Shown here: positions 1-64,000 of the stretch, in pieces
How the letters are laid out: the number at the start of each line of letters is the position of its first letter
Numbering within the stretch: position 1 is the stretch's first letter
NCBI RefSeq assembly: GCF_003075415.1
Contig: NZ_QDAH01000004.1
Span: 1 to 64,000 of the forward strand
Reading direction: 5' to 3'
Length of the DNA stretch: 64,000 bases
Source of the DNA: Microvirga sp. KLBC 81
Lineage (GTDB): Bacteria > Pseudomonadota > Alphaproteobacteria > Rhizobiales > Beijerinckiaceae
The notes under the pieces: generated by a model
Told to the model about the DNA's origin: nothing
The model's database searches: none
What the model saw: only the letters and a program-made list of their open reading frames with translations
Translations under genes and position numbers: made by a program

Positions 1-263
1 GAGGGAGTACCGACTGCGATGAACACCGCCTCGGCGTTCTTGACGGCCTCGGACAAGCTGGTGGTGAAGGTCAGGCGGCCCTCGCGTACGTTGTTGGCCA
101 CGAGATCATCCAGGCCCGGCTCGAAAATGGGGATTTCGCCGCGATTGAGGGCCTCGATCTTGCCGGGGTCCTTGTCCACGCAGCACACTTCATGCCCGAA
201 ATCGGCAAAGCACGCCCCGGACACCAACCCCACATAGCCCGACCCGACCATCGCAATGCGCAC
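1..263 (-). CDS. UDP-glucose 6-dehydrogenase, N-terminal part (cut by window edge)
   Basis: Oxidises UDP-glucose to UDP-glucuronate with NAD+, supplying sugar acids for exopolysaccharide and lipid A modification in the cytoplasm. The visible 87 residues open with the Rossmann motif VGSGYVGLVSG, followed by CCVDKDPGKIEALNRG and IPIFEPGLDDLV, and end at VFIAVGTP, all classic for the UDP-glucose/GDP-mannose dehydrogenase family. I chose the GTG start at 263 because a GGAGAG ribosome site lies just upstream and the Rossmann strand then begins at residue 2. The rest of the gene lies to the left of the window. Other nucleotide-sugar dehydrogenases share the fold, but the motif spacing fits the Ugd/TuaD type. 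Confidence 0.9.
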   Translation of the reverse strand, partial: MRIAMVGSGYVGLVSGACFADFGHEVCCVDKDPGKIEALNRGEIPIFEPGLDDLVANNVREGRLTFTTSLSEAVKNAEAVFIAVGTP

Positions 264-423
264 CAGGATCTCTCCCCTTTGTCCCAGAGCGACGGTTTAG
301 GGCGTCTGAGACTGAGCCGCAACCCGGGCAAAGGCAGGAGACTCAACTCTTTTGAAACAATACCCCCTTTGACATCTGGACAAAGCACGCCCAAAAGACC
401 GCCGTTTTCAAAACGGGGCATTC

Positions 424-1431
424 ATGGATAACCCTTACCTTGTCGAGGTCACCCGCGGGCAGCTGGTCGAATCGCGCCACCGGGGCAGCGTTTCCGTGGT
501 CGATGCAGACGGTGCGACCGTCCTGTCGATCGGCGACGTGGACCGGCGCGTGTTTCCGCGCTCTGCGGTCAAGGCCCTCCAGGCCCTGCCGCTGATCGAG
601 CGCGGAATTGCTGATAAATACAATTTGACGGACGAAGAGATCGCTTTGGCCTGCGCCTCCCATTCCGGTGAGCCGGAGCATGTGCGGGTGGCAGAGACCA
701 TGCTGGCCAAGGCTGGGCGGGATGTGGGCTGCCTCGAATGCGGTGCCCATTGGCCCATGGGTGAGGCGGCGAGCCGGGCGCTGGCGGCTGAGGGCAAAAC
801 CCCGAATGCCCTGCACAACAACTGCTCCGGCAAGCATGCAGGCTTCATCTGCCTGGCCTGCGGGACGGGCACCGACCCGCAGGGCTATGTGGGCGCGGAC
901 CATCCGATTCAGCGCATGGTGCGCGAGGCCCTGGAGGATGTGACGGGTGCCTGCCACTCGATGGAAAAGAGCGGCATCGACGGCTGCTCGATCCCGACTT
1001 ACGCAATCCGGCTGCCTTCGCTCGCCTTCGGCTTTGCCAAGTTCGGCACAGGCGTCGGGCTCTCAGGCGAGGCAAAGACGGCGGCAGAACGCATTCGCAA
1101 GGCTGTTGCGGCTCATCCCTTCATGGTGGCTGGCACGGGACGCTTCGACACCAAGCTCATGGAGATCTTGCGGGAGCGCGCCTTCGTGAAAGTCGGCGCC
1201 GAGGGCGTCTATTGTGCCACGTTCCCAGAGCTCGGCTACGGCATCGCCTTGAAGGCCGACGACGGTCACGTGCGGGCGGCGGAGGCCATGATGGCCGGGC
1301 TGGTTCTGCGTTTCCTGCCCCTGAACGATCAGGAGCGAGCCGCCGTCGAGGCATTGGCGCAGCCTGTCTTCAAGAACTGGAACGGCATCGAGGTCGGCGG
1401 CATTCGCCTGACGTCTGCGCTGTTGGGATAA
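424..1431 (+). CDS. ansA: L-asparaginase, Rhizobium etli AnsA (zinc) type
   Basis: Hydrolyses L-asparagine to aspartate and ammonia in the cytoplasm. The 335-residue product matches the asparaginase II family known from R. etli, which is unrelated to E. coli AnsA/AnsB. Visible family features are the tandem Ser-Lys pair in RSAVKALQ (S47, K50), the CASHSGEP block, and NNCSGKHAGF and GCSIPTY, which carry the Cys/Lys residues that bind zinc in the R. etli enzyme. The gene stands alone, divergent from the preceding dehydrogenase gene, and is followed 24 bases later by a strong terminator. Function is assigned by family; the specific role in asparagine catabolism is inferred. Confidence 0.92.
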   Translation: MDNPYLVEVTRGQLVESRHRGSVSVVDADGATVLSIGDVDRRVFPRSAVKALQALPLIERGIADKYNLTDEEIALACASHSGEPEHVRVAETMLAKAGRDVGCLECGAHWPMGEAASRALAAEGKTPNALHNNCSGKHAGFICLACGTGTDPQGYVGADHPIQRMVREALEDVTGACHSMEKSGIDGCSIPTYAIRLPSLAFGFAKFGTGVGLSGEAKTAAERIRKAVAAHPFMVAGTGRFDTKLMEILRERAFVKVGAEGVYCATFPELGYGIALKADDGHVRAAEAMMAGLVLRFLPLNDQERAAVEALAQPVFKNWNGIEVGGIRLTSALLG

Positions 1432-1454
1432 GCCGCTTCCAAACGACGAAAGAC

Positions 1455-1490
1455 AAAAGGCCGGAGATCATTTCTCCGGCCTTTTGTTTG
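1455..1490 (+). terminator. Rho-independent terminator of the asparaginase gene
   Basis: A perfect 13-bp stem (1455-1467 with 1473-1485) of sequence AAAAGGCCGGAGA and its complement, with a 5-base loop, is followed by TTTTGTTTG. It begins 24 bases after the asparaginase stop. The A-rich 5' arm makes it potentially active in both directions, and meaB ends convergently at 1588. Confidence 0.93.
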
Positions 1491-1587
1491 GAAGAGGACA
1501 GCCGCCTTATAACGCAGAAGTCGGCATAGGCGGGTGCGAGGTAGCTTGAATTTTGCGTCGGTTCGAAGTGCTGAGGGGGGTTAAAGG

Positions 1588-2574
1588 CTAAAGCCCCAGC
1601 AGCTTAACGATCTCGCTTGCACCGGCGTTGGGGGAGAGGCTGCCCTCGGCAATGGCTTTTTCGATCTCTGGTATGCGTTTTTTCAAAGCGGGGTCCTGAG
1701 TGAGTCGCTCATGCATGCGCTCTTCGACCAGGGCCCACGTCCATTTCGTGTCCTGAGCCCGCCGTTTGGCGGCGAGTTCGCCGGTCGCCTCAAGGCGTTT
1801 GCGGTGATCCAGCACCTTCATCCACAGTTCATCCAGGCCTTGGCCGGTGAGCCCCGAGATCGTCAGCACCGGCGGCGTCCAGGTCGGGGAGGCTGGCGCG
1901 AGGATGTGGAGGGCGGCCTTGTATTCGGCGGCTGCCGCTTTCGCCTTCGCGCCCGCGTCGTCCGCCTTGTTGACGGCGATCAGGTCGGCAAGCTCCAGAA
2001 TGCCTTTCTTGATGCCCTGCAGCTCGTCGCCTGCGCCGGGGAGCATGAGCACAAGGAAAAAGTCCGTGAGATCGGCCACTGCCGTTTCCGACTGTCCGAC
2101 GCCGACAGTCTCCACCAGGATCACGTCGAAACCTGCGGCCTCGCAGAGCAGCATCGTCTCCCGGGTCTTGGCGGCAACGCCGCCGAGCGTGCCCGAAGAG
2201 GGGGAGGGGCGGATGAAGGCGTTCGGGTCGGCAGAGAGCCGCGCCATACGCGTCTTGTCGCCGAGGATCGCGCCGCCCGTGCGGGTGGAGCTGGGATCCA
2301 CTGCAAGCACGGCGACCTTGTGGCCCTTCTCGGTCAGCATGGTGCCGAGCGAGTCGATGGTGGTGGATTTGCCCACTCCTGGCACGCCGGTGATGCCGAT
2401 GCGCACGGCCCTGCCCGTGCGGGGCATCAGCTCCTGGAGGAGGGCGCGTGCGGCCTCCCGGTGATCGGGGCGGCGGGATTCCATGAGCGTGATGGCACGG
2501 GCGAGCGCCGCGCGGTCGCCTCGCGCCACGGCCTCGGCCGTCACATCCGTTTTCTTCGTCGAACCCCCGGTCAT
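1588..2574 (-). CDS. meaB: Methylmalonyl-CoA mutase-associated GTPase MeaB
   Basis: G3E-family GTPase that protects and reloads methylmalonyl-CoA mutase with adenosylcobalamin. Visible motifs are the P-loop GVPGVGKST (about residues 63-71), the switch ETVGVGQSE and the NKADD guanine-specificity motif. Both mutase subunits are encoded in this window, so the chaperone and its client are near neighbours but not in one operon. With ATG at 2574 the product is 328 residues, like known MeaB proteins. GTG at 2610 and TTG at 2613 are in frame further upstream, and the GTG would overlap the stop of the preceding gene, so coupled translation is possible. Confidence 0.93.
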   Translation of the reverse strand: MTGGSTKKTDVTAEAVARGDRAALARAITLMESRRPDHREAARALLQELMPRTGRAVRIGITGVPGVGKSTTIDSLGTMLTEKGHKVAVLAVDPSSTRTGGAILGDKTRMARLSADPNAFIRPSPSSGTLGGVAAKTRETMLLCEAAGFDVILVETVGVGQSETAVADLTDFFLVLMLPGAGDELQGIKKGILELADLIAVNKADDAGAKAKAAAAEYKAALHILAPASPTWTPPVLTISGLTGQGLDELWMKVLDHRKRLEATGELAAKRRAQDTKWTWALVEERMHERLTQDPALKKRIPEIEKAIAEGSLSPNAGASEIVKLLGL

Positions 2575-2606
2575 AGGTGTAGCCTTACCGGATTCGACTT
2601 CGGCTT

Positions 2607-3362
2607 TCACCAAGTGATCGGATCCATTCCGATCCGTCCCCAGGCAGGAATCTTAATGGCAGGGCGGCGGATGTCGATTCCGGCGACCAGTCCCATGAAA
2701 TCAAGCTCGATGCCCTCGACCCAGCCGAGTGCAAGGCCCGCGTAGCCGGCGAGCGATATCTGGATGCCGGTGCGGCTTGGGGTGAGTCCAATGAGATCCT
2801 GCAAAGGTCGCCAATCCTTGCCCAGGGCCGTTGGCGGTAGGGCCGCATTCAGCTCCGGCACCGAGCGCAGCACATGAGCCACGAAGGTGTTCGAATTGGG
2901 ACCCGGCCAGGCGTTGTAGGAGCCGTAAGCAGCGTAAGGATAGGTCGAGACCGCCTTGCGGATCTGCGGGATCAGCCGTTGCGCATCCTCTCCCTCGATC
3001 AAGGCCACGGGATGCGGCGCATTGCCGAACCAGCGCCCGTCCGGCGCCCACCCGTTGGTCCGCACGGGGCTGCCCCAGCCGACCTTGTCGTAGCGGGTGT
3101 AATGGCTGGCTCGGGCCTCCTTCACCACGATCCACGTATGATGAGCGAAGATGCCGCGCCAGCGGCCTACCCGTGCTGCATAGACCGCGACGATGGCCTG
3201 CGGCGCTTGCGAGGCTGGCGGAAGCAGTTTTGCACTCGACCAATCCGCAGCGCGCCAATTGGGCGCGACATCCTCGCGCAGGGTCCACCAGAGGGCGTGA
3301 GCCCCCATGGGAAGAATGAACAATCCGATGATGAAGAGGAGAATGCGGGAAAGGATAGTCAT
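2607..3362 (-). CDS. DUF3750 family protein with N-terminal membrane segment
   Basis: Conserved protein of unknown function. With the start at MTILSRI the product is about 251 residues, opening with one hydrophobic helix (ILLFIIGLFILPMGAHALWW) that would anchor it to the inner membrane or act as an uncleaved signal. The body contains HHTWIVVKEA and YAAYGSYNAWPGPNSNTFV; the conserved His, Asn and Thr pattern recalls the DUF3750 family and looks enzyme-like, but no reaction is known to me. An alternative start twelve codons upstream (3398) has no better ribosome site. It lies directly upstream of meaB on the same strand, so the two are probably co-transcribed. Confidence 0.75.
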   Translation of the reverse strand: MTILSRILLFIIGLFILPMGAHALWWTLREDVAPNWRAADWSSAKLLPPASQAPQAIVAVYAARVGRWRGIFAHHTWIVVKEARASHYTRYDKVGWGSPVRTNGWAPDGRWFGNAPHPVALIEGEDAQRLIPQIRKAVSTYPYAAYGSYNAWPGPNSNTFVAHVLRSVPELNAALPPTALGKDWRPLQDLIGLTPSRTGIQISLAGYAGLALGWVEGIELDFMGLVAGIDIRRPAIKIPAWGRIGMDPITW

Positions 3363-3539
3363 CCCGCCAATGGTATGAAGGCAATCTCTCGCCATCAAGG
3401 CGCAGAGTGGCCGGTGCCGTTCACCAATGCTTTACCTTAAGGCGCAAGGAATGGGGGGATTGCCCGGCTTTGCCTTGCGCATGCCATGATCGGGGGCAAC
3501 ACAGCATCTACCCTCCTTATCTTTTGATCCTCCGGCCTC

Positions 3540-4517
3540 ATGTTGCTGTCCATCTCCCGCCTTGCCGTCGTCTGCCTGACCGCCGTCACCCTCTCCGGGT
3601 GCATCGGTGACGACAATGCCCTGACGAGCCCGCTCTCCTCGCCGCTTCCGGGTCTGGAAAAGGACCCGAAGCTGCTGGTCGCCACCACGCGTCTGCCTGC
3701 GGGCGATCCGCCGAAGAAGCCCTGGTTCAGCAGCGAGCGCTCGCCGGATCTCGTCTATGCGGAAGCTCGCCTGACGCCGCCTTCCGGCTCTCTCATCGGC
3801 AGTTCGGAATGGACGATTTCGAAGGTCGATTCCCTGAATCGCAGCAACGCGGCCCAAGCCTTTGCCCAGGCTGCCTTCGGGCGTGACCTGCTGCTCTACA
3901 TTCACGGCTATCGCGAGAGCTTCGAGACGGCGGCGGCTTCCACCATCGATCTGTCGGAGGGCATCAAGTTCCCGGGTGCAACAGGCCTCTTCACCTGGCC
4001 TTCCGCCGCCTCCACCTTGAGCTACGTGGCTGACCGCGAGGCAGCCATGTGGTCGCGCGACGCGCTGGAGGATCTGCTCACCGCCATCGCCAAGACGCCG
4101 AGCGGCGGGCGCATTCATATCGTGGCGCACAGCATGGGCACGCTGCTGACGCTTGAGACCCTGCGCATGTTGCGCGGTTCCGCTGGCGAGAGCGCCATGG
4201 AGCGCATCGGCGCGGTGGTGCTGGCGGCTCCCGATATCGACATCGATCTGTTCGCGCGAGGCTTGGAGCGACTGGGACCGGATGCGAAGAAGATCACCGT
4301 GATCAGCTCCACAAACGACCGTGCGCTTGCCGTATCGAGCCGTCTTGCGGGCGGTATCATCCGCGCGGGTGCGGCGGATCGCGAGCGGCTGGAAGCCCTT
4401 GGCGTGCGCGTGGCCGACGCCTCCGAGTTCGGCGGCGGCATCATCAACCACGATCTCTTCCTGTCGAACAGGGAAGTGCAGCAGGTGGTAAAGCGCGCGA
4501 TCGAGCGGGAGAAATAA
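3540..4517 (+). CDS. Lipoprotein alpha/beta hydrolase, DUF900 family
   Basis: Probable membrane-anchored esterase. The 325-residue protein begins with a lipoprotein signal ending in the lipobox LSGC (Cys21). The DUF900-type hydrolase fold follows: LLLYIHGYRESF (oxyanion region), HIVAHSMGT with the nucleophile Ser198 in the nucleophile elbow, VVLAAPDIDID supplying the acid, and GGGIINHDLFL supplying a candidate His near the C terminus. Substrate is unknown. The gene is a single unit divergent from the DUF3750-meaB pair. Anchoring is inferred from the lipobox; alpha/beta-hydrolase chemistry is inferred from the triad. Confidence 0.85.
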   Translation: MLLSISRLAVVCLTAVTLSGCIGDDNALTSPLSSPLPGLEKDPKLLVATTRLPAGDPPKKPWFSSERSPDLVYAEARLTPPSGSLIGSSEWTISKVDSLNRSNAAQAFAQAAFGRDLLLYIHGYRESFETAAASTIDLSEGIKFPGATGLFTWPSAASTLSYVADREAAMWSRDALEDLLTAIAKTPSGGRIHIVAHSMGTLLTLETLRMLRGSAGESAMERIGAVVLAAPDIDIDLFARGLERLGPDAKKITVISSTNDRALAVSSRLAGGIIRAGAADRERLEALGVRVADASEFGGGIINHDLFLSNREVQQVVKRAIEREK

Positions 4518-4618
4518 TCCCGCCCATCCGTGCAGCTCGCGCGGCTTTTAGGCGCTCAGCTTGTCCGCGAGAGGTCCAGGCTTAGTTCTTCCTCCAAAGA
4601 CAAAACTTGGAGGAAACA

Positions 4619-5605
4619 ATGATCTGGACACGCCGCAACATCCTTGTGGGCATGGCTGCTGCATCCGCAGCCTCGACGCTCTCAAGCTGGGGCGCCTTCG
4701 CGCAGGCCGATTATCCTGCAAGGCCTGTCCGAGTCGTCGTGCCTTATGCGGCGGGTGGCGGAACGGACTTTTTCGCACGCCTGGTCTTTGCGGAAATCGG
4801 CAAGCATCTGGGCCAGCAATTCGTCATCGAGAACAAGGCCGGTGCCGGCACCAATCTCGGCGCCGAGGCTGTCGCCAAGGCCGAGCCCGATGGCTACACG
4901 CTTCTCCTCGGCGACACCGCGACCTATGCCACCAATCGCACGCTCTACAGCAAGCTCCCGTTCGATCCTTACAGGGATTTCAGCCCGATCTCCTTGAGCG
5001 GCCGTTTCGCCCTCGTGCTGCTGGTCAACACGAACAAGCTCAATGTCAAATCGGTCCAGGAGCTTGTTGCTGCCGCCAAGCAGAATCCCGGCAACACCAC
5101 CTATGGCACCCCCGGTCTCGGCAGCCCGTTCCATCTCGCGACTGAATTGCTTGCGCAAAACGCCGGGATCAAGCTGACCCATGTGCCTTACCGGGGCGCA
5201 GCTCCTGCCGTGCAGGATCTGGTGGCCGGCAATATCGGCATGATGTTCATCGATTTCGCGACGGCGCGTGCGCAGCTGTCGGGTCCCATCAAAGCCATCG
5301 CGGTCGCTTCTCCGGGCCCGTTCGCTGGTCTTCCCGGCGTGCCGCCTGTCGCTGCGGATTTCCCCGGTTTCGAGGCCTGGGCCTGGCAGGGAATCGTGGC
5401 GCCTGCCGGTACGCCATCTGAGATCATCGGAAAGCTCAACGATGCTTATCGCCGTGCCGTGAGCCAGGCGGAAATCCGCGACAAGCTCACAAGCGCTGGC
5501 ATCGAGGTGCTGCAAAGCACACCCGAAGAGATGTCGGCCTATATGCGAGCCGAGGGTGAGAAGTGGGAGAAGGTGATCAAGACCGCCAACATCAAGCTGG
5601 AATGA
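4619..5605 (+). CDS. Tripartite tricarboxylate transporter substrate-binding protein (Bug family)
   Basis: Periplasmic solute receptor of the TctC/Bug family, which captures carboxylates for a TctAB-type permease. A signal peptide with twin arginines (TRRNILVGMAAA) leads to YPARPVRVVVPYAAGGGTD, the family hallmark, then ENKAGAGTNLGAEAVAKAEPDGYT and THVPYRGAAPAVQDLVAG. The start at 4619 is fixed by a GGAGGAA ribosome site eight bases upstream. No TctA or TctB membrane gene is beside it, so it is an orphan receptor, as is common for Bug proteins in Burkholderiales and some Rhizobiales. The ligand cannot be read from the sequence. Confidence 0.9.
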   Translation: MIWTRRNILVGMAAASAASTLSSWGAFAQADYPARPVRVVVPYAAGGGTDFFARLVFAEIGKHLGQQFVIENKAGAGTNLGAEAVAKAEPDGYTLLLGDTATYATNRTLYSKLPFDPYRDFSPISLSGRFALVLLVNTNKLNVKSVQELVAAAKQNPGNTTYGTPGLGSPFHLATELLAQNAGIKLTHVPYRGAAPAVQDLVAGNIGMMFIDFATARAQLSGPIKAIAVASPGPFAGLPGVPPVAADFPGFEAWAWQGIVAPAGTPSEIIGKLNDAYRRAVSQAEIRDKLTSAGIEVLQSTPEEMSAYMRAEGEKWEKVIKTANIKLE

Positions 5606-5638
5606 GCGGAGCCACTGGCGCCGCCACGAATGACTTGA

Positions 5639-7807
<2,169 letters not shown>

Positions 7808-7905
7808 GACCTTGAAACGGATGCCCTCGTCGAACAGGAGAGGTGTTGTATTTCGCCTATTCTAGGCCATCCGAAACCATGAGGCTATCGGAGCATCGTC
7901 TAGGG

Positions 7906-8274
7906 TCAGCTCCGCTTCTCGGCGTTCCAATAGCCCGAGCAAGAGCGCCCGCCGGACGTGGTCCAAGTGCCGCGGCCGGTTCTGCCCACGAGCCTGCCGG
8001 AGACGTTGGCTCTGTCCTGTCCCCTTGAGATGCTCGCGGAAACGGAGCCGTTGGAACGGACCTGGCCGTTCACGTCGAACTGCTCCGGTCCGCCGTAGCG
8101 GGCGCGCCCGTTCTGGACGATCACCGAATAGCGATAGGCTCGGTCGCAGCCGCCCTGCTCGGTGACAACCTCGACGCTCCAGTTGCCGTCGAATTTATTG
8201 GTTTGTGCTTGGGCTGCGGACGCAACGAGGGAGGCCGCCAGAACCGTTGCGCCGGGCCAGGACATCATTCGCAT
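7906..8274 (-). CDS. Small secreted protein, paralogue 1 (function unknown)
   Basis: I do not recognise a named function. From the ATG at 8274 (GGAG site seven bases upstream) the product is 122 residues, with a signal peptide ending in SAAQAQ, then a mature domain of about 98 residues. Visible signature: GNWSVEVVTEQGGCD, a central VNGQV...VSGRLVGRTGRGTW and a C-terminal CSGYWNAEKRS, with two cysteines that could form a disulfide. The next gene (8801-8418) encodes a clear paralogue with the same blocks. The repeated small-residue and beta-strand pattern suggests a compact periplasmic beta barrel; this is inference. An in-frame ATG at 8286 is possible but lacks a well-spaced ribosome site. Confidence 0.75.
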   Translation of the reverse strand: MRMMSWPGATVLAASLVASAAQAQTNKFDGNWSVEVVTEQGGCDRAYRYSVIVQNGRARYGGPEQFDVNGQVRSNGSVSASISRGQDRANVSGRLVGRTGRGTWTTSGGRSCSGYWNAEKRS

Positions 8275-8417
8275 CGAAAACTCCATGCCCTCTAAGGATA
8301 GGCTGGAATAACGTGAGGTCCCGAACAGGGTTCCTCCGTGGAGAAGGGAAGGCCTGGCAACAAAAAGCCGCCACATCAAACAATGCAGCGGCTGAGAGTG
8401 CTTTGATCTTGTCCGCT

Positions 8418-8801
8418 TTAAGCCGAGCGCTTCTGAGCCGTCCAGCGGCCAGAGCATCCAAGCATGGCAAGCTGCCAGGTGCCGGAACCCGACTTGCCGT
8501 TCAGGCGGCCGCTTGCATCAGCTTTGGCGATGCTGCGGCGAATGTCGAGATCGACGGTTCCGTCCGGGCCGATCCGGCCCGACACGGTTGCCGGGGAGGA
8601 TCCAGGGTTGGGAATGTACCGAACATTGCCGTTCTCGACGGCGATGGAATAGCTGGCGCTGCTGTCGCAGGTGCCGGAATCCGTCGCCAGCTGGACGCTC
8701 CAGATCCCATCATGCTTGGCGCCAGGGGCGGCAAAGGCGCCGCCGATCATCGTCAAGCCGAGGCCCAGGGCCACAGCCGTTCGCTTCGCAAGAGTCGTCA
8801 A
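8418..8801 (-). CDS. Small secreted protein, paralogue 2 (function unknown)
   Basis: Tandem paralogue of the 122-residue gene just downstream, sharing the pattern G-x-WSV, TxxGxCD, VxNGxxRY, VSGR, ASGRLNGKSGSGTW and CSGRWTAQKRS. The likely start is the TTG at 8801, since a strong GGGAGGAG ribosome site sits about eight bases before it and the product then begins with a signal peptide (AKRTAVALGLGLTMIGGAFA); no in-frame ATG serves. The product is about 127 residues, exported, with two conserved cysteines. It starts 46 bases after the stop of the mutase small-subunit gene and is probably in the same transcript. Function unknown; a link to cobalamin enzymes is not implied by the sequence. Confidence 0.75.
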   Translation of the reverse strand: MTTLAKRTAVALGLGLTMIGGAFAAPGAKHDGIWSVQLATDSGTCDSSASYSIAVENGNVRYIPNPGSSPATVSGRIGPDGTVDLDIRRSIAKADASGRLNGKSGSGTWQLAMLGCSGRWTAQKRSA

Positions 8802-8847
8802 ACCGTGCTCCTCCCGGTTTAAAAGGCCGGGAGGACGGCTCAAGGAC

Positions 8848-10707
8848 TTATGAGCAGGCCTTCTCCAAAGCCTCGCTCAGGACCTTGAGGGTGTCGCACC
8901 CAGCATAGATGAAAGTGGTGATGCCGGCGCGGGTCAGCTGTTCTTCGCGTTCTCCCGGGCGCCGTGCAATGTAGATAGGTGATAATCCCACTTCGCGCAA
9001 GGTCTTGGCGGCATCAATTGCGTGACTTTCGTAAATTTCATCTGACGAGCAGATGCAGGAAAGCTTGGCTTTACTTTCAAGAAAGGCCTGCTTAAGCTTT
9101 TCCGTATCAGAGAAGCCATCGTTCATCACGGCTTCTATTCCGCCTGCCTCGAAGAAATTCTTGGCAAAGGTCGCGCGCGCCGTGAAGGCGGAGATCGGGC
9201 CAAGGTTGGCGAGGAACACCTTAGGGCGCGCGCCGGTCTTGGCGAGGTAGGCATCCGACAGGTCGCGCAGGCGTTCGAAGGCCTCCGCCGTGCGGACAGA
9301 GGGCAGGGGCGTGACTGACACGGCAGCTTGGCCAGTCTCTTGCTTTTCCGCAGGAGCGGTCGGCATCAGCACTGTGACGTCTGCCTCGTGGATGTTCGGG
9401 AATTCGCTCGTGCCGGTGATCGGCTCCTTGCGGGTGGCGGCCGCCTTCTCCCGCTGCACACGAACAGTGGCGATGCGGGGCTGGAGAGCCCCCTGCTTGA
9501 GGCTCTCGATGATGCCACCCTCGCGCTCGATCTCCTGGAAAAGCCCCCAGGCTCTCTCGCAGAGCGCATCGGTCAGCGCCTCGAAGCCGCCAGCGCCGGC
9601 GGCGGGATCGGCCACGCGCCAGAGGTTCGACTCTTCGAGCAGGATCAGTTGCGTGTTGCGTGCAATCCTTCGGGCGAAGGCATCGGGCAGGCCGAGAGCC
9701 GCCGTGAAGGGCAGAACCGTGATCGCATCCGCCCCGCCGATGCCGGCCGAGAAGGTGGCAACCGTCGTGCGCAGCATGTTCACCCAAGGATCGCGCTTGG
9801 TCGTCATGCGCCAGGCGGTTTCCGCATGCAGGCGAATGGGCTTCGGCTCCAGGCCGCAGGCCTGCTCCACTTGTGCCCAGAGGCGGCGCAGCGCGCGGAA
9901 CTTCGCGACAGTCAGGAACTCGTCCGCATCCGCGACCAGAAGGAAGGACAGGAATTTACGCGCGGCATCGAGGGAATGGCCTTGGGATTCGAGCGCCCGC
10001 AGATAGCTGACGCCCGTGGCGAGAACGGCGGCCAATTCCTGCGCCTCGCTCGCGCCTGCCTCGTGGTAGGGGCGCCCTTCAGCCAGGAAGGCGCGGCCCT
10101 TGAAGCCTTTCTCGGTCAGGCTCTTCAGCATCGCGCCCATGCGCGCCGACACCTCGTCCCACGCGACAGAGAGACTGCCGATGGAGGCCAATCCGCCGAT
10201 GGGATCCATGCCGAGATCGAGCGAGAGGTCCGACAGCTTGTGGCCGCGCTTTTCTGCAAGCGCGATGAGAAGCTCCGCCATGTGGCGGCCCTTGCCGCCC
10301 GCATCGAGCCGCAGATGGATGAGGTCCAGCATCACGCCGGAGAGTGCACGGTCGAGATCCTCGACCGTCTCGATCTTCACGCCGAAGCTGCGCGCCGCGG
10401 GGGCTTTATGTGTGCAGAGGGTCAGCGCATCGGCGCCGTTTTCGAGATCGATGAGGGCAAGCTCATTGGCCCTGGCCGGATCGGGATGATCCATCCGCTG
10501 GGACACGCGCCAGCGCCCGGCCTGCTCGCGCTCAATGCGGGTTGCTCCCTCCGCCTTTGGATAGAGCGGCTGGATCTCAATGCCGTCATAGGTACGACCG
10601 ACGAGCTTCTTGGTGAAGTCGGCTCCCTTCAGCACTCCCTCGACCAGCTTGAGCCATTGCTCGCGGGTGGCTTGAGGGAAATCGGCGGCAAGAGGGAGAT
10701 CGTCCAT
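8848..10707 (-). CDS. mcmB: Methylmalonyl-CoA mutase, small (non-catalytic) subunit
   Basis: Partner subunit of the heterodimeric mutase. The 619-residue protein aligns along the whole family but its C-terminal B12-like domain has lost the cobalamin His: where the catalytic subunit has DGHDRG, this chain reads NLGPISAFTARATF. It keeps [15 protein letters not shown] and the HAETAWRMTTKRDPWVNMLRTT block of the barrel. The ATG at 10707 is chosen for the GGAGGA site upstream and the typical N terminus MDDLPLAADFPQATREQW. It opens a probable four-gene transcript ending with mcmA. Presence of both subunits marks the heterodimer class rather than the single-chain class. Confidence 0.93.
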   Translation of the reverse strand: MDDLPLAADFPQATREQWLKLVEGVLKGADFTKKLVGRTYDGIEIQPLYPKAEGATRIEREQAGRWRVSQRMDHPDPARANELALIDLENGADALTLCTHKAPAARSFGVKIETVEDLDRALSGVMLDLIHLRLDAGGKGRHMAELLIALAEKRGHKLSDLSLDLGMDPIGGLASIGSLSVAWDEVSARMGAMLKSLTEKGFKGRAFLAEGRPYHEAGASEAQELAAVLATGVSYLRALESQGHSLDAARKFLSFLLVADADEFLTVAKFRALRRLWAQVEQACGLEPKPIRLHAETAWRMTTKRDPWVNMLRTTVATFSAGIGGADAITVLPFTAALGLPDAFARRIARNTQLILLEESNLWRVADPAAGAGGFEALTDALCERAWGLFQEIEREGGIIESLKQGALQPRIATVRVQREKAAATRKEPITGTSEFPNIHEADVTVLMPTAPAEKQETGQAAVSVTPLPSVRTAEAFERLRDLSDAYLAKTGARPKVFLANLGPISAFTARATFAKNFFEAGGIEAVMNDGFSDTEKLKQAFLESKAKLSCICSSDEIYESHAIDAAKTLREVGLSPIYIARRPGEREEQLTRAGITTFIYAGCDTLKVLSEALEKACS

Positions 10708-10892
10708 GGGGGTATCCTCGTCCGGAGGAGAGCAGCTTGAAAAGTTGCGCCGGAAGATACCGGGTCGGGGAGGGCGTGGAAATGCCCTTAAAGGACGAGA
10801 AATTGTCCAAGTGCAGAACTTATATCTTTCAATCCATGCCAGATGTGACACCTTTCTCCGCTAGGACGGTGGATCTTCAGAAGGAGCGTCAC

Positions 10893-11486
10893 ATGAGCGT
10901 TACCCGACGTGATCTTGTCTCAGGAATCTTTGCTACGCCTGCTCTCGCCTTTCTCTCGGGGCGTCATGCCGTCGCGCAGAATGCCCCATTCCCGCTGCCT
11001 CTAACGCCTGCCTGTGACGGCGGTCACACAATCACGCCATCGATGACCGAAGGGCCGTTCTACAAGCCCGAGAGTCCCTTGCGCAGCGATCTGACCGTCG
11101 GGGAGGTGAGTGGAACCCGCCTGAGGATCGGCGGTCATGTGGTCGATCGGTCCTGCCGCCCCATCGCCAATGCCATCGTCGAGCTGTGGCAGGCCGACGG
11201 GAACGGTCGGTATGACAACGTTGGACATCGTCTGCGCGGCTATCAGAGAACCGACGCACAGGGGCGCTGGTCGTTCACGACCGTCCTTCCAGGCCAGTAC
11301 CCGGGCCGTACACGCCACATCCATTTCAAGGTTCAACGCCCCGGTGGACCGATCCTCACCACGCAGCTCTTCTTCCCCGGGGAGCCAGGAAATGAGCGGG
11401 ATCGCCTCTTCAAGACGCAGCTTCTGTTCGACATGGAGAGCGTTGGTTCCGAACGCCTCGGTCGGTATGATTTCGTGATCGCTTAA
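10893..11486 (+). CDS. Intradiol ring-cleavage dioxygenase-like protein, Tat-exported
   Basis: Non-haem Fe(III) dioxygenase fold related to protocatechuate 3,4- and catechol 1,2-dioxygenases. The 197-residue protein starts with a Tat-like signal (VTRRDLVSG... to HAVAQ), so it is probably periplasmic, unlike the classic cytoplasmic enzymes. The family iron ligands are visible as Tyr107 (GRYDN), Tyr136, His142 and His144 (YPGRTRHIHFKV). Start at 10893 is set by an AAGGAG site. It stands alone, divergent from the mutase genes and without other aromatic-degradation genes nearby, so substrate and pathway are unknown. Confidence 0.85.
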   Translation: MSVTRRDLVSGIFATPALAFLSGRHAVAQNAPFPLPLTPACDGGHTITPSMTEGPFYKPESPLRSDLTVGEVSGTRLRIGGHVVDRSCRPIANAIVELWQADGNGRYDNVGHRLRGYQRTDAQGRWSFTTVLPGQYPGRTRHIHFKVQRPGGPILTTQLFFPGEPGNERDRLFKTQLLFDMESVGSERLGRYDFVIA

Positions 11487-11587
11487 GCCTCCATAGCGTC
11501 GAGAGACATCGCTTCATCGACGGCCCTGCCCCGATAGCCATCCCGAGCCGGCCCAGCCGCCCCGGGATGATGTTGAAAGAGAAGAGA

Positions 11588-11971
11588 TCAAACGAACTGC
11601 GACAGGCCGGGGATCGAGCCCATGATGGCGCCCATCGTATCCTCGCCGGCCTTCTCGCGGCCATAGGCGAAGAGTTCCTTGCCGAGCGGCTGCATCTGGC
11701 CCATCGAGACGCCGATGCCCATGAGCTGGCCGCCGAGCGCCATCACGCCGCCACCCATGGAGCCGACCATGCCCATGAGGCCACCGTCACCGCCGCCGGC
11801 CTTGCCCTCGTCAATTGCGTCCTGTGCGCCGGGAAGGGCGGCGATCAGCTGGTTCACCTCGTTCTGCGGCCCTTCTTTCTGCAGATAGCCGAGGATGAGG
11901 CCGATGGCCTTGCGGGCCGTGGCCTGATCGAGGCCGGTCTTCTGCGTCACGCGGGCGATGAGTTCGTCCAT
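11588..11971 (-). CDS. DUF2267-like small protein with Gly/Met-rich C-terminal half
   Basis: The 127-residue protein has an N-terminal helical part (MDELIARVTQKTGLDQATARKAIGLI) that resembles DUF2267-type proteins of Rhizobiales, ending at LIAALPGAQDAI. It is followed by a long Gly/Met-rich stretch (GGGDGGLMGMVGSMGGG...) and a C-terminal helix ending PGLSQFV. No catalytic residues are evident. The ATG at 11971 follows an AGGAG site; the upstream in-frame ATG at 11998 lacks one. It is divergent from the HerA-like ATPase gene, sharing a 137-base intergenic region. Family assignment is from memory of the N-terminal pattern and is moderate. Confidence 0.65.
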   Translation of the reverse strand: MDELIARVTQKTGLDQATARKAIGLILGYLQKEGPQNEVNQLIAALPGAQDAIDEGKAGGGDGGLMGMVGSMGGGVMALGGQLMGIGVSMGQMQPLGKELFAYGREKAGEDTMGAIMGSIPGLSQFV

Positions 11972-12108
11972 ATGATTCTCCTGGTGCTTGGTTAGCATGA
12001 TGGTTTAGCTGTAAACTATTCAGTCGAGAAATCTCAATCGAAAATTCCCGAGTGGAAACTAGCAACAGGTCTTCTAAGATCCTTTCGCAGATTCTGGAGA
12101 CAGACACG

Positions 12109-13650
12109 ATGCTCGAGGACGGCAAGATCTTCATCGGCAAAAGCACCAAGCCGGAATACCTAGACTTGAGGCTCGCCAATCGCCACGGCCTCGTCACGGG
12201 CGCGACGGGCACAGGCAAGACCGTTTCGCTGCAGGTGCTGGCGGAAGGTTTTTCCAACGCGGGCGTTCCGGTTTTCGCCGCCGACATCAAGGGCGACCTC
12301 TCAGGTTTAGCGGCTCCAGGCAACGGCAAGGAGCCCTTGGTCAAGCGCGCTCAAGAGATCGGCATCGAATACAAGCCGGACCAGTTCCCGGTGGTGTTCT
12401 GGGACATCTTCGGCGAGCAGGGACATCGTGTCCGCGCGACGATCTCCGAAATGGGCCCGCTGCTTCTCTCACGCCTTCTCGATCTCAACGAGACGCAGGA
12501 GGGCGTGCTCAACATCGCCTTCCGCATCGCCGACGAGCAGGGATTGCTGCTGCTCGATCTGAAGGACCTGCGCGCGCTCCTGCAGCTCATCTCCGACAAT
12601 GCGGGCGAGCTCACCACCACTTACGGCAATGTGTCGAAAGCCACGATCGGCACGATCCAGCGTCAGTTGCTCGTGCTGGAAAACCAGCAGGGTGACGAAT
12701 TCCTCGGCGAGCCTGCGCTCGACATTAAGGATCTGATGCGTACCGATCGCGACGGGCGCGGCATCGTCAACATCCTGGCGGCGGACAAGCTCATGAGTAA
12801 TCCGCGCCTCTATTCGACATTCCTGCTCTGGCTCATGTCGGAACTGTTCGAGGAGCTTCCGGAAGTCGGCGATCTCGATCAGCCGAAACTCGTCTTCTTC
12901 TTCGACGAGGCTCATCTTCTCTTCAATGATGCGCCGAAGGCTCTCGTCGAAACCGTGGAACGCGTCGTGCGCCTCATCCGCTCGAAGGGTGTGGGCGTCT
13001 ATTTCATCACGCAGAACCCGGTCGACGTGCCGGAGACGGTGCTCGCGCAGCTCGGCAACCGCGTGCAGCATGCTTTGCGCGCCTATACGCCGCGCGAGCA
13101 GAAGGCGGTGCGCGTCGCCGCGCAAACATTCCGGCAGAACCCGGCCTTCGATACCGAAAAGGCGATCACGGAACTCGGCGTCGGAGAGGCGCTGGTCTCG
13201 ACGCTCGAAGGCAAGGGCGCGCCCTCCATGGTGGAGCGCACGCTGATCGCACCCCCCATGGCGCAGGTCGGACCCATCGAATTGTCCGAACGCCAGCAGA
13301 TCCTGAATGCAAGCCCCATGAGGGGGAAGTACGACCAGCCGGTCGATGTGGAATCGGCTTACGAGATGCTGGCCAAGCGCGCCGAGCAGGCGGCAGCCGA
13401 TGCCAAGGCTGCCGAGGGCGGGGGCGGCATTCTCGATATGCTCGGCAACATCTTCGGCACCAACGGCCCGCAGCGGAAAGGCTCGATGACTGTGGGCCAG
13501 AAAGTCGTGCGCGAGGTTACCCGCACCGTGGTCAACCAGACGGTGGGCAACATCGCGGCCGAGATCGGCAAGTCCATCGGCGGACGCCAGGGCAGCTCCA
13601 TTGGACGGGCCATCGTGCGTGGCACCTTGGGCGGTCTGCTGAGGCGCTAG
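12109..13650 (+). CDS. HerA-like ATPase, DUF853 (YjgR) family
   Basis: FtsK/HerA-superfamily ATPase of unknown physiological role. From ATG at 12109 (GGAGACAG site upstream) the protein is 513 residues, near the 500 of E. coli YjgR. Motifs: Walker A GATGTGKT (residues 31-38), Walker B as [12 protein letters not shown], and [16 protein letters not shown] with the sensor region. The C-terminal 90 residues include a Gly-rich linker and the conserved basic tail [20 protein letters not shown]. An upstream GTG at 12052 would add 19 residues without a better ribosome site. The gene ends two bases before the convergent aquaporin gene. DNA translocation is the family fold's activity but unproven for DUF853. 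Confidence 0.88.
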
Positions 13651-13652
13651 AC

Positions 13653-14327
13653 TTAAATTGCTTCCTCACGTCTCGGCCAAAGCCATGGCTGAATGGCCAC
13701 GGCCATCAGCATTCCAGCCAGCTGGGCGAGGATAAAGCCCGGAACATTGGTCGGCGCAATGCCGGCGAATGTATCGGACAGGGCACGGGCCAGGGTCACG
13801 GCAGGATTGGCGAAGGACGTCGAGGCGGTGAACCAGTACGCCGCCGTAATGTAGAGCCCGACCGCATAGGGGATTGCCGACGGAGCACGGGCGATGCAGC
13901 CGAAGATCGTCAGCAGGAGCCCGAAGGTTGCGATGAACTCCGCAATCCACTGGCCTGCGCCGGTCCTCACTGTCAGCGAGAGCTGCCATACGGGCAGCTC
14001 GAACATGCTGTGAGCCGCCCAAACACCAAGGATTGCGCCCACGACTTGCGCGACAATGTAGAAGCCTCCTTCCTGCCAGGTGAGGGCGCGCTTCAGCGTG
14101 AAGGCAAGGGTGACAGCCGGGTTGAAATGCGCTCCTGAGACGGGGCCGAAAATCAGGATCAGGACGACGAGGATCGCTCCGGTCGGAAGAGTATTGCCGA
14201 GCAGAGCCAGTGCCACGTTCCCTCCGGCGAGCTTTGCCCCCATGATGCCGGAGCCGACCACGGTCGCGAGAAGAAACGCCGTTCCCAATCCTTCAGCGAG
14301 AAGGCGGCGCGAGAGCGGTTCTCTCAT
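13653..14327 (-). CDS. aqpS: Arsenite channel aquaglyceroporin AqpS
   Basis: Major intrinsic protein of 224 residues with six membrane helices and the two pore motifs HFNPAVTLAF (NPA 69-71) and SFANPAVTLARAL (NPA 174-176). It is the last gene of an arsR-arsC-aqpS operon, overlapping arsC by four bases. In Sinorhizobium meliloti the same arrangement lets arsenite made by ArsC leave the cell by downhill flow through AqpS in place of an ArsB pump; the same role is inferred here from operon context. Outside this context one would call it a glycerol/water channel. Confidence 0.9.
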   Translation of the reverse strand: MREPLSRRLLAEGLGTAFLLATVVGSGIMGAKLAGGNVALALLGNTLPTGAILVVLILIFGPVSGAHFNPAVTLAFTLKRALTWQEGGFYIVAQVVGAILGVWAAHSMFELPVWQLSLTVRTGAGQWIAEFIATFGLLLTIFGCIARAPSAIPYAVGLYITAAYWFTASTSFANPAVTLARALSDTFAGIAPTNVPGFILAQLAGMLMAVAIQPWLWPRREEAI

Positions 14328-14854
14328 CGGCGAGTCTCACCCATATCGCGTGTCGCTCCTTCCATCCTGCCGATGGTCTTGAGCTGGCGGAGAAGGGCCT
14401 CTCTCTCCATCCCGGCGACAGGCAGGGACAGGAAAACGGAGATGCGGTTGCGCAGGTATTGGAAAGCCTGCACGAAGGCCCGTTCCTTCTCGATGTCGGT
14501 GCCTTGGACCGCCGCGGGATCCTCGATGCCCCAATGGGCGGAGGCAGGATGTCCGGGCCAGACCGGGCAAGCCTCGCCCGCGGCGTTGTCGCAGACCGTG
14601 AAAATGAAATCCATGACGGGCGCATTGGGACCAGCGAATTCGTCCCAGCTTTTCGACCGAAGGCCCTCGGTCGGGTAGCCGTAGCTCTCGAGAACCTTCA
14701 GGGCGAAAGGATTGACCGCGCCCTTGGGCCGGCTTCCTGCGGAGAAGGCATTGAACCGGCCTTGCCCGTCCTTGCGGAGGATGCCCTCGGCAAGAATGGA
14801 ACGGGCCGTGTTGCCGGTGCAGAGAAAGAGAACATTGAACACGCGGTCAGTCAT
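14324..14854 (-). CDS. arsC: Arsenate reductase, low-molecular-weight phosphatase type
   Basis: Reduces arsenate to arsenite in the cytoplasm. The 176-residue protein begins VFNVLFLCTGNTARSILAEG, with the LMW protein-tyrosine-phosphatase P-loop Cys12-x5-Arg18, and has the acid region FIFTVCDNAAGEACPVWPG, where cysteines distal to the P-loop may complete the thiol relay. Length exceeds the usual 130-140 residues by a C-terminal tail of about 35 residues (after PLPVAGMEREALLRQL). It overlaps arsR by eight bases upstream and aqpS by four downstream, giving a tightly coupled operon. Confidence 0.9.
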   Translation of the reverse strand: MTDRVFNVLFLCTGNTARSILAEGILRKDGQGRFNAFSAGSRPKGAVNPFALKVLESYGYPTEGLRSKSWDEFAGPNAPVMDFIFTVCDNAAGEACPVWPGHPASAHWGIEDPAAVQGTDIEKERAFVQAFQYLRNRISVFLSLPVAGMEREALLRQLKTIGRMEGATRDMGETRR

Positions 14855-15203
14855 GCGCGGGGACCTTTATCAGATTGCAGGACGTCAGGTTGGCGACGAG
14901 GGGGGCGCAGATATCGGCCTTGCCGCCGCAGCAATCCTTCAACAGGAACAACATCATGTCCTGGAGGCGTGCGATGTCCGCGCGATAGATGATGAAGCGG
15001 GAGCGCCGTTCGCCGGCCACCAGGCCCGCCCGTGACAGAACAGACAGATGCGCCGACAGGGTATTCTGGGGGACCGCCAAGCGGCCGGCCAGTTCTCCGG
15101 CGGGGATGCCGTCAGGCCCTATGCCGACCAGCAACCGGAAAATATCGAGGCGCGTCGGCTGCGCGAGCGCGGCCAGGACTGTGATGGCATCTGTCTTATC
15201 CAT
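14847..15203 (-). CDS. arsR: ArsR-family arsenical repressor
   Basis: Winged-helix repressor of 118 residues heading the arsenic operon. The HTH is visible as LAVPQNTLSAHLSVLSRAGLV. The metalloid site is not the E. coli CVCDLC type; instead the C terminus carries Cys91, Cys92 and Cys99 (KDCCGGKADIC), close to the CC-x5-C arrangement of Acidithiobacillus ferrooxidans ArsR, which binds As(III) through C-terminal cysteines. The ATG at 15203 is preferred to 15254 because homology begins at DAITVLAALAQPTR. Just upstream of the start, AATCGATATTTCTGGATT has AATC/GATT ends and may be the operator (low confidence). Confidence 0.88.
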   Translation of the reverse strand: MDKTDAITVLAALAQPTRLDIFRLLVGIGPDGIPAGELAGRLAVPQNTLSAHLSVLSRAGLVAGERRSRFIIYRADIARLQDMMLFLLKDCCGGKADICAPLVANLTSCNLIKVPAHD

Positions 15204-15377
15204 AAATCCAGAAATATCGATTGTTCGTGACACTACGATGACAGAGGCCTCCATTGGAGATCTCCATGGATCGCCTCAGGGAGCCCTCTCCTGGGTCGAT
15301 GCCCCCCTTGCAGCCTGCTCGTCTTAGGCGCACTTTGCCGCGCAACCTGACAGATTCTTCAACTTACAAGGACCGCC

Positions 15378-16760
15378 ATGTCCCAGCTCGACCAAGTTCT
15401 TTCCAAGATCGATGCAGATCTCGATGCCTCCCTGGAGCGTCTGTTCCAGTGGCTGAAGGTGCCTTCGATCTCGACCGACCCTGACTACAAAGACCATTGC
15501 CGCATCGCCGGCGAGTGGCTCGTGGACGAGCTGAGGGGGATCGGCATCGAGGCCTCGCTTCGCGAGACGGGCGGGCATCCAGCCGTCGTGGCTCATGGCA
15601 GGGGCGAGGCGAAGCCGCATGTCCTCTTCTACGGGCACTACGACGTTCAGCCGGTCGATCCGCTGGAGCTGTGGGAGACGCCGCCCTTTGAGCCCCGCAT
15701 CATCACGCTGCCGGACGGCCGCAAGGCCATCAGCGCCCGCGGCTCTTCTGATGACAAGGGCCAGGTGATGACCTTCGTCGAGGCCTGCCGCGCGTGGAAG
15801 GCGGTGACCGGATCGCTCCCCATCAACATCACCTTCCTCATCGAAGGCGCGGAGGAGGACGGCTCCAAGTTCCTTCCCGAATTCATCGAGGCCAATAAGG
15901 ACGAACTGAAGGCCGACGTGGCCCTCGTCTGCGATACCGGCATGTGGGACCAGAATACGCCTGCTATCACCTCGTCGCTGCGCGGCATGGTCTATGAGGA
16001 AGTGATCGTGCGCTGCGCGGATCGCGACCTGCACTCGGGCATGTTCGGTGGCGCCGCGCGCAACCCGATCCATGTGCTCGCCAAGATCATCGCCGACATT
16101 CACGACGAGAACGGCCGCATCACGATTCCAGGCTTCTACGAAGGCGTTCCTGAAACTCCCACACAGATCCTGGAGCAGTGGAAGGGCCTGAATCTCACGG
16201 AGCAGGATTTCCTCGGTCAGGTTGGCCTGAAGCATTCCGCGGGCGAGAAAGATCGCATGCTCATCGAGCAGATTCAGTCGCGCCCCACCTGCGACGTGAA
16301 CGGCATCATCGGCGGCTATACGGGCGAGGGCACGAAGACCGTGATTGCAGCGGAAGCGCGTGCCAAGATCTCCTTCCGCCTCGTGGGCGATCAGGATCCC
16401 GCGAAGATCTCCGACAACTTCCAGGCCTTCGTGCGCGCGCGCATTCCTGCCGATTGCTCGGTGGAATTCATCAAGCACAAGGGCTCGCGCGCGCTCGCAT
16501 TGCCGCACGACTTCCCGGCGCTCACCGTCGCGAAGGCCGCACTGCACGACGAGTGGAAGAAGGAGCCCATCGTCATCGGCATGGGCGGCTCGATCCCGGT
16601 CGGCGGCGACTTCAAGCGCACGCTCGGCCTCGACACGCTCTTCGTCGGCTTCGGTCTCGACGACGACCGCATCCATTCGCCGAACGAGAAGTACGATCTC
16701 AAGAGCTTCCACAAAGGCACGCGTTCCTGGGCGCGCATCCTCGCGGCGCTTGCGAAGTAA
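15378..16760 (+). CDS. M20-family dipeptidase/amidohydrolase
   Basis: Zinc-dependent cytoplasmic peptidase of 460 residues. The M20 signature is present: VLFYGHYDVQPVDP (His87 metal ligand, Asp89), GSSDDKGQVMTF bridging Asp region, LIEGAEEDGS with the Glu-Glu general base and ligand, VCDTGMWD, and a lid/dimer domain with RDLHSGMFGGAARNP. The C-terminal His ligand is in DDRIHSPNEKYD. The closest type is the dipeptidase group annotated 'M20/M25/M40' rather than DapE or ArgE. Single gene, preceded by the divergent arsenic operon; substrate not determinable. Confidence 0.9.
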   Translation: MSQLDQVLSKIDADLDASLERLFQWLKVPSISTDPDYKDHCRIAGEWLVDELRGIGIEASLRETGGHPAVVAHGRGEAKPHVLFYGHYDVQPVDPLELWETPPFEPRIITLPDGRKAISARGSSDDKGQVMTFVEACRAWKAVTGSLPINITFLIEGAEEDGSKFLPEFIEANKDELKADVALVCDTGMWDQNTPAITSSLRGMVYEEVIVRCADRDLHSGMFGGAARNPIHVLAKIIADIHDENGRITIPGFYEGVPETPTQILEQWKGLNLTEQDFLGQVGLKHSAGEKDRMLIEQIQSRPTCDVNGIIGGYTGEGTKTVIAAEARAKISFRLVGDQDPAKISDNFQAFVRARIPADCSVEFIKHKGSRALALPHDFPALTVAKAALHDEWKKEPIVIGMGGSIPVGGDFKRTLGLDTLFVGFGLDDDRIHSPNEKYDLKSFHKGTRSWARILAALAK

Positions 16761-16784
16761 GTCTCTTCATCAACATATTACTTG

Positions 16785-16822
16785 CGTCATCCCCGGATCG
16801 TGTCCGGGGACGGCCATGACGG
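16785..16822. repeat. Palindromic repeat, family C (copy C1, short)
   Basis: Hairpin CCCCGGA-TCGTG-TCCGGGG framed by CGTCATCC at the left and GGCCATGACG at the right, filling the gap between the convergent M20 peptidase and dehalogenase genes. The GTCAT...ATGAC ends recur in copies C2, C3 and C5-C7. Confidence 0.6.
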
Positions 16823-16825
16823 GCA

Positions 16826-17503
16826 TCACAACAGCCCTTCAAGCGAGTCGATGATCACGAGGGGAGGGAATTCCGGATATTCGTCCGGCATATTGAGCCG
16901 GTTCACCCAAATGGGAATAAGGCCGAAAGCGGAGGCTCCCGCGATGTCCCAGCGATTGGACGAGACGAAGACGATTTCGTCTGCGTTGAGGGATAAGGCT
17001 TCGAGCGCGACATGATAGGCATCAGGGCTCGTCTTGAAGACTTTCACTGCTTCGACGGATAAAACCGCGTCGAGCTCACCCGAGAGGCCGGCTGAAGCGA
17101 CGGCAGTGCTCAGCATCATGGGGTCGCCGTTCGAGAGAATGCCCGTGCGCAGGCCCCGCGCGCGCAGGGCGCTGAGGGTTGTCTTCACTTCCGGATAGGC
17201 GTCGAGGCTGCGATAGGCATCGAGCAGCAGGGGACGTAGGGAGAGATCCACTGTTGGACAACGGGCGAAGGCGTAGTCGAGCGCTTGCTGCGTGAGGGAC
17301 CAGAAAGGCACGTACCTTTCGGAGAGTGACAGCACCCAGGAATATTCGAGCTGCTTGGCGCGCCAGATTTCCGACAGCCGTGTGGCCTCATCACCGACCT
17401 GCGCCGCATGGCGGGCGACCGCCGAGTGGACATCGAACAATGTACCATAGGCATCGAACACGATGGCATTCGTACCCGCTGGAATGATGGAAAGCGGCGA
17501 CAT
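16826..17503 (-). CDS. Haloacid dehalogenase, type II (HAD superfamily)
   Basis: Cytoplasmic hydrolase of 225 residues resembling L-2-haloacid dehalogenases. HAD motif 1 is VFDAYGTLFDV with nucleophile Asp17; motif 2 is GILSNGDP; the motif 3 lysine lies in VEAVKVFKTSPDAY; motif 4 is VFVSSNRWDIAGASAFG, where the SSN-x-WD pattern is characteristic of type II dehalogenases as opposed to phosphatases. Start at 17503 is chosen for an AGGA site nine bases upstream; a longer frame to 17551 has a poor N terminus. True substrate could be a haloalkanoate or another small acid. Confidence 0.87.
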   Translation of the reverse strand: MSPLSIIPAGTNAIVFDAYGTLFDVHSAVARHAAQVGDEATRLSEIWRAKQLEYSWVLSLSERYVPFWSLTQQALDYAFARCPTVDLSLRPLLLDAYRSLDAYPEVKTTLSALRARGLRTGILSNGDPMMLSTAVASAGLSGELDAVLSVEAVKVFKTSPDAYHVALEALSLNADEIVFVSSNRWDIAGASAFGLIPIWVNRLNMPDEYPEFPPLVIIDSLEGLL

Positions 17504-17667
17504 GCTTGCGGTCCTGGAACGAGGGAAGGGCCAACTTAAGGGAATAATCATCCTCTTTCATGCATTCCATCACAAGACTTTATCTCCCCAAAGCTCGCCA
17601 GGTGATTGACGTATGCTACCCAAAGGGATTCGATAGGGCAGGTATTCTGACCCAAAGGATCGAGACA

Positions 17668-18543
17668 GTGGCTTGGTATTCGCAGACCTGGAACTGGTTC
17701 AACGGCGCCTGGCATGAGGGCAATCCGCCTCTCATCGGGCCGCGCTCCCATGTCTCTTGGCTTGGTTCGTCCGTGTTCGACGGCGCGCGCGTGTTCGAGG
17801 GCGTCATGCCCGACATGGACCTGCATTGCACCCGCGTGAACCGCTCGGCCACCACCATTGGTCTCAAGCCCACCATGGACCCGAAGGTCATCGTCGATCT
17901 GGTGCGCGAGGGCGTGAAGAAGTTCGCTCCCGGCACGGCGCTCTATGTGAAGCCCATGTACTGGGGCGAGGCCGAGGGCTTGGCCACCATCGCGCCCGAT
18001 CCGGAATCGACTCAGTTTTGCCTGTCGCTCTTCGAGGCGCCCATGCCGGTCCCGGGCGGGCTTTCGGTGATGAAGTCGAGCTTCCGACGCCCGACGCTGG
18101 AATCCATGCCCACCGACTCGAAGGCGGGTGCCCTCTATCCCAACAATGCCCGCGTCATCCGCGAGGCGAAAGAAAAGGGCTTCGACAACGCGCTCGTCTG
18201 CGACGCTTTGGGCAACGTGGCCGAGACCGGCACGTCCAACGTGTTCATGGCGAAGGACGGCGTGGTCTATACGCCATATCCGAACGGCACCTTCCTCAAT
18301 GGCATCACCCGCCAGCGTGTGATCCAGCTCCTGCGCGCCGACGGCGTGACCGTGGTCGAGGACACGCTGCGCTACGAGGATTTCGCCGCGGCGGACGAGA
18401 TCTTCATCTCCGGCAATTATTCCAAGGTGATGCCGGTGCTGCGCATCGACAACCGCGATCTCCAGCCTAGCCCGTTCTATCGCCGCGCCCGTGAGCTCTA
18501 CTGGGCCTACGCTCATTCCCAGCCCGTCAGCAAGGCGGCTTGA
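17668..18543 (+). CDS. ilvE: Branched-chain amino acid aminotransferase (class IV PLP)
   Basis: Transfers amino groups between branched-chain amino acids and 2-oxoglutarate in the cytoplasm. The 291-residue protein has the fold-type IV lysine Lys152 in DSKAGALYPNNARVI, the cofactor motif NVAETGTSNVFM, and GITRQRVIQLL. The GTG at 17668 is chosen because AAAGGA precedes it and homologues begin WYSQTWNWFNG; in-frame upstream codons reach 17560 but give an unrelated N terminus. The signature fits IlvE better than D-amino acid transaminase, although class IV enzymes overlap in sequence. Monocistronic; a family C repeat follows 15 bases after the stop. Confidence 0.85.
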   Translation: MAWYSQTWNWFNGAWHEGNPPLIGPRSHVSWLGSSVFDGARVFEGVMPDMDLHCTRVNRSATTIGLKPTMDPKVIVDLVREGVKKFAPGTALYVKPMYWGEAEGLATIAPDPESTQFCLSLFEAPMPVPGGLSVMKSSFRRPTLESMPTDSKAGALYPNNARVIREAKEKGFDNALVCDALGNVAETGTSNVFMAKDGVVYTPYPNGTFLNGITRQRVIQLLRADGVTVVEDTLRYEDFAAADEIFISGNYSKVMPVLRIDNRDLQPSPFYRRARELYWAYAHSQPVSKAA

Positions 18544-18557
18544 TTGACATATTCCAC

Positions 18558-18649
18558 CGTCATGCCCGGGCTTGTCCCGGCCATCCACGCCTTTGTAGCG
18601 CGGCGGTCTCAAGACGTGGATGGCCGTAAACCAAGTGCGGCCATGACGG
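18558..18649. repeat. Palindromic repeat, family C (copy C2)
   Basis: Begins CGTCATGCCCGGGCTTGTCC and ends GCGGCCATGACG; internally CCATCCACGCC pairs with CGTGGATGG around a central spacer. It lies in the gap between ilvE and the DUF1194 gene and shares its GGCCATGACG end with copies C1 and C3. Confidence 0.7.
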
Positions 18650-18729
18650 AGTTGTGAAGGCCTTAGGTCGGTTCTGATTGGCTTGCGCCCTAAATGGCTC
18701 CAGCATCGTGCCCTCTTCTGGAGCCTCCG

Positions 18730-19821
18730 ATGCGCCTGATCCTGAACAGCCTCTTTGTCCTTGGCCTTCTGACAGCACCGGTATCTGCCGAGCCCGTTGA
18801 TCTCGAACTCGTCTTCGCCGCGGATGGCTCCGGCTCGATCGATGATGACGAGCTGCGCCTGCAGCGGAAGGGCTGGGCCGATGCGCTCACGAGTTCCGAG
18901 GTGCTGGCCGGCATCAAGGACGGGCCTGCCGGCGCCATTGCCGTGGCTTATATGGAATGGGGCGGGCCGAGCTCGCAGGTGCTGATCGTCGACTGGCATG
19001 TGATCCGGGATGAACCGAGCGCGAGGATCTTCGCCGACAAGCTCATGAGCGCACCGCGTGGTGCCACCGGTTACAATTCCATCTCCAACGCCATCGATTT
19101 TTCCGTGCGCCTCGTGGAGCAGAACGCTCATGAAGGAACGCGGAAAGTGATCGACGTGTCAGGTGACGGGCCGAACATGGGTGGACGCTCGATTGAGAGC
19201 GCGCGGGCCGACGCACTCGCAAAAGGGTTCACCATCAACGCGCTTGCGATCCGCCGCCCCGGCAGCGGACGCCCCGGTGGCCCCGGCGGCATGCCGCTCG
19301 AGGACTACTACGCACAGAACGTGATTGGTGGGCCTGGATCGTTCGTGGAAATTGCGGATGAGACCCAACCCTTTGCATTGGCCGCGAGGCGCAAGCTGCT
19401 GACGGAGATTGCGGGCACCGGGGGCAGGACCCGTCACGCTAGAGCATCATGCGGAAAAGTGGACCCGGTTTTTCCGCGCCAAACGATGCTCTGCTCTATG
19501 AAGGGAGCATCGGACCCAAAAGTGGATTCCACTTTTGGGTCCGATGCTTTAGCCGCTGAATTCATCACATCAGCAGGGGGCATTTCGCAAGGGATGCTAA
19601 GCTGCACACATGTCGAATCTCGAAAGCTGGATCATCGAACAGGGCTTCAAGGGCTCCACCGTCGGCGCGCTTTTGTCGGGCTTTGCCGAACGGCTGGCCG
19701 GAGAGGGCATTCCCTTGCTCAGGGCTTACATGGCCCTGCCGACCGTCAACCCGACCTTTCGCGTCTACAATCATGTCTGGACCCGCATGTCCGGCATCCT
19801 GGTCGAAGGCGTGTCGCATGA
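18730..19821 (+). CDS. DUF1194 (VWA-like) secreted protein with repeat-extended C terminus
   Basis: Exported protein with a von Willebrand A-like fold. After a signal peptide (LFVLGLLTAPVSA) it carries a MIDAS-like DGSGS (residues 32-36) and the conserved YMEWGG, GYNSISNAIDF and VIDVSGDGPN blocks of DUF1194. Family similarity ends about residue 237 (LLTEIAGTGG). From there the frame runs through palindromic repeat A1 (from 19441) and then out of frame across 212 bases of the following cyclase gene, to a stop at 19821, giving 363 residues. The last 125 residues look like non-native sequence produced by repeat insertion at the original stop. Start chosen by GGAG site. Confidence 0.75.
   Translation: MRLILNSLFVLGLLTAPVSAEPVDLELVFAADGSGSIDDDELRLQRKGWADALTSSEVLAGIKDGPAGAIAVAYMEWGGPSSQVLIVDWHVIRDEPSARIFADKLMSAPRGATGYNSISNAIDFSVRLVEQNAHEGTRKVIDVSGDGPNMGGRSIESARADALAKGFTINALAIRRPGSGRPGGPGGMPLEDYYAQNVIGGPGSFVEIADETQPFALAARRKLLTEIAGTGGRTRHARASCGKVDPVFPRQTMLCSMKGASDPKVDSTFGSDALAAEFITSAGGISQGMLSCTHVESRKLDHRTGLQGLHRRRAFVGLCRTAGRRGHSLAQGLHGPADRQPDLSRLQSCLDPHVRHPGRRRVA
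19441..19552. repeat. Palindromic repeat, family A (copy A1)
   Basis: Two palindromic modules. The first runs from AGAGCATC (19441) to GATGCTCT (19492) around AAAAGTGGACCCGG. The second is an almost perfect 21-bp inverted repeat from 19507 with AGCATCGGACCCAAAAGTGG as its left arm and one unpaired base. The copy overlaps the 3' end of the DUF1194 reading frame. Confidence 0.9.
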
Positions 19822-20794
19822 GCGCAATGATGGTGCGTTCGAAGTCAGCCCTTTCGGGTACATGCTGCGGACCGGATTGAAGGAGCAGCATTGGCGGCTC
19901 GACGATTCCGAGGCACAGCCATTCGCGGTTTTCGATGATGTCAGGCGCGGCGGGGGCACGGATTACCTTGCGCGCCTGATCAGCTTCGAGAACGCGACGG
20001 CTCCCGACCTTCGGGGCATTGCAGTCTCGTTCTCCAGTGATCGCATGGGCGGGTTCCTGCCGGATGAAGTCGCCCGCATCGACGCGGTCCTGCCCCTGTT
20101 GGGACTGGCGGCTTATCGCATCACCCTGCTCAATCTGGCAGTTGATATGCTCGATACCTATGTCGGCCTCTCAGCCGGGCGCCGGGTGCTCAGCGGCGAA
20201 ATCCGGCGCGGCTCTGGAACGACACTCACGGCAGCCTTGCTCTTTGCCGATCTGCGCGGTTTCACGGCCCTCGCCGACATGGCCGGAATGGACCTGATCG
20301 CCCGGCTCGACCAGCATCTCGAGGCGATGGTGGAACCCGTGACGGAGCAGGGTGGCGAGGTGCTCAAATTCATGGGTGACGGCGTCCTTGCCGCTTTTCC
20401 CATCACCGCAGAGCGCACGCGGGAGGAAGCCTGCGCTTCTGCCATCCGTGCGGCACAGTCGGCCCTGGAGCGGAATGCCGCCGTCAATCGCCTTCGCGAC
20501 CGCGAGACCTCGCTCGATCTCGACATCGCCCTCCATTGTGGAGACGTCTTCTACGGCAATATCGGCGCTGCGGGCCGGCTCGATTTCACCGTGATCGGGC
20601 CCGCCGTCAACGAGGCGAGCCGCATGGAGGCTCTCTGCCAGTCGCTCGGGTGCTCCGTCATCATGTCGGAGAGCGTGGCATCGGTCAGTCCGGTTCCTGT
20701 CGAGCCTCTTGGTCACCATCGGCTGCGCGGCATCGCCGCGAAGCGGGAGTTGTTCACCTTGTGCTTCAGCGGCGCGCGAGCCTCACGCCCATGA
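19610..20794 (+). CDS. Class III adenylate/guanylate cyclase with unknown N-terminal domain
   Basis: Makes a cyclic nucleotide from NTP, presumably cAMP. The 394-residue protein is soluble. Residues 1-195 form an alphaproteobacterial sensory-like domain without a clear match in my memory (FRVYNHVWTRMSGILVEGVSHER). The cyclase domain follows: LFADLRGFTALAD with metal Asp214, LKFMGDGVLAAF with Asp257, and DFTVIGPAVNEASRMEAL with the transition-state Asn. This is the layout of Rhizobiales CyaC/CyaD-like proteins. Its 3' end overlaps convergent murJ by 29 bases, and its start lies inside the extended DUF1194 frame. Confidence 0.87.
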   Translation: MSNLESWIIEQGFKGSTVGALLSGFAERLAGEGIPLLRAYMALPTVNPTFRVYNHVWTRMSGILVEGVSHERNDGAFEVSPFGYMLRTGLKEQHWRLDDSEAQPFAVFDDVRRGGGTDYLARLISFENATAPDLRGIAVSFSSDRMGGFLPDEVARIDAVLPLLGLAAYRITLLNLAVDMLDTYVGLSAGRRVLSGEIRRGSGTTLTAALLFADLRGFTALADMAGMDLIARLDQHLEAMVEPVTEQGGEVLKFMGDGVLAAFPITAERTREEACASAIRAAQSALERNAAVNRLRDRETSLDLDIALHCGDVFYGNIGAAGRLDFTVIGPAVNEASRMEALCQSLGCSVIMSESVASVSPVPVEPLGHHRLRGIAAKRELFTLCFSGARASRP

Positions 20795-22292
20795 CTTTCA
20801 TTCCGGCGAGCAGGATGCCGCCGTAAATGAGCGCGCCGATGAGCCCAAGCGCACCCAGCAGCGTTTCGTTTCGCCACAGGGGGAGGAGGGCGGTCCAGCG
20901 ATCCAGAGGAGCGGGTGCAAACCAGGCGAAAGCGGCGAGGAGAACGCTTGCCGCTGCGATGGCCAGGAAGGTCTTAGCCAACGAGCGGTTCGGCGCCGTC
21001 CATCCGCGTCGGTAGGCGAGCATGAAGAGCAGGATGAGATTGGTCCACACGCCGATGGCTGTGCCAAGGGCAAGCCCCACCACGCCGTAAGCGTCCATCA
21101 GCAGGATCTTCACGAGGACGTTCACGGCCACCGCCGTGAGCGAGGCGATCAGCGGCGTCGTCGTGTCAGAGCGGGCATAGAAGCTGGACACGGCGGAGCG
21201 GATCAGCACGGCGGCAGGAAGACCGAGGCCATAGGCTGCCAGAACGGCGCCCGCCCGCTGTGCGGCCTCGGCATCGAAGGCGCCGCGCTGGAAGAGGGCG
21301 GACATGATGAGGTCCGGCATCACCAGGAAGGCGACGAGGAATGGGGCGGCCAGAGCCAGCGTGAGGCCCACGGTGCGGTTCTGCGCGGCATAGGCGCCTG
21401 CTTCGTCACCAGCCGCGATGCGGCGGCTCATTTCGGGCAGCAGCACGGTGCCGGCAGCAATGCCGATCACGCCGAGGGGAAGCTGATAGAGACGGTCGGC
21501 GTAGTAGAGCGACGAGACTGCGCCTGTGGGCAGGAACGACGCGATGATGGTGTCGGCAAAGATTGCGAGCTGCACGCCGGCGGAGCCGATCACGGCAGGG
21601 CCGAGGGCCTTGAAGAAGCGCATCATCGCGATGTCGATGCGCGGCTTTTCCAGGCCGGGAGAAACGTCGATTCGACGCGCCGATGTCCAGACCAGCAGCA
21701 ATTCGAAAATGCCTGCGGCGGTCACGCCCCAGGCCGCTGCATATCCTGCATTCGGAAACAGAAATACCGCTGCCAGCGCCACGATCATCGAGACATTGAG
21801 GAGGACTGGCGCGGCGGCGGCTGCCGCGAACCGGTCATGGGCGTTCAGGATGCCGGAATAGATGGTGACGATGGTGATCAGCAGCAGATAGGGAAAGGTG
21901 ATCCGCGTCAGAGTGACGGCGAGGTCGAACTTTGCGGGATCGTCCGAGAAGCCCGGAGCCAGAAGCGACACGACGATGGGCATGGCGAAGAACGCCACGA
22001 CCAGCAGCGCGATCTGCACGATCAGCATCAGGGTCGTGATGCGGCTGGCGAACGACGTGGCGCGTGCCTTGCCGTCTGTTTCGAGGACCTGCGCGTAGGT
22101 GGGGAGAAAGGCGTTGTTGAACGCTCCTTCACCGAAAATGGCGCGGAAATGATTGGGGATGCGGAAGGCCACGAAGAATGCGTCCGCCACGGGCCCGACA
22201 CCCATCACGGCCGCGATCACCACGTCACGGATGAAGCCGGTCATGCGAGAGACAAGCGTCCAGCCGCCGACGGAGAGGAGCTTCTTGAACAT
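20766..22292 (-). CDS. murJ: Lipid II flippase MurJ
   Basis: Inner-membrane flippase of the MviN/MurJ family that moves lipid II to the periplasmic face for peptidoglycan synthesis. The 508-residue chain has about 14 membrane helices. The N terminus KKLLSVGGWTLVSRMTGFIRD is the family signature, containing the Arg pair region of the central cavity, followed by GPVADAFFVAFRIPNHFRAIFGEGAFNNAF. It starts three bases after the stop of the glycosyltransferase gene upstream, so the two are almost certainly translationally linked. An essential housekeeping gene in most bacteria. Confidence 0.95.
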   Translation of the reverse strand: MFKKLLSVGGWTLVSRMTGFIRDVVIAAVMGVGPVADAFFVAFRIPNHFRAIFGEGAFNNAFLPTYAQVLETDGKARATSFASRITTLMLIVQIALLVVAFFAMPIVVSLLAPGFSDDPAKFDLAVTLTRITFPYLLLITIVTIYSGILNAHDRFAAAAAAPVLLNVSMIVALAAVFLFPNAGYAAAWGVTAAGIFELLLVWTSARRIDVSPGLEKPRIDIAMMRFFKALGPAVIGSAGVQLAIFADTIIASFLPTGAVSSLYYADRLYQLPLGVIGIAAGTVLLPEMSRRIAAGDEAGAYAAQNRTVGLTLALAAPFLVAFLVMPDLIMSALFQRGAFDAEAAQRAGAVLAAYGLGLPAAVLIRSAVSSFYARSDTTTPLIASLTAVAVNVLVKILLMDAYGVVGLALGTAIGVWTNLILLFMLAYRRGWTAPNRSLAKTFLAIAAASVLLAAFAWFAPAPLDRWTALLPLWRNETLLGALGLIGALIYGGILLAGMKVMGVRLARR

Positions 22293-22295
22293 CGG

Positions 22296-23282
22296 TCAGG
22301 CCTGACGCAGCAGGTAATTGTCGGGAACGAGGCTGTTCGAGATTTCCGCCGTCGCGCCGATCCGCTCAGCCACCACATAGAGCGGACGGCGCTTCACCTC
22401 CGCGAAGATGCGGCCCACATATTCGCCGATGATGCCGAGCGACATCAGCTGAATGCCGGAGAAGAACATGATCGACACGATCAGGCTCGGGAAGCCGGGA
22501 AGGTCGGTGCCGAAGAGAAGCGTTCTGACGAGGAAGAAAGCGGCGGTGGCGATCGACAGGAACGAGATCAGGAAGCCGAGATAGGTCCAGATCCTCAGCG
22601 GCACCGTGGAGAAGGCTGCGATGCCGTCGAAGGCGAAGCGGAAGAGCTTTCTGAAACTCCACTTCGACGTTCCGAAGCGGCGCTCCTCCACCACGAAGGG
22701 AACGCCAGCACCCCTGAATCCGATCCAGGCATAAAGCCCTTTCGAGAAGCGCGCTTTCTCGCCCAGGGTGCGCAGCACATCGACGCCTTTGCGGTCGATG
22801 AGCCTGAAATCGCCTGCACCCTCAGGCAGGCTGATCTCACCAAAGCGCGAGAAGAGGCGGTAGAACAGATGCGCGAAGCCGCGCTTGACCCGCGTCTCGT
22901 CGGAGCGGTCGGTACGCTGGCCGTAGACCATGTCGTAACCTTGCTGCCAGCGCTCGACGAAGGCTTCGATCATCTCCGGCGGGTGCTGCAGGTCTGCATC
23001 CATGATCACCACCGCATCGCCTCGGGCGTGGTCGAGGCCGGCCGCGATGGCGATCTCCTTGCCGAAGTTCCGGCTGAAGGAGACAGCCCCGATCCGAGGT
23101 TCTGTCTCGCTCATGGAGCGGATAACCTCGAGGGTATCGTCCCGGCTGCCGTCGTCGACGAATACCACCTCCCAGGCAAGGCCGATCCGGTTCAGCACCG
23201 GAAACAGGCGTTCGCAGAGAGGCCGGATATTGGCGCTCTCGTTATGCACGGGGATGATGACGCTGAGCTTTGGCGACGCCAC
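22296..23282 (-). CDS. GT2 polyprenyl-phosphate glycosyltransferase with two C-terminal TM helices
   Basis: Family 2 glycosyltransferase of the ArnC/GtrB/DPM1 type, probably loading a sugar onto undecaprenyl phosphate at the inner membrane. Motifs: LSVIIPVHNESANI, VVFVDDGSRDDT, VVIMDADLQHPPE (DxD metal site) and GDFRLIDRKGVDVL. Two hydrophobic helices follow near residues 215-280, and the juxtamembrane tail ends GIIGEYVGRIFAEVKRRPLYVV. The GTG at 23282 (GAAGGG site) is preferred, giving 328 residues that begin just before the first strand; a TTG at 23339 would add 19. A ChbG-type deacetylase gene lies divergently 214 bases away, suggesting a shared sugar-lipid pathway (inference). Confidence 0.88.
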   Translation of the reverse strand: MASPKLSVIIPVHNESANIRPLCERLFPVLNRIGLAWEVVFVDDGSRDDTLEVIRSMSETEPRIGAVSFSRNFGKEIAIAAGLDHARGDAVVIMDADLQHPPEMIEAFVERWQQGYDMVYGQRTDRSDETRVKRGFAHLFYRLFSRFGEISLPEGAGDFRLIDRKGVDVLRTLGEKARFSKGLYAWIGFRGAGVPFVVEERRFGTSKWSFRKLFRFAFDGIAAFSTVPLRIWTYLGFLISFLSIATAAFFLVRTLLFGTDLPGFPSLIVSIMFFSGIQLMSLGIIGEYVGRIFAEVKRRPLYVVAERIGATAEISNSLVPDNYLLRQA

Positions 23283-23396
23283 GGCTGTAAACCCTTCATG
23301 TTTGGCCGCATCAAGAGCCGAGTTTGCGGCTTTGCTCAAGTGCCTATGTACAGTTTGACGTTAGAATGTGGCGTGTTGGACCGGCCTCTTATTGCC

Positions 23397-23463
23397 GCAT
23401 GATCTCACCGGATAACCGGTTCCCACTTTTCGCTGGCGCGGACCGCTGGTTCCGGATCATGCT
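23397..23463. repeat. Degenerate family A-like palindrome (copy A7)
   Basis: Starts GCATGATCTCACCGGATAACC and ends CCGGATCATGC, with CCCACTTTTCGCTGGCGCGG inside, echoing the CCACTTTTCGC half of family A. It sits in the divergent region between the GT2 gene and the ChbG-like gene and could overlap their promoters. Confidence 0.5.
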
Positions 23464-23496
23464 TAGGGTGCGGCAAAGCCGAGTTCAGGGATATCC

Positions 23497-24342
23497 ATGC
23501 CATTCTTTCGCAGCGTCATTCTTTGCGCCGACGATTATGGCCTCAGCGATGGCGTGAGCCGGGGTATCGCGGAACTGGCGAAAATGGGCCGTCTCTCGGC
23601 TACGGGCGCCATGACCAATATGTCCGGCTGGCGGCGGGCTGCGCCTGACCTGAAACCCTTGAAGGAGCGAATCGCGGTTGGCTTGCATCTTAACCTGACG
23701 ACTGGCTCGCCTTTGGGGGAGATGCCGCACCTGGCTCCCACGGGGCGGTTCCCAGCGCTCAAGGACATACTGGCCAGGGCCTTCAAGGGGCAGTTCGATC
23801 GGGCCGAGATCGCCGGGGAAATCGTGCGCCAGCTTAATGCCTTCGAGGAGGCCCATGGGGAGCCCCCATCTTTCGTCGACGGGCATCAGCACGTGCATGT
23901 GCTGCCTGGGGTGAGAGAGCCTCTGCTCGAGGTGCTGAAGGAGCGCGGCTATGCCGGCCGCATCTGGCTGCGCGATCCGGATGATGGAATGGCCTCGATC
24001 CTGCGCCGCCCCATCGGGCGAGGGAAGGCTCTCATCGTCAAAGGCTTTGCGCGAGGCTTTGCCCAGGAGGCGCGGACTGCAGGCTTTTCCACGAACCAGG
24101 GTTTTTCGGGCTTCGCGCCCTTCGATCTCTCGGTGCCGGCCAGCCGCATTTTCGAGACGGCTTTCTCGCATCTGGGGTCCATGCCGCTTGTCATGTGCCA
24201 TCCGGGCTACGTGGATGACGAACTGCGAAGCCTCGACCCGGCTGTCGAAAGCCGTGTCGCAGAGCTTGACTATCTCAGGTCCGATGCCTTCGGCACCCTG
24301 CTGCAGGAGCGGGGGCTGAAGCTCGCTCCCGACCTCGCCTGA
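23497..24342 (+). CDS. ChbG/HpnK (YdjC) family carbohydrate deacetylase
   Basis: Metal-dependent deacetylase of 281 residues acting on N-acetylated sugars or hopanoid-linked sugars. Catalytic and metal motifs: ILCADDYGLSDGVSRGI, VGLHLNLTTGSPL, FVDGHQHVHVLPGVREPLLE and MPLVMCHPGYVDDELRSLDP. No signal peptide, so cytoplasmic. An AGGGA site precedes the ATG. The divergent neighbour is a polyprenyl-phosphate glycosyltransferase; a deacetylase acting on the same lipid-linked sugar is plausible but unproven. No squalene-hopene cyclase genes are visible, so HpnK proper is less likely than the general ChbG family. Confidence 0.87.
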   Translation: MPFFRSVILCADDYGLSDGVSRGIAELAKMGRLSATGAMTNMSGWRRAAPDLKPLKERIAVGLHLNLTTGSPLGEMPHLAPTGRFPALKDILARAFKGQFDRAEIAGEIVRQLNAFEEAHGEPPSFVDGHQHVHVLPGVREPLLEVLKERGYAGRIWLRDPDDGMASILRRPIGRGKALIVKGFARGFAQEARTAGFSTNQGFSGFAPFDLSVPASRIFETAFSHLGSMPLVMCHPGYVDDELRSLDPAVESRVAELDYLRSDAFGTLLQERGLKLAPDLA

Positions 24343-24450
24343 GCGGAAAGCAGCCTGAATTTTCCTGAAATCCAATGAAAATCGCGTATAGTAGAAGGGC
24401 GTGACAGCGCAGGCTTATCGAGGGGCTGAGGGGGCCTAGGGAGCTGACCG

Positions 24451-25716
24451 ATGCAGGAGGCAACCTCCGTCAACGAAGCTGAGCGGCTGGCGGCGCTTGC
24501 CCTCTATCAGGTGCTTGATACCCCACCTGAATTCGCCTTCGATGCGGTCACAGAGCTGGCAGCCGAGATCTGTGGCTGTCCTGTCGCCCTGATCAGCCTC
24601 GTGGACGAGCACCGGCAGTGGATGAAGTCGAAATATGGATTGCCTGCCGACTTCACCGAATGCCCACGCGAGATCACCGTCTGCAGCCACACGATCTGCT
24701 CCAACGATCTTATCTATGTTCCCGACCTAACGGTCCATGAGCGCTACAAGGATCTACCTGTCGTCACACAGGAGCCGCACCTGCGCTTCTACTGTGGTAT
24801 GCCGCTGATCAATCGGGAGGGGTATGCTCTCGGCACTTTGTGCGTCGTCGGCTTTGAGCCTCGTGAGCTGCGGCCCTCTCAGCGCGAGGCCGTGCGTCGC
24901 TTGGCGCAGCAGGCTATGGCTCTCCTGGAACTGCGGCGTCAGCTATTGGAGCGCAATGCTCTGTTGAATGAACTCGCTCAGGCAAAAGCCTCAGCGGAGG
25001 AGGCGAGAGATCAATCGGACCGGCTTCTGCGTAATATCCTGCCGGAGCCGGTGGCCGATGAGTTGCAGCAATACGGAAAGGTCGAGCCACGCTTTCACGA
25101 GGCCACCACGATCCTCTTTGCGGATTTCAAGAAGTTCACGCTGCTCACCGAAACCCTTGATCCGGCGCGCCTCCTCAATCAACTCGATCAGAATTTCGGA
25201 CGCTTCGATGAGATCGCGGCAGACAACCGGCTGGAGACGATCAAGACCATCGGTGATGCCTATCTCTGCGCCGGCGGATTGCCGATGCCCAACCGCACCC
25301 ATCCCATCGATGCCTGCCTCGCAGCCTTGCAGATGCAGACCTATATCCGGAGCGCCAACCGGCAGCGAGAGAAGCTGCGTCTTGCGTCCTGGGAATTGCG
25401 TATCGGGATCAACTCAGGCCCGGCGATTGCGGGCATCGTCGGGCACCGCCGCTTTACCTATGACATCTGGGGAAATGCGGTGAACGTTGCGCAGCGACTC
25501 GAGGAAGCGTGCGAGCCGGGGCGCATCAACATCTCGGCCAGCACGTTCCATCATGTCTCACGCCTGTTCGAGGCCGAGGCGCGAGGTTCGGTGAGCGTCA
25601 AACATATCGGCGCGATCGACATGTATTTCCTCAACCGCATCAGACCCGAGTTCAGCGCCGATGCGGAGGGATGCATTCCCAACGCGGAGTTCTGGCGGGC
25701 GAGCGGAACCGGATAG
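24451..25716 (+). CDS. GAF-domain class III nucleotide cyclase
   Basis: Soluble signalling enzyme of 421 residues. Residues 10-165 form a GAF sensor (ERLAALALYQVLDTPPEFAFD start, CSHTICSNDLIYVPDL, FYCGMPLINREGYALGTLCV). A coiled linker then ends in the cyclase-transducer motif RLLRNILPEPVADEL. The catalytic domain has ILFADFKKFTLL (Asp225) and IKTIGDAYLCAGGLP (Asp269), then YDIWGNAVNVAQRLE. The GAF type with the ALYQVLDTPPE start is frequent in redox or small-molecule sensors and in phytochrome-like kinases. Second cyclase gene within 5 kb. Monocistronic; convergent with sodB. Confidence 0.9.
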   Translation: MQEATSVNEAERLAALALYQVLDTPPEFAFDAVTELAAEICGCPVALISLVDEHRQWMKSKYGLPADFTECPREITVCSHTICSNDLIYVPDLTVHERYKDLPVVTQEPHLRFYCGMPLINREGYALGTLCVVGFEPRELRPSQREAVRRLAQQAMALLELRRQLLERNALLNELAQAKASAEEARDQSDRLLRNILPEPVADELQQYGKVEPRFHEATTILFADFKKFTLLTETLDPARLLNQLDQNFGRFDEIAADNRLETIKTIGDAYLCAGGLPMPNRTHPIDACLAALQMQTYIRSANRQREKLRLASWELRIGINSGPAIAGIVGHRRFTYDIWGNAVNVAQRLEEACEPGRINISASTFHHVSRLFEAEARGSVSVKHIGAIDMYFLNRIRPEFSADAEGCIPNAEFWRASGTG

Positions 25717-25726
25717 GGCCAAAACA

Positions 25727-25749
25727 AAACGGGCCTCCGAAGAGGCCCG
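25727..25749 (-). terminator. Rho-independent terminator for sodB
   Basis: Stem CGGGCCT (25730-25736) with AGGCCCG (25743-25749). Read on the minus strand, the hairpin is followed at once by TTTTGTTTT, so it ends transcripts coming from sodB. On the plus strand there is no T-run. Confidence 0.85.
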
Positions 25750-25771
25750 CCTGACACAACGGGATGTCCGC

Positions 25772-26371
25772 TTACTTCGTCGCGGATTCGAACATCTCCT
25801 CGACGTGCTCCCAGTTCACCAGGTTGTCGAGGAAGGCCTTGATGTAGTCGGGACGGCGGTTGCGGTAGTCGATGTAATAGGAATGCTCCCACACGTCGCA
25901 GCCGAGGATCGGCTGAGCGCCGTGGACCAGCGGGTTCTCGCCGTTGGGGGTCTTCATGATCGTGATCTTACCGTCCTTCACGGCAAGCCAGGCCCAGCCG
26001 GAGCCGAACTGGCTGACGCCGGCCTGGATGAAGTCTTCCTTCATCTTGTCGACCGAGCCGAGATCCTCGACGATCTTCTTCTCGAGCTTGCCGGGAAGCG
26101 CGCCGCCGCCATTGGGCTTCATCCACATCCAGAAGTGGATGTGGTTGTAGTGCTGGCCGGCATTGTTGAAGAGGGCTTGGTTCTTGCCGTAGGAGCCCTT
26201 CACGACTTCCTCGACGCTCTTGCCTTCGAATTCCGTGCCTTTCAGCAGGTTGTTGCCGGTGTTGACGTAAGCAGCATGGTGCTTGTCATGGTGAAACTCC
26301 AGAGTTTCCCGCGACATGTAGGGCTGCAGGGCATCATAGGCGTAGGGCAGTTCAGGCAGAGTGAACGACAT
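25772..26371 (-). CDS. sodB: Superoxide dismutase, Fe/Mn family (SodB-like)
   Basis: Converts superoxide to hydrogen peroxide and oxygen in the cytoplasm. The 199-residue protein has the ligand set His27 (LEFHHDKHHAAYV), a second His in NNAGQHYNHIHFWMWMKP, and Asp and His in CDVWEHSYYIDYRNRRPDY. Length and the FHHDKHHAAYV and GQHYNH motifs fit the iron type of alphaproteobacteria, though some members accept Mn. Start is fixed by an AAGGAG site twelve bases upstream. Single gene with its own terminator. Confidence 0.95.
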   Translation of the reverse strand: MSFTLPELPYAYDALQPYMSRETLEFHHDKHHAAYVNTGNNLLKGTEFEGKSVEEVVKGSYGKNQALFNNAGQHYNHIHFWMWMKPNGGGALPGKLEKKIVEDLGSVDKMKEDFIQAGVSQFGSGWAWLAVKDGKITIMKTPNGENPLVHGAQPILGCDVWEHSYYIDYRNRRPDYIKAFLDNLVNWEHVEEMFESATK

Positions 26372-26545
26372 CGGCGTCTCCTTTGGATTGAGCGACCTGT
26401 GTGCGTTAGTTAAAGCTCCCCAGGCTCAAGAGCAACGGTCGGCAGCCGGACTTTTTTCTGGTCAATCTTTCCAATAGGTTGCCTTTGGCCTATAGAGGCA
26501 TAGCTATGCCCTTGAAAACCTTGGTTTGCGTATGATGGAGACGGC

Positions 26546-27505
26546 ATGATCATCGCTCTTCTGGCCCTCGCTTTTGCGATGATCTTGGGTGGATTAGTGG
26601 CTGCTTTCTTCGGATGGGACATCGTCCTGATAGAACGTGGCTGGGTGATGGTGATTGCAGGCAGCTTCAGCGCGGCCTGCGGTGCGTTGCTCCTCGGCAT
26701 CACAGCTGCTGTGTCCAGACTCACCCAGATTCAGGCTGAACTTGCCCGCTTAGAGACTGGTTTCAACGAAAAGATGCAGGAAGAGGCGCCATCGTCCTCG
26801 ACAGGTGTATCCATGGCTGCCCTTACGGGCGGCCTGCTGGGCGGCAAGCTGCTCGACCGTGGCGAGAACAAGGATCGGGACGAAGGCCAAGCGGACCTGC
26901 CTCTTTTCGCCGACAGCGACAAGCTGGAGTCGGTCGCCGAGGCTCGTGAGAGTCCCGATGAGAATGAGATCCCCAAAGGCGAGCCTTTCCCACTCTTCCC
27001 CCCCAGGGAAAGCAAAGGCGCCGAACGCCGCGCCGATGAGGAGCCTGAAATAAAGGTTCCGGATTTCCTCTTGGCCGAGCGGCCTAACGAAACTTACATC
27101 GAACCACGTGTCACAGAGGCGGACACGTCGCTCTTTGCCGGCGAGCCCAAGTTGGAGGAGCCAGAGGAGCGGCAGAACGCCCTTGATCGCGATGATATTC
27201 TCGAGCCGCTGCCCGAGCCTGTCTCTGCTCGAGAGCCAGAGACCGAGCGGGAGCCAGAGCCTGTCCTCGCCGAAGAGGAGAGTGCCGCTTCAGAAGAATC
27301 GGCGCGCGAGGAGGAGGCTGTCAAGGAGACGCGCTCCGGCACTACGGTCGTCGGTACCTACAATTCCGGCAACAACACCTACGTGATGTTCTCCGATGGC
27401 TCCATTGAGGCGCAGACCCCGAGCGGAGTGTTCCGCTTCCACTCCCTCGACGAGTTGAAGGCCTTCATCGCCTCGGGCGGCGAGGGTGGAACTGCCGCTA
27501 CTTGA
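26546..27505 (+). CDS. Membrane-anchored acidic protein of unknown function
   Basis: I do not recognise a named family. The 319-residue protein has two N-terminal membrane helices (IIALLALAFAMILGGLVAAF and MVIAGSFSAACGALLLGI), a short coiled-coil-like stretch (LTQIQAELARLETGF), a long low-complexity acidic region rich in Glu/Pro, and a compact C-terminal domain of about 50 residues (TVVGTYNSGNNTYVMFSDGS, then FRFHSLDELKAFIASGG). The architecture, a membrane anchor joined to a cytoplasmic end domain by a disordered acidic tether, resembles rhizobial proteins of unknown role. The C terminus overlaps the convergent isochorismatase gene by eight bases. Confidence 0.7.
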   Translation: MIIALLALAFAMILGGLVAAFFGWDIVLIERGWVMVIAGSFSAACGALLLGITAAVSRLTQIQAELARLETGFNEKMQEEAPSSSTGVSMAALTGGLLGGKLLDRGENKDRDEGQADLPLFADSDKLESVAEARESPDENEIPKGEPFPLFPPRESKGAERRADEEPEIKVPDFLLAERPNETYIEPRVTEADTSLFAGEPKLEEPEERQNALDRDDILEPLPEPVSAREPETEREPEPVLAEEESAASEESAREEEAVKETRSGTTVVGTYNSGNNTYVMFSDGSIEAQTPSGVFRFHSLDELKAFIASGGEGGTAAT

Positions 27506-28052
27506 ACAGGGGAGAGAGGGCTCGGAAGTCGTCCGTCGCGGCCCTCTCCATCCACTCGAACGCGACCATTTCCGTGGTCACCCAATGGCAGCCCGCATGA
27601 AGCAGGCGGGCACAAGCGGCATTGACGCTGTCAGGTGAGCGGCTCGAGACCGCATCGGCAACGACGAAGGCGGCGAGCCCCATACTCTTGAGTCCGAGCG
27701 CGCTCTGCAGCACGCAGATATGCGCCTCAACCCCACAGATCACGATTTGATCGCGCCCCTCGCCGCGAAGCCCGGCGACGCGCTCCGCCGTTGCCGGGTC
27801 TCCAGCCGCGGAGAAGCTCGTCTTCGGAAGCACGGGCGTAGCAGCCGGAAGATTGTCCGCCACGGGGGCGACCGTCGGGCCAAGCCCCTTCGGGTACTGC
27901 TCGGTCACCGTTACGGGAACGCCAAGCCGGAAGGCCGCCTGCAGCAGCACGCCGATGTTCCTGAGCGTGGAGCCGCCCTCGTGAATGGCCGGCATGAGCC
28001 TGGATTGCACATCCACTACGAGAAGATGCGATCGTTTTGCGCTCAACAACAT
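27498..28052 (-). CDS. Isochorismatase-family hydrolase (YcaC-like)
   Basis: Cysteine hydrolase of 184 residues. The triad is visible: Asp in LLVVDVQSRLMPAI, Lys in VLPKTSFSA and Cys in QIVICGVEAHICVLQSALGL. The set fits the YcaC/isochorismatase superfamily, which includes amidases of small molecules; no siderophore genes are nearby, so true isochorismatase activity is unlikely. A TEQYPKGLGPTV block supports the YcaC-related subgroup. Cytoplasmic; the histidine kinase gene lies 182 bases upstream on the same strand. Confidence 0.87.
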   Translation of the reverse strand: MLLSAKRSHLLVVDVQSRLMPAIHEGGSTLRNIGVLLQAAFRLGVPVTVTEQYPKGLGPTVAPVADNLPAATPVLPKTSFSAAGDPATAERVAGLRGEGRDQIVICGVEAHICVLQSALGLKSMGLAAFVVADAVSSRSPDSVNAACARLLHAGCHWVTTEMVAFEWMERAATDDFRALSPLFK

Positions 28053-28234
28053 GATGTCTCCTCACTCCGCCGGATGGATAGGCGGATTCCTTCTGGTCTT
28101 TTACACCAGGCTGGACGTGTGAATGCCGATGCCGTGCAAGCTTTAAATGTGTGCTCTCCCGCCATTTGAAACAGCCTGAACCCAATGCCAACGGTGAAGG
28201 GGGCGCTCGTCGTCCGCGATGGGGATGTGCGGTG

Positions 28235-30616
28235 CTACTTATCGGGGTCGAAAAGGGGCGGATCGACCGGAATGGGCATGCTCATCGTGAAGCGGAGCCC
28301 TTCTTCCCGGAAGTCCATGTTGACCTTAGCTTGCAGTTGCGCGGACAGGACCCGCTGCAGCAGGCGGGAGCCGAAGCCTTGGCGAGCTGGATTTGTGACA
28401 CGTGGTCCGCCATTCTCCGTCCAGGTGAACTGCAACATCGGACGCTCCTCGCTGTGCTCGATGTGCCAACGGACCTCAACCTGCCCGCCAAAGGTAGATA
28501 AAGCGCCATGCTTGGCAGCGTTGGTCGTGAGCTCGTGGATCGCCATACCAATAGGCACCGCCGCTTCCGAGGGTAGCTCGACATGCGGGCCATCGATGAA
28601 GATGCGATTGCGGGCCTCATCTTCGTAGGGGCCGAGCTCTGTCTCCACCAGCTCCTGTAAATCGGCTTTCTGCCACAGGTCTTCGGTGAGCAGGTTGTGG
28701 GTGCGTGCAAGCGATACGATGCGACCTACGAATCCTTGATAGAACTCGTCGATGCTGGATGCGGTGCGCGCAGTCGAGCCCACGATGGCTTGCACGGTCG
28801 CCAAGGTGTTCTTCACGCGATGGTGGAGTTCGCGGATCAGCAGCTGCTGGCGCTCCTCCGCCTGCTTGTGTTTGGTCACATCGATGTTGACCCCGACAAT
28901 ACGCGAGGGGCTGCCATCCGGGGCATAGAAGATTACCATGGTGCCTTCTATGTTGCGGTAAGTTCCGTCCGCCAGCGGAATTCGATAGGTGAACGACAGC
29001 TCGCGGTCGTGGCGAGCGGTGGCCTCGCTGAAAGTCCTTTCGAAGAGGGCGACGTCATCCGGGTGAGCACGCGAGGCCCAGCCTTGATAGTTGCCTTCGA
29101 AGGTATTGGGCCCAAGACCGAACAGAGCCTCCTGCTCAGACGTCCAAGTAATGGAATTAGAAGACACGTCCCAGTCGAAAACACCGATCCGCGCGGCGCG
29201 CTGTGCCAGCGACAGGCGCTCCTCGCTGATACGCAATGCCGCTTCCGTCATTTTCAAATCATGGATGTCGACGCTGGTGCCGACCCACCCTTTGAATTCG
29301 CCGCTCGCGCTGTGCACAGGTGCCGCTCGAATGATATGCCAGCGATATTCCCCTTCCGCCGAGCGGTAGCGGACCTCGGTGGTATAAGGGGTTTCATTGG
29401 CAACGACAGGCTTTAACTCTTCGGTCATTCTCACCCAATCGTCCGGGTGAATGGCAGCCGTCCAGCTATGCCCCAGGGCCTCTTCCGGAGACAGACCCGA
29501 ATAGGTCACCCACCGTTCATTCGTGTAAGTCAATTCCAGGTTAGGCTTTACAATCCACACCAGAGCGGGAAGGGATTCCGCGATGAGCTTGAAGCGTGCT
29601 TCCGTCTCGCGAAGATTCGCCTCCGCCCGGACCTTCTCTATGGCAAGCCAAGTGCGCTCCGCCACATCTTCGACAAGCGCGATCTCATCGCTCGTCCAAT
29701 CCCGAGGCACCGATGAATGGACGTAGAATTCGGCGATGAAGCGTCCACCCTTGTGAAGAGGTACGACAAAACCCGAACGCACGTTCCTGCTGAGGAGTGA
29801 CTGGGCAACCGAATTGGCAATGCGGGGATCACTTGCCATGTCGTTGACGATGGCAGGTTGTCCGCGCCTCAACGACGCAAGAATCCCTGAGCAATGGTCC
29901 AGCCTTTCAACCCTGCCTTCGTTGCTGATGAGCCCCCACGACCACTCGCGTTCGATGACGACAACGCCGCGTTCCTCATCGACTTCGCCATAGCCCGCGG
30001 TATCGACCTTCAGGAACTCGCTTACCCTGCGTGCAGCGATCTCCATCATCTTATACTGGTCGTCGATATTGCCGAGCTGATCGTTGAGCTTGAGGAGGAA
30101 CTCCTGGCGGCGCTGAACCTGGTCCATTTCCTCCCTGATCTTTTGCCGCTCCTTGACGTCCTGCATAACACCCATGAACCGGATCGGCTTGTCGCCTTCA
30201 TAGATGGCACCGCCACGCACGTGGACATGGCCGATGTTTCCGTCAGCCTTCAGGACCCGGTGCTCGATGTTGAAATCCGTCCTGGTGCGAAGGGCATAGG
30301 AAACGGCTTGATTGATGCGCTCGAGGTCGGCCGGGTGGAACATGGCCTGAAGCTCGGTATGCGTGAGCTTTGCGTCCGGCTTGAGGCCCAGACAGGCTTT
30401 GAAGGCGGCTGTGCCCGTGACCTCGCCCGTCTCGAGATCGCGCTCCCATGATCCGAGCTTTCCAACGTCGAGAGCCATGCGCAGTTTGCCGCTGGTCAGG
30501 CGCAGGGCCAGCTCCGTCTCGCGCAGTTGGCGCTCAAGCTCCACGATCCGCTGCTTGTCGTCCTTCTGGAGGGAAATGACCTCATCAGGGGCCGGTAAAC
30601 CACCGCGCTTGCTCAT
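28235..30616 (-). CDS. Multi-PAS/GAF HWE-family sensor histidine kinase
   Basis: Soluble sensor kinase of 793 residues. Order from the N terminus: coiled coil (about 15-45), PAS (SWERDLETGEVTGTAAF), a GAF domain (LNDQLGNIDDQYKMMEIAAR onward, about 170-330), PAS (LVWIVKPNLELTYTNERWVT), PAS (IGVFDWDVSSNSITWTSEQE), then the kinase. The phosphoacceptor His lies in RELHHRVKNTLATVQAIVGS, the N-box in MAIHELTTNAAKHGALS, and the HWE-defining Trp-x-Glu in FTWTENGG. HWE kinases are abundant in Rhizobiales, often for light or general stress sensing. No response regulator is adjacent, so it is an orphan kinase; the signal is unknown. Confidence 0.92.
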   Translation of the reverse strand: MSKRGGLPAPDEVISLQKDDKQRIVELERQLRETELALRLTSGKLRMALDVGKLGSWERDLETGEVTGTAAFKACLGLKPDAKLTHTELQAMFHPADLERINQAVSYALRTRTDFNIEHRVLKADGNIGHVHVRGGAIYEGDKPIRFMGVMQDVKERQKIREEMDQVQRRQEFLLKLNDQLGNIDDQYKMMEIAARRVSEFLKVDTAGYGEVDEERGVVVIEREWSWGLISNEGRVERLDHCSGILASLRRGQPAIVNDMASDPRIANSVAQSLLSRNVRSGFVVPLHKGGRFIAEFYVHSSVPRDWTSDEIALVEDVAERTWLAIEKVRAEANLRETEARFKLIAESLPALVWIVKPNLELTYTNERWVTYSGLSPEEALGHSWTAAIHPDDWVRMTEELKPVVANETPYTTEVRYRSAEGEYRWHIIRAAPVHSASGEFKGWVGTSVDIHDLKMTEAALRISEERLSLAQRAARIGVFDWDVSSNSITWTSEQEALFGLGPNTFEGNYQGWASRAHPDDVALFERTFSEATARHDRELSFTYRIPLADGTYRNIEGTMVIFYAPDGSPSRIVGVNIDVTKHKQAEERQQLLIRELHHRVKNTLATVQAIVGSTARTASSIDEFYQGFVGRIVSLARTHNLLTEDLWQKADLQELVETELGPYEDEARNRIFIDGPHVELPSEAAVPIGMAIHELTTNAAKHGALSTFGGQVEVRWHIEHSEERPMLQFTWTENGGPRVTNPARQGFGSRLLQRVLSAQLQAKVNMDFREEGLRFTMSMPIPVDPPLFDPDK

Positions 30617-30665
30617 GGACGCTCACTCTCGACAGGACTGCACCTCACCATGGTGATGAGTTATA

Positions 30666-32777
30666 TCATGCCTGAAATCCCTCAATGCATTTGATTGCAA
30701 AAACATACGCAAGGGCAACCTCTTCCAGGCGGTCGAAGCGCCCGGAGGCCCCGCCATGGCCTGCATCCATGTTGAGCTTGAGCAGGATCGGGCCACCTCC
30801 CGTCATCATAGCTCTGAGGCGGGCCACCCATTTCGCCGGTTCCCAATAGGTCACGCGCGGGTCTGTGAGGCCCGCGAGCGACAGGATCGCCGGGTAGATC
30901 TGGGATTTAACATTGTCATAGGGCGAATAAGACAGGATGGTGCGGAAAGCGGCTTCATCGGCGGCCGGGTTCCCCCACTCGGGCCATTCGGGCGGGGTGA
31001 GGGGGAGTTCCGCATCCAGCATGGTGTTGAGCACGTCGACGAAAGGCACTTCGGCGATGATGCCCGCGAAGAGGTCCGGCGCCATATTGGCGACCGCTCC
31101 CATCAGCATGCCGCCCGCGCTGCCGCCATGGGCCACGATCCGCCCGCGCGCGGTGTAGCCTGCCTGGACCAGCGCCTCGCCGCTGGCGATGAAGTCCTTG
31201 AAGGTGTTAGGCTTCTTCTCGCGCTTGCCGTCGAGATACCAGCGCCATCCCTTTTCCGTGCCGCCCCGGATATGGGCGATGGCGTAGACGAAGCCCCGGT
31301 CGACGAGAGACAGGATGCTGGTGCGGAAGCTCGCCGGCATGGACATGCCGTAGGAGCCATACCCGTAGAGCAGGCAGGGAGCCGATCCGTCGAGCGCGAT
31401 CTCACGTCGGTGCAGGATCGAAATCGGCACCTGTTCCCCATCCGGGGAGGTGGCGAAGAGACGGCGCGTGACGTAGTCCGCCGGATTGTGGCCGCTGGGG
31501 ACCTCCTGGCGCTTGCGGAGCGTCCGCTCGCCCGTAATCAAGTGGTAATCCGTCACCTCGTTCGGTGTGGTGAGCGATGAATAGTGGTAGCGGATCACAT
31601 CCGTGTCGAACTCGTAGCCGGGAGTGAAACCGAGTGAATAGGCCTCCTCGTCGAAGGCAATCGCCTCCTCCCGTCCCGTTGCGATCTCACGCAGCACGAT
31701 CCGCGGGCTCGCATTCTCCCGCTCCAGGCGCACGAGATAGCGGGCGAGCGCCACGACTGAGAGAATCATGATGCCCGGGCGGTAGGGAACAAGATCCTTC
31801 CAAGAGGCGCGCCCGGGCGTTGCGACCGGAGCGGTCACGATCTTGAAGTCCTCTGCGCCGTCCGCGTTGGTGAGGATGATCAGGCTGTCCCCGTGGTGCT
31901 CCACATCATATTGCAGCTGTGGGGTACGGGCTTCGACGAGGCGGGGCGTGGCGGCGGCATCGGACCGGTCGAGGAGCCAGACCTCCGAGGTTTCGTGGTC
32001 GCTCGCCTCGATCAGCACGAAAGCATCCGATTGGGTCACACCGAGCTTCACGAAGAAGCCGGGGTCCTTCTCCTCGTAGATCGCTTCATCCCGAGCCGGA
32101 TCGGTGCCGATCAGGTGACGCCTGACCCTGACGGGCCTGTGATTCTCGTCGAGCTCCACATAATAGAAGCCGGAACTGTCGTTGAGCCACACGACTCCGC
32201 CTGAGGTATGAGGCACCTCGTCGGAAAGGTCCTTGCCGGTTTCGAGATCCCGGATGCGAATCGTGAAATATTCGGAGCCCTTCACATCCGAGCCCCAGGC
32301 CAGGAGGCGATGGCTCGGGGAATGGTCCGCGCCGCCCAGGTCGAAGAAGGCGTGGCCTTCGGCCTCCCTGTCCCCATCGAGCATGATCGTCTCATCGCCG
32401 CCTTCCCGAGGCTGGCGGCAGACGAGGGGGTGCTGGCCTCCCTCCCGGTAGCGGGTAAAGTAAGCAAAGGGGCCGTCAGGCTGGGGAACGGAAGAATCGT
32501 CCTCCTTGATGCGCGCGCGCATTTCGGCCACGAGCCGGGTCTGGAAATCCTCCGTGCCGGCAAAGGCGGCGGCCGTATAGGCATTCTCCTGCTCCAGGCA
32601 TTGGCGGATGGACGAATCGAGAGCGGCAGGGTTCTTGAGTACCTCCTTCCAGTTTTCGGCCTTCAGCCATGCGTAATCGTCCTGGATCCTGACCCCATGT
32701 ACCTCGAAGCTGGAAGGCTTTGCGGGGATAACCGGCGCAGAGGGCAGGGGGCGGGACGGAAGGCGCTCGCGTTTCAT
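30666..32777 (-). CDS. ptrB: Oligopeptidase B (S9A family)
   Basis: Cytoplasmic serine peptidase cleaving short peptides after Lys/Arg. From ATG at 32777 it has 703 residues, close to E. coli PtrB (686). The beta-propeller region runs to about residue 400. The catalytic domain then shows PCLLYGYGSYGMSMPASF, HIRGGTEKGWRWYLDGK, the nucleophile in AHGGSAGGMLMGAVANM, Asp in LAGLTDPRVTYWEPAKW and His in DAGHGGASGRFD. The reading frame is open to 32972, but the extra 65 residues are unlike the family. No strong ribosome site is seen. Confidence 0.92.
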   Translation of the reverse strand: MKRERLPSRPLPSAPVIPAKPSSFEVHGVRIQDDYAWLKAENWKEVLKNPAALDSSIRQCLEQENAYTAAAFAGTEDFQTRLVAEMRARIKEDDSSVPQPDGPFAYFTRYREGGQHPLVCRQPREGGDETIMLDGDREAEGHAFFDLGGADHSPSHRLLAWGSDVKGSEYFTIRIRDLETGKDLSDEVPHTSGGVVWLNDSSGFYYVELDENHRPVRVRRHLIGTDPARDEAIYEEKDPGFFVKLGVTQSDAFVLIEASDHETSEVWLLDRSDAAATPRLVEARTPQLQYDVEHHGDSLIILTNADGAEDFKIVTAPVATPGRASWKDLVPYRPGIMILSVVALARYLVRLERENASPRIVLREIATGREEAIAFDEEAYSLGFTPGYEFDTDVIRYHYSSLTTPNEVTDYHLITGERTLRKRQEVPSGHNPADYVTRRLFATSPDGEQVPISILHRREIALDGSAPCLLYGYGSYGMSMPASFRTSILSLVDRGFVYAIAHIRGGTEKGWRWYLDGKREKKPNTFKDFIASGEALVQAGYTARGRIVAHGGSAGGMLMGAVANMAPDLFAGIIAEVPFVDVLNTMLDAELPLTPPEWPEWGNPAADEAAFRTILSYSPYDNVKSQIYPAILSLAGLTDPRVTYWEPAKWVARLRAMMTGGGPILLKLNMDAGHGGASGRFDRLEEVALAYVFAIKCIEGFQA

Positions 32778-33208
32778 GAAACTATCCGGATCGGGTCTAG
32801 GGCGGGATCGATTATGCATACATAACTCGAATTTCCCATGCGAGGTCCGCCGCCAGTTACGTTGGGTCATTCGGGTGCGCCATTCGCCAGGCGTCTTTTT
32901 AGCTACTTCTTCTGGTTGAACAGGCGCGAATTCAATATTCTGTTGCTCAAGACCGATTCCGCTTTTTCCCATTGGTTAAACCTGGGTTTATTGCAAACGG
33001 AAAGTTGACCCCAAGTTTTCCAAAGTTTTCCTTCTAATGATCTTGTTTTCAGAGCGAATTTGCCATACCTGAACGAGTAGGCACGATTTCTGTGCGTGTA
33101 CAGTGCGGTTCAAGAATGAAGCAAGCATTGCTTGCGCGATGACTGCTCAAAAATAAGGCCGAAAGGCATTTGAGCTGTTCTTATGGGCCGGAAAGGAAGA
33201 AAATCAAA
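32778..33208. other. 431-base AT-richer intergenic region upstream of mucR
   Basis: Divergent region between oligopeptidase B and mucR. It is visibly richer in A/T than its flanks and contains a direct repeat AAGTTTTCC-AAAGTTTTCC (33013-33031) next to TTGACC (33005). MucR homologues bind AT-rich DNA containing T-A steps and repress their own genes, so autoregulatory sites here are plausible. I could not assign a convincing -35/-10 pair or a small ORF. Confidence 0.4.
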
Positions 33209-33637
33209 ATGAGCGACAATATCGCTGCATCGAACTACATTGAGCTGGCTGCGGATATCGTCTCGGCCTATGTGAGCAACAATTCTGTTCCGTCGGGCGA
33301 GCTGCCTGCGCTGATCAACGATGTCCACTCGGCTCTCATGCGTGTTGGTGGCGGCACCGTCGAAGCCCCGGCCGAGGCTCCGAAGCCTGCCATCCCCGTG
33401 AAGAAGTCCGTCACTCCCGACTACATCGTCTGCCTCGAGGACGGTAAGAAGTTCAAGTCGCTGAAGCGCCATCTGCGCACTCAGTACAACATGACCCCCG
33501 AGCAGTATCGCGAGAAGTGGGCTTTGCCGGTGGATTACCCGATGGTTGCCCCGAACTACGCCAAGGCTCGTTCCGAGCTCGCGAAGGAAATGGGTCTCGG
33601 CCAGCAGCGCCGGAAGCGCCGTTCCTCGCGCGGCTAA
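33209..33637 (+). CDS. mucR: MucR/Ros-family transcriptional regulator
   Basis: Zinc-finger-like DNA-binding regulator of 142 residues, related to H-NS-like MucR proteins that silence AT-rich genes and control exopolysaccharide and virulence. The N terminus ([19 protein letters not shown]) is the oligomerisation part; the DNA-binding core is [20 protein letters not shown] followed by [18 protein letters not shown]; the C terminus is basic ([11 protein letters not shown]). The ligand pattern is C-x2-D-x9-H-x3-Q: the last zinc ligand, His in Brucella MucR, is replaced by Gln. The ATG at 33209 has a GGAA site; a strong terminator follows. Confidence 0.94.
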
Positions 33638-33661
33638 GCCGGGCAAGGCATGCGCCTTTTG

Positions 33662-33690
33662 AAGCCGCCCTCCGGGGGCGGCTTTTGTTT
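33662..33690 (+). terminator. Rho-independent terminator of mucR
   Basis: Stem AAGCCGCCC (33662-33670) with GGGCGGCTT (33676-33684), loop TCCGG, followed by TTGTTTT. Located 25 bases after the mucR stop. Confidence 0.93.
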
Positions 33691-33862
33691 TCGGTCACGA
33701 CGCGATCGCGCCTTCATGGCGTTTGTTGGCCCAAGAGGGGTGGTGCCTAAGTTATCCTCACTCTTATCAACAGATTTGAATCTCATTGACAGATAGGAAT
33801 AAGCGCCCACTATCAGAGGTGGAGGGGTGAGTCCTTTCTTTCTTTATTTTTAGGAACAAAAC

Positions 33863-34831
33863 ATGAACAAAAATGAGAACGAGCGAGTTCATCAAACGAT
33901 TGCCCCCGCAGGGATTACCGTGCGCCGGAAGACTAAAAAGCAAAGGCTTGCCAATCAGATGAGAGGGGCGGGCGGTCCTGTTCCCATGGCGGCATGGTCC
34001 ACATCCCTCCCGCGAGAGGCAGCACGACTTCTGGCTGTGCTCGACGTTGCGGAAACTCGCGTCATGGTCGATCCCACCGACGAGGGGAGCGTCATCGTCC
34101 ACAGGAAGCGCGCAGGCATATCGGTCGGTGCCGGGCGCTTTGGAGCCGCGGATGCGGAGACGCTCGTTCGGCAGGATCTTGCCTGCTGGCAGCGTGGCGA
34201 AGCGGGACAAAGGACGCTGGTTCTGAGCGAGGCGGGCCGCTCTTATCTGCGCCGCGCGTCCGTGGATGAGCCGGAAGCAGCCTTTCTGCACCAGCACCGG
34301 GAAACCGTCACCGCCACGATCCAGACCGAGGTCGGCTTGAAACGGGTGCGGATGGATGCGGAGGAGAGTCCTCTCGACTGGCTGCGCCGCCGCAAGGATC
34401 GCAACGGGGTGCCGATGATCGACGAGTCCGCTTATCAGGCCGGCGAGAGGCTGCGCACGGACATCATGCTGGCTGGCCTCTTGCCGGGCGTGACGGCGCG
34501 GTGGGATGCGATGCCGACCGGGGGTGGTCCTGCCTCACCGTCGGAGGCGACCGATCGCATGATTGCCGCCCGCCAGCGCATCCGGCATGCCTTCGATGCA
34601 GTCGGTTCCGACTTCAGCGATCTGCTCATGGATCTGTGCGGCTTCCTGAAGGGTCTGGAACAGATCGAACGCGAGCGGGGGTGGCCACAGCGCTCCGCCA
34701 AGATCGTGGTGCGCCTCGCCTTGGCAAGGCTCGCCGAGCATTACGGCATCGAAGCCGCCGCACGGGGACCTGCGGGTTCGCGCGGCATCAAGACGTGGCG
34801 GGCCGTCGTGATCGAGGGAGGGCGGGCCTAA
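33863..34831 (+). CDS. DUF6456 family protein
   Basis: Conserved alphaproteobacterial protein of 322 residues with unknown function. Two parts are visible: an N-terminal segment (residues 45-150) resembling a winged-helix arrangement (REAARLLAVLDVAETRVMVD to GQRTLVLSEAGRSYLRR), and the C-terminal DUF6456 core (ESPLDWLRRRKDRNGVPMID, ERLRTDIMLAGLLPGVTARW, DLLMDLCGFLKGLEQIERER, ending GIKTWRAVVIEGG). The core's dense Arg/Trp content suggests nucleic-acid binding; this is inference. Monogenic, downstream of mucR but separated by its terminator; repeat copies A2 and B1 follow. Confidence 0.8.
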   Translation: MNKNENERVHQTIAPAGITVRRKTKKQRLANQMRGAGGPVPMAAWSTSLPREAARLLAVLDVAETRVMVDPTDEGSVIVHRKRAGISVGAGRFGAADAETLVRQDLACWQRGEAGQRTLVLSEAGRSYLRRASVDEPEAAFLHQHRETVTATIQTEVGLKRVRMDAEESPLDWLRRRKDRNGVPMIDESAYQAGERLRTDIMLAGLLPGVTARWDAMPTGGGPASPSEATDRMIAARQRIRHAFDAVGSDFSDLLMDLCGFLKGLEQIERERGWPQRSAKIVVRLALARLAEHYGIEAAARGPAGSRGIKTWRAVVIEGGRA

Positions 34832-34844
34832 AGAGCGAGGCCTA

Positions 34845-34959
34845 GCGCCTCGTGCGGAAAAGTGGACCCGGTTTTACGCTTCAACGATGCGCTCTCTAGA
34901 GAAGGGAGCATCGGATTGGTCCCAAAAGTGTAAGTCCACTTTTGGGTCCGATGCTCTAG
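34845..34959. repeat. Palindromic repeat, family A (copy A2)
   Basis: Starts near GCGCCTCGTGCGGAAAAGTGG, continues through CCGGTTTTACGC, CGATGCGCTC and AGAGAAGGGAGCATCGG, and ends with ACTTTTGGGTCCGATGCTCT. The second palindrome pairs CATCGGATTGGTCCCAAAAG with CTTTTGGGTCCGATG with a small insertion. It runs directly into copy B1. Confidence 0.88.
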
Positions 34960-35053
34960 AGCTGATTCCATTGGCACGGAATCAGCTCTCTTCTTTGCCG
35001 GGCCGCATTCTTTGATGGTGAGCCGGAGCCACTTCACCAAAAAAAGCTCTAGA
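34957..35053. repeat. Palindromic repeat, family B (copy B1)
   Basis: Opens with AGAGCTGATTCCATTGGCAC, forms the hairpin AGCTGATTCC/GGAATCAGCT, continues CTCTTCTTTGCCGGGCCGCA, then GGTGAGCCGGAGCCACTTCA, and ends AAAGCTCTAGAG. Its last bases contain the CTA that is the sufE stop codon on the minus strand. The other copy is 46044-46138. Confidence 0.85.
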
Positions 35054-35477
35054 GAGCAGCCTGGGCCATCTGCGCATCGCGGCGGATGCGCTCGACCATG
35101 GATCTGACGCCGTTCGACCGTTGCGGCGTCAGATGTTCCGCAAGGCCAAGCTCCTTGAAAAGGCCAAGCGCATCGGTGGAGAGGGCTTCCTCGGGCGTCT
35201 TGCCGTTGTAGAGCGCGATCATGAGCGCCACGAGGCCGCGGACGATGTGGGCGTCGCTATCCCCCAGAAGGTGGAGCACAGGCTCGCCGTCGGATTGGTC
35301 GAGGCGCATCTCGAGCCAGACCTGGCTCGCGCAGCCCTTCACCTTGTTCGCCTCGGTATGGGCTTCCTCCGGCAGCGGCTCCATCATCCGCCCCAGCTCA
35401 ATCACATAGCGATAGCGCTCTTCCCAGTCGTCGAGCAGCTCGAAATTGGAGACGATCTCGTCAATGGTCGGCAGCAT
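35049..35477 (-). CDS. sufE: SufE family cysteine desulfuration protein
   Basis: Accepts persulfide sulfur from the SufS desulfurase for Fe-S cluster assembly. The 142-residue protein has the active-site Cys in NKVKGCASQVWLEM, preceded by RYRYVIELGRMMEPLPEEAH, and the conserved ADxFKELGLAEHLTPQRSNG-type tail (here DALGLFKELGLAEHLTPQRS). No suf operon is near; SufE is often encoded alone in Rhizobiales. Start at 35477 matches homologues (MLPTIDEIVSNFELLDDW); an ATG at 35504 would add nine residues, and neither has a clear ribosome site. The TAG stop lies within repeat B1. Confidence 0.93.
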   Translation of the reverse strand: MLPTIDEIVSNFELLDDWEERYRYVIELGRMMEPLPEEAHTEANKVKGCASQVWLEMRLDQSDGEPVLHLLGDSDAHIVRGLVALMIALYNGKTPEEALSTDALGLFKELGLAEHLTPQRSNGVRSMVERIRRDAQMAQAAL

Positions 35478-35545
35478 GGCATCCCTGCTTTGTCTGCCGT
35501 TCATATAATCATTGCCGAAGCGTTTGGCGACGGGCCGGCTGACAA

Positions 35546-35875
35546 TCAGCCGCGGGGTTTGTGTCCTCGGGCCGCACGGTCTTCCGGCTGCAGCGTGTCG
35601 GAGGGCTTCGGGGAGGCGGGCGTGAGGCCAGAGGTGGTCAGGATCTTGTCGACCACGGCTTGCTTGGCCCTATCGGGCAGGGCCTGCCACACGGTTTCCA
35701 AATGGCCCGGCGTTCCCTCGGCCGCAGGCGAGGCTGTCGTTGCTGGGGCCGCCTGCGCGACCTTCTTCGGGGCGAAGAACTCCTGCAGCGGATCGGGTCC
35801 CTCGCCACGCTGACGAACGGGCGAGTAGTAAAAAATAACACCGACGATGACGACGAAACGCAGGATCGAAAACAT
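35546..35875 (-). CDS. Small membrane-anchored protein (DUF5330-like, unknown function)
   Basis: The 109-residue protein has one N-terminal hydrophobic helix (ILRFVVIVGVIFYYSPV), an Ala/Pro-rich linker (VAQAAPATTASPAAEGTPG), a short helical segment (LETVWQALPDRAKQAVVDKI) and a polar basic tail. The anchor plus LPDRAKQAVVD-like helix resembles small proteins placed in DUF5330 in Rhizobiales, but I hold this loosely. It lies 68 bases upstream of sufE on the same strand and may be co-transcribed. Confidence 0.6.
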   Translation of the reverse strand: MFSILRFVVIVGVIFYYSPVRQRGEGPDPLQEFFAPKKVAQAAPATTASPAAEGTPGHLETVWQALPDRAKQAVVDKILTTSGLTPASPKPSDTLQPEDRAARGHKPRG

Positions 35876-36281
35876 ATGGCGGCTGCTGGTTGCCTGAACA
35901 GGTCGAAAGGTGATGCATCATAACGTGCCGGACCGGCGGCGCGTAGGCGAAGGCCAGACAACCTGCGAACAGGATGAATCAATCGTTAAAGACCCGGCGG
36001 CCAGCGACGAGGTTGTTAAGGTCTTTGAATTTCAAGGAAAAAGATAGGATGCGTGTTCCGCTTGAGGCTGCGGCCACGTTCATTTGCCCGTCAGCCGCCA
36101 TGGTTTAGAAAGGCAAGAGGGCATGGTTTTAGTGTTCGCTTAAGGCGCCTCTGCCACGCTTTCGACAAGAAGAGGGAGGAGCGGCTTTGGATGCTCTCGC
36201 CGGTGACCTCCGGCATCGGCTCGGGGCTTGTCACGGAGAGGATGCGCCCAACCATCATGCTGCTCCTTCAATAACAGGGTG
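35876..36281. other. 406-base intergenic region
   Basis: Divergent region between the DUF5330-like gene and the peptidoglycan-binding gene. It holds two GTTAA motifs (near 35995 and 36015) and the stretch TTTGAATTTCAAGG, but I see no convincing promoter pair, repeat or RNA. A 19-codon frame from 36048 with AAGGA nine bases upstream exists but has no supporting features. Confidence 0.4.
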
Positions 36282-37151
36282 ATGCTTGTGCGTGACGCTT
36301 TCGCTGCCGAGTCCGATGACGATTTCGATCTGCCCGCTGTCGTGCGGCGGAAGGCTCCGCCGCGTCCGCAGCAAAAGCGTGCGGCGAAGCGGCCACCGCG
36401 CAGGATCGGCTTAGGGGAGCGCCTGGTCACGCAGGCTCTGAACCATCCCGGCCGCATGGTGGCGGCCATTTTCCTCACGGGCTGTGCCGGCGTGATCGCG
36501 TGGAACGCGCTGCTGTTGCAGAACGTCCGGCATCCTGCGCCGCTTTTCACCCATCGTGATCCGGCGGTTGCTGTCGCTCCTGCGCCATTGCCTGCGTCCG
36601 CACAGCCCTTGCCTCCGGCGCGGCCGGGCGCTGAGTCTTCGGAGACGCAAGACATGGCTGCGCACGAGGAGCCTGCCATACAGGATCCGGCCCCCATTGA
36701 AGCCGCTCCGGCGCCAGCAGCTGCTGCACCCCGAGCGGCACCGCGCAGTGCCATCTCTGATCTGATCCGCAACAACGGCGTACCCAGTGCCGCGCCTCAG
36801 CCGCAACCCGCACGCACGCAGCAGGCCGCGGTTCAGGCTCCTGCTTCCGCATCCGCTTCCGCGCGAGCATCTACTGTGCGCGATCCGATTGCGGAAATGA
36901 TCCGCCTCGGCGGTCCGGTGCCGACGCCGCCTGCCAATGTGGGGCGGCCCGACGGAGGTGACATCGTGCTCTCCGGCCAGCGCGCACTCGCGCGCCTAGG
37001 GTACGGCGTGAAGGTCGATGGCGAGCTGGGACCTGGAACGCGTCAGGCGATTCAGCGCTTCGAGCAGGACAGGCGCCTGCCGGTAACTGGCGCGTTCAGC
37101 CCGCGCACAGTGCGTGAACTCTCCGCGCTGTCGGGCATTGCCGTCCAGTAA
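36282..37151 (+). CDS. Membrane-anchored peptidoglycan-binding domain protein
   Basis: 289-residue protein: a basic cytoplasmic N terminus (RRKAPPRPQQKRAAKRPPRR), one membrane helix (VAAIFLTGCAGVIAWNALLL, about 59-80), a long Ala/Pro-rich periplasmic spacer (about 85-230), and a C-terminal peptidoglycan-binding domain (RALARLGYGVKVDGELGPGT, RQAIQRFEQDRRLPVTGAFS). Two near-repeats in the spacer, SAISDLIRNNG and DPIAEMIRLGG, precede it. Probably a cell-wall tether. The GTG two codons later has better ribosome-site spacing. Its TAA stop overlaps the ATG of the DUF1491 gene by one base, so the two are coupled. Confidence 0.85.
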   Translation: MLVRDAFAAESDDDFDLPAVVRRKAPPRPQQKRAAKRPPRRIGLGERLVTQALNHPGRMVAAIFLTGCAGVIAWNALLLQNVRHPAPLFTHRDPAVAVAPAPLPASAQPLPPARPGAESSETQDMAAHEEPAIQDPAPIEAAPAPAAAAPRAAPRSAISDLIRNNGVPSAAPQPQPARTQQAAVQAPASASASARASTVRDPIAEMIRLGGPVPTPPANVGRPDGGDIVLSGQRALARLGYGVKVDGELGPGTRQAIQRFEQDRRLPVTGAFSPRTVRELSALSGIAVQ

Positions 37152-37492
37152 TGGCTCGCCTTCGCTCCGATTTCTGGGTCTCCGCGTACTTACGCCGCTG
37201 CGGTGTGGAAGGCGTCGACGCCGCGTTGCGCAAGCGCGGTGCTGCCGAGGCCGGAGCGGTTTTCGTCAAGGTCGATCATCTCGACGGCACGGCGAGCCTC
37301 TACGGGCCTGCGCCGCAGCTCTTCGTCGAGGACAGCGACGAGCGTCTCTTCGCGCCGATCTTGCAGGGAGTCATGCCTCTCGATGTGGAGGAGAGAATGG
37401 CGCGCGAGCTTCGCTTCGACTCCGATCTCTGGCTGGTGGAAGTGGATGACCGCGAGGGACGTCACTTCCTCGATCTCGCACCAGACACTTAA
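37151..37492 (+). CDS. DUF1491 family protein
   Basis: Conserved alphaproteobacterial protein of 113 residues with unknown function. The family pattern is clear: RLRSDFWVSAYLRRCGVEG, AAEAGAVFVKVDHLDGTASL, YGPAPQLF and a C-terminal RELRFDSDLWLVEVDDREGR. Compact soluble alpha/beta protein. Translation starts on the last base of the upstream stop (TAATG), implying coupling to the peptidoglycan-binding gene, an arrangement I recall from other Rhizobiales. It overlaps the convergent DUF2336 gene by four bases. Confidence 0.88.
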   Translation: MARLRSDFWVSAYLRRCGVEGVDAALRKRGAAEAGAVFVKVDHLDGTASLYGPAPQLFVEDSDERLFAPILQGVMPLDVEERMARELRFDSDLWLVEVDDREGRHFLDLAPDT

Positions 37493-38499
37493 GTCTTCCT
37501 GCTGTCTCCTGGGAGCGCTCTCATGCCGAGGATCGTCTCGACGAGAGCCAGTGCGACTGCGCTGGAGGTCTCCCGCTTCTCGCGCACCAGGTCTCGGATC
37601 GTGGAAAGAGGATAGGACAGGGCCGGATGAAGCGTCAGGAAGATGCGTGTCGCTACCTTTTCTGAAAAGCCGAGCGCTTTCAAAGCCAACGCGAGAAGCA
37701 GATGCCGTCCGATCTGCAGAATGCGCCACTCCGCTGGGACGGGAAAACCGAAGGCTTCCGACAGCATTCGCTCGAAGCGTGCGATATCGCCATCCTTTGC
37801 GGCGCCAAGGAATGCTGCCACATCGTGCTCCGCCAGACGGAAGGACGGGGAGGTCGCCGGGGCAAGGGTCTGCGCGACACGCTCTCGGATGAGCCTGCGC
37901 CGTTGGCCGTCCGCTGCGAGATAGAGGCACGCCTCGTGTGCCGCTGTGAGATCGGTGCGTTGAAGCAGGATACGCGCAAGGGCAGGGCGCTTGATGGCGC
38001 GTCTCACCAGTTGGTGGAAAGCCGTTGCAGATGATGGGAAGGCTGGATTGGTGGCAAGAATGTCCTCACTCGTTTCTTCCCGAAGCACGAGAATCCGCTC
38101 GATGGTCGCGATGTCGAGATGAGGCTGCGAGGCAAGATGCACCCGGCCGGCTGGTGTTGCGAGATACATTGCATCAGGCAAGGACGCGGGCGGTGACTGG
38201 TGGCGCAGAATGACGCCGCGCGCCTCGGGGACATGCTGGAGCAGGTAATCGAGAACGGAAGGCGGCGTGTCCGGGCAGGGGGCAAGAATGCGTGCGATCT
38301 CGCGAAGGGTTGTGCGGTCCGCTTTCGGCAGAAAACCCAGCGCCAGGGCTTCGAAAGTCTCGATGCTCTCACGGTCGCGCGCGGGAGCGGCCACGAACAT
38401 GTCCGCGTTGACCTTCAACAGCGCCGCGCATGCGTCCGCGCCGCTCAAGTCGGAAAGATCAGACCAGAGGCCTGGGTTCGCAGAGGATGCCATACTCAA
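37489..38499 (-). CDS. DUF2336 domain protein
   Basis: Soluble helical-repeat protein of 336 residues. DUF2336 motifs are RTTLREIARILAPCPDTPPS, LLQHVPEARGVILRHQSPPA and HLDIATIERILVLREETSED, with the HEAT-like pattern of degenerate helical hairpins seen in this alphaproteobacterial family, whose members can regulate kinases or cyclic-nucleotide pathways. No enzyme motif is visible. It is divergent from a 67-residue protein gene and converges on DUF1491 with a four-base overlap. Function unknown. Confidence 0.83.
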   Translation of the reverse strand: MSMASSANPGLWSDLSDLSGADACAALLKVNADMFVAAPARDRESIETFEALALGFLPKADRTTLREIARILAPCPDTPPSVLDYLLQHVPEARGVILRHQSPPASLPDAMYLATPAGRVHLASQPHLDIATIERILVLREETSEDILATNPAFPSSATAFHQLVRRAIKRPALARILLQRTDLTAAHEACLYLAADGQRRRLIRERVAQTLAPATSPSFRLAEHDVAAFLGAAKDGDIARFERMLSEAFGFPVPAEWRILQIGRHLLLALALKALGFSEKVATRIFLTLHPALSYPLSTIRDLVREKRETSSAVALALVETILGMRALPGDSRKT

Positions 38500-38767
38500 C
38501 TCATTATCCAGCGCAGCCCGGCTCGAACCTAAAGATGGTGTGTTAGCGCATCTTTAACCCGCAAGACCGCTGTGCCCTCCGACTGTGCGGTACAGCACAC
38601 ATGACCGTGAGCGCCCCGGAACTGAAGCGCGGCCGGGAATGTTGTTTTCATGTCAGGCCCCGCAATTTTCGAGCAGGCTCCGCGTGCTGGAAACGGTCTG
38701 TTAACCATAAGGCTTTTTGTGTGAGCGAGTTACAAATGTTGATTTTAGAGCCATAGAGGAGGCTGCA

Positions 38768-38971
38768 ATGCAGGATGCGTGGGTGAGATCGCCCGGAGTG
38801 GTGATTGCTTTTCCTGATGCTGCGGACCGGCCGCAACGTCCGCATATCGATGCCGGAGAGCCGAGAGGCGAGATCCTTCTCTTCACGGGCGTACGCTATG
38901 AGCGGCCCGAGCCGAGTCCTGGTCCGTCCCGTCCTTACGCCAATAGCCGCCCCGGCCGTCGCCGCTCGTAA
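38768..38971 (+). CDS. Short conserved protein with GEILLFTGVRYER motif
   Basis: The 67-residue product begins at 38768 after a strong GAGGAGG ribosome site six bases upstream. It contains GEILLFTGVRYERPEP, which I recall as a recurrent motif of short Rhizobiales proteins of unknown function, followed by a Pro/Arg-rich basic tail. No signal or membrane helix. The upstream region (38700-38707) has TTAACCAT, which resembles a CtrA half-site. An in-frame start at 38717 would add 17 residues without a ribosome site. Confidence 0.7.
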   Translation: MQDAWVRSPGVVIAFPDAADRPQRPHIDAGEPRGEILLFTGVRYERPEPSPGPSRPYANSRPGRRRS

Positions 38972-39011
38972 ATCTTTCCGAGTTTATTTTTTAATCATGA
39001 CGCTTTTTGCG

Positions 39012-39515
39012 TCAGCTGAGTGTCTGTGCGAGTTTGCGCACCATCACCATCGCATCCGGTCCATATGAGAGGAGTTTTTCTTCCAGACCGGGAACATTTC
39101 TCGTACGAAAACCCAGCCGCTCCCAAAAACTTTGAGAGTTGTTGACGGCCACCAGTGACAGATTGCTGAAGCCTGCTGCCTTTGCGTGGCGAGCCAGCTT
39201 TTCGGCTACCTGCGAGGCGTAGCCATTGCCGCGTGCCTCCGGCAGCAGCGCCACATCGTGCACGTAGTAGGTCGTTGCGTCGTGCGGAATTTCGCCTAGT
39301 AGCGAGTTCAGTGCGGGCGGCTTGCCGAAATGCCAAGGATGAGTGACGGCGTAGCCGATCAGGTGTCCGTCTTCTTCGAGCGCCAAGCAGCCTTGCGGAT
39401 GAAGGCGCAGGCGCTCGGCAAAGACCGCCGCATCCTCCGGGTGATCGACATGGATCGTGTCGGCCAGGATCTGCACCTGCGCAAGATCCTGCGCAGTCAT
39501 GGGACGCCAGGGCAT
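39012..39515 (-). CDS. GNAT-family N-acetyltransferase
   Basis: Acetyl-CoA-dependent acetyltransferase of 167 residues. The fold is evident: MTAQDLAQVQILADTIH, GCLALEEDGHLIGYAVTHPW, TTYYVHDVALLPEARGNGYA (motif A with the pyrophosphate loop RGNGYA) and LSLVAVNNSQSFWERLGFRT (motif B). Substrate is unknown. Last gene of a probable minus-strand operon running from the class A PBP gene through DUF1214 and DUF1254; the preceding gene ends 12 bases before it. Confidence 0.9.
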   Translation of the reverse strand: MPWRPMTAQDLAQVQILADTIHVDHPEDAAVFAERLRLHPQGCLALEEDGHLIGYAVTHPWHFGKPPALNSLLGEIPHDATTYYVHDVALLPEARGNGYASQVAEKLARHAKAAGFSNLSLVAVNNSQSFWERLGFRTRNVPGLEEKLLSYGPDAMVMVRKLAQTLS

Positions 39516-39527
39516 GGTCTTGAAACC

Positions 39528-40091
39528 TTAACCTTCCTGCTCGGTGATGCAGGAGACGGCCTTGGCGACCTCTTCCGCCTGAAGGCGCTGACTGGCGGTG
39601 GGCGCGGCTACTCGCACGATGACAAAGCCCTCCTGCTCGGGGGCAACGATCCGCACGTCGCGGGAGGGTTCGTTCTCGTCCTCCGCTGCGCGCGCCTCGT
39701 CGAGCTGGCGCGCCGTCATGGCGACGATTTCAAGTTCGCCGCGCACGGCGGCGCGGTCCGTCACGGCGAAGAAGACACCGCCGGATTTCTTGTGAAAGGC
39801 AAACGACAGCAGGTTCGACCCCGTTCTCGTCGAGACACGCATGGGTCCATCGCGCAGATCATAGGCGCAGGCGGCGACAGCGATTGCCGGATCGGGCAAC
39901 GGCATCCAGGTGCTCTCCCCGCCCGGCGCGCTGATGATCTGCGCTTTATCGGCTGTGAGCGTCGGCGCGATCTTCGCGAAGGCGTCATGCTCGGCGAGAT
40001 GCGGGGTGGCGAGAATGGAAGCGATGTGAACGCCCACGGCCAGCACGAGGCCACAGAGCGTGGTGATCAAAAAACGGCCGAATCCTCTCAT
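39528..40091 (-). CDS. DUF1254 domain protein, membrane-anchored
   Basis: 187 residues with an N-terminal membrane helix (FLITTLCGLVLAVGVHIASI) and a periplasmic domain of the short DUF1254 type (VAACAYDLRDGPMRVSTRTG, LLSFAFHKKSGGVFFAVTDR). The ATG at 40091 overlaps the stop of the DUF1214 gene as ATGA. In many bacteria DUF1254 and DUF1214 are one polypeptide; here, as in several Rhizobiales, they are two adjacent coupled genes, so the products probably work together in the cell envelope. Function is unknown. Confidence 0.8.
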   Translation of the reverse strand: MRGFGRFLITTLCGLVLAVGVHIASILATPHLAEHDAFAKIAPTLTADKAQIISAPGGESTWMPLPDPAIAVAACAYDLRDGPMRVSTRTGSNLLSFAFHKKSGGVFFAVTDRAAVRGELEIVAMTARQLDEARAAEDENEPSRDVRIVAPEQEGFVIVRVAAPTASQRLQAEEVAKAVSCITEQEG

Positions 40092-40756
40092 GCGCCGCAC
40101 TCCACACGCTCGATGGCGGGGAAAACGCTTTCGGTCAGACCCGTGCCTGCGGCCCCAGGAGTATCGTAGAGCCTGAGCACGATGCTGAAATTGCCTGAGC
40201 CGGGGAGTTGTAGCCAGTTGCCGTCCTGCAGGCCTCGCGAGAGGGCAATGATGAAATGATCCTGCGTGTCGCGCAAAATCTCAGCCGAGGTGAAGCTGCT
40301 GCGCCCCAGTTCGGTTTTCGGGAGTTGGCCGTTTTGGTCGTAGATGGAGAACGTCCACAAACGTGCCGCTGGGGCGACGGAGCCGATGCGGTAGGTGCAG
40401 GCGGAATCGAGCGGCCTACCTTCGCTGTCCGTTACGGCCGTGAAGCCGAGGCCTTCGCCGATGGCTAGGGGCACTGCGCCGCGCTGGGCGAGAATGGCGC
40501 GCATGTAAGGGTCGGCATCGGCCGAGCCGAGGGCGGGCCATGCTGTCCAGGGACCGATACGCAGTCTGCCGAAGGGAGGGTCGCCGTCGAGGATGAGGTA
40601 GGTCGCGCCCAATCCCAGCCCCAGCGCGAGGAGGAGCGCATAGACAATCAGGACAGCAGTAGGGACAATACGGGTGGTCACGGGCTTCGATACGGTCGTC
40701 GGGGTGCGCATCGAAGCGGCCCCATCGGCATTCGTCAATATGGCCTGGCTATTCAT
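40088..40756 (-). CDS. DUF1214 domain protein, membrane-anchored
   Basis: Envelope protein of 222 residues with a membrane helix near residues 30-52 (VPTAVLIVYALLLALGLGLG) and a DUF1214 domain (DPYMRAILAQRGAVPLAIGE, RLWTFSIYDQNGQLPKTELG, FIIALSRGLQDGNWLQLPGS, FSIVLRLYDTP). Its ATG at 40756 lies two bases after the stop of the PBP gene; a second ATG at 40711 would give 207 residues and is also possible. The pair with DUF1254 downstream is linked by an ATGA overlap. Function unknown; the operon suggests an envelope role. Confidence 0.8.
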   Translation of the reverse strand: MNSQAILTNADGAASMRTPTTVSKPVTTRIVPTAVLIVYALLLALGLGLGATYLILDGDPPFGRLRIGPWTAWPALGSADADPYMRAILAQRGAVPLAIGEGLGFTAVTDSEGRPLDSACTYRIGSVAPAARLWTFSIYDQNGQLPKTELGRSSFTSAEILRDTQDHFIIALSRGLQDGNWLQLPGSGNFSIVLRLYDTPGAAGTGLTESVFPAIERVECGA

Positions 40757-40758
40757 TG

Positions 40759-42969
40759 TTATGGCATGGCCACTTGGCGGGAGGCTTCCACAGACCCGGT
40801 CACGCGCGGAGCGGTGCTCTCCTTCACGGTAGTTACCGTGCGTTCCGCTGCCTGGAACAGGGAGCCTATGTTGCCCAGTACTTCATAGGACTTCCGGGAG
40901 AGGGTGCCCGCCAGGAAGGCCTGCGAGGGTCCCTGCGCCTGGTCTGCTGCCGGGCGTCCCGAAGCTGCGACCCGTGCGAAGGCCGCCGAGTCGACCCCCG
41001 GGATCGGGCGGATCTCGAGGTTCTGGTGCGCGAAGTTCATCACCTCGTGCCAAGTCTGAGCGGGAAGGGTGCCGCCCGTCATGTTGTTCATGGGCTTGGA
41101 ATCGTCGTTGCCGTACCAGACGGCGGCGACCAGATTGCCCGTGTAGCCTACGAACCAGGCGTCCTTGTAGCCGTTGGTGGTGCCGGTCTTGCCCGCAACC
41201 GGAATGCCCTCGAGCGCCGCGCGCTTGCCGGTGCCCTCCGTGACGACCTTATTCAGCATGAAGTTCATGTCGGTGACAACGCGCGGCTCAAGCACCTGCT
41301 TGGGAGGCGTATCGCGGTCGTGGCGATAGATCACCTCGCCGGCCGAGTTGCGTACTTCCCAAGCCGCATAAGGCGCGGCCCGCTTGCCGCCATTGGCGAA
41401 GACCGCATAGGACGAGGCCATGTCGATCACCGTCACCTCGGCGGCGCCAATGGGCAGCGGGCTCTCGTTCGCCAGGGGATGGGTGAGGCCCATGCGCTTG
41501 GCGGTGTCGATGATGATGGCGCGACCGGCCTTCGCATTGCCCTTGCCGATCTCCAGGGACATGCGCACCGGGATGGAGTTGATCGAACGCGCCAAGGCCG
41601 ACGACAGAGGCATCGCGCCGGAGAAGGAGCGGCCATAGTTCTGCGGACACCAATTGCCGAGGCAGATCGGGGCGTCCACCACCTTCGAATTGGGATTCAG
41701 CTTCGGGTTGGTGGTGAGGGCGGCGGCATAGACGAAGGGCTTGAACGAGGAGCCTGGCTGGCGCAGGCCGTTGGTGGCGCGGTTGAACTGGCTCTGACCA
41801 TAATCGCGGCCGCCGACGATGGCTCTCACGGCCCCGTCCACGTCCATGACCACGATCGCGCCCTGGCCTGCCTTGTACTGGCGGCCGTTCTGGCGCAGCT
41901 CGTTTTCCAGAACCTCTTCCGCGTGGCGCTGCAGAGCGGTGTCGAGGGGTGTCTTGATGGTGAGAACGCGCTCGCTGCCAAACTTTTTCTCGGCAGCCAG
42001 CGCCTGAACCTGCTCAAAGGCCCAATCGAGATAGAAATCGGGGGTGGTCTCGCGCTCGCGGTTTACCGGGGTCGCCGGATTACGGCGGGCGGTCTGGATC
42101 TGGCCCTCGGTCAGGAAGCCCGCCTCGACCATGTTGCGCAGCACCTCGTTGGCGCGGGCGCGGGCGGCCGGCAGGTTCACGTGGGGGGCGTACTTCGTCG
42201 GGGCCTTGAAGAGGCCTGCCAGCATGGCGGCTTCAGCCAGCGTCAAGTCTTTGGCAGGTTTGCCGAAGTAGTAATCGGCAGCCGCCACGACGCCGTGAGC
42301 GCCACCGCCCATATAGGCGCGGTCGAGATAGAGCTTGAGGATTTCGTCCTTGGTCAGGTGGAATTCGAGCCAGACCGCCAGGAACGCCTCCTTGATCTTG
42401 CGCTCGAGCGAGCGCTCGTTCGTCAGGAAGAGGTTTTTCGCCAGCTGCTGGGTAATGGAGGAGCCGCCCTGCACCACGCCTCCACCCTGGGCATTGACCA
42501 CGAGAGCGCGGAAGGTACCGATGGGGTCGATGCCCCAGTGATCGTAGAAGCGCCGGTCTTCCGTCGCCAGCGCGGCTTTGATCATATAATTCGGGAAATC
42601 CTCGAGCTTATAGGAATCGTCGAGGTGCAGACCGCGGCGACCAACCTCCTGCCCGTAGCGGTCGAGGAAGGTGACTGCGAGGTCCTGAGTTTTCAGCCAG
42701 TCGTCCTCCGTCTCGCGGAAGGCAGGAAGCGCCAGGGCGAGCATCACGATGCCGCCAACGGCGCCCAGGGTCGTGGCCTCGCTGGTCAGGTCGAGAAGGA
42801 CGCTTGATGGGCCCCGAAACCGCAGGCATTTCATCTTCTCGGAATAGGACTCGTACGCTGAAGCCAGCCCGCGTCCGCTCTGAAACAGGAACGAGTTGAG
42901 CCATGCGTCCAGCCAGAGCGCGGCACGCTTGATCCGTGTCGAGAGGGGAGTGGAGGGATGCTGGCGCAC
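40759..42969 (-). CDS. Class A penicillin-binding protein (PBP1A family)
   Basis: Bifunctional peptidoglycan synthase of 736 residues, anchored by one N-terminal helix (TTLGAVGGIVMLALALPAF). The GT51 domain has the catalytic Glu in ALATEDRRFYDHWGIDP, plus QGGSSITQQLAKNLFLTNER and KDEILKLYLDRAYMGGG. The transpeptidase domain has LRQPGSSFKPFVYA (SxxK), SSALARSINS (SxN) and PVAGKTGTTNGYKDAWF (KTG). The 40-residue N-terminal cytoplasmic extension (WLNSFLFQSGRGLASAYESY) is common in Rhizobiales PBP1A/PBP1b-like proteins. It heads an operon with DUF1214, DUF1254 and GNAT genes. Confidence 0.93.
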   Translation of the reverse strand: MRQHPSTPLSTRIKRAALWLDAWLNSFLFQSGRGLASAYESYSEKMKCLRFRGPSSVLLDLTSEATTLGAVGGIVMLALALPAFRETEDDWLKTQDLAVTFLDRYGQEVGRRGLHLDDSYKLEDFPNYMIKAALATEDRRFYDHWGIDPIGTFRALVVNAQGGGVVQGGSSITQQLAKNLFLTNERSLERKIKEAFLAVWLEFHLTKDEILKLYLDRAYMGGGAHGVVAAADYYFGKPAKDLTLAEAAMLAGLFKAPTKYAPHVNLPAARARANEVLRNMVEAGFLTEGQIQTARRNPATPVNRERETTPDFYLDWAFEQVQALAAEKKFGSERVLTIKTPLDTALQRHAEEVLENELRQNGRQYKAGQGAIVVMDVDGAVRAIVGGRDYGQSQFNRATNGLRQPGSSFKPFVYAAALTTNPKLNPNSKVVDAPICLGNWCPQNYGRSFSGAMPLSSALARSINSIPVRMSLEIGKGNAKAGRAIIIDTAKRMGLTHPLANESPLPIGAAEVTVIDMASSYAVFANGGKRAAPYAAWEVRNSAGEVIYRHDRDTPPKQVLEPRVVTDMNFMLNKVVTEGTGKRAALEGIPVAGKTGTTNGYKDAWFVGYTGNLVAAVWYGNDDSKPMNNMTGGTLPAQTWHEVMNFAHQNLEIRPIPGVDSAAFARVAASGRPAADQAQGPSQAFLAGTLSRKSYEVLGNIGSLFQAAERTVTTVKESTAPRVTGSVEASRQVAMP

Positions 42970-43186
42970 GGTGGTCCTTCGGAGCAGGTCAGGAAGCCTG
43001 ATAGGCCCTGTTTATGATCGTTGATTTCCCTAACGGCAACGCTTGCACGCTGCGACATGTGTTATCAACAACTCACAAACAGCTGTCCCGGTTCAAATAG
43101 GTCTACCCCGTCCGGGAGAAAGGTTTGTAAATGTGTGGCGTCGCACCTTCCCTCAAACCGCCGCAAAGAGAGTTCACAGAGCCCGC

Positions 43187-43714
43187 ATGTCCCAAACAGC
43201 CCCCACCATTCGCTCCAAGCCGGAGGAGCAGCCCTTCTGGCGCCTGAAAACGCTCGAGGCTTTGAGCCTCGACGAATGGGAGAGCCTGTGCGACGGCTGC
43301 GGGCGCTGCTGCCTGGTGAAGCTCGAGGACGAGGATACGGCCGAGGTTCTCTACACGGATGTGGGCTGCACCCTTCTCAATGACGAAACCTGCCGTTGCC
43401 GGGACTACCCCAACCGCCAGGCCAAGGTCTCCGACTGCGTGCGCCTGACGCCGGAGGCCGTGCACAGCCTTTCCTGGCTGCCGCATACATGCGCCTATCG
43501 GCTCGTGGCCGAAGGGCGGGATCTCCCCTGGTGGCATCCGCTCGTGTCCGGCGATCCGGAGACAGTGCATGCCGCCGGGGTTTCCGTGCGCGATCGGGTT
43601 GCCGGTCCCGAGGAGGAGTTCAGCCTCGCCGAGCTTTTGGAACGCATCACCGATTGGCCGATGGAAGACGTAGAGGCTAGCGCATCGTGCGGAACCGAAG
43701 GTCCGCGTCAGTGA
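43187..43714 (+). CDS. YcgN/UPF0260 cysteine-cluster protein
   Basis: Putative metal or Fe-S-binding protein of 175 residues. Cysteines are in [40 protein letters not shown] and [13 protein letters not shown], followed by [20 protein letters not shown], the standard UPF0260 layout. Role unknown. Start 43187 matches homologues; an in-frame start at 43043 is less likely. The family-like part ends near [10 protein letters not shown]; the last dozen residues ([12 protein letters not shown]) are encoded by palindromic repeat A3, which supplies the stop codon. Confidence 0.88.
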
Positions 43715-43836
43715 CCCGAAGGGCCGCGTCAGCGAGAAGTGGCCCCGGTTTTCTGCCTCGAACGATGCGCTCCTCTCAGGAATGAGCATCGGATCGATCC
43801 CAAAAGTGCAGATCCACTTTTCACATCCGAGGCTCT
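43672..43836. repeat. Palindromic repeat, family A (copy A3, long variant)
   Basis: Opens GAGGCTAGCGCATCGTGCGG, includes a GGTCCGCGTCAGTGACCCGA / GGGCCGCGTCAGCGAGAAGT tandem motif, then CGATGCGCTCCTCTCAGGAA, GAGCATCGGATCGATCCCAA and ends CCACTTTTCACATCCGAGGC. It fills the whole gap between two convergent genes, overlapping the YcgN-like 3' end and stopping four bases from the AI-2E permease stop. Confidence 0.85.
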
Positions 43837-43839
43837 AAC

Positions 43840-44916
43840 TTAAACGCCGCCTTTTTCTTTGGCTTCGGCTTCTCCGGGAACGGTGGTTTGCTCGCCGAGC
43901 GTCTCACGGACGTAGAGTTTCTTGACCAGCACATAAGCTACGACAGCGAGCGGAAAGCCGAAGATCAACCCCAAACTGCCGAAGAGAATGCTTCCAACCA
44001 GGATCGCAAAGAGGGCGAGCGCTGGAGGAATGCTGACCACGCTTCTCGCCACGAGGGGGAAGATCACATTGCCTTCGATCTGCTGGATCGCCAGCACCGC
44101 GAGCACCGTCCAAAGAGCAGCCTCTCCACTGATACTGAAGGCAAAAAGAACAGCCGGAAGCGCGCCGAGAATCGGGCCGAGGAAGGGGATGAAGTCGGCC
44201 AGGCCCGCGATCATGCCTAGCGCATAGGGCGAGGGGAGCCCGATGAACCAGAAGGCCAGCGATGACAGGACTGCGACGCAGGCCATGGCGATCAGCTGCG
44301 ACATGAGCCAAAGCCTCAGGGCTTGGCCCGATGCATCGAGCGAGCTCTCGACGCGCTCGTGGTGGCGGATGGGGAAGAGCTTGATGAACCCCTGCTTGTA
44401 GAGTGTCGGTGAGGCCGCGATGTAAATGCCGGCAATCACTACCAGAAGGAAATCCGCCAACCCGCTGAGAACCGCTCCGCCGATGCCGGCGATGCGTGTC
44501 GCGAGGCCGCCGCTAGGCATGTTGTTCATCATCTCGGACAGGTCGTCGGACACGGCGCCGAAGCCGAGATTCTTGCTGAAATTGTCAACGACGAAAGGAA
44601 GGCGCTCCACCACGTTGGAGAACTGCGCCCGCATCTGCGTCCCGAAAAGAGCGATCAAACCAAGGACGATGCCGAAGATGATGATGCTCGCCACCCACAG
44701 GGCCCAGCGTTCAGGCACATGAATGTAGCGGACCAGCAAGTCCGCGGAGGCGTGCAGGATGAGGGCAACCAGAATAGCGCCGAAGGCGAGGAGAAGAACG
44801 TCCGCAAGTTTCCAGAGGAGGAGCGCCAGCAGAACCAGCCCAAGGACGATCAGGGTTTTGCGAACGAATTCGGCGTCACCCATGATCCTGCGAAAGGAAT
44901 AGCCATCAGCATCCAT
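43840..44916 (-). CDS. AI-2E family transporter (PerM-type permease)
   Basis: Polytopic inner-membrane protein of 358 residues with about eight helices: an N-terminal pair (LIVLGLVLLALLLWKLADVL and LLLAFGAILVALILHASADL), a large periplasmic loop (FGTQMRAQFSNVVERLPFVV to FSKNLGFGAVSDDLSEMM), and a C-terminal bundle with PSPYALGMIAGLADFIPFLG and IQQIEGNVIFPLVARSVVSI, the family signature. Members include E. coli TqsA and PerM and Na+/H+ exchangers, so the substrate is open. Preceded on the minus strand by a divergent region leading to a 25-codon gene. Confidence 0.9.
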   Translation of the reverse strand: MDADGYSFRRIMGDAEFVRKTLIVLGLVLLALLLWKLADVLLLAFGAILVALILHASADLLVRYIHVPERWALWVASIIIFGIVLGLIALFGTQMRAQFSNVVERLPFVVDNFSKNLGFGAVSDDLSEMMNNMPSGGLATRIAGIGGAVLSGLADFLLVVIAGIYIAASPTLYKQGFIKLFPIRHHERVESSLDASGQALRLWLMSQLIAMACVAVLSSLAFWFIGLPSPYALGMIAGLADFIPFLGPILGALPAVLFAFSISGEAALWTVLAVLAIQQIEGNVIFPLVARSVVSIPPALALFAILVGSILFGSLGLIFGFPLAVVAYVLVKKLYVRETLGEQTTVPGEAEAKEKGGV

Positions 44917-45108
44917 TGATCAGTCCCTTGCCACGTCACCGGGACAATCGAAACGGCGAAGCTCGGTTCCCGAGAAAGATTTAGCCCATATCCTGATGGC
45001 CGAATTTGTTCATGCTTGGCCGTTGTTATTTTGAACTCGCGGTTCTTTTGGCTTTCAGGAACGTAAAATTGCAAAAACAGTTGATGTGGCAGAAGGAGGG
45101 TTCATGTA

Positions 45109-45186
45109 ATGACCTCGAATATCATCTGCTTTTTGCTTGGCACGGTGTTTCCTCTGGCAACTGTCGGCTGGATGATTTCTCATTAA
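45109..45186 (+). CDS. 25-residue membrane peptide (putative)
   Basis: ATG at 45109 is preceded by a strong AAGGAGGG site with eight-base spacing. The product MTSNIICFLLGTVFPLATVG followed by WMISH is nearly all hydrophobic and would span the membrane once. A large bidirectional terminator begins 58 bases after the stop, so this short gene has its own apparent ribosome site and transcript end. No homology is claimed. It lies between the divergent AI-2E permease gene and the convergent DUF2939 gene. Confidence 0.5.
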   Translation: MTSNIICFLLGTVFPLATVGWMISH

Positions 45187-45243
45187 TGCCGAAAATCTCC
45201 TCTTGAAGGTGAGAGGGACGAACGAAGCACTTCTCTGTGCCAA

Positions 45244-45292
45244 GGCACTAAAAAACCCGCCTCATTCGGTGGCGGGTTTTTTAGTGCCGCGA
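45244..45292. terminator. Perfect 18-bp bidirectional terminator
   Basis: GGCACTAAAAAACCCGCC (45244-45261) and its exact complement (45271-45288) flank a nine-base loop TCATTCGGT. The stem carries an A-run on one side and a T-run on the other, so it can end transcription from the plus-strand short gene and from minus-strand DUF2939 (stop at 45306). Confidence 0.95.
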
Positions 45293-45305
45293 GTGCCATC
45301 AGAGC

Positions 45306-45890
45306 CTACCGCGAGGCGACGGCCGCCCGCTTGATCAGTTCTTCACGCAAGGGTGCCGGCAGCTCGATCCCGCTCAGGCGCCACGTGGTGCTCCTCAGGC
45401 GCATGGTGATCTTGAACTGCTTCTCCTTGGCCTCATCCACCGGGACGGGGATGGTTACGCTTCGAAAGCCCTGTGCCTCCGAGAAAATGAAAGTTCTCCA
45501 AGCCTGCTTGAGCGAGCCCATATCGGAGCGCAGGGGAACGGCCGTTCCGCCCATGCCTCCCACGGCCTTCTCGGGCCAGCCGTCCTCAAGCAAGTCGATC
45601 AGGCCCTGGGGCGTCACGAGCTGCTCCACGACAGGATTGAGAATCGCGGCTCCCGCCTCGGTCGCAAGATCTCGCTCAGCTCCTTCGAGATCTTGGTCCT
45701 TCATGTACTCGCCAAGAATTTGGCGGGAGAGGGAGTTTCGCAAGGCATGGAAGTTCACACGCTCCGTAATTCGGTCAATGTCCTTGGCCTCGACCGCCTT
45801 GCTGAGGTCATAGAGGGCCACGAAGGGCGAGACCATGAAGATCGCCCAGGCCAGAAACAGGAGAAAGCTGATCCTTAATGTCCAGCGCAT
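45306..45890 (-). CDS. DUF2939 family protein
   Basis: 194-residue protein with an N-terminal membrane helix or signal (LRISFLLFLAWAIFMVSPFV) and a periplasmic domain of the DUF2939 type: ALYDLSKAVEAKDIDRITER, VNFHALRNSLSRQILGEYMK, VTPQGLIDLLEDG and a C-terminal MRLRSTTWRLSGIELPAPLR. Function unknown. The ATG at 45890 has an AAGGA site upstream; the reading frame stays open to 46118 only because it runs back through repeat B2. Ends at the shared bidirectional terminator. Confidence 0.83.
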   Translation of the reverse strand: MRWTLRISFLLFLAWAIFMVSPFVALYDLSKAVEAKDIDRITERVNFHALRNSLSRQILGEYMKDQDLEGAERDLATEAGAAILNPVVEQLVTPQGLIDLLEDGWPEKAVGGMGGTAVPLRSDMGSLKQAWRTFIFSEAQGFRSVTIPVPVDEAKEKQFKITMRLRSTTWRLSGIELPAPLREELIKRAAVASR

Positions 45891-45991
45891 ATGCTCGGTA
45901 ATTCCTTCACTGCACAGCCGGCCGCTGCTGTCGAAAGAATGATCGGGGAGGCGGTCGGGGAAGGGCCCTATGTGGGGAGCACTGGAGCCAT

Positions 45992-46020
45992 AAAAAAGGG
46001 CGACCAAATGGCCGCCCTTT
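45992..46020 (-). terminator. Rho-independent terminator on the minus strand
   Basis: The hairpin AAGGGCGGCCATTTGGTCGC with CCTT (46020 to 45997 on the minus strand) is followed by TTTTTTA. It lies downstream of the dctP-type gene and upstream of DUF2939, so it probably ends the dctP transcript after the intervening repeat B2. Confidence 0.85.
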
Positions 46021-46043
46021 CCGAGATCGGTGAAAGATCCGCT

Positions 46044-47322
<1,279 letters not shown>

Positions 47323-47366
47323 CTACCAATGGTCTAGACGGATTGTGAATTGATCGTTGAGAATGC

Positions 47367-48866
47367 TCAAGAAAGAGGCACGTCCATGGTGCAGACAACG
47401 CCGGTCGGCTCATAGTGAAGGTGCACGACACCATTCAACTCCCGGGCCAGCCCGTCCTGAATCAGGCGCGAACCGAAGCCCTTCCGGGCGGGGGGCTTTA
47501 CAGGAGGTCCGCCGCGCTCCTCCCATCGCATGATCAGGCGCTGCCCGGACGAAGCTGTGGGAGTTGACCAGGAAATACGGATCTGTCCGGATGAATTGCT
47601 CAAGGCACCGTATTTGTGGGCATTGGTGAAAAGCTCATGCAGGGTCATGGACAGGCTGAGGGCCATCGGCGGCGAAACGCGCAGATCGGGCCCTTCGATG
47701 GCAATGCGCATGCACTCCGTCGCATTGGCCCGGTGGGCGGCGCATGCTTCGGCTAAAACATCCGAGAGGTTTGCGCCTTCCCAATTCTCCCGCGTGAGAA
47801 CGTCATGGCCGCGCGCAAGGGCGAACAGGCGCGCCTCGAAGGCGTTGCGGGCGGCTCGAAGATCATCGTCAACATGCGAGCCCAGCCGGCTGAAGCTTTG
47901 GGCCGCCAGGGATTGAACGGTCGCAAGCGTGTTCTTCACGCGATGGTTGAGTTCGTTGACCAGAAGCCGCAGATGCTCTTCGGCACGCTTGTGATCGGTG
48001 ATGTCGATCTGAAGACCATCCCACACATAGCTGCCATTCGCCAGCTGGCGCGGCGTTACAACCAGACGATGCCAGCGAACCTCCCCGGTCCTCCCATGGC
48101 GCATCTCGAATTCCATATCGAACGCCTTGTGCTCGCGAACGGCCTCAACCTCCTTGGCCAGCATTCGATCCCGATATTGAGGTAAGACAAGCTCATAAAG
48201 GAGGGAAAGATTGGCCTGCACCTCTTCGGCGGGAATGCCGTTGAGCCGCTCGCAAGTCTTGGAGATGTAGAGGAGCTTTCGGTCTCGATAATCCGCTGCG
48301 TCGTCGATTTGGTAGACCATGCAGGCCGGCACGTTATCGGCGAGAGAGGTGAGGCGGGCCTGGCTTTCGCGGAGTTCGATCTCTGCTCGGCGGCGTTCCG
48401 TCCAATCGCGAAAGCTGATGCCAAGGCCTCCGTTGTAAGGGAAGACGTGGACCTCCAGGAAACGTCCGGGAACTCCAACCGCATCCGTCTCGAAGGAGGT
48501 TGCGATTCCGGTGGCCGCAACCTCTTCGTAGCGTCGTCTCAGCTCCGTCCCGACCGAACTGGGAAAAACGTCCCAGATCATCCGCCCCAGCATCTCTCCC
48601 CGGCCAGTGCCGAAATAGACCTCCGCGGCACGGTTGATGTACGAAAAGCGCCACTCTCGATCGAGAGAGTAAAAGGCGTCGCCAATCCCTTCGAGGAGTT
48701 CGGAAAGCCGTGCCCCAATCCGTGCTTGGACCGATCGATCCATGGTCTGCAGAAGCACCTCCTCCATCGATCCCTGAGAGTTCCGGTGAGCATTCGGAAT
48801 CACGAGGTCGCCGGAAAACTCCTGCAAGCTGTCGAGGGTTGAAAGTGGTGAGGGTGGCGGGTTCAT
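47367..48866 (-). CDS. PAS-domain HWE-family histidine kinase
   Basis: Soluble kinase of about 499 residues. Two PAS domains: DAFYSLDREWRFSYINRAAE (about 60-170) and a second with NGIPAEEVQANLSLLYELVL and VRWHRLVVTPRQLANGSYVW, then a short coiled coil. The kinase part has phosphoacceptor His in VNELNHRVKNTLATVQSLAA, N-box MTLHELFTNAHKYGALSNSS and the HWE Trp-x-Glu in LIMRWEERGGPPV, ending with GFGSRLIQDGLARELNGVVH. No response regulator adjacent. The start at 48866 lacks a ribosome site. Second HWE kinase in the window, similar in kinase domain to the one at 28235-30616. Confidence 0.9.
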   Translation of the reverse strand: MNPPPSPLSTLDSLQEFSGDLVIPNAHRNSQGSMEEVLLQTMDRSVQARIGARLSELLEGIGDAFYSLDREWRFSYINRAAEVYFGTGRGEMLGRMIWDVFPSSVGTELRRRYEEVAATGIATSFETDAVGVPGRFLEVHVFPYNGGLGISFRDWTERRRAEIELRESQARLTSLADNVPACMVYQIDDAADYRDRKLLYISKTCERLNGIPAEEVQANLSLLYELVLPQYRDRMLAKEVEAVREHKAFDMEFEMRHGRTGEVRWHRLVVTPRQLANGSYVWDGLQIDITDHKRAEEHLRLLVNELNHRVKNTLATVQSLAAQSFSRLGSHVDDDLRAARNAFEARLFALARGHDVLTRENWEGANLSDVLAEACAAHRANATECMRIAIEGPDLRVSPPMALSLSMTLHELFTNAHKYGALSNSSGQIRISWSTPTASSGQRLIMRWEERGGPPVKPPARKGFGSRLIQDGLARELNGVVHLHYEPTGVVCTMDVPLS

Positions 48867-49016
48867 ATCATGAAATATAATAATATTGCTTTGAGAGCGC
48901 AATCCTTGAACCTGCCTCAAGTTCTCCTAGAAACATGATGTTGAGCAAAGTCTAGATGGAAGGAAGATTATCCGGAGTCGCCTTCGGAAAAGCTCTCGGA
49001 TTCATATCGAGCAGTT

Positions 49017-49175
49017 TCAGCTTTTGGGTGCACTGAAAGCCTCTGCCGCGCAGACCAGGGTGAATAGAGCGATCACGCCTGCCAATTCTGCGACGTTCAC
49101 GATGATCGCTGAAGGATCGAGGACGTAGAAAAGCGCGCCCATTGCGAGCGCGATGATGGTAGCCCAAGCGAGCAT
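49017..49175 (-). CDS. 52-residue two-helix membrane protein (putative)
   Basis: The frame starts at ATG 49175 after a GGGAGAAGG ribosome site and ends with TGA at 49019-49017. The product has two hydrophobic stretches, MLAWATIIALAMGALFYVLD and VAELAGVIALFTLVCAAEAF, separated by a short polar turn, and a short tail SAPKS. A competing longer frame on the same strand is Arg-rich and not membrane-like. Unknown function; a small bitopic or hairpin membrane protein. It sits between the kinase gene and the divergent exonuclease/phosphatase-family gene. Confidence 0.5.
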   Translation of the reverse strand: MLAWATIIALAMGALFYVLDPSAIIVNVAELAGVIALFTLVCAAEAFSAPKS

Positions 49176-49407
49176 GGGCCTTCTCCCGGCATATTCTTGT
49201 GCGCCTCACTAACTCGAAAGAGGCAAAGAAGTTCCTAATACTCCGAAAATTTTTCTCTCGTGGCCCATGGTCGGCCCGACTGCGTTAGGTGTGACGGAAC
49301 CAATGGCGGGAGCGAGAGCCTTGCGCCCTTTGATCGACCGAAGCGTGCAAAATCTTCCTTGTCCGGAAATACCTCTTCTGCAGGAGGCACGCCGCTCGAC
49401 GCATGAC

Positions 49408-50346
49408 ATGACGGCTCACCGTGAATTCATGGATCGTATCGAGGCTCTTCACGTCATCGAAGCCCAGCCTCCGGGAAAGAAACAGTCAGTTCCAAGGAGG
49501 TTGCGCATCGCCGCCTTGAATGCCGAGCGACTGACACGGCCCGAAGCGGTCAGGCACCTGATCGAGAAGACAGGCGCTCACGTCGCGCTTTTGAGCGAAG
49601 TGGATGTGGGCATGGCCCGTTCCGGCAATAGCCACACGATCCGCGATCTCACCGGCTCCCCGGGGTGGGGCTATCTCTACGGGGTCGAGTTCATCGAACT
49701 CGACCTGGGTGATGAAAAAGAAATGCGCCGCCATGCAGGCGAGCGAAATGCGTGCAGTCTTCATGGCAATGCCATTGTGAGCGGCCTCGCCTTCGAACAG
49801 CCTCACGTGATCCCGCTCGAAGAGAGCGGATTGTGGTTCAAGGGAATCGAAGGTGCTCAAAGACGGATCGGCGGAAGGATTGCCGTTGCCGCACGCTTGG
49901 CCGATGCACCGCGTCCCTTGTGGATCGTGAGCCTGCATCTCGAAAGCAAGACGGATCCAGCGGATCGCCGGGTGCAGGTTCGGAACCTATTGTCCGCTCT
50001 TGAAAAGCTGATGCCGAACGAGGCCTGCATCATAGGCGGAGATTTCAACTCCAAGGCGCTGCCGAATGGCGAGGGAGAACGGCATCTGCTGCTGGAGCAG
50101 CCGGAACGATACGAACCATTCTTTGCAGATCTTCGCGATGCAGGATTTTCATGGGCGGCTGCGAATCTTGCCTCTCCGACTCAGCGCGATGGTCCGTCGA
50201 AGAAGCATCCCAGGCCTTTCGGCAAGCTCGACTGGTTCTTCGTGCGGGGCATTGCGGCAGAAGACCCGCAGGTCATCCCCGCCCTGGATTCACAAGGACA
50301 GGCGATTTCCGATCACGAAATGATCATCGTGGACCTCCAGTTCTGA
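49408..50346 (+). CDS. Endonuclease/exonuclease/phosphatase family protein
   Basis: Metal-dependent phosphoesterase of about 312 residues. EEP motifs: LRIAALNAERL (metal Asn/Glu), HVALLSEVDVGMARSGN, GNAIVSG, WIVSLHLESKTDPADRRVQ (catalytic His), CIIGGDFNSKALP (DFN), FGKLDWFFVRG and ISDHEMIIVDL (terminal SDH). Substrate unknown; nuclease, lipid phosphatase and sphingomyelinase-like activities share this fold. No signal peptide. The start is uncertain: 49408 is used because the conserved region begins soon after, but the frame is open to 49267. Confidence 0.8.
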   Translation: MTAHREFMDRIEALHVIEAQPPGKKQSVPRRLRIAALNAERLTRPEAVRHLIEKTGAHVALLSEVDVGMARSGNSHTIRDLTGSPGWGYLYGVEFIELDLGDEKEMRRHAGERNACSLHGNAIVSGLAFEQPHVIPLEESGLWFKGIEGAQRRIGGRIAVAARLADAPRPLWIVSLHLESKTDPADRRVQVRNLLSALEKLMPNEACIIGGDFNSKALPNGEGERHLLLEQPERYEPFFADLRDAGFSWAAANLASPTQRDGPSKKHPRPFGKLDWFFVRGIAAEDPQVIPALDSQGQAISDHEMIIVDLQF

Positions 50347-50378
50347 GCGGTCATCCGAGCCATCCCTCAAAATCCCGC

Positions 50379-50407
50379 TTGACAGCGCACCGCTGATAGG
50401 GTACAAA
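50379..50407 (+). promoter_or_regulatory. Sigma-70-type promoter for candidate sRNA
   Basis: Perfect -35 TTGACA (50379-50384), 17-base spacer and a -10-like TACAAA (50402-50407). The expected start is near 50414, upstream of two hairpins and a terminator. It lies 33 bases after the preceding gene and drives the plus strand toward the GTA-like cluster. Confidence 0.6.
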
Positions 50408-50413
50408 ACGTGA

Positions 50414-50497
50414 ACACTGACGAAGTGTGAATGAAACCCGCCCGGCTTCATTGTGATAAATGACCTCCACCGCTCAAGCGCCGCTTGGGCGGTTTTT
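50414..50497 (+). ncRNA. Candidate small RNA of about 84 nt
   Basis: No open frame. Hairpin 1: ACACT/AGTGT (50414-50418 with 50424-50428, loop GACGA). Hairpin 2: ATGAAACC/GGCTTCAT (50431-50438 with 50444-50451, one mismatch, loop CGCCC). Then a single-stranded stretch TGATAAATGACCTCCAC containing ACCTCC, complementary to a Shine-Dalgarno sequence, and finally the terminator hairpin with five T. Promoter, folded body, anti-SD motif and terminator together resemble trans-acting alphaproteobacterial sRNAs; I cannot name the family. Confidence 0.55.
50470..50497 (+). terminator. Rho-independent terminator upstream of GTA cluster
   Basis: CCGCTCAAGCG (50470-50480) pairs with CGCTTGGGCGG (50482-50492), with the inner base pairs opened to form the loop, and is followed by TTTTT. 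It closes the candidate sRNA and would also stop read-through from the upstream gene into the GTA genes. Confidence 0.9.
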
Positions 50498-50507
50498 CGT
50501 TGGGCTC

Positions 50508-50702
50508 CAGCATCGGCCCCAAAAGTGGACTTGCACTTTTGGGATCCATCCGATGCTTTCTCCTTCAATGAGAGCATCGTTGAAAGCGGACCTTCGGTTC
50601 CGCACGATGCTCTCGATGCTCCCTGTTCGAGCGGGGCATCGTTCGCCGCAGACCGGAGGTCTGCGCCAGTGAAAAAACCGGGCCCACTTTTCGCATGATG
50701 TG
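50508..50702. repeat. Palindromic repeat, family A (copy A4, extended)
   Basis: Contains AGCATCGGCCCCAAAAGTGG, GCACTTTTGGGATCC, CGATGCTTTCTCCTTCAATG, GAGCATCGT, CGGACCTTCGGTTCCGCACG, ATGCTC twice, and ends CCGGGCCCACTTTTCGCATG. Compared with A1 the order of modules is inverted. It ends two bases before the annotated TerS start, so it must form the leader of the GTA mRNA if transcription begins upstream. Confidence 0.85.
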
Positions 50703-50704
50703 CC

Positions 50705-51253
50705 ATGTATCCCAGAACCGAGGTTCCCGACGAGAAGCGGCAGCAGGCCTATCTCTATTACGCAGGTCATCCGAAGCTCACTTTGAACGACATCGCCGCC
50801 TATCTCGGCGTGAGCTTGAGTTCCTTCGTTCGCCTGAGGCAGCGTTGGGACTGGCCGCCGCGTCATGCGGCGCTCGCTCAGAACGAGTTGAGCAAGGCTG
50901 CGAAGGATCCGACCGATATTCTTGCCGGGAGCACGGCAGCGGCGACGTCCCTGCGCGAAGCGGCGCGCTCCCTGGCGCGGGCCACCCGGTCGCAGATCAA
51001 CGCTCTCATGGAGCAGCAACGCAGCGGGTGCATCGACGATCACGACCGGACCGCCCGGACACTGGCCTCCTATGCCAAGACGTTGACGACAGCGCGGGCG
51101 CTCCTGGAGCAGGAAGGTTCAAGGCTCGATGAGACCGAGCATCAAGATGAGACGCCCCGCAGCCTCCATGAACTCCGTGACGAGCTTGCTCGCCATCTTG
51201 AGCGGGTTATCGCGGAGGAGGAGGCTCGCGGAAGCGACGGCCTCCTTATCTAA
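50705..51253 (+). CDS. GTA small terminase-like protein (g1 position)
   Basis: 182-residue protein at the head of the GTA-type cluster. The N terminus has a helix-turn-helix-like segment (LTLNDIAAYLGVSLSSFVRL) with RQRWDWPPRHAALAQNEL, followed by Ala-rich helices (DILAGSTAAATSLREAARSL) and an acidic tail. In Rhodobacter capsulatus the equivalent position is g1, reported as the small terminase that delivers DNA to TerL; the DNA-binding motif, helical body and position support the same role here. It overlaps the large terminase start by up to 86 bases. Assignment is by position and architecture. Confidence 0.7.
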   Translation: MYPRTEVPDEKRQQAYLYYAGHPKLTLNDIAAYLGVSLSSFVRLRQRWDWPPRHAALAQNELSKAAKDPTDILAGSTAAATSLREAARSLARATRSQINALMEQQRSGCIDDHDRTARTLASYAKTLTTARALLEQEGSRLDETEHQDETPRSLHELRDELARHLERVIAEEEARGSDGLLI

Positions 51254-52514
51254 AACCGAACTCGAACAGCTACTTCGCTATTGGCCGATCCGCTGCCGCC
51301 CCGAGCAGCGTCTGCCGGGCTTGAGCCGGCGTCATGATCCCTGGACGCTCTGGCTCATGCTGGGCGGGCGAGGGGCGGGAAAGACCCGCACCGGCTCCGA
51401 ATGGATACGCGGCATCGCTCTTGGCGAGCCGGATTTTACTGACGCTCCGATGCGGCGCATTGCACTGATCGGAGAAACATTTTCGGATGCGCGCAACGTG
51501 ATGGTGGAGGGACCGGCCGGCATTCTTTCCGTCCATGCCCGTCATGAACGGCCGACCTGGTCGCCGTCCCTGCGCAAGCTCGAATGGCCCAACGGCGCGG
51601 TGGCGCATGTGTTCTCCGCCGAGGATCCGGACTCTCTCCGCGGTCCTCAATTCGAGGCTGCGTGGGCGGATGAACTCGCCAAGTGGAAGCACGTGGAGGA
51701 AACCTGGGACATGCTGCAGTTCGGATTGCGCCTAGGAGTACATCCGCGCCAGATGGTAACGACCACGCCAAGGCCCATTCCGTTGCTGAAGCGCTTTCTC
51801 GCCGATCCTTCAGTGGCGGTCTCCCGCGCCCGGACATCGGACAATGCGGCCAACCTCGCGCCCGCCTTCCTGGAAGCTGTTGTCGGGCGTTATGCCGGCA
51901 CGCGGCTCGGACGGCAGGAGCTTGATGGCGACATCATCGAGGATCGCCCCGATGCGCTCTGGACCCGCGACATGATCGAGATGAGCCGGGTCGATGGCGT
52001 GCCGCCGCTCATGCGCATCGTCGTTGCCGTCGATCCGCCTGCGTCCTCATCGAAGCGCGCGGATGCCTGCGGCATCGTTGCGGCGGGCTTGGATGAGGGT
52101 GGCACGGCTTATGTGCTGGAGGATGCGACGGCATCCGGCCTCAAGCCGCCGGAATGGGCGGCCAAGGCGGTCGCTCTCTACCGGCGGCTTGAGGCCGACG
52201 CCTTGATCGTCGAAACGAACCAGGGCGGCGAGATGGCGACCAGCGTGATCCGTGAGGTCGACCCTGCCGTGCCGGTGATGAGCGTGCGCGCCATGCGCGG
52301 AAAGTATCTGCGTGCGGAGCCCGTCTCGGTTCTTTATGCGCAGGGCCGCGTGCGCCATGTGGGGGCGTTACCTGAGCTCGAAGATGAACTCTGCGATTTC
52401 GGGCCCGGTGGACTCACGTCAGGCCGTTCGCCCGACCGCATGGATGCGCTCGTCTGGGCGCTCACCGAACTGATGCTGCGAGACGGACGAGAGCCGCGTG
52501 TGCGGATGCTATAG
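51168..52514 (+). CDS. GTA large terminase subunit (TerL, g2)
   Basis: Packaging motor ATPase-nuclease. Walker A LGGRGAGKTRTGSEW, Walker B-like FEAAWADELAKWKH, coupling motif QMVTTTPRPIPLLKRFLAD, and the RNase H-like nuclease with MRIVVAVDPPASSSKRADAC, DALIVETNQGGEMATSVIRE and a terminal SPDRMDALVWALTELML. Length from MNSVTSLL at 51168 is 448 residues, usual for GTA TerL. The reading frame extends to 51129, and no strong ribosome site marks either start. Motor residues are intact, so packaging is plausible. Confidence 0.9.
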   Translation: MNSVTSLLAILSGLSRRRRLAEATASLSKTELEQLLRYWPIRCRPEQRLPGLSRRHDPWTLWLMLGGRGAGKTRTGSEWIRGIALGEPDFTDAPMRRIALIGETFSDARNVMVEGPAGILSVHARHERPTWSPSLRKLEWPNGAVAHVFSAEDPDSLRGPQFEAAWADELAKWKHVEETWDMLQFGLRLGVHPRQMVTTTPRPIPLLKRFLADPSVAVSRARTSDNAANLAPAFLEAVVGRYAGTRLGRQELDGDIIEDRPDALWTRDMIEMSRVDGVPPLMRIVVAVDPPASSSKRADACGIVAAGLDEGGTAYVLEDATASGLKPPEWAAKAVALYRRLEADALIVETNQGGEMATSVIREVDPAVPVMSVRAMRGKYLRAEPVSVLYAQGRVRHVGALPELEDELCDFGPGGLTSGRSPDRMDALVWALTELMLRDGREPRVRML

Positions 52515-52654
52515 CCTTCCGGTTTCAGCCCGTTCGCTTTGCGTCGAGGGCTTTTCGATTCACAAGCGGTCCAAGAGGATCTAGACTTCGTGCGTCGTAA
52601 CCAGTGCAGCGCTGGCCTGATGCCAGTCATATCAGCCTCCCCAAGGAGGTCACC

Positions 52655-52966
52655 ATGTACGCACGACTGACGACGTTTCGCGTAAAGCCCGACAAGATGG
52701 ACGAGCTGCTCCGCTGGCGTAAGGAGAACGAGGCTGCGATCTATGCCCAAACGGGCCTCCAGGAATGGATCGGGCTCATGGATGATGACGGGGAAGTCTT
52801 CGTTCTCTCTCTCTTCGACAATGAGCAGGCTGCCCGTGATTCCATGCCGCATGTCTGGGCTCTCTGGGAGCAGATGGCGCCCATGCTCCAAGGTACGCCG
52901 TCGGCAAGATTTCTCGACGTGATGGCCGCGAAAAGCTTCGCTACGCGGGGAGCGCCCATGGCCTGA
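52655..52966 (+). CDS. ABM-fold (antibiotic biosynthesis monooxygenase-like) protein inserted in GTA cluster
   Basis: 103-residue ferredoxin-like protein: YARLTTFRVKPDKMDELLRW, LQEWIGLMDDDGEVFVLSLF and MPHVWALWEQMAPMLQ. The pattern fits small ABM/DUF-type dimeric barrels that often act as monooxygenases or stress proteins. It has its own strong AAGGAGG site. It lies between TerL and portal, where canonical GTA clusters have nothing, separated by 140 and 154 bases from them. Not a recognisable phage protein; probably a cargo gene with separate function. Confidence 0.7.
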   Translation: MYARLTTFRVKPDKMDELLRWRKENEAAIYAQTGLQEWIGLMDDDGEVFVLSLFDNEQAARDSMPHVWALWEQMAPMLQGTPSARFLDVMAAKSFATRGAPMA

Positions 52967-53120
52967 CCCTTCCCGGTATTCTCCGGGCGTGGGAAGGCTC
53001 GCTGTCTTCGGAGGCTATTCCGGCACAAACCCGCTCGGCCGTTCTGCAACCGGACGCGCGACGCCCATGGATGTCGCGCGCACTCGCCTTTGTCCTCATG
53101 CCTAAGGGCAGGAGCTTTTC

Positions 53121-54314
53121 ATGCTGACCAAATTGACCCGCTGGTTTCAGGCGCCGCCTGAAGCCAAGGCTTCGCGCGCGCATTCGGCCGTTGCGTTCTA
53201 TTTCGACGGACGCGCTGTCTGGACGCCACGCGACTACACAGCGCTCGCTCGCGAAGGCTTCCAGAAGAATGCCATCGTTCACCGTGCGGTGCGGCTCGTG
53301 GCCGAGGCGGCGGCGTCTCTGCCTCTTACGTTGAAACAGGGGGAGCGCGATCTCGCGGCCCATCCGGTGCTGACGCTGCTTGCACGTCCGAATGCCCGTG
53401 AGGGCGGGCAGCGCTTTCTGGAAAGCGCCTATGGACATCTCATGGTGTCGGGCAATGCCTATGTGGAGGCCGTCGGCGTCGATGGGGCGCCTGCGGAACT
53501 CTACGTTCTACGGCCTGACCGGATGCGCGTTGTGCCAGGTTCCGATGGGTGGCCCGCTGCGTATGAATACACGGTCGGAACGGAAACGGTGCGCTTTGCG
53601 ATCGGGCAGGGGGAGGCGGTTTCGCCGATCCTGCACCTGACGCTCTTTCATCCGGCTGACGATCATTATGGTCTCTCGCCGATGGAAGCCGCGGCGGCTG
53701 CCCTCGACATTCACAACGCGGCGGGCGCCTGGAACAAGGCGCTCCTCGACAACGCAGCCCGGCCATCCGGCGCGCTCGTCGTCGGCGGAGCGACTCTGAC
53801 CGATGCGCAGTTCGACCGGTTGAAGAGCGAGTTGGAAGAGAATTATCAGGGCGCCTCCAATGCGGGCCGTCCGCTGCTTCTCGAAGGCGGGCTCGATTGG
53901 AAGCCACTGTCCCTTTCGCCGAAGGACATGGACTTCGTGGAAGCGAAAGCGGCGGCCGCACGAGAAATTGCACTCGCCTTCGGTGTGCCGCCGTTGTTGT
54001 TGGGTCTTCCGGGCGACAACACCCACGCCAATTATGCGGAAGCGAACCGCGCCTTCTATCGTCAGACCGTGATCCCCCTCGTGAAGCGTACGATGGAAGC
54101 CTTCGCGCAATGGCTCTCGCCCGGCTTTGGCGAGGTGCTGCATCTCGAACCCGATCTCGATGCCATTGAGGCGCTGGCCGACGAGCGTGAAAGCCTCTGG
54201 CGCCGCATATCGTCTGCCTCGTTCCTGACCGATGACGAGAAGCGCGAGGCGGTGGGTTACGGGCGTGGTGCTGTTGTTCGTGCAGGCAGGGGAAAGCAGA
54301 GGAGAACAGCTTAA
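53121..54314 (+). CDS. GTA portal protein (HK97 family, g3)
   Basis: Twelve-fold ring protein through which DNA enters the capsid. 397 residues: YTALAREGFQKNAIVHRAVR, PVLTLLARPNAREGGQRFLE, HLMVSGNAYVEAVGVDGAPA, LYVLRPDRMRVVPGSDGWPA, HLTLFHPADDHYGLSPMEAA, NAARPSGALVVGGATLTDAQ and GVPPLLLGLPGDNTHANYAE are all HK97 portal blocks. Start at 53121 follows AGGAG. The C terminus is basic (GRGAVVRAGRGKQRRTA). Followed by 444 bases of repeats before the next GTA gene. Confidence 0.92.
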   Translation: MLTKLTRWFQAPPEAKASRAHSAVAFYFDGRAVWTPRDYTALAREGFQKNAIVHRAVRLVAEAAASLPLTLKQGERDLAAHPVLTLLARPNAREGGQRFLESAYGHLMVSGNAYVEAVGVDGAPAELYVLRPDRMRVVPGSDGWPAAYEYTVGTETVRFAIGQGEAVSPILHLTLFHPADDHYGLSPMEAAAAALDIHNAAGAWNKALLDNAARPSGALVVGGATLTDAQFDRLKSELEENYQGASNAGRPLLLEGGLDWKPLSLSPKDMDFVEAKAAAAREIALAFGVPPLLLGLPGDNTHANYAEANRAFYRQTVIPLVKRTMEAFAQWLSPGFGEVLHLEPDLDAIEALADERESLWRRISSASFLTDDEKREAVGYGRGAVVRAGRGKQRRTA

Positions 54315-54364
54315 GGGTCATGTCGGACGGCGTCAGCCGATACGGAATGACGCATTGCCCTCCC

Positions 54365-54453
54365 CGTCATCACCGGCCTTGTGCCGGTGATCCCGATTGC
54401 GTGAATGTTGCGCTCTTCGGATCGGGATGGCCGGGACAAGCCCGGCCATGACG
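54365..54453. repeat. Palindromic repeat, family C (copy C3)
   Basis: Starts CGTCATCACCGGCCTTGTGC, hairpin CACCGGC/GCCGGTG, then GATCCCGATTGCGTGAATGT, and ends ATGGCCGGGACAAGCCCGGC followed by CATGACG. Occupies the left half of the 444-base gap between portal and the g3.5-like gene. Confidence 0.7.
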
Positions 54454-54540
54454 AGAGAGGTGTCTGTCAACCGTCCCGGAGTTGCGCGGCGCGTCGTGCG
54501 GGGCGACGAGCCTCTCATCGCCTCGTTCATCTGTCTCCTA

Positions 54541-54700
54541 CAGCATCGGACGTGAAAAGTGGATTTGCACTTTTGGGACCCATCCAATGCTTTCTCCTTC
54601 AATGAGGGCATCGTTCAGGCGGAAAACCGGATCCACTTTTCGCTGACGCGGCCCTTCGGGTCACTGATGCGGACCTCCGGTTCCGCACGAGGCTCTGAAG
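54541..54700. repeat. Palindromic repeat, family A (copy A5)
   Basis: CAGCATCGGACGTGAAAAGT, GGATTTGCACTTTTGGGACC, AATGCTTTCTCCTTCAATGA, GGGCATCGTTCAGGCGGAAA, ACCGGATCCACTTTTCGCTG, then ACGCGGCCCTTCGGGTCACT and CCGGTTCCGCACGAGGCTCT. Same module order as A4, which lies 4 kb upstream. Together with C3 it fills the portal/g3.5 gap. Confidence 0.87.
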
Positions 54701-54758
54701 GTTCATCAGCAAAACCTCAAACTTGAGTGAGTGGGGGCATATTGCGTAGGAACAAATC

Positions 54759-54959
54759 ATGAACATTTTCGAAAGGGTCGCCGAAGCCGTCATCAGCCGC
54801 GGCGATCTTGCCCATCTCGCCCTCTTCGTTTGGGCGAGCGGGGCCTCCGCTTTGCTTGCCATGACTCTGCGCGATCTGTTCGCGGCCAACCGCCGGTTCG
54901 ACGAGTTCGTACGCGAGCTGTCCCTCTTCAACCGCCGTCACACGGGAGATCCTTCATGA
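54759..54959 (+). CDS. Small membrane protein at GTA g3.5 position
   Basis: 66-residue protein with one membrane helix (LAHLALFVWASGASALLAMT) and a C-terminal polar helix LRDLFAANRRFDEFVRELSL. RcGTA also has a small gene, g3.5, between portal and protease; the ANRRFDEFVREL tail recurs, to my recollection, in Rhizobiales homologues annotated at this position. Role unknown, perhaps a membrane assembly factor. ATGA overlap with the following 49-residue gene couples the two. Confidence 0.7.
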   Translation: MNIFERVAEAVISRGDLAHLALFVWASGASALLAMTLRDLFAANRRFDEFVRELSLFNRRHTGDPS

Positions 54960-55105
54960 ACCGCACCTTGCCCCGCCCTGCCCGGAAGCCGAAAGCCGTG
55001 CGGAATGGGCAGAGCCGCGCCTCGCTCGTGTTCCGCGACTTCGTACGCCAACTCGAGAAGCTCGATGCGAAGCCGGAAAAGCCTCCGCGTGGAGTGCGAG
55101 CATGA
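54956..55105 (+). CDS. 49-residue basic protein between g3.5 and protease
   Basis: Begins in the ATGA overlap at 54956 and ends in another ATGA overlap with the protease start at 55102. The product, MNRTLPRPARKPKAVRNGQS then RASLVFRDFVRQLEKLDAKP and a short tail, is strongly basic with one amphipathic helix (FRDFVRQLEKL). Two ATGA junctions argue strongly for real, coupled translation although it is very short. Function unknown; a scaffold or DNA-binding assistant in prohead assembly would suit its position and charge but is speculation. Confidence 0.7.
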   Translation: MNRTLPRPARKPKAVRNGQSRASLVFRDFVRQLEKLDAKPEKPPRGVRA

Positions 55106-55641
55106 AACTGGCTGTCATTCCCACCACGCAGGAGATGAAGTTTCTTAGCCAGCCTCTGAACGCCGTCGATGACGGCGGCGTCTTCGAGGGCTATGCCAGC
55201 TTGTTCGGCGTCGCCGATCTCGGCAAGGACGTGGTCATGCCGGGAGCTTTCACGGATAGTTTGAAGAAACGCGAGGCGAGCGCGGTCCGGCTGCTCTGGC
55301 AGCACGATCCCGCCACGCCCATCGGCCGCTGGCTCTCCATCGAAGAGGACCGGCGCGGGCTTCGCGTTCGCGGCAAGCTCAACCTCGCCGTCGAGCGGGC
55401 GCGGGATATCCATGCGCTGCTGCGCGAGGGCGCCGTCGATGGGCTCTCCATCGGCTTTCGGGTGGAGCGGGCGAGGGCCGAACGGCCCACCGGCCTGCGA
55501 CGACTCGAAAAGCTCGATCTGTGGGAGATCTCAGTCGTGACCTTCCCCATGCTCCCTGGCGCGCGGGTTGAGGCCGTAAAGCGGGTGCCGGGAAATCTCG
55601 CCTCCACCATCCGCACCACGGCCGCTCGATTATTTTCCTGA
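55102..55641 (+). CDS. GTA prohead protease (HK97/S78 family, g4)
   Basis: Serine protease that trims the capsid delta domain during maturation. 179 residues: FEGYASLFGVADLGKDVVMP, GAFTDSLKKREASAVRLLWQ-HD with the catalytic His, IGRWLSIEEDRRGLRVRGKL, and AVDGLSIGFRVERARAERPT with the catalytic Ser, then LEKLDLWEISVVTFPMLPGA. All expected residues are present, so the protein looks active. Translationally coupled to the upstream 49-residue gene. Confidence 0.93.
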   Translation: MKLAVIPTTQEMKFLSQPLNAVDDGGVFEGYASLFGVADLGKDVVMPGAFTDSLKKREASAVRLLWQHDPATPIGRWLSIEEDRRGLRVRGKLNLAVERARDIHALLREGAVDGLSIGFRVERARAERPTGLRRLEKLDLWEISVVTFPMLPGARVEAVKRVPGNLASTIRTTAARLFS

Positions 55642-55737
55642 ACCGAGGAAGCTCAAGCGCGTTACACGCAAGCCCGCAGAGTTGCGGACGCTGCGGGCGC
55701 TGCCCGTGATGCCGTCCGCTCTCTCGGGAGGTTTTCC

Positions 55738-55941
55738 ATGAAGAAGCTCGCTCTTGTTGCCCTTCTCGGCCTCGCGGCCGCAGCCTGCACCACCACGGAA
55801 GAGCGTGTTGGCGGCGCCGCTGTCGGTGCCGGCGTCGGCGCTGTGGCTGGACCGCCCGGTGCGATAGTCGGCGGAGCCGTCGGCGCTGCGACCGGCCCGA
55901 CCGTCGCAAGAACAACCCGCCGCGCAGCCCGCCGCTACTAA
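55738..55941 (+). CDS. Glycine-zipper lipoprotein inserted in GTA cluster
   Basis: 67-residue precursor with a lipoprotein signal (KKLALVALLGLAAAAC, Cys17) and a glycine-zipper segment (GGAAVGAGVGAVAGPPGAIV then GGAVGAATGPTV), ending in a basic RRAARRY tail. GGGAGG ribosome site and a terminator 26 bases downstream make it a self-contained unit between protease and capsid genes, where canonical GTA clusters have none. Glycine-zipper lipoproteins can insert in the outer membrane; a role in release or envelope interaction is speculative. Confidence 0.75.
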   Translation: MKKLALVALLGLAAAACTTTEERVGGAAVGAGVGAVAGPPGAIVGGAVGAATGPTVARTTRRAARRY

Positions 55942-55966
55942 GCATTCCCCTTACCGGGAAGTCGTG

Positions 55967-55990
55967 GGCCCGCCTCCGGCGGGCCTTTCT
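55967..55990 (+). terminator. Rho-independent terminator before the capsid gene
   Basis: GGCCCGCC (55967-55974) and GGCGGGCC (55978-55985) with a three-base loop, followed by TTTCTGTT. It lies 38 bases before the major capsid ATG, so transcripts from the terminase-portal side should largely end here. Confidence 0.87.
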
Positions 55991-56027
55991 GTTGAAGCCC
56001 AACCCTTTTCAAGACCTTTGGATTGAT

Positions 56028-57266
56028 ATGATTCCTGTTGTTGAAACCAAATCGGTATCCGACGATGTCGCGTCGGCTTTCGATGATTTCGCCCGCGCCT
56101 TCGAGGCTTTCAAGGACGCCAACGATACGCGCCTGTCCGAGATCGAGACGCGCCTGACGAGCGACGTTGTCACGGAAGAAAAGCTCACCCGCATCGACGC
56201 CGCGCTCGATGATGCCAAGCGCCGTCTCGATCGCCTGGCCCTCGACCGCTCCCGTCCGCCACTTGGCCGGGTCGGGGATGCTCCGCGCGATCCGATGCAG
56301 GCCGAGCACAAGACGGCCTTCCACACCTATATGCGTTCGGGAGAGGCCACGGGCCTGAAGCGTCTCGAAGAAAAAGCACTATCCGCCGGTTCCGGCCCGG
56401 ATGGCGGCTACCTCGTGCCCGACACGGTCGAAACGGAAGTGCTGCGTCGTCTCTCGGCCATCTCGCCGATCCGTGCGATCTCGTCGGTACGCGTGATCTC
56501 GGGCGGTCAGTACAAGCGCGCCTTCTCCACCTCGGGCCCGGCCACCGGCTGGGTGGGAGAAACGGCGGCGCGTCCCCAGACCGCCGGTCCGACCCTTTCC
56601 GAACTCAGCTTCCCGGCCATGGAGCTCTATGCCATGCCGGCGGCCACCCAGACCCTCCTTGACGATGCGGTGGTCGATATCGACCGCTGGATCGCGGAAG
56701 AGGTCGAAGCGGCCTTCGCCGAGCAGGAAAGCGCCGCCTTCGTGAACGGCGACGGCGTCAACAAGCCGAAAGGCTTCCTCGCTTCGGACATCGTGGAGGA
56801 CGATACCTGGAGCTGGGGCAAGCTCGGTGCCATCCATACGGGCGGCGCGGCATTCCCGTCCTCCAATCCGTCGGATGTGCTGGTGGAGCTGATTTATGCC
56901 CTCAAGGCGGGCTATCGCCAGAACGCCTCCTTCGTCATGAACCGCAAGACGCAGAGCGCGATCCGCAAGTTCAAGGACTCGAACGGCCAGTATCTCTGGG
57001 CTCCGCCCGCAAGCGCCGGCCAATCCGCGACCCTCATGGGTTTCCCCGTGGTGGAGGCCGAGGACATGCCTGACATTGCGGCCGGTTCCTGCGCCCTTGC
57101 CTTTGGCGATTTCAAGCGCGGTTATCTGATCGTCGATCGGGCCGGCATGCGCGTGCTGCGCGATCCATATTCCGCAAAGCCCTACGTGCTGTTCTACACC
57201 ACCAAGCGCGTGGGTGGCGGTGTGCAGGATTATGCGGCGATCAAGCTGCTGAAGTTTGCTGCCTAA
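56028..57266 (+). CDS. GTA major capsid protein (HK97 fold, g5)
   Basis: 412 residues from ATG 56028. An N-terminal coiled delta/scaffold region (SAFDDFARAFEAFKDANDTR to ALDDAKRRLDRLALDRSRPP) is removed by the g4 protease, with cleavage likely near residue 95-110 before HKTAFHTYMRSGEATGLKRL. The capsid core follows: SAGSGPDGGYLVPDTVETEV, TGWVGETAARPQTAGPTLSE, YAMPAATQTLLDDAVVDIDR, ESAAFVNGDGVNKPKGFLAS and a C-terminal VRLDPY-like MRVLRDPYSAKPYVLFYTTK. The TTG at 55992 is a weaker start candidate. Confidence 0.95.
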   Translation: MIPVVETKSVSDDVASAFDDFARAFEAFKDANDTRLSEIETRLTSDVVTEEKLTRIDAALDDAKRRLDRLALDRSRPPLGRVGDAPRDPMQAEHKTAFHTYMRSGEATGLKRLEEKALSAGSGPDGGYLVPDTVETEVLRRLSAISPIRAISSVRVISGGQYKRAFSTSGPATGWVGETAARPQTAGPTLSELSFPAMELYAMPAATQTLLDDAVVDIDRWIAEEVEAAFAEQESAAFVNGDGVNKPKGFLASDIVEDDTWSWGKLGAIHTGGAAFPSSNPSDVLVELIYALKAGYRQNASFVMNRKTQSAIRKFKDSNGQYLWAPPASAGQSATLMGFPVVEAEDMPDIAAGSCALAFGDFKRGYLIVDRAGMRVLRDPYSAKPYVLFYTTKRVGGGVQDYAAIKLLKFAA

Positions 57267-57272
57267 CGGTAC

Positions 57273-57386
57273 CAGAGCATTGGACCCAAAAGTGGATTTG
57301 CACTTTTGGGTCCAATCAGATGCTTCCTTTCTAGAGGAACGCATCGTTGTCAGCGGAAAACCGGGTCCACTTGTCCGCACGATGCG
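57273..57386. repeat. Palindromic repeat, family A (copy A6)
   Basis: AGAGCATTGGACCCAAAAGT then GGATTTGCACTTTTGGGTCC with a 17-bp inverted repeat (TTGGACCCAAAAGTG/CACTTTTGGGTCCAA), followed by AGATGCTTCCTTTCTAGAGG, AACGCATCGTTGTCAGCGGA, AAACCGGGTCCACTTGTCCG and CACGATGCG. Begins seven bases after the capsid stop. Confidence 0.9.
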
Positions 57387-57401
57387 CCAATCAAGCCTCA
57401 A

Positions 57402-57513
57402 GCCTCATCCCGAGGAGGATTGCGTAAGCAATCCGTCTCGAAGGGCGAGGCGTCTCCAGTGGTCTCTGGATCCTCCTTCGAGACGCAGACTTCGTCTGCT
57501 CCTCAGGATGAGG
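57402..57513. repeat. Palindromic repeat, family C-like (copy C4, CCTCATCC type)
   Basis: CCTCATCCCGAGGAGGATTG and GTCTCGAAGGGCGAGGCG pair with GATCCTCCTTCGAGACGCAG and CTCCTCAGGATGAGG. Ends differ from C1-C3 (CCTCATCC rather than GTCATCCC), so it is probably a related but distinct subfamily. Together with A6 it fills the gap between capsid and the first trypsin gene. Confidence 0.75.
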
Positions 57514-57555
57514 GGGGAGGGTTTTGTCGGACGTTCTGAATAAAGCGTAGCGAGA

Positions 57556-58353
57556 TTAGCGTCTCGCCCATGCGCCTTCGGAGGTGGCGAGGCTGCGGAC
57601 GGCCTGCCTGATCCAACCGAGATGCTCGACGATGGGTGTCACGGCGGTCAGGCCTCCGCAGGCGCTGGGCTCGCGCGTGCGCATGGCGCCGCTCGACCAG
57701 CTGACGATGCCGTAGAGCAGATAGCTGTTCTCGGTCGCGGCGAGGATCGGCCCGCCGGAATCGCCCCGGCAGGCGCCGGCGCCGCTCGTTTCCGCCAATC
57801 GCTGGCGGTCGACCACGATCAGCACGCGATTGGCTACCTGAATGGGGCCGAGCGAAACGAGATTGGCCTGGCGCAGAATGCGCGCGGTCTGCTTGCGCCG
57901 TTCGGTCAACACGCCGAAACCTGCAATGGTCACCTCGTCGCCGACGTCGATCGATCCGGCAAGCGTTGGGTCGAGCGGCAGGAACTCCGGACCGAGCGGA
58001 CGTTCAAGGCGCAGGATCGCGAGATCGACACCGGGCTGCGTGCGAGGAGTCGTGCCCGTCACGAAGGAGGGATGCACGGCCAGAGCAACGACCTTGAACC
58101 GCTGCGGCTTGAAGGTCCGATTGACTGCAACGACGCGATAAGCGGCTGAATCGGTGACGCAATGAGCTGCGGTCAGCACCAGGTCTGGGCTAATGAGGGC
58201 ACCGGAGCAAAGCTCGCCTGCGGAATTTTCGATGGAAACGACGGAGCGTCGCAATCCGTTCGGATCCCGTGATGTCGCGCCCAGCAGAACGGCCTGCGCG
58301 GACCCCGTGAAGAGGGTGAGGGCGATGAAGGCGATCAATGAAAGGGCGCGCAT
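57556..58353 (-). CDS. Secreted trypsin-like serine protease 1 (antisense within GTA cluster)
   Basis: S1 family protease of 265 residues with a signal peptide (LIAFIALTLFTGSAQA). Triad: His in LVLTAAHCVTDSAAY, Asp in GVDLAILRLERPLG, Ser in AGACRGDSGGPILAATENSY; the S1-pocket region is LYGIVSWSSG. N-terminal VLLGATSRDP resembles an activation sequence. Mature enzyme is predicted periplasmic or secreted. It and the next gene are antisense to the flanking GTA genes between g5 and g6; canonical clusters have no such gene. Confidence 0.88.
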   Translation of the reverse strand: MRALSLIAFIALTLFTGSAQAVLLGATSRDPNGLRRSVVSIENSAGELCSGALISPDLVLTAAHCVTDSAAYRVVAVNRTFKPQRFKVVALAVHPSFVTGTTPRTQPGVDLAILRLERPLGPEFLPLDPTLAGSIDVGDEVTIAGFGVLTERRKQTARILRQANLVSLGPIQVANRVLIVVDRQRLAETSGAGACRGDSGGPILAATENSYLLYGIVSWSSGAMRTREPSACGGLTAVTPIVEHLGWIRQAVRSLATSEGAWARR

Positions 58354-58439
58354 CGGGACTATGAAGTGATGGAGGAATCATTACGTAGGGGAAGGGCTAT
58401 CAACGCAGGATAGTTCCGCCACGCTTGATTTTTCCAGCT

Positions 58440-59183
58440 TTAGTTGCCGTTCCACAACGCCGCACGGTTCCAAGCCCTCAGGGTACGATCGATCCATTCC
58501 CTCTGTGGGCCAAGGAGAATGCCTTGCGTCGGTCCTCCGCAGCCTTGCCCGCGTGATGGTGACGACCACGATGTGATGGCTGCAACGGCTGATCCTGATG
58601 CCATCGGACCACCGGAATCGCCCTGGCAGGCTCCCATAGCTCCTGAGCCTTGGGACCAAAGCAGGATCTTGCTGGGGCCATGAGGCTCCGTCACCGTTAG
58701 GGATGCAGTACGGAAGGTTCCGGTGGTCTTGGCATCGCCTTCACGGGCCAGTCCATAGCCACCGACAAGGATGGTTTCATCCTTGGCAGGCTTAGTGGCG
58801 GTGAGCGTTGCCCGCTCGAAACGCTCCGGCAGGGCCTCAGGGATGCGCACGAGCGCAAGGTCGATGGAGCGCTGCCGGGTCGCGATGGCTTTCGCATTGT
58901 AGCCAGGATGCACGGCCTTCGCTGAGGGGGTGATCAGCACCGGTTCGCCCGCCTCGTCGCGAAAATGCACCCGATGCTCGTCCGCGCCCGTCACGCAATG
59001 GGCTGCGGTGAGGACCACATCGCGCGCCACCACGACGGCGCTGCAGACGCCGCCATTCGAACTCAACACCATCACGCTCTGACGGGCGAGGGGACTTTGG
59101 TCCTCCGCACCGCCGACGATGGCTTTTGCTCCGGTCGCAGCAAGCGAGAGGGCGAGGGAGAGCGTGATCAGACGATTCATCAT
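58440..59183 (-). CDS. Secreted trypsin-like serine protease 2 (antisense within GTA cluster)
   Basis: 247-residue S1 protease, paralogue of the one downstream. Signal peptide ITLSLALSLAATGAKA, then IVGGAEDQSPLAR, the classic trypsin neo-N terminus. Triad: VVLTAAHCVTGADEH, RSIDLALVRIPEALP, and GACQGDSGGPMASGSAVAAI. ITSWSSPSRGQGCGG follows. Start at 59183 (ATGATG with AGGA site); an open frame continues to 59765 but runs through the antisense g6 gene. The start codon is only 18 bases from the g6 start on the other strand, leaving no room for two separate promoters between them. Confidence 0.88.
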   Translation of the reverse strand: MMNRLITLSLALSLAATGAKAIVGGAEDQSPLARQSVMVLSSNGGVCSAVVVARDVVLTAAHCVTGADEHRVHFRDEAGEPVLITPSAKAVHPGYNAKAIATRQRSIDLALVRIPEALPERFERATLTATKPAKDETILVGGYGLAREGDAKTTGTFRTASLTVTEPHGPSKILLWSQGSGAMGACQGDSGGPMASGSAVAAITSWSSPSRGQGCGGPTQGILLGPQREWIDRTLRAWNRAALWNGN

Positions 59184-59201
59184 GGAAGGAATCCTGTTGC
59201 G

Positions 59202-59762
59202 ATGATCCCGATATTCGTTGATGGCCCCGCCGTCGAGCCCGTAACGTTGCTTGAGATGAAGGCCTATCTGCGCGTCGACGACGAGGCGGAGGACGATCTG
59301 GTCTCCGGGCTCATCAAGGCCGCGCGGCTCATGGTGGAATCCGCCTCCCGGCGCATCCTGATCGAGCAGCGCTGGCGGGTGGTGATGGATCGTTGGCCGC
59401 AGGGCGGGAAGGTGCTGCTGCCGATCGCGCCCTTGCTGGCCGTTGACAGCATCAGGGTGACGGACGCTGCAGGCTCCTCCACGGACATTCCCGCGGCTTC
59501 CATCGAGACGGATGCCGCGAGCGATCCGCCCTGCATTGCCGTTGCCGATGTCCCGGAGCCAGGCAAGGTGAGAAACGGCATCGAGATCGAGCTGCGCGCA
59601 GGTTACGGCGCTTCGCCCGATGCCGTGCCGGCCACCTTGAAGCTCGCGATCAAGGTTCTTGTGGCCCATTGGTTCGAGAACCGGGGCGATGCGGCAGGCG
59701 AGCAGATCCTGCCGCTGCAGGCGATGGCGCTCATGGCTCCGTTCCAGCGGGCGCGTCTCTGA
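59202..59762 (+). CDS. GTA head-tail connector/adaptor (g6)
   Basis: 186-residue protein of the phage head-tail connector family (gp6-like). Visible: PVTLLEMKAYLRVDDEAEDD, LIKAARLMVESASRRILIEQ, RWRVVMDRWP and a C-terminal AVPATLKLAIKVLVAHWFEN followed by RGDAA. The N-terminal EMKAYLRVD...D motif is the hallmark of the family, shared by RcGTA g6. Start at 59202 has AAGGA upstream. It opens the tail-completion part of the cluster after the trypsin insertion. Confidence 0.88.
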   Translation: MIPIFVDGPAVEPVTLLEMKAYLRVDDEAEDDLVSGLIKAARLMVESASRRILIEQRWRVVMDRWPQGGKVLLPIAPLLAVDSIRVTDAAGSSTDIPAASIETDAASDPPCIAVADVPEPGKVRNGIEIELRAGYGASPDAVPATLKLAIKVLVAHWFENRGDAAGEQILPLQAMALMAPFQRARL

Positions 59763-59775
59763 CATTCATCCACAC

Positions 59776-59902
59776 CGTCATCCCCGCGCAGGCGGGGATC
59801 CATAATCGCCGATGTGACAGAAGGAGACGAAAGGACGACCACGCTCTTCTGCACTGTTGCGGCTATGGATCCCGGGCTCCGCTCCGCGGCCCCGGGATGA
59901 CA
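59776..59902. repeat. Palindromic repeat, family C (copy C5)
   Basis: Starts CGTCATCCCCGCGCAGGCGG GGATCCATAATC and ends TATGGATCCCGGGCTCCGCT CCGCGGCCCCGGGATGAC. GGATCCATAA pairs with TATGGATCC across the middle. Fills the gap between g6 and g7. Confidence 0.85.
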
Positions 59903-59936
59903 ATGGAGTTTCTCCCTTCTTCAAGACTGTTTCCCG

Positions 59937-60272
59937 ATGAAAGCCAAATCATTTTCAATCGGCGCGCGGGCGCGCCGGTTCGTTCTCGAAGTGCCCCTTG
60001 AAACCCCCGACGGGTTCGGAGGCGTGATCCGCTCCTACAGGCCGGGTCCGCAGGTCTGGGGTGCGATGGAGATGCTCTCCGGTTCCGAGCGCGTGCGCGC
60101 GGACCGACCCGAGCAGAGCCTCACCCACAAGATCACCCTGCGCTATCGCGAGGGCGTGACAGGCGCCATGCGCCTGACCTCTGGCCTGCGCCGCTTCGCC
60201 ATTCGCGCGGCCTCTGATCCGGACGGCGCGAGGCGCGATCTCGTCTGTTGGGTCGAGGAGATCAAGGCATGA
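59937..60272 (+). CDS. GTA head-tail adaptor/stopper (g7)
   Basis: 111-residue protein of the phage head-closure family: RARRFVLEVPLETPDGFGGV, YRPGPQVWGAMEMLSGSERV and a C-terminal LTSGLRRFAIRAASDPDGAR, LVCWVEE. It matches the Rhizobiales/Rhodobacterales g7 type. The stop overlaps the start of g8 as ATGA (60269-60272), so the two are translationally coupled. Confidence 0.87.
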   Translation: MKAKSFSIGARARRFVLEVPLETPDGFGGVIRSYRPGPQVWGAMEMLSGSERVRADRPEQSLTHKITLRYREGVTGAMRLTSGLRRFAIRAASDPDGARRDLVCWVEEIKA

Positions 60273-60679
60273 CAAGCCCGATTCTCGCGCTCCGCCGTGC
60301 CATCCTGGAGACGGCATCGCGTGACGCGGAGCTGATGGCCCTCATGGGCGGAACCTTGCGCCTGTACGACGAGCCGCCTCGGAATGCGGAGCCCGTCTAT
60401 GCCCTGTTCGGAGATGTGACGGCCCAGGATTGGTCCACCGACACGGATCGTGGGCACGAGCAGGATCTCACCATCGTGGTGTGGTCGGAGCGCGGCAGCG
60501 CCCGCACAGGCCTCTCGGCGGCCGAGCGCTTTGCCGCCCTTCTCGACGATGCGCCGCTCACCCTCGACGGTCATCGGCTCGTGAACCTGCGCGTGGCGGA
60601 GATCGCCTCCGCCCGCGACAAGGACACGCAGCTTGCCCGCGTCACCCTTTATCTTCGCGCCGTCACCGAACGCGCGTGA
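60269..60679 (+). CDS. GTA tail terminator (DUF3168, g8)
   Basis: 136-residue DUF3168 protein: SPILALRRAILETASRDAEL, YALFGDVTAQDWSTDTDRGH, EQDLTIVVWSERGSARTGLS, LVNLRVAEIASARDKDTQLA and RVTLYLRAVTE. This fold caps the tail tube and joins it to the head. ATGA overlap with g7 supports the start at 60269. Confidence 0.9.
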   Translation: MTSPILALRRAILETASRDAELMALMGGTLRLYDEPPRNAEPVYALFGDVTAQDWSTDTDRGHEQDLTIVVWSERGSARTGLSAAERFAALLDDAPLTLDGHRLVNLRVAEIASARDKDTQLARVTLYLRAVTERA

Positions 60680-60692
60680 GGAAGCACTGATA

Positions 60693-60797
60693 CCATCATT
60701 CCGGGGCCGCGCTGCGGAGCCCGGAATCCATAACCGCTGACATCGCAGGATAGAGAGCTGTCGCGATTATGGATCCCCGCCTCCGCGCGGATGACAA
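60693..60797. repeat. Palindromic repeat, family C (copy C6)
   Basis: CATCATTCCGGGGCCGCGCT GCGGAGCCCGGAATCCATAA, a central CGCTGACATCGCAGGATAGA, then GCGATTATGGATCCCCGCCT CCGCGCGGATGAC. The arms ATCCATAA and TTATGGAT pair. Fills the g8-g9 gap. Confidence 0.85.
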
Positions 60798-60857
60798 GAA
60801 GGGGCTTGCTCCTCTTCCAGCAAAGATCATTCCTCCGTATTCCGAAAGGACCTCCTC

Positions 60858-61268
60858 ATGCCTGCTCAGAAGGGCAAGGACCTGCTCGTCAAGATCAGCG
60901 ATGGCGGTACAGGTTTTGTGACCGTGGCCGGTCTTCGCACCCGCCAGATCTCGTTCAACGCCGAGACCGTCGATGTCACCAGCGCGGAATCCGCCGGGCG
61001 CTGGCGAGAACTTTTGGCAGGCGTCGGCGTGCGCCGCGCCGGCATCAGCGGCTCCGGCGTGTTCAAGGACGAAGCCTCGGATGCACGCATGCGCCAGGTG
61101 TTCTTCGACGGCGATATTCTCACCTATCAGATCATCGTTCCCGATTTCGGGCGCATCGAAGGACCGTTCCAGATCACGAGCCTCGAATATCGCGGCGATC
61201 ACGCGGGCGAGGTCACGTTCGAGATGGCTTTCGAATCCGCCGGTGCCTTGACCTTCGTGGCACTCTAA
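60858..61268 (+). CDS. GTA major tail protein (TP901-1 family, g9)
   Basis: Tail tube subunit of 136 residues: KGKDLLVKISDGGTGFVTVA, GLRTRQISFNAETVDVTSAE, RELLAGVGVRRAGISGSGVF, DARMRQVFFDGDILTYQIIV and a C-terminal TFEMAFESAGALTFVAL. This is the typical RcGTA g9 / phage major tail protein pattern. A ribosome site (AAGGACCTCCTC) precedes the ATG. Residues expected in the tube beta-sandwich are all in place. Confidence 0.93.
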   Translation: MPAQKGKDLLVKISDGGTGFVTVAGLRTRQISFNAETVDVTSAESAGRWRELLAGVGVRRAGISGSGVFKDEASDARMRQVFFDGDILTYQIIVPDFGRIEGPFQITSLEYRGDHAGEVTFEMAFESAGALTFVAL

Positions 61269-61273
61269 AAGCT

Positions 61274-61382
61274 GTCATCCCCAGCGGTCCGCAGGACCGG
61301 GAAGGGGATCCATGGCGCAACGCCTGATCGTGGATTCCCTTCTCGTCCGATGGCTGCGCCATCTCCGGCCGGGAATGACACG
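61274..61382. repeat. Palindromic repeat, family C (copy C7)
   Basis: GTCATCCCCAGCGGTCCGCA GGACCGGGAAGGGGATCCAT, central GCGCAACGCCTGATCG, then TGGATTCCCTTCTCGTCCGA and ends CCGGCCGGGAATGACAC. Fills the g9-g10 gap. Confidence 0.83.
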
Positions 61383-61399
61383 ATAAGCAGAGGAACATC

Positions 61400-61747
61400 A
61401 TGGCCAACAAAAGACGCGGCGAAGTCGCGCTGCAATTGGGAGACAGGCGCTACACCTTGTGCCTCACGCTCGGCGCTCTGGCCGAGCTGGAAGAAGCCTT
61501 CGGCGTCGATGATCTCATGGCTCTTGCCGAGCGCTTCGGTACGGGCCGTCTGTCGAGCCGCGACCTCTTGAGATTATTGGTGGCCGCTCTGCGCGGCGGC
61601 GGTCATGAGGTGACCGATGCGGAGGTGGCGAACCTCCCGCTCTTGGGCGGCATCGAGCCCGTCGCATCGGCCATCGCCGATCTCCTCGTCGTCACCTTCG
61701 GTGCCGAGAGCACTCCCTCAAACCCTTCGCAGCCGCAGGGCGCTTGA
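61400..61747 (+). CDS. GTA family protein, tail-tube chaperone part (g10)
   Basis: 115-residue protein: NKRRGEVALQLGDRRYTLCL, TLGALAELEEAFGVDDLMAL, LAERFGTGRLSSRDLLRLLV and AALRGGGHEVTDAEV. This is the 'gene transfer agent family protein' (GTA_TIM) type. It probably works with the next gene as the G/GT-like chaperone pair for the tape measure, by analogy with tailed phages. The stop overlaps the g10.1 start by four bases (TTGA). Confidence 0.9.
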   Translation: MANKRRGEVALQLGDRRYTLCLTLGALAELEEAFGVDDLMALAERFGTGRLSSRDLLRLLVAALRGGGHEVTDAEVANLPLLGGIEPVASAIADLLVVTFGAESTPSNPSQPQGA

Positions 61748-61950
61748 GCGAGCCGCAGGTCTTCCCCTGGGAAGACGCGATGATGCTGGGCTTGAGCGTC
61801 CTGCGGTGGAGCCCCGACCAGTTCTGGCGCGCAACGCCGCGCGAATTGTTCACCGCTTGGGAGGGCTTGAGTGGTGGGAGACGGATGGAGCCTGCGCTTT
61901 GCCAGGATTTGAAGCGGATGATGGAGGCGTTTCCGGACAGTGAGTGGTGA
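61744..61950 (+). CDS. GTA tail assembly chaperone (g10.1, rcc01693 type)
   Basis: 68-residue protein beginning with TTG at 61744 inside a TTGA overlap with g10. Blocks: FPWEDAMMLGLSVLRWSPDQ, FWRATPRELFTAWEGLSGG and LKRMMEAFPD. The WSPDxFWxATPREL core is the signature of the rcc01693 family, which lies in this position in Rhodobacterales. Complete and uninterrupted. Confidence 0.88.
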   Translation: MSEPQVFPWEDAMMLGLSVLRWSPDQFWRATPRELFTAWEGLSGGRRMEPALCQDLKRMMEAFPDSEW

Positions 61951-61976
61951 TCAAGTCCCTTCGAGAAAGTTGGATC

Positions 61977-62396
61977 TCATGGATAATAGGATTGCCGGAA
62001 CACAGCCCCATTCCGCTTGAGACACTCAACCTGTAGATCTTCCTTCAATTCGTCCCGAGTTCTGGAAGCTGGCCTGCCGGCAACGGCAGCCGCTGCCTCG
62101 CCCTCACAAAGATTATTGATCCGCCTCCATTCCTCTTTAGGCATTGTGACTCTGCCGACGAAGGTTGCACCCTTTAATTTGGCGCACAGGGCGTAAAGCC
62201 GGTTCCATGTGTAGGAGACGGCCCCCGAATAGTCGGAGGCGGTGGCTTTTTCCGCCTCGTACGCACACTCGTCGTCGATCCGGCTCCATTGAGCATCACT
62301 GATCCCGGGTGTCTTGAAATAAGACCGGGTCGGCGGGGTGCTGACGCACGCCGCGAGACTAAGCATCAAGACGGCAACTGTTGAGCGGGCTAGCAT
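61977..62396 (-). CDS. Lipoprotein, Cys-rich paralogue 1 (antisense within GTA cluster)
   Basis: 139-residue putative lipoprotein with lipobox LAAC (Cys17) after a short signal. Mature part: WSRIDDECAYEAEKATASDY, RLYALCAKLKGATFVG and a C-terminal half with EEWRRINNLCEGEAAAAVAG and VECLKRNGAVF. CxxEAEKA and W-x-R-x-YALC-x3-KGA-x-FVG recur in the next gene, so the two are paralogues. No named family known to me. Not part of canonical GTA clusters; antisense between g10.1 and g11. Confidence 0.72.
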   Translation of the reverse strand: MLARSTVAVLMLSLAACVSTPPTRSYFKTPGISDAQWSRIDDECAYEAEKATASDYSGAVSYTWNRLYALCAKLKGATFVGRVTMPKEEWRRINNLCEGEAAAAVAGRPASRTRDELKEDLQVECLKRNGAVFRQSYYP

Positions 62397-62404
62397 TGGA
62401 AGGC

Positions 62405-62722
62405 CTACCCAGGATTTCTTTGGGATCCTGGAATCTGATCAGTTGTCCCAACGTATTTGGCGCCCTTTGCCTCCATGCAAAGAACAAAGATCCTTTTCCA
62501 TCTGTCACCAGCACTGATGCTGTTCGTAGCCAGCATAGCAGCTTTCTCAGCTTCCAGATTGCACTCGGCCTCCGCCTGAGAAAACTGCTTTCGCGATAAG
62601 TCTTGCGAGTTGAAAATAAACTTTTGCGGTGGCTTCGTATTGCAGGCCACTAACGCCATCAGTGGCATGAAAAAAATAAGAAGGGTACGCTTTATGGCTG
62701 GTAAAGACCAAGAGACTATCAT
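62405..62722 (-). CDS. Lipoprotein, Cys-rich paralogue 2 (antisense, overlaps g11 start)
   Basis: 105 residues from ATG 62722; signal KRTLLIFFMPLMALVAC with the lipid Cys at position 27, then a mature region with AEAECNLEAEKAAMLATNSI and RWKRIFVLCMEAKGAKYVGT, paralogous to the neighbouring gene. The region is visibly richer in A/T than the rest of the window. The first 29 bases of this gene overlap, head to head, the first 29 bases of the g11 tape-measure gene. Another start (MPLMALVAC) is possible but would leave too short a signal. Confidence 0.65.
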   Translation of the reverse strand: MIVSWSLPAIKRTLLIFFMPLMALVACNTKPPQKFIFNSQDLSRKQFSQAEAECNLEAEKAAMLATNSISAGDRWKRIFVLCMEAKGAKYVGTTDQIPGSQRNPG

Positions 62723-63392
62723 TAACGCGCCTAAATCGGAGTGGGAGAAAGACAGAGAACGCCAGCTCGGTACACTCATCAGCCTCTCCGAGAAATTCGG
62801 TGACTCTTTGTCCAATGCTTTCGCAAAGAATATTGCCGAGGGCAAGAAATTCGATGTTGTTTTGAAGAAGGTGCGCGAGTCTCTTGTGGAAACAGGGTTA
62901 CGTCTCGCGCTCGGGCCTCTGCAGATCGCCTTGAGCCAGAGCTTGAAGGGGTTGACGGCCGAGCCCCTGCAAGGCTCGCTTCCTATGAGTGGAGGAGACC
63001 TGCTTGGCGGTCTCTTCAAGGGAATAGGCTCGATTTTCGGCTCCCTTTTCGGCGCGGGAGGAGGCGCTGCCTCAGCCGCACCCTTCGCCAAAGGCGGTGT
63101 GTTCTCGCGTGGGATGGTGATGCCGTTCGCGGCAGGAGGCGTGGTGGGGGCGCCAACCTACTTTCCGTTAGGTCGTGGCCTCGGCGTCATGGGTGAGAGA
63201 GGGGCGGAGGCCGTGATGCCCCTGGCCCGCGGGCCTGACGGCAAGCTCGGCGTGCGTGCCGGCGGAGGAGGGCGCCCGGCTTCGATTACGGTCAATATCT
63301 CGACGCCCGACGCGGAGAGCTTCCGCCGGTCCGAGGCTCAAGTGTCCGCCGCGCTGGCCCGGGCCGTCGCCCGGGGGCAGCGTGGGATGTAA
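62694..63392 (+). CDS. GTA tail tape measure protein (g11)
   Basis: Short tape-measure-like protein of 232 residues, as in RcGTA g11 (about 220). N terminus: ERQLGTLISLSEKFGDSLSN and VLKKVRESLVETGLRLALGP; Gly-rich centre GGDLLGGLFKGIGSIFGSLF; conserved AKGGVFSRGMVMPFAAGGVV, APTYFPLGRGLGVMGERGAE and AVMPLARGPDGKLGV; C-terminal TPDAESFRRSEAQVSAALAR. The N-terminal 60 codons are A/T-rich like the inserted lipoprotein DNA, the rest is GC-rich. Start 62694 has AAGGG upstream. Confidence 0.87.
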   Translation: MAGKDQETIINAPKSEWEKDRERQLGTLISLSEKFGDSLSNAFAKNIAEGKKFDVVLKKVRESLVETGLRLALGPLQIALSQSLKGLTAEPLQGSLPMSGGDLLGGLFKGIGSIFGSLFGAGGGAASAAPFAKGGVFSRGMVMPFAAGGVVGAPTYFPLGRGLGVMGERGAEAVMPLARGPDGKLGVRAGGGGRPASITVNISTPDAESFRRSEAQVSAALARAVARGQRGM

Positions 63393-63405
63393 TTATCAGG
63401 AAAGC

Positions 63406-63651
63406 TCAGGCGTTCTTGTTGTCGAGCATCGCCATGATCTCGTCCTTGATCTGCAGGCGGCGGCGCTTGAGCTCTTCTTCCACCTCTTCGGGCTTGGGTT
63501 CCACCCGGGTCTCGACGCGATGAATGGTGCGGTTCAGCTCGTTGTACTCGTCATAGAGCCGCGCGAAGTGATTGTCGCTCGTCTTCAACTGACGAATCCG
63601 ATCGGCCTTGTCCGGGAAGTCCTCGGTGAGGTCGTTGGGAGCGTTGCTCAT
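63406..63651 (-). CDS. YdcH family (DUF465) protein
   Basis: 81-residue helical coiled-coil protein: DKADRIRQLKTSDNHFARLY, DEYNELNRTIHRVETRVEPK and a C-terminal ELKRRRLQIKDEIMAMLD. This is the DUF465/YdcH pattern (HFxRLxxEYxELNxxIxRxE). It has an AGGAG site and lies antisense between g11 and g12. Role unknown; found widely in Proteobacteria, not only with GTA genes, so its presence here may be incidental. Confidence 0.88.
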   Translation of the reverse strand: MSNAPNDLTEDFPDKADRIRQLKTSDNHFARLYDEYNELNRTIHRVETRVEPKPEEVEEELKRRRLQIKDEIMAMLDNKNA

Positions 63652-63736
63652 CGCCTGGCATCTCCTTGCTGAATGTCCTGCCGGGACGTCAACGCCACCC
63701 CCGCTTTTTTCGTTTCATGTTCACGAAGGATGGATC

Positions 63737-64000
63737 ATGGCATCCGACTTCCATGAGGTCCGCTTCCCCCTCGATGTCAGCCTGGGCAGCCGGGGAGGGC
63801 CCGTGCGGCGGACCGATATCGTCACGCTCGCCTCCGGCAGAGAGCACCGCAACAGCCGCTGGGCCTCCTCCCGCCGCCGCTACGATGCGGGCTTGGGGGT
63901 GAGAACCGTCGATGCGCTCCATGCGGTCATCGCCTTCTTTGAGGAACGGCGCGGCAAGCTCTACGGTTTCCGCTTCCGCGACCGGACCGATTGGCGCTCC
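63737..64000 (+). CDS. GTA distal tail protein (DUF2460, g12), N-terminal part (cut by window edge)
   Basis: Visible 88 residues: FHEVRFPLDVSLGSRGGPVR, RTDIVTLASGREHRNSRWAS and a third block VDALHAVIAFFEERRGKLYG followed by FRFRDRTDW. DUF2460 is the RcGTA g12 / distal tail family; the RWASSRRRYDAGLGVRT block is conserved. AAGGA ribosome site at 63726. The rest of this gene, and g13 to g15 if present, lies right of the window. Confidence 0.9.
   Translation, partial: MASDFHEVRFPLDVSLGSRGGPVRRTDIVTLASGREHRNSRWASSRRRYDAGLGVRTVDALHAVIAFFEERRGKLYGFRFRDRTDWRS

Follow-up and report, generated by a model that had tools for sequence, protein, structure and literature searches.

A promoter-leader module ahead of the GTA cluster of Microvirga: a probable GafZ-controlled antitermination switch

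Analysis of a short unit (positions 50379–50497) in a 64,000-nucleotide stretch of Microvirga sp. KLBC 81 (contig NZ_QDAH01000004.1, positions 1–64,000, hereafter called the window) leads us to regard it as probably belonging to the GTA operon itself, as its promoter and leader, organized in the manner of the lambda late promoter and working as a switch in which GafZ controls antitermination and whose default product would be a short RNA (about 84 nt). The unit is composed of the following elements:

50379–50384, + strand: -35 element TTGACA, kept in 47 of the 47 aligned members of the genus
50383–50395, + strand: inverted repeat CAGCG-CAC-CGCTG in the spacer, a candidate GafZ binding element (ZBE-like) whose place matches that of the Caulobacter ZBE as given in the extract of PMC11150451
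50402–50407, + strand: -10 element TACAAA, 17 nt past TTGACA in all 47 genus members
50413–50418, + strand: second -10-like hexamer AACACT, 5 nt after the -10, a candidate sigma-dependent promoter-proximal pause element
50414–50497, + strand: predicted short leader RNA of about 84 nt, with a putative start site
50414–50428, + strand: hairpin 1 (ACACT/AGTGT), within the near-invariant first 25 nt or so
50430–50452, + strand: hairpin 2 (AATGAA/TTCATT), variable
50463–50468, + strand: ACCTCC, anti-SD-like, immediately 5' of the terminator
50469–50497, + strand: intrinsic terminator of the leader (stem 50469–50493, T-run 50493–50497)

The promoter, its 17-nt spacer, both hairpins, ACCTCC and the terminator are each found where the original prediction, made from the letters of the window, had placed them. 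The predicted fold of the unit has an energy of -30.4 kcal/mol (z -3.06), with 2 of 200 shuffles equally good, compared with a z of -1.90 and 9 of 200 shuffles for the reverse strand. The terminator was also recovered by a consensus scan, which returned zero promoters in 49000–52000 under a rule demanding T at the last -10 position. Searching Rfam by covariance, as had been suggested, gave nothing that reaches a gathering score anywhere in the window; at the unit itself the sub-threshold scores are those of CC0196 (RF01519), weakly similar to its 3' part at 15.4 bits (gathering score 35), and of atpB at 9.3 bits (cut-off 37.4), and nothing usable appears around the unit at E up to 10.

Conservation in relatives, another check that had been proposed, is borne out within the genus. 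Using a stretch of 156 bases as query, which has a single match in its own genome, the unit was found to be carried by 46 of the 47 other Microvirga genomes, whereas blastn with the same query gave no match in 53 genomes of other genera. In the resulting alignment of 47 members the promoter, the spacer repeat and the first 25 nt or so are near-invariant, variation is concentrated in the middle, and the terminator is retained; recovery from 46 of 47 genomes together with the near-invariance of promoter and start shows that the presence of the unit is not due to chance. In 41 of the 47 members both arms of the repeat read exactly AGCG/CGCT, and in the other six (L016, L023, L031, L040, L044, L046) one arm is altered. 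The second hexamer conforms to NAnnnT in every member and reads AACACT itself in 42. A leader terminator is detected in 47/47 members by an RNAfold-based scan and in 33/47 by a strict scan.

Downstream of the unit, the window contains an RcGTA-like cluster with terminase, portal, prohead protease and capsid in that order:

50705–51253, + strand: GTA gene 1 (small-terminase position), the first gene past the leader
51129–52514, + strand: GTA large terminase (Terminase_6N and Terminase_6C), given as the longest ORF, its true start not being settled
53121–54314, + strand: GTA portal (Phage_portal)
55102–55641, + strand: GTA prohead protease (Peptidase_S78)
55992–57266, + strand: GTA major capsid protein (Phage_capsid)

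Gene 1 starts 11–30 nt past the U-tract in 33 of the 47 genus members, and on this ground we take the unit to be, most likely, the GTA operon's own promoter with its leader. The gap in those 33 is so small that it leaves little room for another promoter, and GTA transcription coming from this side must therefore cross the terminator. More broadly, gene 1 lies within 400 nt of the U-tract in 42/47 members (median 13 nt), the remaining five being two genomes with a decayed GTA (G009, G036) and three whose terminase is 1.7–3 kb off (G017, G044, G046). The earlier suggestion of a short terminated transcript tied to the GTA cluster is supported, as a likely default product.

Some further features of the locus may be recorded here. 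The N-terminal part of gene 1 shows a sub-threshold match to HTH_23 (20.6 bits, Pfam cut-off 24.6). A dispersed palindromic repeat with 58 matches in the genome occupies 50508–50700, between the leader terminator and gene 1. Two trypsin-like protease genes (Pfam Trypsin; 57556–58353 and 58440–59765, both on the - strand) lie antisense within the GTA cluster, and similar-looking ORFs, judged by eye, persist in the decayed loci of G036 and G009 (L069, L070).

In order to follow the arrangement beyond Microvirga, 33 regions upstream of GTA terminases from other genera were examined for the full module, defined as a -35, a spacer palindrome of any letters with arms of at least 4 bases, a -10, and NAnnnT 5 nt later. 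The full module is present in 15 of them, with none on the reverse strand and a shuffle mean of 0.2. It is absent from the other 18; in two of these (L073, L074) promoter and palindrome are present but the second hexamer is missing, and the remaining 16 have neither. Most of the palindromes in other genera read AGCG..CGCT, and four regions, each from a different genus, differ jointly in both arms: ATCG..CGAT in L060, ACCG..CGGT in L063 and L079, and ACCG..CGGC in L067, the latter being close to the L063/L079 version with its outermost pair unmatched. Such joint change of the two arms is what one would expect if a protein binds there. The letters conserved across genera are those of promoter, spacer and start, and the leader bodies differ.

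The exact pattern TTGACAGCGNNNCGCTNNNNNNNTA gave 55 matches in 53 of 101 genomes, against 2 matches for the backward control. By comparison of coordinates, 50 of the 55 stand upstream of a terminase on the same strand and within about 3 kb of it; the five exceptions are one match in G071, two in G079 and one each in G009 and G036. An untargeted scan of genome contigs with a looser pattern yielded at least 120 sites in at least 118 stretches, at least 119 of the sites fitting the pattern as searched. Among the matches listed, 77 of the 97 sites with at least 1.5 kb of downstream sequence are followed within 3 kb, on the same strand, by a GTA gene, counted as a match at E up to 1e-4 to TerL, portal, protease, capsid or gene 1; for 20 none was found nearby, some of these with a similar start region; the hosts in this same listed set are mostly Hyphomicrobiales and Sphingomonadales. 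No GTA link was seen among the inspected sites from other phyla or from Gammaproteobacteria (L099, L110, L128, L135, L185, L202). Viral contigs contributed 122 sites for the looser pattern, with GTA-type genes downstream in 71 of 110, and these look like GTA stretches binned as viral. Five sites with a similar promoter signature and no GTA gene found nearby (L115, L140, L166, L181, L182; three from Pseudolabrys) are possibly the promoters of a second operon under the same control; in four of them (L115, L140, L181, L182) the first ORF starts with MTPR or MTRR.

For the second hexamer and the leader terminator, a wider set of 149 non-redundant GTA-linked promoters was assembled, 81 from genome contigs (among the matches listed) and 68 from viral contigs; the counts that follow for this set all hold among the matches listed. 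NAnnnT occurs at offset 33 or 34 from the start of the -35 in 139 of the 149, and elsewhere between offsets 28 and 40 in 8; without the six Microvirga stretches the hexamer is still present in 133 of 143. The motif is also found at offsets 41–44 (113/149), where it forms part of another conserved block, and the first hexamer is therefore not the sole such match. Within 250 nt of the predicted start, the RNAfold-based scan detects a terminator in 47 of the 149 promoters, whereas shuffled sequences give 11.7, the reverse complement gives 9 and stretches lying upstream give 8 of 132; the strict scan detects 39, compared with 4.4, 3 and 12 of 132, respectively. Six of the 47 are from Microvirga, so that 41 of 143 remain without that genus. 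The enrichment of leader terminators is clear in this set. The RNAfold-based scan finds none for the other 102 promoters, for some of which termination may occur by other means or further on.

A gene for the presumed regulator is present in the same window, 16 kb from the unit:

33863–34831, + strand: GafZ homologue (DUF6456), candidate anti-terminator (PF20057, 151.8 bits, cut-off 26.3)

Its DUF6456 domain is above cut-off at 34346–34747, and the gene is flanked by mucR (33170–33637) before and sufE (35049–35504) after, which is the arrangement that the available part of PMC9638019 gives for the Hyphomicrobiales equivalent, namely a DUF6456 protein whose gene is preceded by mucR and followed by sufE. 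DUF6456 is present in 46 of 48 Microvirga genomes. Of the two others, G007 is devoid of DUF6456, terminase and unit, all three, and G025, whose assembly is fragmented, has unit and terminase and gives no DUF6456 hit. The gap between mucR and gafZ is 226 bases, and there is therefore no gafY between them. Elsewhere in this genome, the lone DnaA-C match was considered as a gafY candidate and rejected; it has an open frame of 563 aa and was so taken as DnaA. Likewise, 42 of the 48 genus genomes have a single DnaA-C match that is by its length DnaA itself, and in the six with a second match none lies beside gafZ by coordinates. In four of seven regions from other genera (L327, L328, L330, L331), small DnaA-like genes with a gafY-like DnaA-C domain above the Pfam cut-off precede gafZ; in L326, L329 and L332 no DnaA-like gene was seen by eye before gafZ among ORFs of at least 70 aa. 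Where a promoter was found, its -35 begins with TTGAC with or without a gafY-like gene. A near-consensus -35 and the lack of an adjacent gafY fit a control exerted after initiation.

From these elements we infer a switch that would operate as follows. Sigma-70 polymerase would initiate at the near-consensus promoter, at or near the start site predicted above, and may pause at the second -10-like hexamer. By default it would halt at the leader terminator and release the RNA of about 84 nt. Once made, the GafZ homologue would bind the inverted repeat between -35 and -10, join the paused polymerase and take it past the terminator into gene 1 and the whole GTA cluster. Several observations count against such a switch: the one-arm changes in six of the 47 genus members, the 18 of 33 regions from other genera without the module, the 102 of 149 wider promoters without a leader terminator, the further NAnnnT matches at offsets 41–44, the 20 of 97 pattern sites with no GTA gene found nearby, the missing DUF6456 hit in G025, the differences from the Caulobacter and lambda promoters set out below, and the retention of unit and gafZ, both intact, in G009 and G036 (L069–L072) although the GTA has decayed there. 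The GTA queries still recover a gp5 fragment from each of these two genomes and, from G036, a capsid as well. Recent decay and an added role of the RNA both fit this retention.

That retention is also one of the arguments for what had first been proposed, a free-standing trans-acting sRNA with its own promoter and terminator, whose ACCTCC would pair with ribosome binding sites and which adjoins or regulates the GTA cluster. The fold that beats its shuffles and the occurrence of CCTCC in 37 of the 47 genus leaders point the same way; CCTCC is however missing from the other 10, and the longer ACCTCC is found in 30 and absent from 17. Covariation was analyzed on 35 of the 47 leaders, L045–L047 being left out together with L007, L026, L028, L033, L035, L038, L040, L042 and L044, whose lengths or bodies align poorly. 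For the whole structure, 20 cells are changed on both sides compared with 8.6, which is above all 500 shuffles, as is the covariation score; the number of pairs changed on both sides (4 compared with 3.1 in shuffles) is reached by 154 of the 500 shuffles and that of further pair types (15 compared with 14.4) by 234. Compensatory changes, which were to be checked for, do exist and fall mainly in the terminator helix (18 of the 20 cells). Helix 1 has 97.7% of its cells paired and no pair changed on both sides, for which reason hairpin 1 was rejected as a conserved RNA structure, and helix 2 has 76.3% of cells paired; in the leaders of other genera no counterpart of hairpin 1 was seen by eye. Since CCTCC is absent from 10 members, since both-sided change is mostly that of a terminator, since the unit fronts GTA gene 1 in most members, and since other genera, with leader bodies unlike this one, have the promoter module ahead of their GTA genes too, the leader evidence speaks against an anti-SD sRNA as the main role. 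Adding that conservation is strongest in promoter, spacer repeat and first 25 nt or so and that Rfam offers no match at gathering score, we consider the trans-acting sRNA unlikely, while an additional RNA function may exist in the genomes with a decayed GTA.

A conventional attenuator, in which the leader RNA would refold on a signal (metabolite, protein or translation) with no anti-terminator loaded at the promoter, would account for the terminator that follows the promoter in 47 of 47 genus members. It appears distinctly unlikely, given that helix 2, the sole other candidate in the one predicted fold, is poorly kept, that leader bodies vary between genera while the spacer repeat is kept, and that the letters conserved across genera avoid the leader body in favour of promoter, spacer and start. 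Alternatively, the repeat might be bound by a regulator that affects initiation alone, whether an activator or a repressor (GafZ, by itself or together with GafY, would be one example), and the terminator might do no more than insulate the cluster from upstream transcription. Repeats between -35 and -10 do often bind regulators. Initiation at the Caulobacter promoter, moreover, requires GafY and IHF according to the extract of PMC11150451. Against this stands the terminator itself, which is located downstream of the promoter and would therefore cut the operon's own transcript. The near-consensus -35 argues in the same direction, as such a -35 in Caulobacter is reported in the same extract to give a promoter about six times weaker that is active with or without GafYZ (PMC11150451), and so do the lack of a gafY beside gafZ and the single DnaA-C match in most genomes of the genus. 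We therefore hold control of initiation only to be very unlikely, and retain the GafZ-controlled antitermination switch as the probable explanation.

Since the cells that produce GTAs die, how production is switched on is a standing question. We further propose, being slightly more doubtful than confident of it, that a single ancestral late-promoter switch is common to the RcGTA-type GTAs of Hyphomicrobiales and Sphingomonadales. It would consist of a near-consensus promoter that is always firing and gives a short RNA, combined with a GafZ site interdigitated with it and a sigma pause element, through which GafZ is loaded onto the polymerase. In lineages without gafY, GTA production would then depend on antitermination alone, after initiation. 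Should this reading hold, a phage late-gene switch would have survived domestication in two orders, a signature of about 60 bp would be enough to recognize GTA control, and a simple reporter would allow GafZ action to be tested. GTA promoters are marked by this signature, and perhaps second sites away from GTA genes are as well. The default RNA could mark a poised GTA and may have a role of its own where it outlives the cluster. The case also illustrates a pitfall, that of an operon leader mistaken for a small RNA gene. No description of the module was found in the open-licence papers searched, and within that literature the promoter-leader module is probably undescribed, related antitermination of the GafZ/Q type being already known.

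Among known systems, the closest parallel is PgtaT of Caulobacter crescentus. As far as the extract of PMC11150451 (Tran and Le 2024) goes, this promoter of the GTA core cluster has, as here, a near-perfect palindrome between -35 and -10, a GafZ-type (DUF6456) gene in the genome and a terminator that separates it from most of the cluster; GafZ is described there as an anti-terminator that lets some polymerase pass a terminator, and its enrichment at the GTA promoter needs the palindrome in the -35/-10 spacer. According to the same source (PMC11150451), PgtaT differs in its degenerate -35, in the letters of its palindrome and in the position of the terminator tested, which follows the first gene, whereas in Microvirga the -35 is near consensus and the terminator is in the leader before gene 1. 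In Microvirga, furthermore, the second -10-like hexamer is fixed and no gafY is found beside gafZ. In Rhodobacter capsulatus, the C-terminal part of GafA is DUF6456-like, as is the GafZ homologue here, and the accessible part of PMC9638019 describes both DNA-binding parts as joined in one protein that contacts RNAP omega, whereas only the GafZ part is found here. The Caulobacter promoter was also sought by pattern, and the lone match in 385 genomes was no GTA.

The comparison extends to lambda. In a lambda stretch of 551 bases, the promoter after Q, which we take to be the late promoter pR', reads TTGACT, 17 nt, TAAATT, 6 nt, AACGAT. The default product of the lambda late promoter is 6S RNA, which has 194 nt and is terminated before the late genes; the leader predicted here is shorter, at about 84 nt. 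Both promoters have a -10-like element at the beginning of the transcribed region; it reads AACGAT in lambda and AACACT here and is separated from the -10 by 6 nt and 5 nt, respectively. In lambda, the -10-like element at +1 to +6 pauses sigma-70 polymerase at about 16 nt, as stated in the extract of PMC4604602. GafZ is described in the available part of PMC11150451 as having no sequence or structural similarity to Q, and the site of the anti-terminator Q is placed by the same source within pR', just as the site of GafZ is proposed to lie within the promoter of the Microvirga GTA operon.
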